A stretch of DNA of 39,029 bases, from NCBI GenBank assembly GCA_913056305.1, contig CAJXMR010000025.1:1-39029 (forward strand). The letters are read 5' to 3'. Below are positions 1 through 39,029 of the stretch, piece by piece. The translations under genes were made by a program, and so were the position numbers. The number at the start of each line of letters is the position of its first letter. Position 1 is the first letter of the stretch. Source of the stretch: an uncultured Ralstonia sp. (GTDB lineage: Bacteria; Pseudomonadota; Gammaproteobacteria; Burkholderiales; Burkholderiaceae). Under the pieces are notes generated by a model, which was not told the origin of the DNA, ran no database searches, and saw nothing but the letters and a program-made list of their open reading frames with translations.

Positions 1-88
1 CGCACACGGGCTCGTTGAAACGCGCCTGGACGATGCCGATGCGCAGGCCTTCGCCTTCGAGGTTGGTCGGGTAGAAGCCGTGGTCCAT
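1..88 (-). CDS. ribH: 6,7-dimethyl-8-ribityllumazine synthase, N-terminal fragment
   Basis: Only the first 29 codons lie in the window; the gene runs off the left edge. The reverse strand reads MDHGFYPTNLEGEGLRIGIV and then QARFNEPV, matching the start of lumazine synthases (the G-x-R-I-x-I-V-x-x-R-F-N segment). RibH condenses the RibA/RibD-derived pyrimidine with 3,4-dihydroxy-2-butanone 4-phosphate to give the lumazine that RibE uses. It is the last visible gene of the minus-strand riboflavin operon and lies 92 bp after ribBA, behind a hairpin that could reduce read-through. Identity rests on a short fragment plus strong context. Confidence 0.8.
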   Translation of the reverse strand, partial: MDHGFYPTNLEGEGLRIGIVQARFNEPVC

Positions 89-152
89 GGTGGTGTCCGG
101 TTGGGGTTGCCGGGTGGGGCAACGTCAGCAATCAAGAAAGAAGAAAACCAGC

Positions 153-172
153 GCGGCAGCCTGGGCTGCCGC
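153..172 (-). terminator. Terminator-like hairpin between ribBA and ribH
   Basis: A perfect 9-bp inverted repeat (GCGGCAGCC / GGCTGCCGC) with a 2-nt gap lies just after the ribBA stop. Reading in the gene direction it is followed by a T-rich stretch (GGTTTTCTTCTTTCTTG). It could be a partial intrinsic terminator that lowers ribH expression. The T tract is interrupted, so full termination is uncertain. Confidence 0.5.
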
Positions 173-180
173 AAGAAACC

Positions 181-1311
181 TTAGTGCGTGGTGGCCGAAG
201 CCGCTTCGGGCGCATCCGCCATCGACTGATAGGCCGTGACCTCCAGGTCGTAGCCCGTCATGCTCGGCAGCTTGAGTGGCGAGGCCAGCACACGCATCTT
301 GCCCACGCCCACGTCCTTGAGGATCTGCGCGCCGATGCCGTAGATACGCGGGTCCGGCTTGCTGCGCGGGCGCTCGTGCGGGGCGTCCAGCGCAGTGAAC
401 TGGGTGAACAGGCGATCGGCCGAGTCGCCGCAGTTGAGCAGCACCACCACGCCGGTCGGAGCGGCGTTCACCGCACGCAGGGCAGCCGGCACGCTCCACG
501 AGTGCGTGGTGCGCTGGCATTCCAGCAGGTCCAGCACCGACAGCGGCTCGTGCACGCGCACCAGCGTTTCGGTGGTGGGCGTCGGATTGCCCTTGACCAG
601 CGCCAGGTGGGCGCGGCCGGCGGCGCGGTCGCGGAAGGCCACGGCACGGAAGGTGCCGAACTGCGTTTCCATGGTGCGCTCGCCGATGCGCTCGACAATG
701 CTCTCGGTGCGGCTGCGGTATTGGATCAGGTCGGCAATCGTGCCGATCTTCAGGCCGTGCTTCTTGGCGAACTCCACCAGGTCCGGCAAGCGCGCCATGG
801 TGCCGTCGTCCTTCAGGATTTCGCAGATCACGGCGGCTGGCGTCAGGCCGGCCATTGCGGTCAGGTCGCAACCGGCTTCGGTGTGGCCGGCGCGCATCAG
901 CACGCCACCCTTCTGGGCACGCAGCGGGAAGATGTGGCCCGGATTCACCAAGTCCGCGGGTTTGGCGTTCTTGGCTGCGGCCACCTGGATGGTGCGAGCA
1001 CGGTCAGCGGCGGAAATGCCGGTGGTCACCCCTTCGGCTGCTTCGATGGATACGGTGAAGTTGGTGCCGAACTGCGTACCGTTGCGGCTCGCCATCATCG
1101 GCAGGTCGAGCTGGTCACAGTGTTCTTCGGTGAGCGTCAGGCACACCAGGCCGCGCGCGTGCGTGACCATGAAGTTGATCGCTTCCGGTGTGACGTAATC
1201 GGCTGCCAGGATCAGGTCGCCTTCGTTCTCACGGTCTTCCTCATCAACCAGGATGACCATCCGGCCGGCGCGGATTTCGGCAATGATTTCTTCGACTGTG
1301 GCGATCGACAT
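181..1311 (-). CDS. ribBA: 3,4-dihydroxy-2-butanone 4-phosphate synthase with degenerate GTP cyclohydrolase II domain
   Basis: 376 aa. Residues 1 to about 205 form a complete RibB domain that makes 3,4-dihydroxy-2-butanone 4-phosphate from ribulose 5-phosphate. Visible motifs are the acidic loop DEEDRENEGDL near residues 23-33, HARGLVCL near 51-58, and a HTEAGCDL segment. The C-terminal half follows the GTP cyclohydrolase II fold (TQFGTFRA, LVRVHEPLSVLDLL, YGIGAQILKDVGV). It lacks the cysteine cluster that binds zinc in active enzymes: where C-x2-G-x8-C-x-C is expected, the sequence runs from LLECQRTTHSW to WSVPAALRAVN. By family knowledge this half should not hydrolyse GTP, so a separate ribA is expected elsewhere. 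It lies between ribE (125 bp upstream) and ribH. No FMN riboswitch is recognisable in the gap before it. Confidence 0.93.
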   Translation of the reverse strand: MSIATVEEIIAEIRAGRMVILVDEEDRENEGDLILAADYVTPEAINFMVTHARGLVCLTLTEEHCDQLDLPMMASRNGTQFGTNFTVSIEAAEGVTTGISAADRARTIQVAAAKNAKPADLVNPGHIFPLRAQKGGVLMRAGHTEAGCDLTAMAGLTPAAVICEILKDDGTMARLPDLVEFAKKHGLKIGTIADLIQYRSRTESIVERIGERTMETQFGTFRAVAFRDRAAGRAHLALVKGNPTPTTETLVRVHEPLSVLDLLECQRTTHSWSVPAALRAVNAAPTGVVVLLNCGDSADRLFTQFTALDAPHERPRSKPDPRIYGIGAQILKDVGVGKMRVLASPLKLPSMTGYDLEVTAYQSMADAPEAASATTH

Positions 1312-1436
1312 GGCGTAGCTGGAGGCGCGCCGCTGGTCAGCCCCCTGTTTGGGAACGTTGGCGACCGTGCGACTGCGTAAATGGGAAGCCCGCTATTGTA
1401 CGCCAAGGCGGCCGAGGCGACCCCCTTGGCCGGGGT

Positions 1437-2072
1437 TCAAACCGTGGCGGGCTGGGCGAGGGTGGTGTGGCTCAGCATGCGCTCGACATACCGGGCGATC
1501 AGGTCGATTTCCAGGTTGACCTGGCTGCCCGCTTTCAGGTGCTTGAGCGTGGTCACGGCCACCGTGTGGGGGATCAGGTTGATCGAGAACTCGCAGCCAT
1601 CGGCGTCGTCACGCACGCTGTTGACCGTGAGCGACACACCGTTGACGACCACCGAGCCCTTGTAGGCCAGATACTTCCCCAGCTCCGTCGACGCGCGCAC
1701 GCGCAGTTCGTGCGATTCGCCCACCGGCGCGAAATGCGTGACCGTGCCCAGGCCGTCCACGTGGCCGGACACGAGGTGCCCGCCGATGTGGTCGGCCAGG
1801 CGCAGCGCCTTCTCCAGGTTCACCTCGCCCGGGCGCGCCAAGCCGACCGTCTTTGACAGCGATTCGCGCGACACGTCCACGTCGAAATGCGAGTCCGTCT
1901 TGGCCACCACCGTCATGCAGGCGCCCTGGATGGCGATCGAATCGCCCAGCGCCACGTCGCCCAGCGGCAGGCCGCCCGAGGCGATGGACAGGCGCACGCC
2001 CGCATCGGCGTTGGCGCCCAGCGGGGTGACGGCTTCAATGCGGCCGATGGTGGCGACGATTCCAGTAAACAT
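1437..2072 (-). CDS. ribE: Riboflavin synthase, alpha subunit
   Basis: 211 aa, the usual family length. It begins MFTGIVATIGRIEAV, the hallmark N-terminus of riboflavin synthase, and has two tandem lumazine-binding domains (about residues 1-97 and 98-200). Each contains the conserved turn: GACMTVV in the first and NGVSLTVNSV in the second. The enzyme dismutates two 6,7-dimethyl-8-ribityllumazine molecules to riboflavin plus the pyrimidine precursor. It starts 6 bp after the ribD stop codon, so translation is probably coupled. The symbol ribC is used for the same gene in some species. Confidence 0.96.
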   Translation of the reverse strand: MFTGIVATIGRIEAVTPLGANADAGVRLSIASGGLPLGDVALGDSIAIQGACMTVVAKTDSHFDVDVSRESLSKTVGLARPGEVNLEKALRLADHIGGHLVSGHVDGLGTVTHFAPVGESHELRVRASTELGKYLAYKGSVVVNGVSLTVNSVRDDADGCEFSINLIPHTVAVTTLKHLKAGSQVNLEIDLIARYVERMLSHTTLAQPATV

Positions 2073-2078
2073 AGAGGG

Positions 2079-3191
2079 TCAGTCAGTCGGGTTGCGGCGC
2101 GCCAGGATGCGGAGGTCGCCGCCGACGCGCGAGATGTCATGAAAGAAGAATTCGGCCGCGCCCTCGAGCGATTGCAGCGGCCCCATATTGAACATGCCCT
2201 GGCCCGAGCCCAGCACCTTGGGCGCCAGGTAGACGAGGATCTCGTCGACCAGCCCCTCGCGCAGCAGCGAGCCGTTGAGTTTGAAGCCGGCCTCGACGTG
2301 CAGCTCGTTGATCTCGCGGCGGCCGAGCTCGCGCAGCATGGCGGGCAGGTCGACCTTGCCGGCGGCGTTGGGCAGCAGGATGACCTCGGCGCCGTGTTCG
2401 GCCAGGGCGCGCATGCGGCCGGCCTCGGGCTGGGCGGCGAAGATCAGCGTGGGCTCGTGGTGGCCGTCGGCGGTGAGGATGTGGGCGTCGAGCGGCACGT
2501 CCAGCGCCGAGTCGACCAGGATGCGGCGCGGCTGGCGCGGCGTGGGGATGGCGCGCACGGTCAGGCGCGGGTTGTCTTCGCGCACCGTGCCGATGCCGGT
2601 GAGGATCGCGCAGGCGCGCGCGCGCCAGCGGTGGCCGTCGTTGCGCGCCTCGGTTTCCGTGATCCACTGGCTGATGCCGTTGTCGAGCGCCGTGCGGCCG
2701 TCCAGCGAGGCGCCCACCTTCACGCGCACCCACGGCGTGCCGCGCGTCATGCGCGAGACGAAGCCGATGTTCAGCTCGCGTGCCTCGCGCTCGAGCAGGC
2801 CGCAGCGTACGTCGATGCCGGCGTCGCGCAGCTTCTGCAGGCCGCGCCCGGACACGGTGGGGTTGGGATCTTCCATCGCCGCCACCACGCGGGCGATGCC
2901 GGCTTCGACCAGGCGATCCGCGCAGGGCGGGGTGCGGCCGAAGTGGCTGCACGGCTCCAGCGTCACATAGGAGGTGGCGCCGCGCACGTCGTGGCCGCGC
3001 GACTGGGCGTCCTTGATGGCTTGGATCTCGGCATGGTCCTGGCCGGCGGGCTGGGTGTAGCCCTCGCCGATGACGGTGTCGCCCTGGACCAGTACGCAGC
3101 CCACGCGCGGGTTGGGCGTGGTGGTGAAGAGCCCCTTCTCCGCCAGCGCCAAGGCGCGCTGCATCATGGCGTGATCGAAATCGGAAAACAT
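2079..3191 (-). CDS. ribD: Bifunctional pyrimidine deaminase/reductase RibD
   Basis: 370 aa. Residues 1 to about 145 are the zinc-dependent deaminase domain: H53-A-E55 supplies the histidine ligand and catalytic glutamate, and C81 and C90 (PCSHFGRTPPC) complete the zinc site. Residues from about 147 on are the NADPH-dependent reductase domain (VKVGASLDGRTAL, GIGTVREDNPRLTVR, HVEAGFKLNGSLL, APKVLGSG). It carries out the second and third steps of riboflavin synthesis. It is the first rib gene, yet it starts only 24 bp after the stop of a FimT-like pilin gene. That gap is too short for an FMN riboswitch, so transcription from the pilin operon may continue into the rib genes. Confidence 0.96.
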   Translation of the reverse strand: MFSDFDHAMMQRALALAEKGLFTTTPNPRVGCVLVQGDTVIGEGYTQPAGQDHAEIQAIKDAQSRGHDVRGATSYVTLEPCSHFGRTPPCADRLVEAGIARVVAAMEDPNPTVSGRGLQKLRDAGIDVRCGLLEREARELNIGFVSRMTRGTPWVRVKVGASLDGRTALDNGISQWITETEARNDGHRWRARACAILTGIGTVREDNPRLTVRAIPTPRQPRRILVDSALDVPLDAHILTADGHHEPTLIFAAQPEAGRMRALAEHGAEVILLPNAAGKVDLPAMLRELGRREINELHVEAGFKLNGSLLREGLVDEILVYLAPKVLGSGQGMFNMGPLQSLEGAAEFFFHDISRVGGDLRILARRNPTD

Positions 3192-3215
3192 GGGGCAGTG
3201 AAACGGGAAGTGAGG

Positions 3216-3785
3216 TTAGGGGGCGTCGTCGATGCCGTCGGTGCCGCAACTGCTGTCCGAGGCCGGGTTGCATATGCGGGCCCGGCCGGCTCGGTTGATG
3301 CGCACGCGGCGCACGTGCGGGCCGGAAGCGACGGTCAACGTGCCGTACAGCTGTGCATCATTGCTCGTCCGTGAGTATCCCACAGGTGCATACGAAAGGG
3401 TGTCGACGCCTTTTTGCGATGACTTGAACGTAAGCTCCATCGCTGGCACCCCGGGCGGCGAGACCGAGAGCAGCACGTCCTCAGCGCCCGGTGCGAGCGG
3501 TGTGGTTTGTGTTTGCGGCGAGGGCGTCATGTACAGCGCCCATCCGGATGACCAGCCTTCCCCCGCATCTAGCGGGCCGAGGTGGACCCACGCGCGCCGG
3601 TTGCGCGCGGTGACCTGCGCCAGTGAGACGGCACTGGCAAACCGATCAGCCAGCACAATCACCGTCTCGCGCCGCCACCAGTCCAGCGCTGCGGGTGCCG
3701 CGAACACGGCGAGGACCGCCAGCACGGCCACGACGACGATCAGCTCGGCCAACGTGACGCCCGCTTGCGGGTGCGGGCGCGTCAT
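3216..3785 (-). CDS. FimT/GspH-like minor pseudopilin, last gene of the minus-strand pilin operon
   Basis: 189 aa. The N-terminus MTRPHPQAG ends in a prepilin peptidase site at G9/V10, followed by VTLAELIVVVAVLAVLAVF with glutamate at mature position 5. The C-terminal part resembles FimT/GspH/FimU pseudopilins (CNPASDSS cysteine region near the end). The start is chosen at the ATGA overlap with the upstream pilE-like gene; an in-frame ATG also lies 9 bases upstream. FimT-type pilins help prime the pilus and are thought to sit near its tip. In the opposite operon the fimT gene comes first, whereas here it comes last. It could also be called GspH-like. Confidence 0.8.
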   Translation of the reverse strand: MTRPHPQAGVTLAELIVVVAVLAVLAVFAAPAALDWWRRETVIVLADRFASAVSLAQVTARNRRAWVHLGPLDAGEGWSSGWALYMTPSPQTQTTPLAPGAEDVLLSVSPPGVPAMELTFKSSQKGVDTLSYAPVGYSRTSNDAQLYGTLTVASGPHVRRVRINRAGRARICNPASDSSCGTDGIDDAP

Positions 3786-4183
3786 GGCCAGCATGCTGGT
3801 GGCGCCGGCTCGCGTACGCCTGCAGCCTGAATAAAGCGCTCGCCGGTGCTGCGCAGGATCAGCGTACCGCAGCGTGTGTCCGGGCGAGCGGGCTGCGCGA
3901 CAACTTCCATGCATTGCATCAGCGTACGGCCATCGCACCACTGGGCGGACAGTGCGTAGCCGGGCGCGTGTTCCGAGATACCTGAGAAATCGGCGTAGCG
4001 GCCCGAGTGAGCATGGCGCCGTTCCTGTTCCGCCATGGCCGCAACCAGCGCGGCGCGCGCTGACGCCAGCTCGACGCGGTCCCGATGCCGGGTCCACGCC
4101 TGCATCGCCATCACCGTCAGCACGGCTGCGACGGCCAGCGCGATCAGCAGCTCGATCAACGTGAAGGCAGCGGGGCGGCGCAT
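3782..4183 (-). CDS. PilE-like minor pilin with alanine at the -1 cleavage position
   Basis: 133 aa. A short leader MRRPAA is followed by FTLIELLIALAVAAVLTVMA, the class III pilin helix with glutamate at mature position 5. The residue before the cleavage site is alanine (A6) instead of the near-universal glycine, which may slow or alter processing by PilD. The rest resembles a small PilE-family pilin with paired cysteines near the C-terminus (C-G-T-L-I-L and the final ACWP). It shares one base with the short pilY1 gene (TGATG) and overlaps the FimT-like gene by ATGA, so the genes are translationally coupled. Confidence 0.75.
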   Translation of the reverse strand: MRRPAAFTLIELLIALAVAAVLTVMAMQAWTRHRDRVELASARAALVAAMAEQERRHAHSGRYADFSGISEHAPGYALSAQWCDGRTLMQCMEVVAQPARPDTRCGTLILRSTGERFIQAAGVREPAPPACWP

Positions 4184-6024
4184 CAGCGAGCCCCTTCTTC
4201 GATCAACTCGCGCCAGCTCAGGCGGCCGAGCTTGCGCGTCTGCGTGTAGGTTTGCAGGGCCTTGGGCTGGTTGCCGGGCGCGTGCCAGAGCGTGGTCTGG
4301 ACGACCTGCGTGCTGCTGCCGTCCTGGCGTGCGTTGGGCGGCGCGGCCTGCGTCGTAATGAGCGGCGCAGACGCCAGGACGTGACCGGTGCGGCGGCCCT
4401 TGTCGGCGGGCAGGCCGTTGCGCGGGTCAAGCAGATAGGCGCGGATGAGGCCGTCCGCATCGCGGGTGGTCAGGAGCAGGCTGCCGGAGCCGGCGCTGGT
4501 GAGGTCGTCTGGGGTGTGACCGGGTGGCAGATCGATGTGCCAACCCTTGGCGGGCGTGCCATCACTGTCGGGGCGCAGCACCACGCCCTCTGCGACATCA
4601 GCGGCGCTGCGACCGGCCAGGTCGCTACGCGACAGGTTGCGCTGCCCGTTGTCTCGATCGGCGACACCGTAGAGCGTGGCCGATCCGTCGGCATCGACTG
4701 CCGTGAACACGAGCAGTGGCCCGCCGGCGGTGGCCGCCAGCAGGATCGGCCCGACGATGTGCTGCAGTTGACCACGTTGCGACTTCGCGGTGAAGAACGG
4801 TTGGCGCCGTTCGGTTTCGTTGCGGCCGAGCGCCTGCGGCCAGGGCGGTGCGCCGCGCAGGTCAAAGCGCCAGATCTGGCCGTGAGTGTCACCGGCATAG
4901 GCGAAGGTGGCGCGGCCGTCGGGGCCGAGCGCCACAGCTGGCGCCCCCAGCCCGCCGAGGCTGGCGTCTTTCGGCACGGCGATGGTGAAAGCGGTGCGCC
5001 CTGGCTGCCATGCCGACGCGGGCGGCTGGTCCAGCGCCAGTAGCAGCAGGCGGCTTTCCACGCTCGCGTCGCTGCGGCCATTGCCGCTGATGGCAAACCA
5101 GCGCGACTGTATGCCGCTGTCGTCGGCCAGCGGCACGATCGGGATCGGGTCTTCCAGATGGCCGACGGTCGGGTCATCGGTGGCGTCGTAGGCGAGCAGG
5201 GCCCTGGGCGCGGTTGAGGCCGGATCGGACACGTCGACGAGGAACAGGCCCGGTGCCATGGCCCCGTTTGCGCACGCGAGGATGGAGTGCCAGCGCGTGC
5301 CGGTCCAGGCATCGGCGGCGAATGGGCGGCGGCAGACCGGCGCCGGCGGCGATTGCCCGGGTGATGCATCGCGCGCGGCAACGGGCAGCACTGCATCGGA
5401 CATGACGGCAAAGCGCTCCTGGCCGGTCAACGCGTCGAAGCCGTGCAGCATGCCGTCGTTGGCGCCGAGGTAGACCATCCAGGGCCGCCGGGCCGCTTGC
5501 TGCCGGAACGCGGCGTGCCGCGCGTCGAACGCGAAGCCGGGTGGCCCGAGCAGTTGCACGCGGGTGCCACGCATGGCGCCGAGTACCGAAGTGCGCGGGC
5601 GCAGGCGCGGAGGCTGGGTTTCGTGCGTGCGCGCGCCGCGCAGGTAGTCGAGCCGGATGGCGCCGTTGCCATGGGGCGCATCCAGCGCCGCCTGCTGTGC
5701 CGGATCGAGGGCAGCCCAGCGGAGCGGGATGGCGGTACGTGCCGGGGTATGCCCGTGGCCGAACGTCCAGAGTTGCCGCGCATCGGGCGGCAGCGTGTCG
5801 AGCAGGCGCGAGGCTTCCCACAGGTCGGGTGGCAGCGGCGCCTCCAGCGTGCCAAGTGTCGGCGCAAACTGCAGGGCGCGCAGGCGGCCGCTCCAGGCGT
5901 CATCGCCGGGCGCGATGAGCAGGTGCGTGGGCAGATGGCCGGCGGGGGAGTCCGCCGCTGCGGCGGGCATGATGCCGGTCAGCGCCACCGCCATCCATGC
6001 GCAAGCGACTCGCCGGCACGTCAT
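4183..6024 (-). CDS. pilY1: Short PilY1-like protein: C-terminal beta-propeller only
   Basis: 613 aa. The signal peptide is MTCRRVACAWMAVALTGIMP followed by AAAADS. The protein corresponds only to the PilY1 C-terminal half: LDYLRGARTHE, then MVYLGANDGMLHGFDALTG, then YAGDTHGQIWRFDL aligns with the same blocks in the large PilY1 at 10888-14265. It lacks any N-terminal adhesin domain (no lectin and no von Willebrand A domain). The calcium loop that precedes YAGD is degenerate: residues 367-375 read GPDGRATFA where the large copy has four spaced aspartates. The RTR-x-LGDIINSSP motif of the family has also drifted (LGAMRGTRV). It overlaps pilX upstream by ATGA and the pilE-like gene downstream by one base. 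The start is fixed by the ATGA overlap and the signal peptide. Confidence 0.85.
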   Translation of the reverse strand: MTCRRVACAWMAVALTGIMPAAAADSPAGHLPTHLLIAPGDDAWSGRLRALQFAPTLGTLEAPLPPDLWEASRLLDTLPPDARQLWTFGHGHTPARTAIPLRWAALDPAQQAALDAPHGNGAIRLDYLRGARTHETQPPRLRPRTSVLGAMRGTRVQLLGPPGFAFDARHAAFRQQAARRPWMVYLGANDGMLHGFDALTGQERFAVMSDAVLPVAARDASPGQSPPAPVCRRPFAADAWTGTRWHSILACANGAMAPGLFLVDVSDPASTAPRALLAYDATDDPTVGHLEDPIPIVPLADDSGIQSRWFAISGNGRSDASVESRLLLLALDQPPASAWQPGRTAFTIAVPKDASLGGLGAPAVALGPDGRATFAYAGDTHGQIWRFDLRGAPPWPQALGRNETERRQPFFTAKSQRGQLQHIVGPILLAATAGGPLLVFTAVDADGSATLYGVADRDNGQRNLSRSDLAGRSAADVAEGVVLRPDSDGTPAKGWHIDLPPGHTPDDLTSAGSGSLLLTTRDADGLIRAYLLDPRNGLPADKGRRTGHVLASAPLITTQAAPPNARQDGSSTQVVQTTLWHAPGNQPKALQTYTQTRKLGRLSWRELIEEGAR

Positions 6025-6641
6025 GGGCTGGATGCCCCGGGGCGGAACACCGTCTGCAGCACCACGCTGACTTCCGGATCGGCGCCAAAGCCTGCGGCCG
6101 TGATGCGGAACAGGCGGGGCTGCGGCGCGGCGCCGGCCTGTATCCACTGGCCCGGCCGCGCATCGGGAATCGGCTCGATGACGTAGCGTGCACGGTGCGC
6201 GGGATGCCGTGCGCCGACGGCCGAGCCCGTGTCGACTTCCACGCCATGCGAGGTGGCCTCCAGCAGTGTCGCGAGCGCCCACAGCGACTGGCCCGTCAGC
6301 GGTTGACACAGCCCGCGCGCCACACCCTCGCCACACGTGCCGGCAACGAAGCCCGACAACGTGACCGGGTTGAGTGCCGCGATGCGCTCGGGCGAGGGGC
6401 GGGCGGTGCACGGGGCGGCTGAGGGGGTGCCAGTGGCCACGGACAACTCGCATTCGGCGTCCGCCAGCGCCTTTTCAGCGGCCTGCTTGGCGAGCGCGTG
6501 ATCGATCGTCAATCCAGCACGGCGGCGCTGGTCGAGCGCGAGGTGGAGCGCGGCCATGGTCAGCAGGCCGAGCAATGTCACGGCCGCCATCACGATCACC
6601 AGCGAGAAGCCGCGACGGCGGGCGGCCGCGTCATTCAGCAT
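6021..6641 (-). CDS. pilX: PilX-like minor pilin (minus-strand operon)
   Basis: 206 aa. The leader MLNDAAARRRG is cleaved after G11, followed by FSLVIVMAAVTLLGLLTMAA. Mature position 5 is isoleucine, not glutamate, as in other PilX/GspK-type tip pilins. A helical segment with LDQRRRAGLTIDHALAKQAAEKALADAE follows, typical of the PilX N-terminal domain (RDxxLAxxAAEAAL-like). Two cysteine pairs lie in the globular part. The start at 6641 overlaps the end of pilW by 11 bp. Its role is probably to form the pilus-initiating tip complex with PilV, PilW, FimT and PilY1. Confidence 0.8.
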   Translation of the reverse strand: MLNDAAARRRGFSLVIVMAAVTLLGLLTMAALHLALDQRRRAGLTIDHALAKQAAEKALADAECELSVATGTPSAAPCTARPSPERIAALNPVTLSGFVAGTCGEGVARGLCQPLTGQSLWALATLLEATSHGVEVDTGSAVGARHPAHRARYVIEPIPDARPGQWIQAGAAPQPRLFRITAAGFGADPEVSVVLQTVFRPGASSP

Positions 6642-7599
6642 GCGTCGACCTCGCAGGACAGCGGATTGCGCACGCGGATGTGGCGTTGAAGGCGGCGCGG
6701 CGGCGTTGTGTGTTGAATGGGGTGAACTGCCGATCTTGCTTGGTTTCGCCCTCCGCCGGGGGAAGCGCGGGGAAGAGCTTGATTGGTGCTGCGGGTTCGC
6801 CTGCGGCGCTCGGATCGTTGTAGTCACCGCGCACCACGAGCGCGACATGCACGGCCTGTACGCGGTGCCATTGCGTGCGATCGAGCGCGCGGGCGGAGGC
6901 GATTGTGGCCGGTGCGCCGTCGGCCCCGCTGACTGTATACAAGAGCTGCAGGGTTTCGACGCCCCGGACCATGCCGAGCGCGGGCGCGAAATCGGGCTGG
7001 AGCTGCTTCTTGTCGCGCCTGTGGGAGCGGCACATCAGTTGTGGCTCGCTGCTGCCGCTTGCCTGATAGATGTAGAGCAACATGAACCCGGCGCGCGGAT
7101 CGTCCCCGCCGCCCTGGATGCGCTCGGGCACGCCATACCCGGAACAATCGATGACCGTGGTGCCATCCGCGTACCGGCCGTCGGCCTGGCTGCTGCGGCC
7201 ACTGAATCGCACCAGCAAGGCATCGCTTGCTCCGACGACGCCGCGTCCGCAGTGCAGATCGTCTACGGAGAGAGGGGGGCCGCAGTTGTCTGCCCCGAGC
7301 AGCGAGGGCGGCGCACCCGCGTCAGGCCAGCGCCGCATGGGCGACCATGCCGGCGTGTCGGTAATCCAGCCGGCTTGTTGCACCGCAGTGGTGAACAGTT
7401 CCAGCGCCTGCGTGCCGCGATCCTCGATCAACGCTTCGTCAGCAATGCGCTGGTAGCGTGCGCGGGCGAACAGCACAAGTTGCAGCGCAATACCGAGCAC
7501 GATCAGCCCCATCAGCATGCCGACCAGCAACTCGACCAGCGAGGCGCCGCGCGCGGGGCGGAGCGGGCGGCACACCTTAGCGGACGCTTGCGGTTTCAA
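6631..7599 (-). CDS. pilW: PilW-like minor pilin (minus-strand operon)
   Basis: 322 aa. Prepilin site at G18/A19, then ASLVELLVGMLMGLIVLGIALQ with glutamate at mature position 5. The downstream region carries PilW hallmarks: an RGTQALELFTTAVQQAGW segment, a cysteine-rich globular domain (DNCGPPLSVDDLHC) and a VRGVETLQLLYTVSG motif near the C-terminal third. It is larger than its plus-strand counterpart (250 aa) and ends in a basic, low-complexity tail. It overlaps pilV by 23 bp and pilX by 11 bp, so the cluster is a tightly coupled operon. Confidence 0.82.
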   Translation of the reverse strand: MKPQASAKVCRPLRPARGASLVELLVGMLMGLIVLGIALQLVLFARARYQRIADEALIEDRGTQALELFTTAVQQAGWITDTPAWSPMRRWPDAGAPPSLLGADNCGPPLSVDDLHCGRGVVGASDALLVRFSGRSSQADGRYADGTTVIDCSGYGVPERIQGGGDDPRAGFMLLYIYQASGSSEPQLMCRSHRRDKKQLQPDFAPALGMVRGVETLQLLYTVSGADGAPATIASARALDRTQWHRVQAVHVALVVRGDYNDPSAAGEPAAPIKLFPALPPAEGETKQDRQFTPFNTQRRRAAFNATSACAIRCPARSTHAE

Positions 7600-7804
7600 T
7601 GCGTGTCACCTGCGCATGAGCCTCGCTGGACAGCTCGCGGACGGTGTGGACGGTGTGCTCCAACTGGTCGAACGCGACGAAGGTGCCGGCAGCACACAGT
7701 GAAAGCAGTGTGAGCGCGACGAGCGATTCAAGCAGGATGGCGCCGTGCGCCGCGCGGGGATGGGGCGTGCGCGGCGGGCGTTGCGTGGGGCGGCGTGGCG
7801 GCAT
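7577..7804 (-). CDS. Very short PilV-like pilin, mostly N-terminal helix
   Basis: 75 aa. A basic leader of 21 residues ends at G21, followed by AILLESLVALTLLSLCAAGT with glutamate at mature position 5. Only about 54 mature residues remain, enough for the long N-terminal helix but not for a globular head. PilV proteins are normally about 150-190 aa; the plus-strand PilV has 182. The stop codon is clean and the next gene already starts inside this one, so this is a naturally short gene, not an obvious frameshift. It is the first gene of the minus-strand operon. Confidence 0.7.
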   Translation of the reverse strand: MPPRRPTQRPPRTPHPRAAHGAILLESLVALTLLSLCAAGTFVAFDQLEHTVHTVRELSSEAHAQVTRIETASVR

Positions 7805-8407
7805 GGGCGGTTTGGGCGCGGAGGCATCGCAGAACCGCCTTAAGTTAAAAAGAATCGTGCCGTTTTAATGTCATATCTGGTCAATAGACTCCGGCGGTGC
7901 GCAGTCGGCCAGGGGCAACTGCTTTAGCACCGCATGGCGGAGCGTTGTGGCGGCCGCGATCGGTGGTTTTTAACCAACGACCGGTCCGCGGAATGCAACC
8001 GTTTGCCGGGCGCAGTTGACACATTTTGATGAATTCCCCACTATTCTGGGGTTGCACTCTGTGCGCGATTCGTCGCAGCGATGCAAACCGTGCCCCGGGT
8101 GTGGCGCGGGTCCAAGAAATAGAACTCAGCAAAAAACCGGCAGGGCGGACGCAGCCAACTGCGCCGTGACTGCCGAATAAAACCGTCGGGGGTTACATGG
8201 ACAGGGATATTCCGCCTTCAGGGCGGTACGGGCATTTCGTCGGGCGCTTGTCGCACTGACATGGCGGCGCCGGTCCGCACTCACGTTACCGCGCATCAAC
8301 TTCAATCGTCACGCAGCCTCCGGCATCCGCGCCGGGAGGTGGGACGTGGCGATGGCGTCAGCGTTCGTCCTGACGGCGTGTTGCGCGACAGCCAACTAGA
8401 GACAACC
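7805..8407. other. 603-bp divergent intergenic region between the two minor-pilin operons
   Basis: No convincing protein gene is visible. The region must hold the promoters of both operons. It has an AT-rich stretch at 7838-7885, a TTGACA hexamer at 8016-8021, and a small inverted repeat CCCCA-ctattc-TGGGG at 8036-8051. A 20-codon open frame at 8197-8259 begins ATGGACAGGGATATT after a GGGGG run. I see no sigma-54 signature (TGGCAC-N5-TTGC). Confidence 0.6.
8016..8047 (+). promoter_or_regulatory. Candidate promoter for the plus-strand pilin operon
   Basis: A perfect -35 hexamer TTGACA (8016-8021) is followed by AT-rich sequence. The only -10-like options are TATTCT (20-bp spacer) or weaker hexamers at 17-18 bp. 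The small palindrome CCCCA/TGGGG overlaps the -10 region and could be an operator. Low certainty because of the spacing; a transcript from here would have a leader of about 350 nt. Confidence 0.28.
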
Positions 8408-9010
8408 ATGTGGCACCTCAACGGGCGAGGCGGCGTGCGGGGGCGCGCCGCTTGCCTGCATTCGCATCGCATCCACGGCGTCTCGATGGTCGAGCTGCTG
8501 ATCACGCTCGCGATCGTGGCCGTCCTGGCCGTCATCGCCACGCCGTCGTTTGTCGGGATCATCCAGAAGGCCCGGCTGCAGGCGGAGGTGAATTCGCTGG
8601 CCAGCGATCTGCAGTACGCCCGCGCCGAGGCGATCAAGCGTGGCCAGCCGGTCAGCTTGTGCCCGTCGTCCAACGGCACCACGTGCAATACGACCAATCC
8701 CACCTACTGGGAAGCCGGCTGGATCGTCTTCAACGATGTCAACGGCTCGGGCACGACCGATTCCACCAACGATACGCCGCTGCGCGTGCGGGCTCCGCTT
8801 GCGAGTGGAGATACCTTCCGACCCACCCCGTCGGCCCCGGCCTCGGCGGTGACGTATAGCCGCGATGGCTTTGCAACCAACCTGGCCAACGGCACCGTCA
8901 CGATGACGCTGCACAGCTCGCCGCTGAACGACAACGCGACGCGCTGCGTGGCGATCAACCTGGTCGGGCGCCAAGTCGTACAGACAAAGGGGACTGGCTC
9001 ATGCAACTGA
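8408..9010 (+). CDS. fimT: FimT-family minor pilin (plus-strand operon)
   Basis: 200 aa from the ATG at 8408. Prepilin site at G24/V25, then VSMVELLITLAIVAVLAVIA with glutamate at mature position 5, followed by TPSFVGIIQKARLQAEVNSL and LQYARAEAIKRGQPVSLC, the classic GspH/FimT core. The C-terminus has paired cysteines (TRCVAINLVGRQV and the final GSCN). An in-frame start at 8261 would give a 73-residue leader, which is implausible for a prepilin; even 24 residues is long. It is the first gene of the operon and overlaps pilV by 10 bp. Confidence 0.87.
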   Translation: MWHLNGRGGVRGRAACLHSHRIHGVSMVELLITLAIVAVLAVIATPSFVGIIQKARLQAEVNSLASDLQYARAEAIKRGQPVSLCPSSNGTTCNTTNPTYWEAGWIVFNDVNGSGTTDSTNDTPLRVRAPLASGDTFRPTPSAPASAVTYSRDGFATNLANGTVTMTLHSSPLNDNATRCVAINLVGRQVVQTKGTGSCN

Positions 9011-9549
9011 GTATGCAACGGCGCCAGGCTGGCGGGTTCTCGTTGATCGAGGCGCTGATCACCATCGTGGTGGTGGGCGTGGGGCTGATCGGGCTGGCGA
9101 AGATCCAGGCGGCGGCGGTGGGCAATACGCAGATCTCGCGTGTGCGTTCGCTGGTGGCGCTGCAGACGGAGAGCCTGGTGGCCGCCATGCACGGCAATCG
9201 TGCGTTCTGGGCGGTGGCGCTCACGGCCCCAGCAACGTTCAGTGTGAGCGGCACGACGGTCACGGATTCGAACAGCGTGCTCAGCACGACCGTCACGAAA
9301 TGCAAGGGCAGCAAGTGTTCGTCCACCGAGTTGGCCGCCTATGACGTCCAGCAGTGGGCAAAGACGATGAACGCGAACTTTCCGGGCTACACCGCCACCG
9401 GCAACTGCACCACCGTCGTGCCGGTGAACTGCAACATCACCGTGACCTGGATCGAGAAGTACATCGCGGTCAACAGCACGACAGCCTCGGCGGCGGCCGC
9501 GGCCCAGCCGACAACCCAGCAGAGCTACACGGTCTACGTCCTACCATGA
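9001..9549 (+). CDS. pilV: PilV-type minor pilin
   Basis: 182 aa. Prepilin site at G12/F13, then FSLIEALITIVVVGVGLIGL with glutamate at mature position 5, followed by AKIQAAAVGNTQISRVRSLV as in PilV proteins. The head has four cysteines, including a CKGSKC hairpin and the CTTVVPVNC pair. It overlaps fimT by 10 bp and pilW by ATGA. PilV belongs to the priming complex at the pilus tip together with PilW, PilX, FimT/FimU and PilE. This is the normal-length counterpart of the 75-aa gene at 7577-7804. Confidence 0.88.
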   Translation: MQLSMQRRQAGGFSLIEALITIVVVGVGLIGLAKIQAAAVGNTQISRVRSLVALQTESLVAAMHGNRAFWAVALTAPATFSVSGTTVTDSNSVLSTTVTKCKGSKCSSTELAAYDVQQWAKTMNANFPGYTATGNCTTVVPVNCNITVTWIEKYIAVNSTTASAAAAAQPTTQQSYTVYVLP

Positions 9550-10298
9550 GCGGAAAACCGATGACTCCCCGAGTGCAATGGGCGCGCAGGCAGGCCGGCA
9601 CCAGCCTGATCGAGATCCTGATCGCCATGGTGATCGCGCTGTTCATCATGGGCGGCGTGGTGGTGGTGTTCGTGAACATGCAGAAGACGTTCACGAGCCA
9701 GGATCAGCTCTCGCAACTGCAGGACAACGAGCGGCTCGCGCTGACCATCCTGACCAACACGGTGCAGACGGCTGGCTACTTCCCGGATCCGCTGCACTAC
9801 ACGGCGGTGACGGCGCTACCCGCGTCGGGCGTGCTGGCGACGGCCCAGGTGATCTCCGGTACGACCGGTACGGGAACCGGCAGCAACAGCGATACGCTGA
9901 CGGTCCAGTTCGCCACGGCCAGCGGCGACGGCAACATGAACTGCCTGGGCCAGACCAACACCAGTGGCAAGGCGCAGCCGCAGGTGTTCATCAATACGGT
10001 GTCCGTCAGCCCCAACAACGAATTGCAGTGCTCGTTGAATGGACAGGCAGCGGTGCCGCTCGTCAGCGGCGTGTCTGGCTTTCAGGTGCTCTACGGCATC
10101 GATAGTGGTCACAACGGAACGGTCGATTCGTATTGGACCGCTGCGCAGGTCGCGGCGGCGCAAGGGGGGACGGGCGACTGGTCGTCGGTCCACACGGTCC
10201 AGGTCACGCTGACGTTTGCCACGCAGTTCGGCAACCTGGGCGGGTCCACGCAGAACACGCAGTGGACGCAAATGATCAGCCTGAAGAACCAGCCATGA
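9546..10298 (+). CDS. pilW: PilW-type minor pilin
   Basis: 250 aa. The start is set by the ATGA overlap with pilV. Prepilin site at G18/T19, then TSLIEILIAMVIALFIMGGV with glutamate at mature position 5. The segment LQDNERLALTILTNTVQTAG and GYFPDP are typical PilW features. The C-terminal half has VSGVSGFQVLYGID, which also occurs in diverged form in the minus-strand PilW. It overlaps pilX by ATGA. The predicted role is assembly of the tip complex that carries PilY1. Confidence 0.87.
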   Translation: MSGKPMTPRVQWARRQAGTSLIEILIAMVIALFIMGGVVVVFVNMQKTFTSQDQLSQLQDNERLALTILTNTVQTAGYFPDPLHYTAVTALPASGVLATAQVISGTTGTGTGSNSDTLTVQFATASGDGNMNCLGQTNTSGKAQPQVFINTVSVSPNNELQCSLNGQAAVPLVSGVSGFQVLYGIDSGHNGTVDSYWTAAQVAAAQGGTGDWSSVHTVQVTLTFATQFGNLGGSTQNTQWTQMISLKNQP

Positions 10299-10891
10299 GT
10301 GGGACGATGCGTCTTTACAGGATGTCGATCCGCCGAGAGCGTGGGTACACGCTGATTATCGGGCTGCTGCTGCTGCTCGTGCTGACGCTGTTTGCGGTGG
10401 GCATGTTCCGTAGCTCTGGTTTGCAGGAGCGGATTGCCGCTGCCACGCGCGACAAGCAACGCGCGGTCGAGGCGGCACAGAGTGCGCTGCAGTATGGCGA
10501 GTGGTGGCTCCAACTGAACAATGGCGGGGCCGCCGTCAACTGTACGGGCATGGGCGTCAACAGCGCGAACACGCTGGCCAACATGCGGGTGTGCTCGACT
10601 GCGCTGGCCACGCCCACCACGCTGCCCTGGGGCGTGGGATTGGCCTACCAGCCGCCGGCCATGACGGCCAACGGCGGCGGTGGCATGGCCGGGGCGAGTT
10701 CGCCGGCAGGGGACATCAACTACGCGGGCATGCCTGGGCTGTACATCAACTATCTCGGCACGGACCCAACCGGACTGGCGCAGCTTTACCAGGTCACTGC
10801 TTATGGCTATGGCGGTGATGCAACGACAGGGGCAGTGGTGCAGAGCACCTACAAAATTACGCCGGGCACCAAAGATTTGGGGCAACAGTGA
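10295..10891 (+). CDS. pilX: PilX-type minor pilin
   Basis: 198 aa. The leader ends RRERG (G17), followed by YTLIIGLLLLLVLTLFAVGM. Mature position 5 is isoleucine, so the glutamate that pairs with the N-terminus of a neighbouring subunit is missing, as in GspK/PilX tip subunits. SGLQERIAAATRDKQRAVEA is the PilX N-terminal domain signature. The head has two cysteines (NCTGMG and VCSTAL) and glycine-rich loops. It overlaps pilW (ATGA) and pilY1 (4 bp). It is expected at or near the pilus tip next to PilY1. Confidence 0.87.
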   Translation: MSGTMRLYRMSIRRERGYTLIIGLLLLLVLTLFAVGMFRSSGLQERIAAATRDKQRAVEAAQSALQYGEWWLQLNNGGAAVNCTGMGVNSANTLANMRVCSTALATPTTLPWGVGLAYQPPAMTANGGGGMAGASSPAGDINYAGMPGLYINYLGTDPTGLAQLYQVTAYGYGGDATTGAVVQSTYKITPGTKDLGQQ

Positions 10892-13800
10892 TGAAGAAAA
10901 ACCAACGTCTCGTTCTGCTTGCGACTGCCGCGGTGTTGCCGGGTGTCTCGCACGCGCAGCTCGTCATCAGCGATACCCTGACGGGAGCCTCGTCTTCCTA
11001 CAACTGGCAGGCGCTCAATGGTGCCTGCCTGACGGCGGGTGACGGCTCTGGCACGATTCCGGCCTGCGTGGGGCTGAAGTACTACAGCGGCAAGACGCTG
11101 GTGGGCGGCACCGGCGGCCGGTTGCCGGATACCGCGGGTTCGGGGGCGCTACGCCTGACCAACGGGGACACCACGACCGGCACCAACGGCAACAACCAGA
11201 CCGGCGCCGTTGTTTCCAACTTCACCTTTCCGACCAACCAGGGTTTGCAGGTCACGTTCACCACGGTGACGTATGGCGGCAATGCCTATAAGAACTCTTC
11301 CGGCACGCAATCGGGCGCCGACGGCATCAGCTTCTTCCTGGCGGATGGCTCACAACCGGCAACGGTCGGCGCGCTCGGCGGCAGCCTGGGCTACAGCTGC
11401 TCCAACGGCAACTCTACCTACGACGGCGTCGTCGGCGGCTACATTGGTTTGGGCATCGACGAGTACGGCAACTTTTCCAACTCTGGCGACAACACCAATA
11501 CCGGCCCCGGTGCCACCCCCGGCCGTATCAGCCTGCGTGGTGCGGGCAACACCAACTGGGCCAACCTGTCGACCAACTACTCGCAGTACTACCCGACTTC
11601 GGGTATGAGCACGTCGCAGTCCAATGCCGTGCAGAGGACCTGCCGGGCGGGCTACCTGTACAACTACAGCGGCTCCGGGACGTACGACGCGACCGGGAGG
11701 TGGATCAACGACGGCGGCAGGACGTACGAGAAGATCCCTTACAACTACAACTACATTACGGGCGACACGCTCAGCGGCGTGACGCTTTACAGCCAAGAAG
11801 CCACCAACAACCCCGTGCGCGGATCGGCAACGCCCATCACCTACGGGCTCACCATCACGCAGGACGGCTTGTTGAGCCTGTCATACAGCGTGAACGGCGG
11901 GACGGCGCAGCCCGTCATCACGAACCGAAGCATCACCGCGTCGAACGGGCCGCTGCCCTCGTCGTTCCGCTTCGGCTTCTCGGCCGGTACGGGTGGCGGC
12001 AGCAACGTGCATGAAATTACGTGCTTCAAGGCTGCGCCGGTCGGGCAGTCCAGCAGCTCCGCCGGTACCAACGTACAGCAGACCGCGCGTATTGAAGCGG
12101 GTACCCAGCTCTATCTTGCCTACTATCACGCGAACAACTGGTGGGGCGAGCTGACCGCGCAAACCATGGGGGTGGATGCGAAGACGGGTAAGTTCACCAT
12201 CAATACCGCGGCAAACTGGGACGCAAGCTGTACGTTGACGGGGGGGGCTTGCCCGGCGATGAGCTCGACCGCTACCGTTACCGCGCAAACACCCACGGCG
12301 CGCCAGATCCTGACCTGGAGTGGCGCCAGCGGGGTTCCCTTCCAATGGGCGAGCCTGACCTCGGCCCAGCAAACCGCGTTGACCGCCGGCGACGCCAGCG
12401 CCACTGACGCGCGTCTGCAGTATCTGCGCGGCGACCGCACTTACGAAGTCAACAACGGCGGGTCGTTCCGCACCCGCACCGGCGTGTTGGGAGACATCAT
12501 CAACTCCAGCCCCACCTGGGTGGGCGGGCCGTCGGCGCCCTACACCGGCACGTGGAAGGATTCGCTGTATCCCAAAGCCGGGGCGGCCGAGAGTAGCTAC
12601 GCGAGTTTCAAGACCACCAATGGGCAGCGGCTGAATGTGGTGTACCTCGGCTCGAACGACGGCATGCTGCACGGCTTCCGCAGCGGCAGCTACGACGCCA
12701 GCGGCAACTTCGTCGCCAACGCGACCACGCCCAACGACGGGCAGGAAGTACTGGCGTACATGCCAGCCGCGATTCTGAACACCATCCATAGCGGTACGAG
12801 CACCAAGCTGGATTTCAGCTCGCCCTCGTATGCGCACAGCCTGTATGTGGATGCCACGCCCGGCACCGGCGACCTCTACTACAACGGGGCCTGGCATACG
12901 TGGCTCGTAGGCGGCTTGGGCGGTGGCGCGAATGCAGCCGGCCCGATCGGTGACAGCACCAGCACGGGCGCGGGCGCGATCTACGCCCTCGACGTGACCG
13001 ACCCGACCACCTTCAATGAGACCAACGCCAGCAAGTTGGTGATTGGCGAGTGGACGCCTTCGACGATCTCCTGCGCCAACTACACCACCACCAGCTGCGG
13101 CGGCTACCTCGGCAACACCTATGGCACACCGGTCATCCGCCGCCTTCACAATGGTAGCTGGGCGGTGCTGTTCGGCAACGGTCTGAACAGCCAGAACGGA
13201 ACGGCCGGGATGTACATCATGCTGGTCGACTCGACCAGTGGGAACGTCACGTTCCGCTACCTGGATACGGGCTATGGTCCGAGCCAGGACCCCACCGGCA
13301 ACAGCAACAAGAACGGCATCGCGTATGTGACCCCCGCCGACTTGGACGGCGACCACATTACCGACTACGTCTACGCGGGCGACGCCTTTGGGAACATCTG
13401 GCGTTTTGATCTGACCTCGCAGGACCCCGCGTTGTGGAGCGTGTCGTCGGGGCCCCTGTTCTCGACATCGGCGGGTCAACCCATCACCAGCAAGGTCGTC
13501 GTGGCGTCGATTCCCGGTGTCGGTTCGGTTTCCGCCTACCCGCGTGTGCTGGTCAGCTTCGGCACCGGCCAGGCCTTCCCGGCGACCCTCACCAGCCCGG
13601 CCACCTATGCGAGCACAGGCCAGGCCCTCTATGGTGTCTGGGACTGGGACATGCAGGCCTGGAACGCGATGGCTCCCGCGGGCGCGCGATACACATCGCT
13701 CGCTGGGCCGCAAAACGTAATCACCGCGTCTTCGCTGTTACAACAAAGCATCACGGCCGACGTAGCGGCCACGGCAACGACGGTGGCGCAGCGGGTTGTG

Positions 13801-14265
13801 AGTAGCTACCCGGTGTGCTGGCAAGGGTCCACGGCGTGCAAGGGGGTGAACAATCAGTGGGGTTGGACATTGCCGTTGCCCACCGGGAAAAACGAGCAGG
13901 TGGTCTACAACCCGGTCCTGCAGTTCGGCGTGTTTAACGTCAATACGATCATCCCCGCCGTTCAGCAGATACTGTCCTGCAGCGCAACGCCGGCCTCCGG
14001 TTACTCAATGGGCGTCTCCGTTGCGAACGGCGGTGCGACAACCAACCCGTATTTCCTTGACGCCAACGGCAAATACCTTACCGTGAACGGTACTGGGGTC
14101 AGCGGCGTCGGTTTCAGCGGGACGGGTACGTCGTCGTTTGTGTCTATCGGTAATGGCCAGTATCAGATGGTGACGCAGAGTGCGGATAACACGCCGAAAA
14201 ACATTGGAGTCAACCCGAACGCCGCCGGTGTGGGCTCGCGCCTGAACTGGGTCAAGCTGCGCTAA
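10888..14265 (+). CDS. pilY1: PilY1-type pilus-tip adhesin with N-terminal L-type lectin domain
   Basis: 1125 aa. The signal peptide ends GVSHA-Q (about residues 1-23). Residues about 25-390 look like an L-type (legume-lectin-like) domain: GADGISFFLADG (143-154), GGSLGYSC, GVVGGYIGLGIDEYGN (180-195, with the D/N spacing used for metal binding in such lectins) and a last strand FRFGFSAGTGGGSNVHEITC. Residues about 395-1060 are the PilY1 C-terminal region: LQYLRGDRTYE, RTRTGVLGDIINSSPTWVG, VYLGSNDGMLHGF, and the beta-propeller with a calcium loop D818-x-D820-x-D822-x3-D826 just before YAGDAFGNIWRFDL. No von Willebrand A metal site (DxSxS) is seen in the N-terminal part. It should sit at the pilus tip and bind glycans; that binding is an inference from the fold signature. 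Confidence 0.92.
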   Translation: MMKKNQRLVLLATAAVLPGVSHAQLVISDTLTGASSSYNWQALNGACLTAGDGSGTIPACVGLKYYSGKTLVGGTGGRLPDTAGSGALRLTNGDTTTGTNGNNQTGAVVSNFTFPTNQGLQVTFTTVTYGGNAYKNSSGTQSGADGISFFLADGSQPATVGALGGSLGYSCSNGNSTYDGVVGGYIGLGIDEYGNFSNSGDNTNTGPGATPGRISLRGAGNTNWANLSTNYSQYYPTSGMSTSQSNAVQRTCRAGYLYNYSGSGTYDATGRWINDGGRTYEKIPYNYNYITGDTLSGVTLYSQEATNNPVRGSATPITYGLTITQDGLLSLSYSVNGGTAQPVITNRSITASNGPLPSSFRFGFSAGTGGGSNVHEITCFKAAPVGQSSSSAGTNVQQTARIEAGTQLYLAYYHANNWWGELTAQTMGVDAKTGKFTINTAANWDASCTLTGGACPAMSSTATVTAQTPTARQILTWSGASGVPFQWASLTSAQQTALTAGDASATDARLQYLRGDRTYEVNNGGSFRTRTGVLGDIINSSPTWVGGPSAPYTGTWKDSLYPKAGAAESSYASFKTTNGQRLNVVYLGSNDGMLHGFRSGSYDASGNFVANATTPNDGQEVLAYMPAAILNTIHSGTSTKLDFSSPSYAHSLYVDATPGTGDLYYNGAWHTWLVGGLGGGANAAGPIGDSTSTGAGAIYALDVTDPTTFNETNASKLVIGEWTPSTISCANYTTTSCGGYLGNTYGTPVIRRLHNGSWAVLFGNGLNSQNGTAGMYIMLVDSTSGNVTFRYLDTGYGPSQDPTGNSNKNGIAYVTPADLDGDHITDYVYAGDAFGNIWRFDLTSQDPALWSVSSGPLFSTSAGQPITSKVVVASIPGVGSVSAYPRVLVSFGTGQAFPATLTSPATYASTGQALYGVWDWDMQAWNAMAPAGARYTSLAGPQNVITASSLLQQSITADVAATATTVAQRVVSSYPVCWQGSTACKGVNNQWGWTLPLPTGKNEQVVYNPVLQFGVFNVNTIIPAVQQILSCSATPASGYSMGVSVANGGATTNPYFLDANGKYLTVNGTGVSGVGFSGTGTSSFVSIGNGQYQMVTQSADNTPKNIGVNPNAAGVGSRLNWVKLR

Positions 14266-14267
14266 TC

Positions 14268-14747
14268 ATGAAACGACATTCGACGTCCGTGCTCTCGAAG
14301 CGCACCACCGGCTTCACGCTGATCGAGCTGATGATCACGGTGGCGATCATCGCCATCCTGGCCCGCATCGCCTATCCGTCGTACCAGCAATACATCCTCA
14401 AATCACACCGCGCGGATGCGAAGACGGCGCTGCTGGATCTGGCGACGCGGCAAGAGCGGCTGTTCACGCTGCAGAATACCTACACCACCGTGCCGGCTTC
14501 GCTGGGCTATGCCGCCGCCAGCTTCCCGTTTGCCATCCAGTCGGGCACGCAGTCGTACTACCAGCTGTATGTCACGCTGACAGGCACGCCGGGCGGGACA
14601 GGCGCTTCAGCGCCTGGCTATTCCGCCTCGGCTGTTAACGTCGGCCCGCAGACGGCAGACGGATGCGGGGCGTACACCATCAACCAGCTCGGCGTGCAAG
14701 GCAATACCGGCATGGCCACCGGCACCACCACTGCGCAGTGCTGGTAA
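14268..14747 (+). CDS. pilE: PilE-type minor pilin
   Basis: 159 aa. Prepilin site at G15/F16, then FTLIELMITVAIIAILARIA and AYPSYQQYILKSHRADAKTA, the standard PilE/ComP N-terminus with glutamate at mature position 5 and the conserved proline kink. A C-terminal disulfide is likely between DGCGAYTI and the final QCW. It starts 2 bp after pilY1 and closes the plus-strand operon before a strong terminator. By position it is the PilE-like minor pilin that links the tip complex to the major pilin, not the major pilin itself. Confidence 0.87.
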   Translation: MKRHSTSVLSKRTTGFTLIELMITVAIIAILARIAYPSYQQYILKSHRADAKTALLDLATRQERLFTLQNTYTTVPASLGYAAASFPFAIQSGTQSYYQLYVTLTGTPGGTGASAPGYSASAVNVGPQTADGCGAYTINQLGVQGNTGMATGTTTAQCW

Positions 14748-14749
14748 AA

Positions 14750-14774
14750 AAAAGGGCCCCGAGCGGGCCCTTTT
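14750..14774. terminator. Bidirectional intrinsic terminator between pilE and nrdR
   Basis: A perfect 10-bp stem AAAAGGGCCC / GGGCCCTTTT with a 5-nt loop, flanked by A and T runs on both sides. It should stop transcription from the plus-strand pilin operon and from nrdR on the minus strand. Confidence 0.9.
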
Positions 14775-14791
14775 CTTTTGCTGCAGTGGCT

Positions 14792-15256
14792 TCATTTACG
14801 CGCCGGCGTGGCCGCAACCTCATCCAGCACGTCGCGAAACTCCGCCAGATCCTCAAAGCTTCGGTACACCGACGCAAAGCGGATGTAGCCGATCTTGTCC
14901 AGCCGTTTGAGCTCACGCATCACCAGTTCGCCCACGCGGTCGCTGCCGATTTCCTTTTCGCCGTGGGCAAGCAGTTTTTCTTCGATGCGTGCGATGGCCT
15001 CATCAATGGCCTCGGCGGACACGGGCCGCTTGCGCAGCGCCAGGCGCATGGAATCCTTGACCTTGTTGCGGTCGTAATCGACGCGGCTGCCGTTCTTTTT
15101 GACGACGGCGGGGAAGAACAGCTCGATGCGTTCGTAGGTCGTGAAGCGGCGGTCGCAGGACTCGCAGCGGCGGCGCCGGCGCACGGTGTCGCCTTCCTCC
15201 GACATGCGGGTATCAATCACCTGGGTGGCCGCGTGGCCGCAAAACGGGCATTTCAT
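14792..15256 (-). CDS. nrdR: Transcriptional repressor NrdR of ribonucleotide reductase genes
   Basis: 154 aa. The N-terminal zinc ribbon has C3-P-F-C6 and C31-E-S-C34, followed by [10 protein letters not shown]. The ATP-cone domain spans about residues 49-139 ([20 protein letters not shown]). NrdR senses ATP/dATP and represses nrd operons through NrdR boxes. It lies downstream of glyA, 124 bp away, probably in the same transcription unit. Length and motifs are canonical. Confidence 0.97.
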
Positions 15257-15304
15257 GCCGGTCTCCTGGGAAACCCCAAAGAACGCACTTCACAAAAGAA
15301 CAAC

Positions 15305-15336
15305 GCCGCGACGGCCCAAGGCGGGCGCATCGCGGC
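15305..15336 (-). terminator. Hairpin with T-rich tail between glyA and nrdR
   Basis: On the minus strand GCCGCGA pairs with TCGCGGC around an inner GCCC/GGGC stem, followed by GTTGTTCTTTTG. A second hairpin (GGCCGG-GCAA-CCGGCC on the minus strand, 15353-15368) lies closer to the glyA stop. Together they fill most of the 124-bp gap and may act as a partial terminator between glyA and nrdR. Confidence 0.5.
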
Positions 15337-15380
15337 AGGGGTAGCACTACGGGGCCGGTTGCCCGGCCACGGCTGATGAA

Positions 15381-16628
15381 TCAGCGATAGACCGGGAAGT
15401 CGCGGGTCAGCTCGGCCACCTTGGCGCGCACGGCGGCAATGTTCGCTTCGTCATGCGGATTATCCAGCACATCGGCGATCAGGTGGGCGACCTTCACGGC
15501 CTCGGCTTCCTTGAAGCCGCGCGTGGTCATCGCCGGCGAGCCCAGGCGCACGCCCGAGGTCACGAACGGCTTTTCCGGATCGTTCGGGATGGCGTTCTTG
15601 TTGACGGTGATGTGCGCGTCGCCCAGCACCTTCTCGGCTTCCTTGCCGGTGATCTGCTTGGCGCGCAGGTCGACCAGCATCACGTGGCTTTCGGTACGGC
15701 CCGAGACGATGCGCAGGCCGCGCGCGATCAGCGTTTCGGCCATGACGCGGGCGTTCTTGACCACTTGTTCCTGGTACGCCTTGAACTCCGGCGTCAGCGC
15801 TTCCTTGAACGCCACCGCCTTGCCGGCGATCACGTGCATCAGCGGGCCGCCCTGGATGCCCGGGAAGATCGCCGAGTTGATGGCCTTCTCGTGCTCAGCC
15901 TTCATCAGGATCACGCCGCCGCGCGGGCCGCGCAGGCTCTTGTGGGTCGTCGTCGTCACGAAGTCAGCGTGCGGCACCGGGTTCGGGTACACGCCTGCGG
16001 CGATCAGGCCGGCGTAGTGAGCCATGTCGACCATGAAGTACGCGCCGATCGACTTGGCCACCTTGGCGATACGCTCGAAATCGATGCGCAGGGCGAAGGC
16101 CGATGCGCCAGCGATGATCAGCTTGGGCTTCTTCTCTTGCGCCAGGGCTTCGAGCGCGTCGTAGTCGATATCTTCCTGGGCGTTCAGGCCGTAGCTGACC
16201 ACGTTGAACCACTTGCCACTCATGTTCAGCGCCATGCCGTGGGTCAGGTGGCCGCCTTCAGCCAGGCTCATGCCCATGATGGTGTCGCCCGGCTTGAGCA
16301 TGGCAAAGAACACGCCCTGGTTGGCCTGCGAGCCTGAGTTCGGCTGCACGTTGGCGGCTTCGGCGCCGAACAGCTGCTTGACGCGGTCGATGGCGAGCTG
16401 CTCAACCACATCGACGTATTCGCAACCGCCGTAGTAGCGCTTGCCCGGGTAGCCCTCGGCGTACTTGTTGGTCAGCTGCGAGCCCTGCGCGGCCATCACG
16501 GCCGGGGAGGTGTAGTTTTCGGAGGCGATCAGCTCGATGTGGTCTTCCTGGCGCTGATTCTCCTTCTGGATGGCGGCGAAGACTTCGGGGTCGATCTGGT
16601 CGATCGTATAGCGGCTGCGTTCGAACAT
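15381..16628 (-). CDS. glyA: Serine hydroxymethyltransferase
   Basis: 415 aa, the usual length, starting [20 protein letters not shown]. It interconverts serine and glycine with tetrahydrofolate and 5,10-methylene-tetrahydrofolate using PLP. Visible motifs: [20 protein letters not shown] (31-50), [15 protein letters not shown] (54-68), NSGSQAN (97-103), and the PLP lysine K230 in [15 protein letters not shown] longer in-frame start at 16811 exists but would translate through the ZTP riboswitch and is rejected. Its leader carries that riboswitch, which fits glyA's place in one-carbon metabolism. Confidence 0.97.
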
Positions 16629-16778
16629 GGCGAGTGTCTGGTCTGAAACGAAACGGAAATGGCGGAGATCGGGCGAGGCGGGCGGGCTTCGGGAAACGCG
16701 CGCGGCTTGGGGCGCTGCTCCCGCCCTGACGTTCAGGCCGGTGGCAGCGGGTGTCCAAGTCACCCTGCTTCCCATTCG

Positions 16779-16900
16779 CTGCCCAGGCGAGCGGCAGGCG
16801 TCGTTGTGCATGACGCCAGAAACCTTGCGCTTCCTCGTGGTCGGTGCCCACTAACTAAGGGCCGCTGCTGCAGCCCCAGGATTCGCCAGTCGCGCAAGGT
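16779..16900 (-). ncRNA. ZTP (pfl) riboswitch in the glyA leader
   Basis: On the minus strand ACCTTGCGC (16900-16892) pairs perfectly over 9 bp with GCGCAAGGT (16830-16822) to form P1. Inside lies the conserved GACTGGCGAA (16891-16882). Downstream is the P3 hairpin CTGCC-gctcgcctg-GGCAG (16797-16779), giving the conserved CGCCTGGGCA. The loop CGCC (16789-16786) can pair with GGCG of the GACTGGCG element (16887-16884), which is the family's signature pseudoknot. Known ZTP riboswitches sense the purine intermediates ZMP/ZTP and turn on folate and one-carbon genes such as glyA. The expression platform may involve the GGGTG/CACCC hairpin further downstream. Confidence 0.85.
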
Positions 16901-16916
16901 GGAATGGTTGCCCGCG

Positions 16917-16945
16917 AGTGTACGACAGCCGTATGGCCGCCGCAA
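16917..16945 (-). promoter_or_regulatory. Candidate sigma-70 promoter for the glyA riboswitch transcript
   Basis: On the minus strand TTGCGG, a 17-bp spacer and TACACT are correctly placed so that transcription would begin about ten bases before P1 of the riboswitch. Matches to consensus are 3/6 and 4/6; position relative to the riboswitch is the main support. The upstream region 16946-17048 holds only the ydfG leader. Confidence 0.5.
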
Positions 16946-17048
16946 GGCACGGGCGCGGCGGGGCGCACATGGCGGCGCAGCGGGCCACGGTGCTCGGTTA
17001 CACTCTTGCACTTCGCTGATTGCTGTTCTTTGGCTCGGAGAGACCTCC

Positions 17049-17801
17049 ATGATCGTATTCGTGACCGGCGCGACGGCCGGCTTTGGCGCAGCCATTGCGC
17101 GGCGTTTCGTGCGGGAAGGGCATCGCGTGATCGCGGCCGGGCGCCGCCAGGATCGCCTCGATGCGCTCAAGGCCGAGCTGGGCGATGCGCTGCTGCCGTT
17201 CATCCTGGATGTGCAGGATGCCGCCGCCGTGGCCGCGCTGCCGGGCTCGCTGCCCGAGGGCTGGCGCGAGGTCGACGTGCTGGTCAACAACGCCGGCCTG
17301 GCGCTCGGCCTGGAGCCGGCCCAGCGCGCCGACCTGACCGACTGGGATCGCATGATCGGCACCAACTGCGCCGGCCTGGTGCATATGACGCGCGCGCTGC
17401 TTCCAGGGATGGTCGAGCGCAACCGCGGCCATGTCGTCAACATCGGCTCGATCGCCGGCTCGTATCCGTATCCGGGCGGCAATGTGTACGGCGCCACCAA
17501 GGCCTTCGTGCGCCAGTTTTCGCTGAACCTGCGCGCCGACCTGACCGGTACCCGCGTGCGTGTGTCGAACATCGAGCCCGGCCTGTGCTCCGGCACCGAA
17601 TTCTCGAACGTGCGTTTCAAGGGCGATGACGGCCGCGTCGACAAGGTCTATGAGGGCACCGAGGCGCTCACCGCCGACGACATCGCCGAGACGGTTTACT
17701 GGATGGCCGCGCTGCCGGCGCATTTCAATGTCAACGCGATCGAGATCATGCCCGTTTGCCAGTCGTTCACCGCCACGAGCGTGACGCGGAACCTCGCCTG
17801 A
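17049..17801 (+). CDS. ydfG: Short-chain dehydrogenase, YdfG-type 3-hydroxy acid / malonic semialdehyde reductase
   Basis: 250 aa. It starts MIVFVTGATAGFGAAIARRF with the TGxxxGxG cofactor motif, and has AAGRRQDRLDAL (arginines expected for NADP), VLVNNAGLALGLEP and the catalytic YxxxK in NVYGATKAFVRQFSLNLR. IEPGLCSGTEFSNVRFKGDD and the C-terminal FNVNAIEIMPVCQSF closely follow E. coli YdfG as I recall it. That enzyme oxidises or reduces 3-hydroxy acids and reduces malonic semialdehyde. It is transcribed divergently from glyA and ends in its own hairpin. Substrate assignment is by family. Confidence 0.9.
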   Translation: MIVFVTGATAGFGAAIARRFVREGHRVIAAGRRQDRLDALKAELGDALLPFILDVQDAAAVAALPGSLPEGWREVDVLVNNAGLALGLEPAQRADLTDWDRMIGTNCAGLVHMTRALLPGMVERNRGHVVNIGSIAGSYPYPGGNVYGATKAFVRQFSLNLRADLTGTRVRVSNIEPGLCSGTEFSNVRFKGDDGRVDKVYEGTEALTADDIAETVYWMAALPAHFNVNAIEIMPVCQSFTATSVTRNLA

Positions 17802-17823
17802 GGCAATTTGGAGCAAACCGCAA

Positions 17824-17847
17824 GCCATCGTCCGGTCGGGCGATGGC
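17824..17847 (+). terminator. Hairpin downstream of ydfG
   Basis: GCCATCG / CGATGGC stem with a 10-nt loop, followed by CGGCTGTCATTT. The T tract is poor, so this is a weak or Rho-aided terminator separating ydfG from the Tol operon. Confidence 0.45.
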
Positions 17848-17865
17848 CGGCTGTCATTTAACCCT

Positions 17866-17874
17866 TGGTAAAAT
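17866..17874 (+). promoter_or_regulatory. Extended -10 promoter element for the ybgC-tol operon
   Basis: TGG-TAAAAT matches an extended -10 (TGn plus a 5/6 hexamer). No good -35 lies 17 bp upstream. Transcription would start around 17880-17881, that is, at or next to the ybgC ATG at 17881. Confidence 0.45.
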
Positions 17875-17880
17875 CCGAGG

Positions 17881-18285
17881 ATGTCCACTTTTGACTGGAA
17901 CCTGCGCGTGTATTGGGAAGATACCGACGCAGGCGGCGTGGTGTTCTACGCCAACTACCTGAAATTCTTCGAGCGCGCCCGCACCGAGTGGCTGCGCGCA
18001 TTGGGGGTCGACCAGCTGGCGCTGGCTGACACGACCGGGGCCATCTTCGTGGTGCGTAGCACCGCTGTGGACTACCGCGCACCCGCCCGCCTGGACGACC
18101 TGTTGCAGATCCGTTCGCGTATGGAACGGGTCGGACCGGCATCGGTCCAATTTGCCCAGGAAGGCTGGCGCGGCGACGTCCTGCTCGCCTCGGGCACGAT
18201 TCGTGTTGGATGTGTCGATCGGCTCACCTTCCGTCCGACCCCGATTCCCGCTCCCGTACTCGCAACCATCAAAGCTGCCGCATGA
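17881..18285 (+). CDS. ybgC: Tol-Pal system acyl-CoA thioesterase YbgC
   Basis: 134 aa hotdog-fold thioesterase. The N-terminal motif RVYWEDTDAGGVVFYANYLK contains the catalytic aspartate of the 4-hydroxybenzoyl-CoA thioesterase group, and FFERARTEWLRALG follows. It heads the Tol-Pal operon, as in most proteobacteria, and overlaps tolQ by ATGA. GAGG lies directly against the ATG, too close for a normal ribosome-binding site, so the mRNA may be leaderless. Its role in the Tol system is unclear; the family acts on short-chain or phospholipid-related acyl-CoA/ACP. Confidence 0.93.
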   Translation: MSTFDWNLRVYWEDTDAGGVVFYANYLKFFERARTEWLRALGVDQLALADTTGAIFVVRSTAVDYRAPARLDDLLQIRSRMERVGPASVQFAQEGWRGDVLLASGTIRVGCVDRLTFRPTPIPAPVLATIKAAA

Positions 18286-18977
18286 ATCCCGTCGAGGTCA
18301 CACAAGATCTGTCGATCGTCTCGCTGGTGCTGCACGCCAGCGTCCTGGTCCAAGCCGTCATGGCGTTGCTGCTGGTGATGTCCCTGTTCTCCTGGACATA
18401 CATCTTCCGCAAGGCCTTCGCGCTGCGCGCCGCGCGCGCCAAGACCGAATCCTTTGAACGCGATTTCTGGGCCGGCGGCGATCTGCAGGCGCTGTATCAG
18501 AGCGCGGCCAACAACCGCCACCACACGGGTGCGCTGGAGCGCATCTTTGAAGCCGGCATGCGCGAATTCCTCAAGGGGCGCGAGCAGCAGCGTGGCGTCG
18601 GCGACCCCAGCGCGATTCTCGACGCCTCGCGCCGGGCCATGCGCGCCGCCTACCAGCGCGAGATGGATTCGCTCGAATCACACCTGCCGTTCCTGGCCTC
18701 GGTCGGTTCGGTCAGCCCGTATATCGGCCTGTTCGGCACCGTGTGGGGGATCATGAACGCCTTCCGCGGCCTGTCCAACGTGCAGCAGGCGACACTCTCT
18801 GCCGTGGCGCCGGGCATTGCCGAGGCGCTGGTGGCCACGGCCATCGGCCTGTTCGCGGCCATTCCGGCGGTGATCGCCTACAACCGCTACGCCACCGAGA
18901 TGGACCGCCTGGCCAACCGCTTCGAGAGCTTCATCGAAGAGTTCTCGAACATTCTCCAGCGCCAGGCGGCGCGCTGA
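18282..18977 (+). CDS. tolQ: Tol-Pal inner-membrane protein TolQ
   Basis: 231 aa. MotA/TolQ/ExbB family with three membrane segments: about residues 17-37, 140-165 and 175-200. The conserved signature LASVGSVSPYIGLFGTVWGI leads into the second helix, and IAEALVATAIGLFAAIPAVI forms the third. With TolR it makes the proton channel that energises TolA. The start is set by the ATGA overlap with ybgC. The cytoplasmic loop contains a DPSAILDASRRAMRAAYQRE helix, typical of the family. Confidence 0.96.
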   Translation: MNPVEVTQDLSIVSLVLHASVLVQAVMALLLVMSLFSWTYIFRKAFALRAARAKTESFERDFWAGGDLQALYQSAANNRHHTGALERIFEAGMREFLKGREQQRGVGDPSAILDASRRAMRAAYQREMDSLESHLPFLASVGSVSPYIGLFGTVWGIMNAFRGLSNVQQATLSAVAPGIAEALVATAIGLFAAIPAVIAYNRYATEMDRLANRFESFIEEFSNILQRQAAR

Positions 18978-18990
18978 GGGCCGCAACAGC

Positions 18991-19425
18991 ATGGCAACCA
19001 TCCAGCGAACGCGCCGCCCCCGGCGGGCCAAGGCCGACATCAACGTGGTGCCCTACATCGACGTGATGCTGGTGCTGCTGGTTATCTTCATGGTGGCCGC
19101 GCCGGTGGTGAACCCGGGCGTGGTCAACCTGCCGACGGTCGCCAACGCCACACCGCAGCAGACGCAGCCGCCCATCGTCGTGACCATCAAGGCCGACGGC
19201 ACGCTGCTTGCTCGTATCAAGTCCAGTTCAGGCGCCACCGAGCAGAAGCTGGCCAACAACCAGGAGCTGCGCGCCTTCGTCAAGCAGCGTACGGATGAAA
19301 ACCCGGAGCAACCGGTCGTCATCGCGGCCGACAAGACGGTGCAGTACGACAAGGTGCTGACGGTGATGAGCGTGCTCAAGGGCGACGGCGTCAAGCGCGT
19401 CGGTCTGATGGTGAAGTCGCAATGA
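18991..19425 (+). CDS. tolR: Tol-Pal inner-membrane protein TolR
   Basis: 144 aa. ExbD/TolR family: a basic N-terminus, then DINVVPYIDVMLVLLVIFMV with the proton-carrying aspartate D24 in the single membrane helix. A periplasmic domain follows and ends in the usual LTVMSVLKGDGVKRVGLMV. It starts 13 bp after tolQ. It works with TolQ to convert proton motive force into TolA movement. Confidence 0.96.
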   Translation: MATIQRTRRPRRAKADINVVPYIDVMLVLLVIFMVAAPVVNPGVVNLPTVANATPQQTQPPIVVTIKADGTLLARIKSSSGATEQKLANNQELRAFVKQRTDENPEQPVVIAADKTVQYDKVLTVMSVLKGDGVKRVGLMVKSQ

Positions 19426-19474
19426 GCGCCCACGTGTGCATGATCGTGAACGCCCGCGAGGCGGTCTGACCGGC

Positions 19475-20458
19475 ATGGCTACGACCTCGGTGCAACGCTA
19501 CGAACCCGTCCGCGAGCGCGGCACGCTGCGGGCGTTCAGCTTGGCGGTGCTGATGCACCTGCTATTGCTGGCGTTCCTGTACTTTGGCGTGAAGTGGCAG
19601 AGCAGCACGCCGCGCGGCGAAGAAGCCGAGCTGTGGGACGAGCAGGCGGTGCAACAGGCGATCCAGGCCATACCGGCACCTGAGCCGAAGCCGGAGCCCG
19701 TCATCAAGGCGCCGCCGGCCAAGGTGGAAGAGGAAGCGGACATCGCACTGGAGCAGGCCAAGCGCAAGCGTGAGCAGGAAGCTGCCGCCGCGCGTGAAGC
19801 CGAACTGGCCCGCCGCGCCGCCGAGGAGCGCGAGGAAACCAAGCGCCAGGCGCTGCTGAAGCAGCAGAAGGAGCAGCAGGCTCACCAGACGGAACTGCAG
19901 CGCAAGGCCCAGGCCGAACAGCAGGCCAAGGAAAAGGCCGCTGCCGAAGCGCAGGCGCGCAAGGAAGCGCAACTGCAAGCCCAGGCAGAGGCCAAGCAGA
20001 AGGCCAAGGCTGCGGCCGAAGCCAAGGCCAAAGCCGATTCGGAGCGCAAGGCGACGGAAGCCAAGTCGAACGCGCAGCGCAATGCCAACCTGCAGCACCT
20101 GCAGGCCATGGCTGGCGGTGCGGGGACGGGCGCGGTGTCGGGCTCTGGCGGCGGCGTCGGTACCGGCATGGGCACCGGCGGTACGGCGTCGGCGGGCTAT
20201 GCCGAGCGCGTGCGTGCCAAGGTCAAGCCGAACATCGTGTTCGACCCCGAGGCCGTCAGCGGCAATCCGACCGCGGTGGTGGCGGTACAGATGGCGCCGG
20301 ACGGTTCGATCATGTCGCGCCGACTGACCAAGTCGAGCGGCAACGGTGCCTACGACGAGGCCGTGCTGCGCGCGGTGGACCGCTCCGACCCGCTGCCACG
20401 CGACACCAATGGCAAAGCGCCGTCGAGCGTCACCCTGACGTTCCGGCCCAAGGAATAA
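19475..20458 (+). CDS. tolA: Cell envelope integrity protein TolA
   Basis: 327 aa from the ATG at 19475. One membrane helix lies at about residues 20-40 (AFSLAVLMHLLLLAFLYFGV). A long Ala/Lys/Glu/Gln helical domain spans about 75-210, followed by a glycine-rich linker (GGAGTGAVSGSGGGVGTGMG). The TonB-like C-terminal domain (about 240-327) contains NPTAVVAVQMAPDGSIMSRR and ends VTLTFRPKE. TolA spans the periplasm and contacts Pal/TolB. A GTG at 19436 in frame would add 13 residues; neither start has a strong ribosome-binding site, and the ATG is preferred. Confidence 0.93.
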   Translation: MATTSVQRYEPVRERGTLRAFSLAVLMHLLLLAFLYFGVKWQSSTPRGEEAELWDEQAVQQAIQAIPAPEPKPEPVIKAPPAKVEEEADIALEQAKRKREQEAAAAREAELARRAAEEREETKRQALLKQQKEQQAHQTELQRKAQAEQQAKEKAAAEAQARKEAQLQAQAEAKQKAKAAAEAKAKADSERKATEAKSNAQRNANLQHLQAMAGGAGTGAVSGSGGGVGTGMGTGGTASAGYAERVRAKVKPNIVFDPEAVSGNPTAVVAVQMAPDGSIMSRRLTKSSGNGAYDEAVLRAVDRSDPLPRDTNGKAPSSVTLTFRPKE

Positions 20459-20524
20459 CGCGCTGGCACTGCAGCGGCGGTGCCGGCACCCAGTTCAACG
20501 ATTCGACTACGGACAAGGAAGATG

Positions 20525-21820
20525 ATGCGCAAGATGTGGATTCCGATGCTCCGTCGCGCAGCACAAGCGTGGCTTCTGACGATGGCCTGCGTGGGCGTGG
20601 CCCATGCCCAGCTCAATGTGGAGATCTCCGGCGTCGGCTCCAGCCAATACCCCATCGCCATCGCCCACTTCCAGGGCGAGCAGCAGGCCCAGCAGAACAT
20701 CACCGCCATCGTCCGTGCTGACCTGGCGCGCAGCGGCCGCTTCTCGAACGTCGACGTGGCCGGCGCCGTGGTGCCGGAGACCCCGGCCCCGGACCTGGGG
20801 GCGTGGAAGAGCAAGGGCGCCGCCGCCTTCGTGGGCGGCACCGTCACGCGCAACGGCGACCGCTATGACATCCGCTTCCGCCTGTACGACACCGCCAAGG
20901 GCGAGAGCCTCGGCGGCCTGTCGCTCACGCGCGGCGAAGGCCAGTTGCGCCTGGCTGCGCACGAGATTGCCGATTACATCTACCAGAAGCTGATGGGCGA
21001 GCGCGGGGTGTTCGCGACGCGCCTGTCCTACGTGGCCAAGGTCGGCCGCCGCTTCCAGCTGCAGATTTCCGATTCGGACGGCGCCAACCCGCAGATCGCG
21101 CTGACCAGCAACGAGCCGATCATCTCGCCGTCGTGGTCGCCGGATGGCTCCAAGGTCGCGTACGTGTCGTTCGAGAGCAAGAAGCCGGTGGTGTACGTGC
21201 ATGACCTGGTGGCCGGGCGTCGCACCGTCATCTCGAACCAGAAGGGCAACAACTCGGCGCCGGCGTGGTCGCCGGATGGCCGCCGCGTGGCGGTGGCCCT
21301 GTCGCGTGATGGCAATACGCAGATCTACATGGTCAACGCCGACGGCTCGGGCCTGCATCGCCTCACGCGCAGCAGCGCGATCGACACCGAGCCGGCCTTC
21401 TCGCCGGATGGCCGCTCGATCTACTTCACCAGCGACCGCGGCGGCGCGCCGCAGATCTACCGCATGTCGGCCGAAGGCGAGGGCGACAGTGGAGCCCAGC
21501 GCGTGACCTTCAAGGGCGGCTACAACGTCAGCCCGCGCATTTCGCCCGATGGCAAGCTGCTGGCCTACATTTCGCGGGTGGGCGGCGCGTTCAAGCTGTA
21601 TGTGCAGGACATGTCCAACGGCGATGTGACCGGGCTGACGGACACGTCCTACGATGAGTCGCCGAGCTTTGCCGCCAACGGCAAGTTCATCCTGTATTCG
21701 ACCCGCGTGGGCGGGCGAACCGTGCTGGCCGCGGTGTCGACCGATGGCCGCACGCGTCAGGTACTTTCTCTCCAGGCTGGCGAAGTGCGTGAGCCAGCAT
21801 GGGGTCCTTTCATGCAATAA
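20525..21820 (+). CDS. tolB: Tol-Pal system beta-propeller protein TolB
   Basis: 431 aa. The signal peptide ends GVAHA-Q and exposes [20 protein letters not shown], the TolA-binding N-terminus and first domain. From about residue 175 a six-bladed propeller is visible as repeated SPDG motifs ([56 protein letters not shown]). AAGGA sits 5 bases before the ATG at 20525, which favours it over the adjacent ATG at 20522. TolB is periplasmic and shuttles between Pal and OmpA/peptidoglycan interactions. Confidence 0.96.
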
Positions 21821-21844
21821 CGCATCCTTCAGGAGAAATCGGAC

Positions 21845-22363
21845 ATGTCCAAGTCCCAAACCATGATCAAACTGGCGGCCATCGCCGCACTGCTGGCCCT
21901 GGGTGCCTGCAGCTCGGGCGTCAAGCTCGATGACACCGCAAAGAACGCCACGGGTGGCGCCAACGCCGGTGGCGATGCAAACAAGGTGGCCACGGTCGAC
22001 GTGACCCGTGATGAGCTGACCGATCCGAACAGCCCGCTGGCCAAGCGCAGCGTGTACTTCGACTTCGACAGCTACTCCGTCAAGTCGGAATACCAGGGCC
22101 TGCTGACCCAGCACGCGCGCTACCTGCAGTCGCACGGCCAGCGCAAGGTGCTGATCCAGGGCAACACCGACGAGCGCGGCACCAGCGAGTACAACCTGGC
22201 CCTGGGCCAGAAGCGTGCCGAGGCCGTGCGCCGCGCCCTGTCGTCGATGGGCGTGCCTGAAGGCCAGATGGAAGCCGTGAGCCTGGGCAAGGAAAAGCCG
22301 CAAGCCACGGGCCACGACGAAGAGTCGTGGGCACAGAACCGCCGCGGCGACATCGTTTACTGA
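21845..22363 (+). CDS. pal: Peptidoglycan-associated lipoprotein Pal
   Basis: 172 aa. The lipoprotein signal ends LGAC with the lipidated cysteine at C22. A flexible linker is followed by an OmpA-like peptidoglycan-binding domain: RSVYFDFDSYSVKSEY, IQGNTDERGTSEYNLALGQK (with the TDERG and NxxLGxxRA elements) and the terminal NRRGDIVY. It anchors the outer membrane to the cell wall and closes the core Tol operon. A GGAG ribosome-binding site lies 10-13 bases before the ATG. Confidence 0.96.
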   Translation: MSKSQTMIKLAAIAALLALGACSSGVKLDDTAKNATGGANAGGDANKVATVDVTRDELTDPNSPLAKRSVYFDFDSYSVKSEYQGLLTQHARYLQSHGQRKVLIQGNTDERGTSEYNLALGQKRAEAVRRALSSMGVPEGQMEAVSLGKEKPQATGHDEESWAQNRRGDIVY

Positions 22364-22394
22364 TCGCGCTTGCTGATCAGCGACGTGTGAAGTG

Positions 22395-22430
22395 GAACGC
22401 GCCGGCCGCGAGAGCGTGGCCGGCGTTCTT
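22395..22430 (+). terminator. Attenuator-like hairpin between pal and cpoB
   Basis: GAACG and CCGGCC pair with GGCCGG and CGTTC around a 10-nt loop, with a 2-nt bulge, followed by only two T. It likely lowers, but does not block, read-through from pal into cpoB. Confidence 0.5.
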
Positions 22431-22444
22431 ACGTGTGTGATGAC

Positions 22445-23230
22445 ATGAATACGATGATGAAACAGCGCGCTTGTGGGGCCATGCGTCGGGCCATCCTGAT
22501 GGCGACGCTTGTCGCGAGTGGCGCCCTGACCCTGGCCGGTCCGGCGGCAGCGGGTGTGTTTGACGACGATGAGGCGCGCCGCGCCATCATCGACATGCGC
22601 GAGAAGTTCAACAACTTCCAGTCGACGGCTGCCCAGCGCATCGATCAGAACGGCAAGAACATGATCGACGCGCAGAACCAGATCGAGACGCTGCAGTCCG
22701 AGGTGGCGCGCCTGCGCGGCCAGAACGAGGTGCTGCAGAACCAGGTCGATACGCTGACCAAGCAGCAGAAGGACTACTACGCCGACCTCGATGCGCGCCT
22801 GAAGAAATTCGAGCCGCAGCAGGCCACGGTGGAGGGCCGCGAAGGCATGGTCCAGCCCGGCGAGAAGGACGAATACGACGCCGCGCTCAAGATCTTCCAG
22901 ACCGGCAACTTCAAGGGCGCGGGCAACCAGTTCTCGGCGTTCCTGAAGAAGTACCCGCAGAGCCCGTACGTGCCGCTGGCGCAGTTCTGGCTGGGCAACG
23001 CCCTGTATGCGCAGCGCGACTACAAGGGCTCGACCACCGTGCTGGAGGGCATGGCGCGCGCCAACCCGCAGCACCCGAAGGCGGCCGATGCGCTGCTGCA
23101 GGTGGCGACCAACCAGGGCGAGTCGGGCCAGAAGGCCGCGGCACGCAAGACGCTGGAGACCGTGGTGGCGCAGTATCCGGGCTCGGAGCAGGCCAAGACC
23201 GCCGCCAGCCGCCTGAAGACGATGCGCTGA
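22445..23230 (+). CDS. cpoB: Cell division coordinator CpoB (YbgF)
   Basis: 261 aa from the ATG at 22445; a GTG 12 bases upstream is also possible. The signal peptide ends GPAAA-GVFDDDEARR. The N-terminal part (about residues 35-125 of the precursor) is a coiled coil (NQIETLQSEVARLRGQNEVL) used for trimerisation. The C-terminal part holds TPR repeats beginning DEYDAALKIFQTGNFKGAGN and NALYAQRDYKGSTTVLEGMA. CpoB links Tol function to septal peptidoglycan synthesis. It is the last gene of the tol cluster and is followed by a strong terminator. Confidence 0.94.
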   Translation: MNTMMKQRACGAMRRAILMATLVASGALTLAGPAAAGVFDDDEARRAIIDMREKFNNFQSTAAQRIDQNGKNMIDAQNQIETLQSEVARLRGQNEVLQNQVDTLTKQQKDYYADLDARLKKFEPQQATVEGREGMVQPGEKDEYDAALKIFQTGNFKGAGNQFSAFLKKYPQSPYVPLAQFWLGNALYAQRDYKGSTTVLEGMARANPQHPKAADALLQVATNQGESGQKAAARKTLETVVAQYPGSEQAKTAASRLKTMR

Positions 23231-23254
23231 TCCGCACCGCTTCCTTTCGTATTG

Positions 23255-23289
23255 ACGCCCGCCCGTGTTCGCACCGGCGGGCGTTTTTC
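23255..23289 (+). terminator. Intrinsic terminator after cpoB
   Basis: A perfect 9-bp stem ACGCCCGCC / GGCGGGCGT with a 12-nt loop and a run of five T. Confidence 0.88.
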
Positions 23290-23392
23290 ATGGCGGGCCA
23301 CACATGCCGGGTATGCGTGCGCGCGGGCACGGGTAGGGCGGCGGCGCGCTAAAATGCGAGCCTTCCATCGATCGATCCGCAAGGCTTTCCCC

Positions 23393-24067
23393 ATGAAAAA
23401 ACGCGCCATCGTCCTGCTCTCCGGCGGGCTGGACTCCGCCACCGTGCTCGCCATGGCCAAGGCTGACGGCTTCGACACCTATGCGCTGTCGATGCGCTAT
23501 GGCCAGCGCCATTCGTCCGAGCTGGACGCGGCCAAGAAGGTGGCGGCCGCGCTGGGCGCCGTGCGTCACGAGATCGTCGATCTAGACCTGCGCAAGTTCG
23601 GTGGCTCGGCGCTGACCGACGACACGCTGGCGGTGCCGACCGAGGGCGTGCACGAGGGCATCCCCATCACCTACGTGCCGGCGCGTAACACCATCATGCT
23701 GTCGCTGGCGCTCGGCTGGGCCGAGGCCGTGGGCGCGCGCGACCTGTTCTTCGGCGCCAACGCGGTCGACTACTCCGGCTATCCGGATTGCCGCCCCGAA
23801 TACGTGGCCGCCTATGAGACGCTGGCGAACCTGGCCACGAAGGCCGGCGTGGAGGGCGATCGCTTCCGCGTCAACGCGCCCATCATCGCCATGACCAAGG
23901 CGGAGATCATCCAGGCCGGCGCGCGCCTGGGCGTCGACTACAGCCTGACCGTGTCGTGCTACCAGGCCGACGATGAAGGCCGCGCCTGTGGCGTCTGCGA
24001 TTCGTGCCGCATCCGCCGGGCCGGCTTCGAGGCCGCGGGCGTGCCCGATCCCACCCGTTACGTTTGA
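23393..24067 (+). CDS. queC: 7-cyano-7-deazaguanine synthase
   Basis: 224 aa. The ATP-pyrophosphatase P-loop S10-G-G-L-D-S15 is at the N-terminus, and the zinc site is C189, C199, C202 and C205 (CGVCDSC). [16 protein letters not shown] and [17 protein letters not shown] are typical. QueC makes preQ0, the precursor of queuosine in tRNA. The start MKKRAIV is chosen because the P-loop follows directly; an upstream ATG at 23354 overlaps a TAAAAT hexamer that looks like a -10 element. No preQ1 riboswitch is recognisable in the leader. Confidence 0.95.
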
Positions 24068-24084
24068 TCCTGCGCGCGACGCCA

Positions 24085-25200
24085 ATGCCTGACATCGATC
24101 TTCATGCGCTGTCCCACACCGTGCTGTGGGCAACCTTCGCGCTGACTTTCCTCTTCGGTGCCCTCCTGCAGCGTACGCACTTCTGCACCATGGGCGCGGT
24201 GTCCGACGCCGTCAACATCGGCGACTGGAACCGCCTGCGCATGTGGGTGCTGGCCATCGGCGTGGCGATGATCGGCACCGGCGTGCTGAGCTGGCTGGGC
24301 CTGATTGATACCAGCAAGACGATCTACACCGCCAGCCGGCTGCTGTGGCTGTCGGCGCTGGTGGGCGGGCTGCTGTTCGGCTTCGGCATGGTGCTGGGCT
24401 CGGGCTGCGGCAGCAAGACGCTGGTGCGCATCGGCGGCGGTAACCTGAAGTCGGTGGTGGTGTTCGTCTTCCTCGGGTTGTCGGCGTATATGACGCTCAA
24501 GGGTGTGTTTGGCGTGGTGCGCGTGGCCACCGTGGACAGTGTCGCGGTGGCGCTGCCGACCCCGCAGGATCTGCCGAGCGTGCTTGGCCACGCGCTGTCG
24601 GTGGAGGTACGCACGCTGCGCCTGGCACTGGCGCTGGTGATCGGTGGGGCCTGCGCACTGTGGGCGCTGCTGGGTCGCGACTTCCGCACGCGCGACAACC
24701 TGGCGGGCGGCATTGGCGTCGGGCTCATCATCGTGGCCATGTGGTACGTGTCGGGCCACCTCGGCTACGTGGCCGAAGATCCGAACACGCTGGAAGAGGC
24801 CTTCGTCGCCACCAACAGCGGGCGCATGGAGGCGCTGAGCTTCGTGGCGCCGGTGTCGTACACGCTGGAGTGGCTGATGTTCTTCAGCGATACGTCGAAG
24901 GTGCTGACGGTCGGCATCGTGAGCGTGCTGGGCGTGATTGCCGGCTCGGCCATGGTGGCGCTGGCGAGCGGCACGTTCCGCTGGGAGGGCTTTGCCAATG
25001 CCGAGGACACCGGCAACCACATTGTCGGCGGCGTGCTGATGGGCGCGGGCGGCGTGACGGCGCTGGGCTGCACGATCGGGCAGGGGCTGTCGGGCGTGTC
25101 GACCCTGGCGATCGGCTCGTTCATTGCGCTGGCCGGCATCCTGATCGGCGCGGTGCTGGCGTTCCGCTACCAGATGTGGCGACTGGAGCGCGTGGCCTGA
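24085..25200 (+). CDS. YeeE/YedE (TsuA-type) sulfur-compound transporter
   Basis: 371 aa, hydrophobic, with about 8-10 membrane segments. It carries the family's conserved cysteine motifs: QRTHFCTMGAVSD (C34), LGSGCGSKTLVRIGGGN (C108) and a late GCTIGQGLSG. Two repeats of the YeeE domain are visible. Characterised members take up thiosulfate or assist selenium/sulfur metabolism; the exact substrate here is unknown. It starts 17 bp after queC and is probably co-transcribed with it. It is followed by the tRNA-Lys promoter. Confidence 0.85.
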   Translation: MPDIDLHALSHTVLWATFALTFLFGALLQRTHFCTMGAVSDAVNIGDWNRLRMWVLAIGVAMIGTGVLSWLGLIDTSKTIYTASRLLWLSALVGGLLFGFGMVLGSGCGSKTLVRIGGGNLKSVVVFVFLGLSAYMTLKGVFGVVRVATVDSVAVALPTPQDLPSVLGHALSVEVRTLRLALALVIGGACALWALLGRDFRTRDNLAGGIGVGLIIVAMWYVSGHLGYVAEDPNTLEEAFVATNSGRMEALSFVAPVSYTLEWLMFFSDTSKVLTVGIVSVLGVIAGSAMVALASGTFRWEGFANAEDTGNHIVGGVLMGAGGVTALGCTIGQGLSGVSTLAIGSFIALAGILIGAVLAFRYQMWRLERVA

Positions 25201-25206
25201 TGTGCG

Positions 25207-25236
25207 TTGACAGGATTGCGGGCATCTGCCTATAAT
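25207..25236 (+). promoter_or_regulatory. Consensus sigma-70 promoter of tRNA-Lys
   Basis: Perfect TTGACA (25207-25212) and perfect TATAAT (25231-25236) with an 18-bp spacer. Transcription should start about 5 bases before the mature tRNA end. It sits immediately after the YeeE stop codon. Confidence 0.92.
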
Positions 25237-25247
25237 CGTCGTCTTTG

Positions 25248-25323
25248 GGGTCTTTAGCTCAGTCGGTAGAGCAGTAGACTTTTAATCTATTGGTCGCGGG
25301 TTCGAATCCCGCAGGACCCACCA
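25248..25323 (+). tRNA. tRNA-Lys (anticodon UUU)
   Basis: 76 nt with the CCA end encoded. The acceptor stem GGGTCTT pairs with AGGACCC (one G-U). The D arm TAGCTCAGTCGGTAGAGCA, the anticodon loop CTTTTAA with TTT, and the T arm GCGGGTTCGAATCCCGC are all present. It is monocistronic between a consensus promoter and a strong terminator. I found no second copy of its 3' end in the window that would mark an integrated element. Confidence 0.98.
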
Positions 25324-25333
25324 GCATTCGAAA

Positions 25334-25363
25334 GGCGTAGCAGGCAACTGCTACGCCTTTTTT
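25334..25363 (+). terminator. Intrinsic terminator of tRNA-Lys
   Basis: A perfect 10-bp stem GGCGTAGCAG / CTGCTACGCC with a GCAA tetraloop, followed by six T. Confidence 0.95.
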
Positions 25364-25497
25364 GCATTCCGGCAGCCTCTCACCCTGTCGGGTCGATGCG
25401 ACATCCCGTTCGATGTAAGTTTGCGGAAGGGTCGCGCTCGGCACACTCGCGTGCTCCCTGTGCTTTTCGCAGGCCACACATTGGAGTTTCGCGTCCT

Positions 25498-26751
25498 ATG
25501 CCGTTCGATCTTCGCTCCGCTGTTCGTGTTTGCGCCGGGGTGCTGTGCGCCATCGGGTTGGCTGGCTGTGTTGCGACCGCGCCGCGCGCCGAGCTGGCTC
25601 CCGCACAGCGCCACGAGGCGCGCGCCGCCGTGAGCCCTGCAACCGGCGCGCTGCCGTTCACGCATCCAGCCTTGCTGCACTCGGAGCGCGACTTCGAGCG
25701 CATGCGCCAGAACGTTACGCAGGGGCGCGAGCCCTGGACGCAGGGCTGGCAGCGGCTGATCGCCAACCGCCATGCGTCGCTCAACTGGATGCCGCGCCCG
25801 CAGGCCACCATCTATCGCGGCAACGACCGCGTGCACGCCGAGAACTACGCCGTCCTCTTCAACGATGCCGCCGCCGCTTACGCGCTGGCCTTGCGCTGGA
25901 AGATCTCGGGAGACGACGCCTACGCGGACAAGGCCATCGCCATCCTGAACGCCTGGGCGAACACCCTGACCTTGATCGGCGGCAGCTCAGACCGCTTTCT
26001 CGCCTCGGGCATCTACGGCTATGAACTGGCCAATGCCGCGGAGATCCTGCGTACCTCGCCGCACTGGCGCCCGGCTGATTTCCACCGCTTCCAGGCCATG
26101 ATGGTCGACGTGTTCTACACGATGAACCACGACTTCCTGACCCGCCACAACGGCGCCAAGATCGACCACTACTGGGCCAACTGGGATCTGGCCAACATGG
26201 CGTCGATGCTGGCCATCGGCGTGCTGGCCGATCGCCGCGACATCTACGCCGAGGCCATCGACTACTTCAAGCACGGCCAGGGCAACGGCGCCATCGAGCA
26301 CGTCGTGTGGAAGCTCTATCCGAACGGGCTGGGGCAGGTTCAGGAGAGTGGGCGCGACCAGGGGCACACCATGCTCGATATCGCGCTGCTCGGTGCCATC
26401 TGCCAGATGGCGTGGAACGCGGGCGACGATCTCTTCGGCTATGACCACAACCGCGTCCTGCGCGGCGCTGAATATGCCGCCCAATACAACCTCGGCGAAG
26501 ACGTGCCCTACACGCCGTACGCAAACAGCGACGTGACCCAGCCCGACATCTCATCGGCAGCCCGGGGAGACACGCGACCGATCTGGACACTGCTGTATAG
26601 CCACTACGTCGTCCTCAAGGGCTTGCAGGCGCCGCACGTCGAGGCGTTCGCGCAGAAGGTCAGCCCGGAGGGCGGTGGCGGCGACTACGGCCCGAACAGC
26701 GGTGGCTTCGACCAGCTCGGTTACGGCACGCTGACGTTCGCGCTCAGGTGA
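25498..26751 (+). CDS. Alginate-lyase-family lipoprotein
   Basis: 417 aa. The signal ends AIGLAGC, a lipobox with C24, so the protein is probably lipid-anchored. The body matches the alpha/alpha-toroid alginate lyase family: FTHPALLHSERDFERMRQNV, a central YWANWDLANMASMLAIGVLA and QVQESGRDQGHTMLDIALLG, with candidate catalytic His/Tyr/Arg residues. Such enzymes cleave uronate polysaccharides by beta-elimination; the substrate here is unknown. GGAG lies 11 bases before the ATG. It stands alone after the tRNA and is followed closely by a nucleoside deoxyribosyltransferase gene, 48 bp away, that may share the transcript. Confidence 0.8.
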   Translation: MPFDLRSAVRVCAGVLCAIGLAGCVATAPRAELAPAQRHEARAAVSPATGALPFTHPALLHSERDFERMRQNVTQGREPWTQGWQRLIANRHASLNWMPRPQATIYRGNDRVHAENYAVLFNDAAAAYALALRWKISGDDAYADKAIAILNAWANTLTLIGGSSDRFLASGIYGYELANAAEILRTSPHWRPADFHRFQAMMVDVFYTMNHDFLTRHNGAKIDHYWANWDLANMASMLAIGVLADRRDIYAEAIDYFKHGQGNGAIEHVVWKLYPNGLGQVQESGRDQGHTMLDIALLGAICQMAWNAGDDLFGYDHNRVLRGAEYAAQYNLGEDVPYTPYANSDVTQPDISSAARGDTRPIWTLLYSHYVVLKGLQAPHVEAFAQKVSPEGGGGDYGPNSGGFDQLGYGTLTFALR

Positions 26752-26799
26752 GGGCGGCGCGCTATCCTGTGCGCCCTTGCCGTCCACTTGTCCAAGCCC

Positions 26800-27291
26800 A
26801 TGCCCCTGCGCCTCTACCTCGCCGGCCCCGACGTCTTCCGCCCGCAACCCGCCGCGTACGGTGAAGCGCTCAAGGCGCTGTGCGCGGCGTTCGGTTTCAC
26901 CGGCCTGTACCCACTCGACAACACCATCGCCCCGCAAGGCGATGGCCCGTCGACCGCGGCGGAGATCTACCGCCAGAACGTCGCACTGATCGATTCCGCC
27001 GATGCCGTGCTCGCCAACGTCGCGGATTTCCGCGGTTACGAGCCCGACTCCGGCACCTGCTTCGAGATTGGCTATGCCATCGCGCGCGGCAAGGATGTGT
27101 GGTGCTATCACGTGCCCGCCGTGCCGCTTGTCGCGCAGGTGCCGAACGTGGACGGCAACGATGCCGACGGATGGGCGGTCGAAGACTTCGGCCTGCCGCG
27201 CAACCTGATGCTCGCCTGCAGCAGCCACTTGGTGGTGGGCGACGCGCGTGCGTGCCTGGCGCGCATGCGTGCGCACTACGCGCGCACGTAG
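26800..27291 (+). CDS. Nucleoside 2-deoxyribosyltransferase
   Basis: 163 aa from the ATG at 26800; an in-frame TTG lies 12 bases upstream. The N-terminal MPLRLYLAGPDVFRP and the motif VADFRGYEPDSGTCFEIGYA are characteristic, with E89 the likely nucleophile. The enzyme exchanges bases on deoxynucleosides (purine/pyrimidine salvage); some relatives instead hydrolyse nucleotides. No strong ribosome-binding site is visible. Function is assigned to the family, not to a specific substrate. Confidence 0.87.
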   Translation: MPLRLYLAGPDVFRPQPAAYGEALKALCAAFGFTGLYPLDNTIAPQGDGPSTAAEIYRQNVALIDSADAVLANVADFRGYEPDSGTCFEIGYAIARGKDVWCYHVPAVPLVAQVPNVDGNDADGWAVEDFGLPRNLMLACSSHLVVGDARACLARMRAHYART

Positions 27292-27408
27292 TCACCCGCG
27301 CCACGCATATACGCGGGGCCGATATGCCCATGCAAATTCCTTCGTTCAGCGCGGTCGGGGGGCTCCGTATAGTGCCTGCACCCGATTGCGCCCCGGACGA
27401 GGCACTGC

Positions 27409-28581
27409 ATGAAGCTCAACGACCTGCATCAACTTCCCGACTTGTCCCACCTGCTCGCGGAGCTGGCGGCCACCGCCGCGCAGCGTGACCAGCAGGGCGG
27501 CCATCCTGCCCACGAAAAGGCGCTGATCGCGCGCACCGGCCTGCTGCCGCTGGTGATCCCAACCCAATACGGCGGTGCCGGCGCAAGCTGGGCCGATGCG
27601 TTTGCCGCGGTGCGCGCCATCGCGGCGGTCGACAGCGCGCTTGGGCATCTGCTCGCCTTCCAGTACTTGCAGACGGCGACGGTGACGCTCTACGGCTCGG
27701 ACGCGCAGCGCGAGCGCTTCTTGCGCCCGACCGCCGAGCTGGGCTGGTGGTGGGGCAACGCCGTCAACCCGGTCGACCATCGCCTGCGCGCGCAGCGCTC
27801 CGGCAGCGGCTGGACCCTCGACGGCGAGAAAGGCTTCTGTTCCGGCACGCTCGGTTCCAACATGATGGTCGTCTCGGCCCACGACACGGCGAGCGGCCAG
27901 CCGGTGATCGCCGTGGTGCCGACCGCGCGCTACGGCATCACCGTGCGCGACGACTGGCATCCGATCGGTCAGCGCCAGACCGATAGCACCTCGGTGCAGT
28001 TCCGCCACGTCCAGGTCAGTGACGATGAAGTGCTGGCGGGCCCCGATACGGTGTTCGCGCCGCACCAGACCCTGCGCTCGTGCATCGCGCAGACCGTGCT
28101 GGTCAATCTCTACACCGGCATCGCGGAGGGCGCGCTGGAGGAGGCGCGCCGGCACACGCAGCAATCGTCGCGGCCGTGGTTTGCCTCGGGCGTCGAGCGG
28201 GTGGCCGACGATCCGTATCAGCTCCACCGCTTCGGCGAGATGCGCGTGCAGTGGCTGGCCGCCGCTGCCCTGGCCGACCGTGCCATCCAGCGTCTGGACA
28301 GCGCCTGGCGCAAGGGCGTATCGCTCACGGCCGACGAGCGCGCCGAGGTGTCGCTCGCCACGGCGGAAGCCAAGGTGGTCGCGCATCGCGCCGCGCTGTT
28401 CATCGGGCAGGAGCTGTTCGAGGCGACCGGCGCGCGTTCGACCAAGGCCGCGCTTGCACTCGACCGCTTCTGGCGCAACGCGCGCACCCACACGCTGCAC
28501 GACCCGCTCGACTACAAGCTGCGCGCCATCGGCCGCTATGCGCTGGAGGGCGTCCTGCCCGAGGCGACCGTCTATAGCTGA
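27409..28581 (+). CDS. SfnB/DszC-type flavin-dependent monooxygenase (acyl-CoA dehydrogenase fold)
   Basis: 390 aa. The fold is acyl-CoA dehydrogenase-like, but the sequence follows the SfnB/DszC oxidoreductases: VIPTQYGGAGASWADAFAAV, WTLDGEKGFCSGTLGSNMMV, HPIGQRQTDSTSVQFRHVQV, SSRPWFASGVERVADDPYQL and the C-terminal FWRNARTHTLHDPLDYKLRA. Members use reduced FMN and oxygen on sulfones or related sulfur compounds; a flavin reductase would be needed and is not in the window. The next gene is a TauD-type dioxygenase 91 bp away, which supports a role in using organic sulfur. A candidate -10 (TATAGT, 27368-27373) precedes it. Confidence 0.83.
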   Translation: MKLNDLHQLPDLSHLLAELAATAAQRDQQGGHPAHEKALIARTGLLPLVIPTQYGGAGASWADAFAAVRAIAAVDSALGHLLAFQYLQTATVTLYGSDAQRERFLRPTAELGWWWGNAVNPVDHRLRAQRSGSGWTLDGEKGFCSGTLGSNMMVVSAHDTASGQPVIAVVPTARYGITVRDDWHPIGQRQTDSTSVQFRHVQVSDDEVLAGPDTVFAPHQTLRSCIAQTVLVNLYTGIAEGALEEARRHTQQSSRPWFASGVERVADDPYQLHRFGEMRVQWLAAAALADRAIQRLDSAWRKGVSLTADERAEVSLATAEAKVVAHRAALFIGQELFEATGARSTKAALALDRFWRNARTHTLHDPLDYKLRAIGRYALEGVLPEATVYS

Positions 28582-28610
28582 GCGCGCGTATCGATCTGCG
28601 GATTCCTTCG

Positions 28611-28640
28611 TTGGCGGCGGGGTGGTGCAGGCGGTGTAAT
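28611..28640 (+). promoter_or_regulatory. Candidate promoter of the TauD-type gene
   Basis: TTGGCG (4/6) and TGTAAT (5/6) with an 18-bp spacer lie 33 bp before the dioxygenase ATG. This suggests the gene can be expressed separately from the preceding monooxygenase. Confidence 0.42.
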
Positions 28641-28672
28641 GCGGAATCCGCTCATTGCCTGTCTGCGCTGCC

Positions 28673-29578
28673 ATGTCCGACGCCGTCATTGTCGTCCCCG
28701 AAGCCCCCGCGGTTCATACCGCGCGCTTTCACGTCCGCCGCTTGCCCGATGCGCCATTGGGCGCGGAGATCATCGGCCTGCGGGACGGCGCCGATTTGTC
28801 TGATACCGACATCGCCGCCATCCGCCAGGCCTGGCTCGTGCACGACGGCCTGCTGGTGTTCCGCGACGTGCAGCTCACCCCGCAGGCGCAGGTCGATTTC
28901 AGCCGCCGCTTCGGGCCGCTGCAGGTGCACGTGCTCAACCAGTTTCACTTGCCCGCGCACCCCGAAGTGCTGGTGGTCTCCAACGTGGTGGAGGACGGCA
29001 AGCCGATCGGCCTGGGCGACGCGGGGCGCGACTGGCATTCCGACCTGTCGTACAAGCCGCTGCCGAGCCTGGGCTCCTTGCTGCTGACGCGCGAGCTGCC
29101 GCAGGCGGGTGGCGACACGCTGTTCGCCAACATGGTCCGCGCGTATGAGACGTTGCCGGCTGAGCTGAAGCGCGCCATCGAGGGCCGGCGCGCCGTGCAT
29201 TCCTACGTGTATCGGTATGAGCGGTTGCGCGCGCTGTCGACCTGGCGCCCACCGCTCACGCAGGCGCAGCGCGATGCCGTGCCGCCGGTCGACCACCCCG
29301 TGGTGCGCACGCATCCGGAAACGGGCAAGCGGGCGTTGTTCGTCAACGAAGGCTTCACCTCGCACATCCTCGGTTTGCCGGAAGACGAGAGCACCGCCAT
29401 CCTCGAGCAGCTCTTCGCCCACAGCGTGCAGCCCGACAACGTCTACACGCACCGCTGGCAACCCGGCGACATGCTGTTCTGGGACAACCGCTCCACGCTC
29501 CATTTCGCGCCGGGCTGCCCGGACGCCTATCGCCGCACCTTGCACCGGACGACGATCGAGGGCGACGTGCCGGTCTAG
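28673..29578 (+). CDS. TauD/TfdA-family Fe(II)/2-oxoglutarate dioxygenase
   Basis: 301 aa. Iron ligands H122-x-D124 (DWHSDLSY) and H277 (NRSTLHFAPG) are present. R288 and R292, at +11 and +15 from the distal histidine as in E. coli TauD, should bind 2-oxoglutarate. These enzymes hydroxylate a carbon next to a sulfonate or sulfate, or an aryloxy group, to release the leaving group. The neighbour is an SfnB-type monooxygenase, so a sulfonate or sulfate ester substrate is likely but unproven. Its stop codon TAG lies within the palindrome CTAG shared with the stop of the convergent Nudix gene. Confidence 0.88.
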   Translation: MSDAVIVVPEAPAVHTARFHVRRLPDAPLGAEIIGLRDGADLSDTDIAAIRQAWLVHDGLLVFRDVQLTPQAQVDFSRRFGPLQVHVLNQFHLPAHPEVLVVSNVVEDGKPIGLGDAGRDWHSDLSYKPLPSLGSLLLTRELPQAGGDTLFANMVRAYETLPAELKRAIEGRRAVHSYVYRYERLRALSTWRPPLTQAQRDAVPPVDHPVVRTHPETGKRALFVNEGFTSHILGLPEDESTAILEQLFAHSVQPDNVYTHRWQPGDMLFWDNRSTLHFAPGCPDAYRRTLHRTTIEGDVPV

Positions 29579-30036
29579 AGCCCCATTGCGCGCAGCCGCG
29601 CATCGACCTCGGCCAGCGGCAACGTTTCCGCAAACAGCCGTGCCAGCGACTGGCTGGCGTAGTGCGGCACGTCGTCGGCGCTGGCCCAGCGGTAGCCATC
29701 CATCTCGGGGACGAGCTTGCCGGTGTAATAGCTCGCGAACATCGAGGTGCAGACCAGCGTGTCGAGTGCCACGTCCGCGCGACGCAGGCGCGTGGCGAAC
29801 AGGTGCAGATCCTTGCCGCGCCGCAGGGGGAAGCGGCCGAGTTCGATCAGCGTATGGGCGTCGAGCGCGAGGCCGGTCTCTTCCCGTGTTTCGCGCAGCG
29901 CGGCGTCGCGGTCCGTCTCGCCCGGCTCGGGGGCGCCTTTGGGGATGTCCCAGTGATGCGTCTCGGTGGCGTGCGCGAGCAGGACTTCCGCATCTTCGTT
30001 GAGCAGCACCAGGCCGCAGGAGAGGGCGGTCTTCAT
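29575..30036 (-). CDS. Nudix hydrolase
   Basis: 153 aa. A complete Nudix box is visible: G34-x5-E40-x7-R48-E49-T-R-E52-E53-T-G55-L. The opening KTALSCGLVLLNEDAEVLLA and HHWDIPKG resemble diadenosine polyphosphate/8-oxo-dGTP type hydrolases. The substrate cannot be told from sequence. The gene starts 2 bp after fetB, so it is the last gene of a fetA-fetB-Nudix operon. It converges on the TauD-type gene with a 4-bp overlap at CTAG. Confidence 0.9.
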   Translation of the reverse strand: MKTALSCGLVLLNEDAEVLLAHATETHHWDIPKGAPEPGETDRDAALRETREETGLALDAHTLIELGRFPLRRGKDLHLFATRLRRADVALDTLVCTSMFASYYTGKLVPEMDGYRWASADDVPHYASQSLARLFAETLPLAEVDARLRAMGL

Positions 30037-30038
30037 GG

Positions 30039-30851
30039 CTAGCGCCCCCCCGGCACCCGCTGCACGATGCGCGAGGCGAGCAGCTGATGCTCGCGGCTGA
30101 ACAGCCGCCGATACGCCAGCAGCACCGCCGCCACCGTACCCAGCCCCGAAGACGCCGCCAGCAGGAACATGATGACGATCTGGTAGCGCACCGCTTCCAA
30201 CGGCGACTGCCCCGCCAGCACCTGCCCGGTCATCATGCCGGGCAGGCTCACCACGCCCACCACCGACATCTGGTTGATGATCGGCGTCATGCCTGCGCGC
30301 ACCGCCGTGCGGGCGGCGTCGCGCGCGGCTTCCCAGCGTGTGCCGCCGAGTGCCAACACGGTTTCGATCTGGTCACGCGTGGCGGTCAGCTCGCCGGTCA
30401 TCCGCTCCAGCGCCAGGCCCACGCCCGTGAGCGTGTTGCCGAGGATCATGCCCATGATCGGGATCGCGTACTGCGGTGCGTACCATGGCTGCGCGCGCAG
30501 CACGACCACCAGCCCGATCGCCCCGATCAGCCACGTGCTGCCGAACACCGACAGGGTGCCGTCACGGCGCAGCCCCGCGTAACCCCGTGCGCCGCGGCTG
30601 CCGGTGGCGTGCCCGGCAATCAGCGTCATCAGCGCGATCAGGGCCAGCACCACGGTCCAGTGCGCGTTGGCAAAGACCCACTGCAGCACGAAGCCGATGG
30701 CCAGCAGTTGCACGACGGTGCGCACCGCCGCCCACGCCAGCCGGCGCTCCAGCCCCAGGCCCAGGCCGACCGACAGCGCACCATTGACCAGGATCAGCAG
30801 CGCGGCCACGCCCACTTGCCAGGCGGAAAGCATCGGTTCGGTTGCGGTCAT
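30039..30851 (-). CDS. fetB: FetB-type ABC permease (UPF0014, iron export)
   Basis: 270 aa, hydrophobic with about six to seven membrane segments. The UPF0014 signatures are visible: VRTVVQLLAIGFVLQWVF, YAIPIMGMILGNTLTGVGLA, ETVLALGGTRWEAARDAART and a MSVVGVVSLPGMMTGQVLAG block. In E. coli FetAB (YbbL/YbbM) exports iron and protects against oxidative stress. It starts 4 bp after fetA. Two in-frame methionines follow within seven codons; the first is used. Confidence 0.88.
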   Translation of the reverse strand: MTATEPMLSAWQVGVAALLILVNGALSVGLGLGLERRLAWAAVRTVVQLLAIGFVLQWVFANAHWTVVLALIALMTLIAGHATGSRGARGYAGLRRDGTLSVFGSTWLIGAIGLVVVLRAQPWYAPQYAIPIMGMILGNTLTGVGLALERMTGELTATRDQIETVLALGGTRWEAARDAARTAVRAGMTPIINQMSVVGVVSLPGMMTGQVLAGQSPLEAVRYQIVIMFLLAASSGLGTVAAVLLAYRRLFSREHQLLASRIVQRVPGGR

Positions 30852-30855
30852 GGCA

Positions 30856-31548
30856 TCAGGCCTCGGCGTATTGTGGGGCCGGCGCGTGTGTATCGAGGCG
30901 GCCGGCCTCGACGCGCCAATGCTGATGGGCGATCCGCGCGGCTTGCGCCGGATCGTGCGTGATCCACACCCAGGCGCGACGGTCAGGCGCGTGCGCAAAC
31001 CAGTGCTGCAGCATCGCCTCGATGGCGCGGGCGGAGGCCGGGTCGAGCGCGGCCGTCGGTTCGTCGAGCAGCAGCACGGCCGGATCGGTCTGCAGTGTGC
31101 GCACCAGCGCGGCGATCTGCGCCTCACCGCCGGACAGGTTGGCCGCAGTCTTGTCGAGAAAACCGGCATCGCGTTCGGCGCGTGCCAACAGGGCAATCAC
31201 GCCCGCCCGGTCGAACGCGGCTCCCCCTTTGCGCGCATGCAGCCGGTAGGGCAGGCGCAGGTTGTCTTCCACCGTGCCGGGCAGCAGGGCCGGACGCTGG
31301 CGCACATAGGCCACCTGGCAGCGGAACGCGGGAATGGCCGATGCCGCTACGGTTTCGCCACGCCATGTCACATGACCGTCATCGAGTGGATCGAGCAGTG
31401 CCAGCGCGCGCAGCAGCACGCTCTTGCCGGCGCCCGACGGGCCGGTCAGGGCGATGCGGTCGCCGGGGCGCACGGCGAGCGTGGCCGGGTGCAGCAGCGG
31501 GGCGCCGGTGCGCGCGTCGCGGCGTTGGAGGGCGGTGGCTGTCAGCAT
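30856..31548 (-). CDS. fetA: FetA-type ABC transporter ATPase
   Basis: 230 aa. Walker A G36-P-S-G-A-G-K-S43, Q-loop in VAYVRQRP, signature LSGGE (138-142), Walker B with D162-E163 (LLLDEPTAALD) and a switch histidine in WITHDP. It pairs with the downstream permease fetB. Together they probably export iron. The first gene of the operon; upstream lies a 313-bp gap. Confidence 0.88.
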   Translation of the reverse strand: MLTATALQRRDARTGAPLLHPATLAVRPGDRIALTGPSGAGKSVLLRALALLDPLDDGHVTWRGETVAASAIPAFRCQVAYVRQRPALLPGTVEDNLRLPYRLHARKGGAAFDRAGVIALLARAERDAGFLDKTAANLSGGEAQIAALVRTLQTDPAVLLLDEPTAALDPASARAIEAMLQHWFAHAPDRRAWVWITHDPAQAARIAHQHWRVEAGRLDTHAPAPQYAEA

Positions 31549-31861
31549 GGCGTGGGAGAGAAGTGTTGCTTAACGTAGCGCATCAATAGATGGAATTCAT
31601 GCATTGTGGATATGAGCAGATGGGATACCCCTCGGCCGATTTCCATGCGATGTCGGGCATCGAAGACTTTGGAGCCGCATGGCGACAGCATCCGCAAGAC
31701 CCCCGGTGGCCGCCCCTAGCCTGAACGGCGGGTGCGCCCCGTCATTGGTGGCCGTAATGTCAGACGAATCCGACAACGCCGTCAGTGCCGGGAGGGTCGC
31801 CATTTGCGCAAGCCGGCGATAGCATCAGAACCATCACGACAACAAACGTCGGAGGGTCGCC
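31549..31861. other. 313-bp intergenic region upstream of fetA and of the small membrane protein gene
   Basis: Divergent region. No supported gene. It contains a duplicated leader module (31771-31803 and 31837-31863). I found no clear sigma-70 promoter pair on either strand. Confidence 0.6.
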
Positions 31862-31863
31862 AT
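31771..31863 (+). repeat. Duplicated leader module with a Shine-Dalgarno-like core
   Basis: CGACAAC..CGTC..GGAGGGTCGCCAT occurs at 31771-31803 and again at 31837-31863, 60 bp apart at the 13-bp perfect core GGAGGGTCGCCAT. The second copy ends in the ATG of the gene at 31862 and supplies its ribosome-binding site. The first copy ends in ATT followed by TGCGCAAGCCGGCGATAG, so any product would be six codons long and need an ATT start. Confidence 0.7.
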
Positions 31864-32230
31864 GGAAAGCACGAAGGCTCAGATTACGCACCCATGGTGG
31901 CAGCCGGGCGTCTTTGCTTCCGCTCTGGCGATCTTTCTATGGGTTTGCGCCCAACTGCCGGCTGACATGCTCGGCCATCTCTTCCACGTCGGTACCTCGC
32001 CGGATTCGCTCATGCGGGTGGGCGACACGCTGTTCGTGATCGGCTGGACGGCCAGTGGCGCGTTGCTCTGGCATGGCCGCCGCCGTATCGAACCCGAGAC
32101 CGTCGGTGCGCCGCAAGCCTCGGTAACCGAAGCCACCGTGCCGGCCGCGCCTGCGCACGGACTCGCTGCCGTGCGCCAGAACGTCGCCCGGCGCTGGGAG
32201 CGGATGCGTCATCCGATCCCGCTGCACTGA
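31862..32230 (+). CDS. Small membrane protein of unknown function
   Basis: 122 aa; I do not recognise a family. Two hydrophobic segments are visible at about residues 16-32 (GVFASALAIFLWVCAQL) and 54-69 (DTLFVIGWTASGALLW), followed by a basic, Ala/Pro-rich cytoplasmic-looking tail. GGAGGG lies 6-11 bases before the ATG. It ends before a good bidirectional hairpin and seems to be monocistronic. A protein-coding call is supported by the ribosome-binding site, the hydrophobic pattern and clean flanks. Confidence 0.68.
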   Translation: MESTKAQITHPWWQPGVFASALAIFLWVCAQLPADMLGHLFHVGTSPDSLMRVGDTLFVIGWTASGALLWHGRRRIEPETVGAPQASVTEATVPAAPAHGLAAVRQNVARRWERMRHPIPLH

Positions 32231-32257
32231 TTGGCAAGATCGCGCGCACCAAAAGCA

Positions 32258-32279
32258 AAGGCCGGATCGCTCCGGCCTT
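32258..32279. terminator. Terminator hairpin between convergent genes
   Basis: A perfect 9-bp stem AAGGCCGGA / TCCGGCCTT with a TCGC tetraloop, preceded by an A-rich run (minus-strand T tract GCTTTTGG). It serves the minus-strand operon ending at 32295 best and may also stop the gene ending at 32230. Confidence 0.75.
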
Positions 32280-32294
32280 GGTGTCGATGCACGC

Positions 32295-32816
32295 TTAGGA
32301 CGTGCTGCCCGGGATGATCTCATCCGACCCGGGCTCAGGCGCGGTCTGCGCACCGGCGCCAGCCTGCGTCTCCTGCCATTTGCGATAGCCCCACCAGGCT
32401 GCGCCGGCCACCAGTCCGATCTTGCCCAGCCGCCGTGTCACCCGCCCGATGATGGTGTGGCGCAGCCCGGCGTAGGCCAGTGAAATGACGGTGCCGACCA
32501 TCGGATATTCCCGCGCGATGCCCAACGCGCGCATCAGCTTGTTCGGCCGGGCCAGCGGGCGCAGCAGGCTCGGTAGCAAGGAGCCGATGCCGCCCAGGCT
32601 GAAGGTATGGCTGGCCGCGCGGCTCATCTCGCTGCGCGCTTGCGCATAGTCGTAGCGTTCGAGCGCGGCGCGCGTGAGCAACAGCTCCTTGCGCACCTCC
32701 AGCGACAAGCGGCCTTCGCTGTTACGGCGCGAGGGGCGCACGTGATGGCGCGCGGAGTGCGCTGCCTCGTGTTCGGGCTGCTTGGGCGTTTGGCCCGGTT
32801 GGGTTGGCTCGGTCAT
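32295..32816 (-). CDS. Hypothetical protein in the YqjK position of a yqjD-yqjE-like operon
   Basis: 173 aa. A charged, His/Arg-rich N-terminus is followed by an amphipathic region (LSLEVRKELLLTRAALERYD) and weakly hydrophobic segments near the middle and at about residues 125-145 (IGLVAGAAWWGYRKW). It overlaps yqjE by ATGA and is the last gene of the operon. In E. coli the equivalent position is occupied by YqjK; similarity to it is limited to size, charge and context. Function unknown. Confidence 0.72.
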   Translation of the reverse strand: MTEPTQPGQTPKQPEHEAAHSARHHVRPSRRNSEGRLSLEVRKELLLTRAALERYDYAQARSEMSRAASHTFSLGGIGSLLPSLLRPLARPNKLMRALGIAREYPMVGTVISLAYAGLRHTIIGRVTRRLGKIGLVAGAAWWGYRKWQETQAGAGAQTAPEPGSDEIIPGSTS

Positions 32817-33190
32817 CGGCGCAGGATCTCCCGGTCTTTATCGAGTTCGGCCAGCGTGGCCTCGAACAGGGGCGGCGCATTGCGCAGCGACGTGCGGACC
32901 TTCCACAGGCACGCTGCCGCGCCCAGGGCGTACAGCGCAGCCATCACGGCCAGCGCCTGCCAGCGGTAGGTGTCCCAGAACAGGATGGCGACCAGCGCCG
33001 TCAGCGTCAGGATGGACAGCGCGATCAGGCTGACGGCCAGCGCACCGAGAAAGGCGGCGGCCAGCAGGCGGTCTTTTTCTTCGGCCAGCTCGACACTGGC
33101 CAGCTCAAGGCGCGTCTGCGCCATCGAGACGACGGTGCCGGCCAGTTTCTTCAGGGAGGCGAACAGCTTGGGGCTGTGATCGTCGGTCAT
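32813..33190 (-). CDS. YqjE-type holin-superfamily membrane protein
   Basis: 125 aa. After an N-terminal helix (LFASLKKLAGTVVSMAQTRL, then ELASVELAEEKDRLL) come two membrane segments at about residues 44-70 (AAAFLGALAVSLIALSILTL) and 76-98. This matches the YqjE / phage-holin-family-III small proteins of stress-linked yqjD-yqjE-yqjK operons. The role is poorly known. It lies 160 bp after the YqjD-like gene with a long hairpin in the gap and overlaps the next gene by 4 bp. Confidence 0.83.
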   Translation of the reverse strand: MTDDHSPKLFASLKKLAGTVVSMAQTRLELASVELAEEKDRLLAAAFLGALAVSLIALSILTLTALVAILFWDTYRWQALAVMAALYALGAAACLWKVRTSLRNAPPLFEATLAELDKDREILRR

Positions 33191-33292
33191 GAAATTCCCG
33201 GGAGGAAGCGGGGGCCGGTGTGCCGCCAGCCACGGCGATCGGCGCTGTGTCGTGCGCCGCGCTCAGGCCTGTGAGCCCCCGCCAGAATGCAA

Positions 33293-33334
33293 CTGGCCGA
33301 TGGCGCGATCCGGATGGGGCGCGCCATCGGCCAG
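33293..33334. repeat. Long perfect inverted repeat between yqjD-like and yqjE-like genes
   Basis: CTGGCCGATGGCGCG pairs perfectly over 15 bp with CGCGCCATCGGCCAG around a 12-nt loop. It lies between two genes of the same minus-strand operon and is not followed by a T run on that strand, so it may be an mRNA-stability or processing hairpin or a partial terminator. Confidence 0.85.
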
Positions 33335-33350
33335 GAACGGCGTTGCCAGC

Positions 33351-33677
33351 TTACTTGCGGTTGAGCAGCAGGCCGATCAGCAGGCCCAGGCCTGCGGCCA
33401 CGCCCACGGCTTGCCACGGATGATCATGGACGTAATCGTCGGTGGCGCGTGCGGCGGCCTTGCTCTTGGTGACCACGGCGTCTTGCAGGTCCTGCGCTTT
33501 TTCCTTGGCTTGCCGCAGCAGGCCCATGCCGCGCTCGCGCAGCTCGGCTGCTTTTTCACCGCTAGAGGAAGCGGCTTGCTTGAGCAGCGCTTCGGCGTCG
33601 GACAGAACAGTCTTCACGTCGGTCATCAGTTTCTCCTTATTGACGGAATCGGCCAGGTTGGGGGAAGTGTTCGTCAT
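33351..33677 (-). CDS. YqjD/ElaB-type (DUF883) ribosome-associated membrane protein
   Basis: 108 aa. A helical, charged body (LSDAEALLKQAASSSGEKAA) is followed by the DUF883 signature ATDDYVHDHPWQAVGVAAGL and a C-terminal membrane anchor ending in LLNRK. E. coli YqjD and ElaB bind ribosomes and tether them to the inner membrane in stationary phase. An internal ATG at 33626 has a perfect AAGGAG 6-7 bases upstream and would give 91 aa. The residues NKEKLM before it are also found in relatives as I recall them, so both starts remain possible. Confidence 0.88.
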   Translation of the reverse strand: MTNTSPNLADSVNKEKLMTDVKTVLSDAEALLKQAASSSGEKAAELRERGMGLLRQAKEKAQDLQDAVVTKSKAAARATDDYVHDHPWQAVGVAAGLGLLIGLLLNRK

Positions 33678-33892
33678 GGTCGGGCACCTGCTGTGTGTCG
33701 GGGATCAATCGTCGATCTGTCATCGCGCACAGTCGCTAGCATATGTGTGGGTGTCTTGAAACATCAAGCGCCCAGGCCGCGTGCGCTGCGATGGATCAAG
33801 CATTGTCCGGCAACGCGTGCACGCATGCCACCGTTTTGCCAGAAAGTCGCACGCTAAATGACAAAAAGTGATGTGGTTGTGAATTTATAGTC

Positions 33893-33922
33893 GTTTTGGT
33901 TGGATGGCAATCTGGCTATAGT
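33893..33922 (+). promoter_or_regulatory. Candidate promoter of the 1-Cys peroxiredoxin gene
   Basis: TATAGT (33917-33922) is a good -10. The -35 is weak (GTTTTG at 18 bp or TTTTGG at 17 bp). The region upstream is AT-rich compared with its surroundings. GGAGG at 33941-33945 is the ribosome-binding site for the ATG at 33952. Confidence 0.4.
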
Positions 33923-33951
33923 GGTTCCCACTCACTGCATGGAGGACACGA

Positions 33952-34590
33952 ATGTCTCTACGTTTGGGCGATGTCGCCCCCGATTTCGAGCAGGATTCAA
34001 GCGCTGGCCGCATCAAGTTCCACGAGTGGTTGGGCAACAGCTGGGGCGTGCTGTTTTCGCATCCGGCCGATTTCACCCCGGTCTGCACCACCGAATTGGG
34101 CCTGACCGCCAAGCTCAAGGACGAGTTTGCCAAGCGCAACGTGAAAGCCATTGCCCTGTCGGTGGACCCGGTCGATTCGCACACGAAATGGATCGACGAC
34201 ATCAACGACACGCAGAACACCACGGTCAACTTCCCGATCCTCGCGGATCAGGACCGCAAGGTCTCGCAGCTGTACGACATGATCCACCCGAATGCGAGCG
34301 AGACCTTTACCGTGCGCTCGCTGTTCGTGATCGACCCGAACAAGAAGGTGCGCCTGACCATCACGTATCCGGCATCGACGGGGCGCAATTTCAACGAGGT
34401 GCTGCGCGTGATCGACTCACTGCAGCTGACCGAGTATCACAGCGTGGCCACGCCGGGCAACTGGCAGGACGGCGACGACGTCGTCATCGTGCCGTCGCTC
34501 AAGGACGAAGAGGTCATCAAGCAGAAATTCCCGAAGGGCTACAAGGCACTGCGCCCGTACCTGCGCCTGACGCCGCAGCCCAACAAGTAA
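33952..34590 (+). CDS. 1-Cys peroxiredoxin (Prx6 family)
   Basis: 212 aa. The peroxidatic cysteine is C45 in HPADFTPVCTTELG, the Prx6-type PVCTTE motif. No other cysteine occurs, so it is a true 1-Cys enzyme that must be recycled by an external thiol or ascorbate. The C-terminal Prx6 extension (YHSVATPGNWQDGDDVVIVP) is present. It reduces hydrogen peroxide and organic peroxides. Pseudomonas LsfA, a relative, is induced under sulfur limitation. Single-gene unit with its own promoter and strong terminator. Confidence 0.94.
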   Translation: MSLRLGDVAPDFEQDSSAGRIKFHEWLGNSWGVLFSHPADFTPVCTTELGLTAKLKDEFAKRNVKAIALSVDPVDSHTKWIDDINDTQNTTVNFPILADQDRKVSQLYDMIHPNASETFTVRSLFVIDPNKKVRLTITYPASTGRNFNEVLRVIDSLQLTEYHSVATPGNWQDGDDVVIVPSLKDEEVIKQKFPKGYKALRPYLRLTPQPNK

Positions 34591-34614
34591 CCGGCTCCTT
34601 GGTAGTGTGATTGC

Positions 34615-34642
34615 CGCCCGGCCCTCGTGCCGGGCGTTTTTT
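34615..34642 (+). terminator. Intrinsic terminator of the peroxiredoxin gene
   Basis: CGCCCGGC / GCCGGGCG stem with a 6-nt loop and six T. Confidence 0.92.
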
Positions 34643-34786
34643 GCGTTGAACCTATTCATGATCCTACTGCGCGGCCCGATCTTGGCCCTGTGATGCTCGC
34701 CGTACCGATGTACGGCTGCGCCGCATTTGGCAAATTCGGGGCCAACCTCGAGCCGCTCGCCACGGATCCTGAACAGGTTCAGAGGC

Positions 34787-34833
34787 AAAAGACAAACCGG
34801 CCAGCCCTTGCGGGTCTGGCCGGTTTGTCTTTT
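34787..34833 (-). terminator. Strong terminator of the purine permease gene
   Basis: An 18-bp perfect stem AAAAGACAAACCGGCCAG / CTGGCCGGTTTGTCTTTT with an 11-nt loop. On the minus strand it ends in GTCTTTTGCC, so it can stop permease transcripts; the A/T ends also make it usable on the other strand. Confidence 0.88.
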
Positions 34834-34854
34834 GGGAGACGGTTCAGCGCGCGA

Positions 34855-36237
34855 TCAGATCGCCCAACCGCCTGCGTAGAACGTTGCCAGCGCGGCGGCG
34901 ATCGCCACGGTGCCGACGTTCAGCTTGCGCCATTCACCGGCCACCAGGCGGCCGATCACCAGCGTGCTGAAGCCGAGCATGATGCCGGTGACGATGTTGC
35001 ACGTCAGCACGATGAACACGGCGCAGACCAGGCCGGCCAGCGCGTCGACCATGTCGTCCATGTGCAGCTTGCTCACGCTCGAGAGCATCAGCAGGCCGAC
35101 GTACATCAGCGCCGGGGCCGTGGCGTACGACGGCACCAGGCCGGCCAGCGGCGAGAAGAACATCACCGCCAGGAACAGCACGCCGACGACGACAGCCGTC
35201 AGGCCCGTCTTGCCGCCCGCAGCCACGCCCACTGTCGATTCGATATAGGCCGCCGCCGGAGCGCCGCCAAAGAAGGCCGAGAAGATCGAGCTGATCGAAT
35301 CCGCCGTCAGGGCGCGGCCACCGTTGATGATATGGCCCTTGTCATCGAGCAGCCCAGCTTGACCTGCCACCGCGCGGATCGTGCCAGTGGCGTCGAACAC
35401 AGCGGTCATCACCAGGGCCAGCACGGCGGGCAGCACGGCGGCGGAGAGTGCACCGCGAATGTCCATCGCGCCGATCAGCGAGGCATGGCCTGCAGCGGCG
35501 AGCGAGGGCAGTGCGAACACGCCGGTGAACTTCACGGCCGGGTCAAAGATCAGGCCCAGTGCCGAGATGGCGACGATCACGATCAGGATGCCGCCCGGCA
35601 CACGCCGGCGCTCCATGCCAAAGATGGCTGCCAGGCCCAGCACCGACATCACCACCGGGAAGGACGTGACGTGCCCCAGCGCCACGGGCAAGCCCGGGCC
35701 GGCATTCTTGACCACCATACCAACATCGTTGGAGGCGATCAGCAGCAGGAACAGGCCGATACCGATGCCCGTGCCGTGCGCCACGCCCGAGGGCAGGTTG
35801 CGCAGGATCCACGAGCGCACGCCGGTGGCCGAGATGGCGGTGAAGACCACGCCCATCAGGAACACCGCGCCCAGCGCCACTTCCGGCGAGAGCTTCTGCC
35901 CGAGCACGAGGCCGAAGGCCATGAAGGCGGTCAGCGAGATCGCGCAGCCGATGGCGATCGGCAGCTTGGCCCACAGGCCCATCAGCAACGAGCCGAACGC
36001 CGTGGTCAGGCACACCGCGACGAACACCGCGCTGCTGTCGAAACCGGCCTTGCCGAGCATGCCCGGGACGACGAACACGGCATAGACCATCGCCATGAAG
36101 GTGGTGATGCCTGCGACCACCTCGCGTTTTTGCGTGCTGCCGCGCGCAGAGATCTGGAAATAACGATCGACAGCGCGCGTGTCGGCAAAGCCGGCGGCGT
36201 CGAGTTCCGTCACCGACGGAATGGACTGTTCAGCCAT
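34855..36237 (-). CDS. NCS2-family purine permease (AzgA-like)
   Basis: 460 aa with 12-14 membrane segments. It matches the adenine/guanine/hypoxanthine permease branch: [20 protein letters not shown], a Q-rich start to helix 1, [40 protein letters not shown] and [20 protein letters not shown]. The preceding charged N-terminus (about 30 residues) is normal. The probable substrates are hypoxanthine, guanine or adenine. It is monocistronic, with a strong terminator after it. Confidence 0.9.
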
Positions 36238-36670
36238 GGTGGGTTTGTCTCCTGGCAGAGCTCCGCGCTGGCCGGTCCGGATGGATCGTCGTCAACGTGA
36301 GGCGCCCTGTTCTGGTTTTGATTCGGTGCGGGTGCCGGCGTACGCGCGCTGGCATTCTCCAGACCGTTGTCTCGCGATTGGTTTTTTCGCGTGGCGCTGC
36401 GGTCTACGTATGGACTGCGCGCACGTTCTATCGGTGTGAGGGTGGTGCCTTCAGACCGGTTGATCCTTGGACACTTGGAGCGAAGCATAGACGCGCGCCC
36501 GTGGCCGATTCATGCGGCAAACCGTATCCCGGTCATTTGCAAATTTGTATAACGCGAGGGGGAGATGAAACGGAGGGAAGCGAGGTGCCCAGGACGGGCG
36601 AGACATGCGGCGACGGGTGTGGCGAGTCGTGCACGAGTGTGCATCAACCCGCCGAAAAAACAAAGCGCAA
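36238..36670. other. 433-bp intergenic region between gcdH and the purine permease
   Basis: Both flanking genes are on the minus strand, so this holds the permease promoter and the 3' end of the gcdH transcript. I see no purine riboswitch and no strong promoter pair. An 8-bp palindrome CAAATTTG lies at 36540-36547, and a T run on the minus strand (36655-36660) lies just after gcdH without a clear stem. Confidence 0.55.
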
Positions 36671-37864
36671 TTAGAAGAAAGCCTGAATACCCGTCTGCGC
36701 GCGACCGAGGATCAGCGCGTGGATATCGTGCGTGCCTTCGTACGTATTCACCACTTCCAGGTTCACCACGTGGCGGATCACGCCGAACTCGTCCGAGATG
36801 CCGTTGCCGCCCAGCATGTCGCGCGCCATGCGGGCGATGTCGAGCGACTTGCCGCACGAGTTGCGCTTCATGATCGAGGTGATCTCGACTGCAGCCGTGC
36901 CTTCGTCCTTCATGCGGCCCAGGCGCAGGCAGCCTTGCAGGCCGAGCGTGATTTCGGTCTGCATGTCGGCCAGCTTCTTCTGGATGAGCTGGTTGGCGGC
37001 GAGCGGGCGGCCGAACTGCTTGCGGTCCAGCACGTACTGGCGCGCGATGTGCCAGCAGGCCTCGGCCGCGCCCAGCGCACCCCACGCGATGCCATAGCGC
37101 GCCGAGTTCAGGCACGTGAACGGACCCTTCAGACCGCGCACGTCCGGCATCAGGTTCTCTTCCGGCACGAACACTTCGTCCAGCACGATCTCGCCGGTGA
37201 TCGACGTGCGCAGGCCGACCTTGCCGTGGATGGCCGGTGCGCTCAGGCCCTTCCAGCCCTTCTCCAGGATGAAGCCGCGGATCTGGTCTTCGCCGTTGTC
37301 ATCCGGCAGCTTGGCCCACACCACGAACACATCGGCGATGGGCGAGTTGGTGATCCACATCTTGGCGCCGGAGAGCGAGTAGCCGCCGCTCACCTTCTTG
37401 GCGCGCGTGATCATCGAGGCCGGGTCGGAGCCGTGGTTCGGCTCGGTCAGGCCGAAGCAGCCGATCCACTCGCCGGTGGCCAGCTTGGGCAGGTATTTCT
37501 GCTTCTGCGCCTCGGTGCCGAATTCATAGATCGGCACCATCACCAGCGACGACTGCACGCTCATCATCGAGCGGTAGCCGGAGTCCACGCGCTCGACCTC
37601 ACGTGCGATCAGGCCGTAGCTGACGTAGTTCAGGCCGGGGCCGCCGTACTGCTCGGGAATGGTCGGGCCCAGCAGGCCCAACTCGCCCATCTCGCGGAAG
37701 ATCGATGCATCGGTCTTCTCATGCCGGAACGACTCCAGCACGCGCGGCATCAGCTTGTCCTGGCAGTACGAGGCGGCGGCGTCGCGCACCATGCGCTCGT
37801 CGTCGGTCAGTTGTTGGTCAAGCAGCAGGGGATCGGCCCAGTGGAAGGCGTTGCGAGCGGTCAC
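36671..37864 (-). CDS. gcdH: Glutaryl-CoA dehydrogenase
   Basis: 397 aa. It oxidatively decarboxylates glutaryl-CoA to crotonyl-CoA, passing electrons to ETF, in lysine/tryptophan/glutarate breakdown. Features: [70 protein letters not shown] and the catalytic glutamate E376 in [20 protein letters not shown]. The latter two segments are typical of GcdH rather than general acyl-CoA dehydrogenases. It is divergent from an IclR regulator with a palindrome in the 103-bp gap. Confidence 0.95.
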
Positions 37865-37888
37865 AGCGGTAGTCTCCGAGGTTTTGTT

Positions 37889-37905
37889 GTTCCGAGATAC
37901 GGAAC
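37889..37905. promoter_or_regulatory. Likely IclR-type operator between gcdH and its regulator
   Basis: A 17-bp palindrome GTTCCG-agata-CGGAAC, with 6-bp arms and a 5-bp centre, lies 24 bp upstream of the gcdH ATG. A second palindrome TTTCGAAA lies at 37910-37917. IclR-family proteins typically bind TTCCG-like inverted repeats of this layout. It sits in the gcdH leader/promoter region, fitting repression of gcdH and possibly autoregulation. Confidence 0.6.
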
Positions 37906-37967
37906 ACAGTTTCGAAATTTAGAGCTATCATAGCCCAACCGACGACAAATCCTAGGCCTTTTTTGCG

Positions 37968-38795
37968 ATGAGCACGACACGTCTCCCCGATCCCGAATTC
38001 GACACCGCGCGCGATCGCGAAGGCGATCCGAACTTTGTCACGGCCCTCGCGCGCGGGCTGGAACTGCTGCGTGCGTTCCGCCCCGGCGACACGCTGCTGG
38101 GCAACCAGGAGTTCGTGCGCCGCACGGGCTTTCCGAAGGCCACGGTCAGCCGCCTGGCTGGCACGCTGGTCTCGCTCGGCTACCTGCGCTACGACGAGGC
38201 GCTCGGCAAGTACGGGCTCGATACCGGGGTGCTGGCGCTCGGCTTCGCCTACCTGGCGTCGAGCGACGTGGTGCAGCTCGCGCGCCCGCACATGAGCGCG
38301 TTCGCGCAGCGGCACGGCGTATCGATTTCGCTGGGCAAGCGCGATCGGCTGGACATGGTCTATCTGGAAACGATCCGCCACGACAGCCCGGCGATGGGCG
38401 GGTCGTCGGGGCTGGGCGTGGGCTCGCGGCTGTCGTTGCTGTCGAGTTCGATGGGGCGGGCGTATCTGGCGTCGCTGCCGGCGGCGCGGCGTGAGCGTTT
38501 GTACGACACGCTGCGCGCGCAGCAGCCTGCGCAATGGGCGGCGGAAGGTGCGGCAGCCGATGGCGCCGTGAAGGCGGGGGTGCGTGATGGCTATGCGGTC
38601 TCGCTGCGCGACTGGCACCCGGCCATCCACGCATGTGCGGTCGCATTCTTCGCGCCGAGCCAGCGCGAGCCCTACGTGGTGAGCTGCAGCGCGCCATACA
38701 CAGCGGCCGATGCCGAACGCATTCGCGATGAGTTGGCACCGGCACTGCGTGAGTTCGCGGCACGGCTCGGGCAGGTGGTCGAGCCGGCCATGTAG
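37968..38795 (+). CDS. IclR-family transcriptional regulator
   Basis: 275 aa. A winged helix at about residues 22-85 (FVTALARGLELLRAFRPGD and NQEFVRRTGFPKATVSRLAG) is followed by the IclR effector-binding domain (GLDTGVLALGFAYLASSDVV, RDRLDMVYLETI, GVGSRLSLLSSSMGRAYLAS). It is divergent from gcdH and likely controls it; glutarate or glutaryl-CoA as effector is an inference from position. No strong ribosome-binding site precedes the ATG, which follows a run of six T. Confidence 0.93.
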   Translation: MSTTRLPDPEFDTARDREGDPNFVTALARGLELLRAFRPGDTLLGNQEFVRRTGFPKATVSRLAGTLVSLGYLRYDEALGKYGLDTGVLALGFAYLASSDVVQLARPHMSAFAQRHGVSISLGKRDRLDMVYLETIRHDSPAMGGSSGLGVGSRLSLLSSSMGRAYLASLPAARRERLYDTLRAQQPAQWAAEGAAADGAVKAGVRDGYAVSLRDWHPAIHACAVAFFAPSQREPYVVSCSAPYTAADAERIRDELAPALREFAARLGQVVEPAM

Positions 38796-38868
38796 CCTCT
38801 TTCGAGATCTACCAGAATTTGTCTTGGCGTCAGCACTGGCGTCAGGATGGTTTGGCCGTTTCTGCCCT

Positions 38869-39029
38869 ATGCGGCGCCTTGAATTTGTGTGAGCGGGCGG
38901 AAAAAAGAAGGAGGCCTGTTTGAGCGAAGCGAGTTTGCCTCCTTCTCCGCACGGTCACACAAATTCAAGGGGAAGTCGCCGCATCGGGCGCGCCTTTCTT
39001 TGCTTACTTTCTTTGGCAAGACAAAGAAA
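38869..39029. repeat. Nested inverted-repeat intergenic element at the right edge
   Basis: Three nested perfect arms: ATGCGGCG (38869-38876) with CGCCGCAT (38977-38984); CCTTGAATTTGTGTGA (38877-38892) with TCACACAAATTCAAGG (38955-38970); GAAGGAGGC (38907-38915) with GCCTCCTTC (38937-38945). The centre reads GTTTGAGCGAAGCGAGTTT. It is followed by TTTCTTTGCTTACTTTCTTTG and a hairpin TTTCTTTG-gcaaga-CAAAGAAA that reaches the last base. I recall very similar strings as dispersed intergenic repeats in related genomes; the element probably continues beyond the window. Confidence 0.75.

What the first reader, a model, noticed from the sequence alone, without database searches (positions are those of the whole stretch)
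3216..14747. Two complete, divergent minor-pilin/PilY1 operons side by side
Seen: each strand carries PilV, PilW, PilX, PilY1, PilE-like and FimT-like genes, tightly overlapped, diverging from a 603-bp region. The two sets are strongly diverged and differ in the place of fimT (first on plus, last on minus). Known: one such set normally primes type IV pili and displays PilY1 at the tip. Inference: the cell can build pili with two different tips, or one set serves another machine or condition.
Basis: partly seen in the sequence, partly recalled or inferred. Interest (0 to 1): 0.7.

Follow-up and report, generated by a model that had tools for sequence, protein, structure and literature searches.

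The report
Two alternative pilus-tip gene sets
Side by side, this Ralstonia genome carries two sets of genes for the tip of its retractable pili: one looks built for sticking to surfaces and is swapped between species, the other carries the signature of a DNA-catching tip and, in some relatives, has lost the usual tip protein except for its last segment, which is fused onto a neighbouring pilin.

Summary
In detail: two open, overlapping, strongly diverged minor-pilin/PilY1 operons diverge from exactly 603 bp, between ribD and nrdR. The genome is Ralstonia; all 16 held Ralstonia genomes have the ribD-side (minus) set. The sets are not equivalent. The nrdR-side (plus) set has a FimU-like first gene and a long PilY1 whose N-terminal domain differs between species. 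The minus set is streamlined: a 75-aa PilV, and a PilY1 without N-terminal adhesin domain or acidic calcium loop. Its last gene is a FimT with the C-terminal GRxR DNA-binding motif (ribD-side 28 of 28; FimU-like class 0 of 23). In 7 of 16 Ralstonia the minus PilY1 is gone except its C-terminal 62-67 residues, fused in frame to PilX. Others model that end, in Myxococcus, as a strand added to PilX. The fusion changes once on the operon trees but six times on the rpoB tree, and each operon is exchanged on its own. Best reading: one pilus machine with alternative tips, an adhesive plus tip and an adhesin-poor minus tip, probably for DNA uptake. Multiple tip sets are known (Xylella, Myxococcus); the fusion and the Ralstonia FimT assignment appear new. 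Function is inferred; nothing was tested at the bench.

The parts
3216..3794 (-). FimT of the minus set (last gene); GRxR (GRAR) at about 3276-3287
   Evidence: Pfam GspH and N_methyl over cut-off; GRxR in 28 of 28 ribD-side FimTs; residues G169, R170, R172 invariant in 28 rows
3782..4183 (-). PilE-like pilin of the minus set; Ala instead of Gly before the cleavage site
   Evidence: Pfam N_methyl over cut-off, ComP_DUS below cut-off; Ala at -1 in 13 of 16 Ralstonia
4183..6024 (-). Short PilY1 (613 aa), propeller region without N-terminal adhesin domain and without acidic calcium loop
   Evidence: Pfam T4P_PilY1 37 bits over cut-off 28.1; no Dx[DN]x[DN]xxxD loop in 21 of 21 ribD-side PilY1s, against 16 of 30 other PilY1-like frames with it
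4186..4371 (-). C-terminal 62 residues of the short PilY1 (ends LGRLSWRELIEEGAR); the part kept as a fusion to PilX in 7 of 16 Ralstonia
6021..6641 (-). PilX of the minus set
   Evidence: Pfam PilX C-term over cut-off; no Glu at +5
6631..7599 (-). PilW of the minus set
   Evidence: Pfam PilW over cut-off; 16 of 16 Ralstonia genomes have it
7577..7804 (-). Mini-PilV, 75 aa, prepilin leader plus helix, no room for a globular domain
   Evidence: found in 16 of 16 Ralstonia; median dN/dS 0.45 over 119 of 120 pairs
7805..8407 (.). 603-bp divergent intergenic region
   Evidence: no sigma-70-type consensus site found by the scan
8408..9010 (+). FimU-like first pilin of the plus set (no GRxR)
   Evidence: Pfam GspH 88 bits; 0 of 23 proteins of this class have GRxR
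9001..9549 (+). PilV of the plus set
   Evidence: NCBIfam type_IV_pilV 51.8 bits, cut-off 52.2
9546..10298 (+). PilW of the plus set
   Evidence: Pfam PilW
10295..10891 (+). PilX of the plus set
   Evidence: Pfam PilX_N and PilX over cut-off
10888..14265 (+). Long PilY1 (1125 aa) with type-A N-terminal domain, possibly an L-type-lectin-like adhesin
   Evidence: Pfam T4P_PilY1 115 bits at residues 534-923; a type-A relative (L040) matches Pfam Lectin_L-type_dom at E 1.5e-6, far below the curated cut-off; the window domain itself matches no Pfam family and no solved structure by sequence
14268..14747 (+). PilE of the plus set
   Evidence: Pfam ComP_DUS 65.6 bits, over cut-off

Best explanation
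One type IVa pilus machine is primed by alternative tip complexes. The plus operon encodes an adhesive tip: FimU-PilV-PilW-PilX capped by a full PilY1 whose N-terminal adhesin domain is the part that varies between species. The minus operon encodes a reduced tip: mini-PilV, PilW, PilX, FimT and a PilY1 cut down to its propeller. There FimT carries the GRxR arginines that bind DNA in Legionella, Xylella and Vibrio, so this tip most likely serves DNA capture for natural transformation. In this tip PilY1 is needed mainly for its C-terminal strand, which completes the PilX fold; that is why, in one lineage of the operon, everything but this tail was lost and the tail was fused to PilX through a flexible linker. 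Shown here: the two gene sets, their open frames and selection, the GRxR split, the lost domains, the fusion, its single change on the operon trees and the exchange of operons between species. Inferred: sharing of one machine, DNA binding, strand docking in cis, and use under different conditions.
For: Single PilM in the held assembly, and ComEC-family matches that look like one gene split over two contigs. GRxR in 34 of 34 minus-class FimTs and 0 of 23 FimU-like ones; by position 28 of 28 ribD-side FimTs (listing). Of the four GspH-fold pilins found in this genome only the minus FimT has it. The minus PilY1 lacks the N-terminal domain and the calcium loop. The fusion is open in 7 of 16 Ralstonia; its last 16 codons are constrained (pooled pN/pS 0.26) while the linker is much less so (0.71). 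The end motif GRxxWRE closes 21 of 21 ribD-side short PilY1s and 5 of 7 fusions, the other two fusions differing by one residue; among 29 long PilY1s, 12 end in GRxxWRE or GRxxWRQ. Others modelled a PilY1 C-terminal strand added to PilX in Myxococcus (PMC11046646 passages; PMC13190605 passages). DNA role of FimT GRxR: PMC8897410, PMC9956873, PMC12040237, passages read.
Against: No DNA binding, transformation, expression or structure was tested. GRxR is short, and in Streptococcus the equivalent residues alone matter little. The minus FimT has no significant match among solved structures; the weak ones (E 0.06 or worse) are mostly pilin N-termini. The GRxR classes were first drawn by best BLAST hit, which the motif itself may favour; the position-based count does not have this weakness. 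Both AlphaFold jobs failed (mean pLDDT 29 and 31), so strand docking is not shown here. Loss of the calcium loop is not special to this set: 14 of 30 other PilY1-like frames lack it too. The type-A plus PilY1s, the window's among them, have only a looser form of the end motif, and the third-set ones none. In Xylella one operon's mutants lose twitching and much of competence and the other's vary, so a clean split of functions is not guaranteed. G123 has only the ribD-side set at this locus, although it has another PilY1 on contig C66.
Confidence: 0.55

Rival explanations
1. The two sets are alternative tips for different surfaces or growth conditions, as in Myxococcus, and the minus set has no special role in DNA uptake.
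For: Myxococcus xanthus has three minor-pilin/PilY1 clusters of which two each suffice for motility (PMC7541494, passages); its cluster-1 PilY1 depends on calcium and on a helper at low calcium (PMC8833165, passages). The minus PilY1 lacks the calcium loop, which might suit low calcium (inference).
Against: The minus PilY1 has no adhesin domain, and in 7 of 16 species no propeller either, odd for an adhesive tip. GRxR is invariant in the ribD-side FimT while the rest diverges to about 31% identity.
Confidence: 0.25
2. Products of both operons mix into one composite tip: the minus FimT, PilE and mini-PilV add to the plus FimU-PilV-PilW-PilX-PilY1.
For: One PilM was found; the minus set has no FimU-like gene and a PilV without globular domain.
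Against: The two operons are exchanged between species independently, and the plus types A, B and C each occur with both minus types, which argues against tight co-adaptation of mixed subunits. Each set has its own PilW, PilX and PilE.
Confidence: 0.12
3. The minus set serves another machine, such as type II secretion.
For: Minor pseudopilins resemble minor pilins.
Against: The type II secretion cluster on contig C37 has its own pseudopilins: GspG and GspI over the NCBIfam cut-off, GspH and GspJ as best match below it. The minus set has PilY1, PilW and PilX family members.
Confidence: 0.03
4. The minus set is a decaying remnant, and the PilX fusion a step of that decay.
For: PilV and PilY1 are shortened; operon genes evolve fast, and the fusion linker is weakly constrained (0.71).
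Against: Open frames in 16 of 16 Ralstonia; median dN/dS 0.20-0.45; the fused allele is found in seven species scattered over the rpoB tree and its last 16 codons are constrained.
Confidence: 0.03

Closest known systems
Xylella fastidiosa paralogous minor-pilin/PilY1 operons with FimT3 as DNA receptor (PMC9956873, passages read)
   Same: Two sets of pilEVWX, fimT and pilY1 in one genome, with mostly opposing phenotypes; a FimT with GRxR is the DNA receptor while the other two FimTs are not.
   Different: In Xylella the paralogues are mostly organised as operons in two different genome regions; the passages I saw mention no PilX-PilY1 fusion or mini-PilV.
Myxococcus xanthus minor-pilin/PilY1 clusters 1-3 (PMC7541494, PMC8833165, PMC11046646, PMC13190605, passages read)
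   Same: Several tip sets on one pilus machine; PilY1 N-terminal domains differ; the PilY1 C-terminal strand is modelled as added to PilX.
   Different: Each Myxococcus cluster encodes PilY1 and FimU, PilV, PilW and PilX; the passages I saw describe no set reduced to a tail fused on PilX.
Competence pilus tip of Vibrio cholerae with FimT (PMC12040237, passages read)
   Same: FimT with G[RK]x[RK] needed for DNA binding; deleting FimT also nearly abolishes pili.
   Different: The Ralstonia set still carries PilY1, or its tail, and PilE; that the Vibrio set lacks PilY1 is recalled, not from a call.
Neisseria PilC1/PilC2 (recalled; mentioned in PMC13190605 passages)
   Same: Two PilY1-family tip proteins in one cell with different adhesion roles.
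   Different: Not two whole divergent minor-pilin operons (recalled).

Membership tests
Type IVa minor-pilin/PilY1 operon (both sets) | PilV, PilW, PilX, PilY1, PilE and FimU or FimT in one operon | tested here: met
   Pfam/NCBIfam matches; order and overlaps. Weak spots: minus PilV and minus PilE are recognised by N-terminus and position, and plus PilV is just under its cut-off
Type IVa minor-pilin/PilY1 operon (both sets) | Prepilin cleavage motif in each pilin | tested here: inconclusive
   Motifs seen in the minus pilins, but PilE has Ala at -1 in 13 of 16 Ralstonia and PilX lacks Glu+5; processing not testable
PilY1 (minus 613-aa protein) | C-terminal propeller domain PF05567 | tested here: met
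   37 bits against cut-off 28.1
PilY1 (minus 613-aa protein) | EF-hand-like calcium loop | tested here: not met
   No acidic loop in 21 of 21 ribD-side PilY1s; 14 of 30 other PilY1-like frames lack it too, so it is not a strict mark of the family
PilY1 (minus 613-aa protein) | Variable N-terminal adhesin domain | tested here: not met
   Only the signal peptide and, by comparison with the plus protein, roughly 110 residues before the propeller
FimT DNA-receptor pilin (minus last gene) | GspH fold with C-terminal GRxR | tested here: met
   Pfam GspH 33.2 bits, cut-off 21; GRxR 28 of 28
FimT DNA-receptor pilin (minus last gene) | Binds DNA and is needed for transformation | not testable with these tools
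   Needs bench work
Type II secretion pseudopilins (minus set) | Located with gsp genes, or sole pseudopilins of the genome | tested here: not met
   Separate GspG-H-I-J on C37
L-type lectin (plus PilY1 N-terminal domain, type A) | Match to Lectin_L-type_dom over the curated cut-off | tested here: not met
   Relative L040 28.7 bits against 78.3; no match for the window or L004 domain

The most novel reading that the evidence does not exclude
Ralstonia maintains an adhesin-free, DNA-catching pilus tip next to exchangeable adhesive tips, and in one operon lineage the whole PilY1 tip protein has been replaced by its own C-terminal strand fused to PilX. That would be a natural experiment showing that the only part of PilY1 needed to prime a type IVa pilus is the strand that completes PilX, the rest being cargo.
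Probability: 0.4. Interest if true: 0.75.

Novelty: new variant of a known kind. Interest (0 to 1): 0.55.

Why it matters
It names a candidate DNA receptor pilin for Ralstonia. In the passages of the R. solanacearum paper that I saw, transformation is tied to pilA and the pilus chemotaxis genes, and minor pilins come up only for another species (PMC7056806). The FimT survey describes GRxR FimTs for Gammaproteobacteria and some Hydrophilales (PMC8897410). The PilX-PilY1-tail fusion turns a modelling prediction, PilX completed by a PilY1 strand, into something testable with natural proteins. Independent exchange of two tip operons at one chromosomal site suggests that pilus tips evolve as swappable cassettes.

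Tried and rejected

The first rpoB tree was wrong: for 13 of 16 rows my script took a longer antisense frame, as the long branch between them and the other three showed. I replaced it by choosing the frame with rpoB signatures; only one search is used for rpoB. The ribD and operon trees are not affected.

An earlier count gave 35 of 35 and 0 of 25 for GRxR; the checked counts are 34 of 34 and 0 of 23.

Nine third-set or other loci were not read by my motif script (empty rows); for the third set I rely on the three loci (none with GRxR). L137 was fetched and not analysed.

I looked for the fusion outside Ralstonia: of 399 genomes of the order (the window's the only Ralstonia), the fused protein P0012 matched in 15; no match outside the window's genome extended through the tail. 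A diverged fusion could be missed.

Considered and rejected: type II pseudopilins, decay, plain sigma-70 promoters in the gap (none). The L-type lectin reading of the plus adhesin is left open.

Genus: Ralstonia rests on G105 having a contig of the same length, with the matching region, as the named record Ralstonia sp. SET104. That g3 is Cupriavidus is recalled guesswork; no call names it.

Full report
Where it is. The window is a contig of a 5.47-Mb draft assembly in 411 contigs, 88% complete. Its genus is Ralstonia, judged from G105, whose contig has the same length and holds the same region as the named record Ralstonia sp. SET104. The locus lies between ribD (2079-3191, same direction as the minus set, 24 bp downstream) and nrdR (14792-15256, facing the plus set).

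The observation. Both operons are present and open, with small overlaps inside each and a 603-bp gap between them. Family searches support the assignments, with minus PilV and PilE the weakest. Corresponding proteins of the two sets are 23-36% identical over the aligned parts; the two PilVs did not match each other. The minus set has a 75-aa PilV with no room for a globular domain and a 613-aa PilY1 against 1125 aa on plus. By comparison with the plus protein, roughly 110 residues lie between the minus signal peptide and the propeller (an estimate), so there is no N-terminal adhesin domain. The acidic calcium loop (relaxed pattern Dx[DN]x[DN]xxxD before the conserved tryptophan strand) is absent in 21 of 21 ribD-side PilY1s (9 Ralstonia, 12 other genomes) and present in 16 of 30 other PilY1-like frames of these loci; types A and B on the plus strand have it, types C and D and the third set do not.

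Not a remnant. In the genus, 16 of 16 held genomes have the minus PilW, and all 16 loci were read: an open frame for each minus gene is found in each, with the PilX-PilY1 fusion in seven. Median dN/dS: short PilY1 0.20 (36 of 36 pairs of nine genomes), PilW 0.28 (118 of 120), PilE 0.32 (112 of 120), FimT 0.36 (120 of 120), mini-PilV 0.45 (119 of 120); in the seven fused genomes the PilX part gives 0.24 and the whole tail 0.49 (21 of 21 each). For comparison, type-A plus PilY1 gives 0.12 (15 of 15) and ribD 0.03 (120 of 120). So the set evolves fast but under constraint.

Two kinds of FimT. Braus et al. showed that FimT binds DNA through C-terminal arginines; their alignments show a GRxR motif that is less well defined in FimU (PMC8897410, passages). 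Merfa et al. showed DNA binding for FimT3 of Xylella but not for its paralogues FimT1 and FimT2 (PMC9956873, passages). The motif is needed in Vibrio but matters little by itself in Streptococcus (PMC12040237, passages). In my loci, all 34 ORFs whose best reference hit is the minus FimT have GRxR in the last 60 residues, and none of 23 whose best hit is the plus FimU-like protein; by position, 28 of 28 ribD-side FimTs have it. In an alignment of these 28, 16 columns are invariant, the G, R and R of the motif among them. In the window's genome four GspH-fold pilins are found; only the minus FimT has GRxR. One of the others is in the type II secretion cluster, where GspG and GspI pass NCBIfam cut-offs and GspH and GspJ are best matches below them. 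Across 399 genomes of the order, 17 of the 30 best-matching FimT loci fetched have GRxR, two loci not being readable by my script; the window's own and two other already counted genomes are among the 30. So the class is not confined to Ralstonia.

The fusion. In 7 of 16 Ralstonia (G024, G058, G067, G113, G121, G137, G151) the minus PilY1 is gone except for its C-terminal part, 62-67 residues, which continues the PilX frame. The other nine, the window included, have PilY1 of about 613 aa whose extrapolated start overlaps the PilX stop by a few bases. The tail is a variable linker (pooled pN/pS 0.71) followed by 16 constrained codons (0.26) encoding LGRLSWRELIEEGLR or the like. GRxxWRE closes 21 of 21 ribD-side short PilY1s and 5 of 7 fusions; G058 (GPLNWRE) and G137 (GRLSWLE) each differ by one residue. 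Of 29 long PilY1s, 12 end in GRxxWRE or GRxxWRQ; type A and C proteins have looser versions and the three third-set ones have none. Treuner-Lange et al. modelled an eight-residue C-terminal strand of PilY1 added to the PilX sheet (PMC11046646, passages), and a 2026 survey reports it in four modelled complexes (PMC13190605, passages). The fusion is what one would expect if that strand is the indispensable part; this is inference, since my own structure jobs failed. In 399 genomes of the order no other fusion was seen.

History. On trees of PilW, PilX, PilE and FimT the fused state changes once. On the concatenated set the fused clade has full support, with the window's operon, still carrying PilY1, as its sister; the root there was set by me on the other eight full operons. 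With an outside root, the FimT and PilX trees put the window with the fused group (98/95 and 90/87), the PilE tree puts it in an unresolved fork with that group, and the PilW tree puts it with the other full operons, with G113 at their base. On the species side the fused genomes are scattered: 6 changes on the rpoB tree (6 of 13 inner branches well supported), and one clade is rejected (AU p 1.7e-121); 7 changes on the ribD tree. DNA identities show why, in three of nine pairs that I picked and compared. G024 and G058 are 92% identical in ribD but 93-99% in the minus genes and 48-54% in the plus genes. G024 and G129 are 98% and 97% in ribD and nrdR but 48-64% in both operons. G096 and G024 share the plus set (89-94%) but not the minus set (55-64%). 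Other pairs share both sets (G067 and G151) or sit in between (G087 and G144). So each operon can move on its own. The plus cassette falls into types A (6 genomes), B (4), C (5) and D (1), assigned by me from the BLAST tables, with 10 changes on the rpoB tree. N-terminal PilY1 parts of A, B and C/D are unrelated by BLAST apart from a stretch of A and B next to the propeller, while the propeller parts match (the cut for C and D was arbitrary). A type-A relative has a sub-threshold match to L-type lectin. The nrdR-side set lies in the same orientation as the minus set in 8 of 28 loci (G077, G004, G002, G131, G089, G069, G098, G107); the first five of these have a second GRxR FimT, which looks like tandem duplication. 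In G123 the nrdR-side set is lost.

How it works, most likely. One type IVa machine (one PilM found) is primed by either tip. The plus tip carries an exchangeable adhesin. The minus tip has shed adhesin, calcium loop and the PilV globular domain, keeps a FimT of the DNA-binding class, and in one lineage keeps only the PilY1 end on PilX. Natural transformation through type IV pili is known in R. solanacearum (PMC7056806, passages), and ComEC-family sequence is present here. A PilX gene of R. solanacearum is reported under balancing selection (PMC6580516, passages), which would fit operon exchange, but I could not tell whether it is this PilX.

Novelty. Multiple tip sets are known, so this is a variant of a known kind. 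Searches for Ralstonia with PilY1 (25 of 34 papers listed), for PilX-PilY1 fusions (4 listed), for Ralstonia with FimT and minor pilin (9 listed), and for Burkholderiaceae pilin terms (3 listed) showed no paper that by title or start of abstract describes this locus, the fusion or a FimT DNA receptor in Ralstonia; I read passages only from the papers cited. The library holds open-licence papers only.

Noticed in passing
G000:C132, L025 6089-12625: A third minor-pilin set (PilE, FimU-like, PilW, a PilX candidate and PilY1 of another type) lies on another contig; its FimT-like protein has no GRxR.
   Followed up: partly
3782-4183: The minus PilE has Ala instead of Gly before the prepilin cleavage site in 13 of 16 Ralstonia; it may be cleaved slowly or not at all.
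   Followed up: partly
7577-7804: Mini-PilV of about 75 aa in all 16 Ralstonia; the 12 other genomes have frames of 116-172 aa (stop to stop) in the same place, so PilV seems to have lost its head in Ralstonia.
   Followed up: partly
3192-3215: Only 24 bp separate minus fimT from ribD in the same direction; riboflavin genes may be read through from the pilin operon.
   Followed up: no
L082: G123 has lost the nrdR-side set and keeps a FimT fragment with GRVR next to nrdR.
   Followed up: partly
10954-12099: Type-A PilY1 N-terminal domain shows lectin-like motifs to my eye; a relative matches L-type lectin at E 1.5e-6, below cut-off, the window's own domain matches nothing.
   Followed up: partly
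L146-L153 and others: GRxR FimTs occur in other families of the order (17 of 30 best loci), a group for which the FimT survey passages that I saw name no members.
   Followed up: partly
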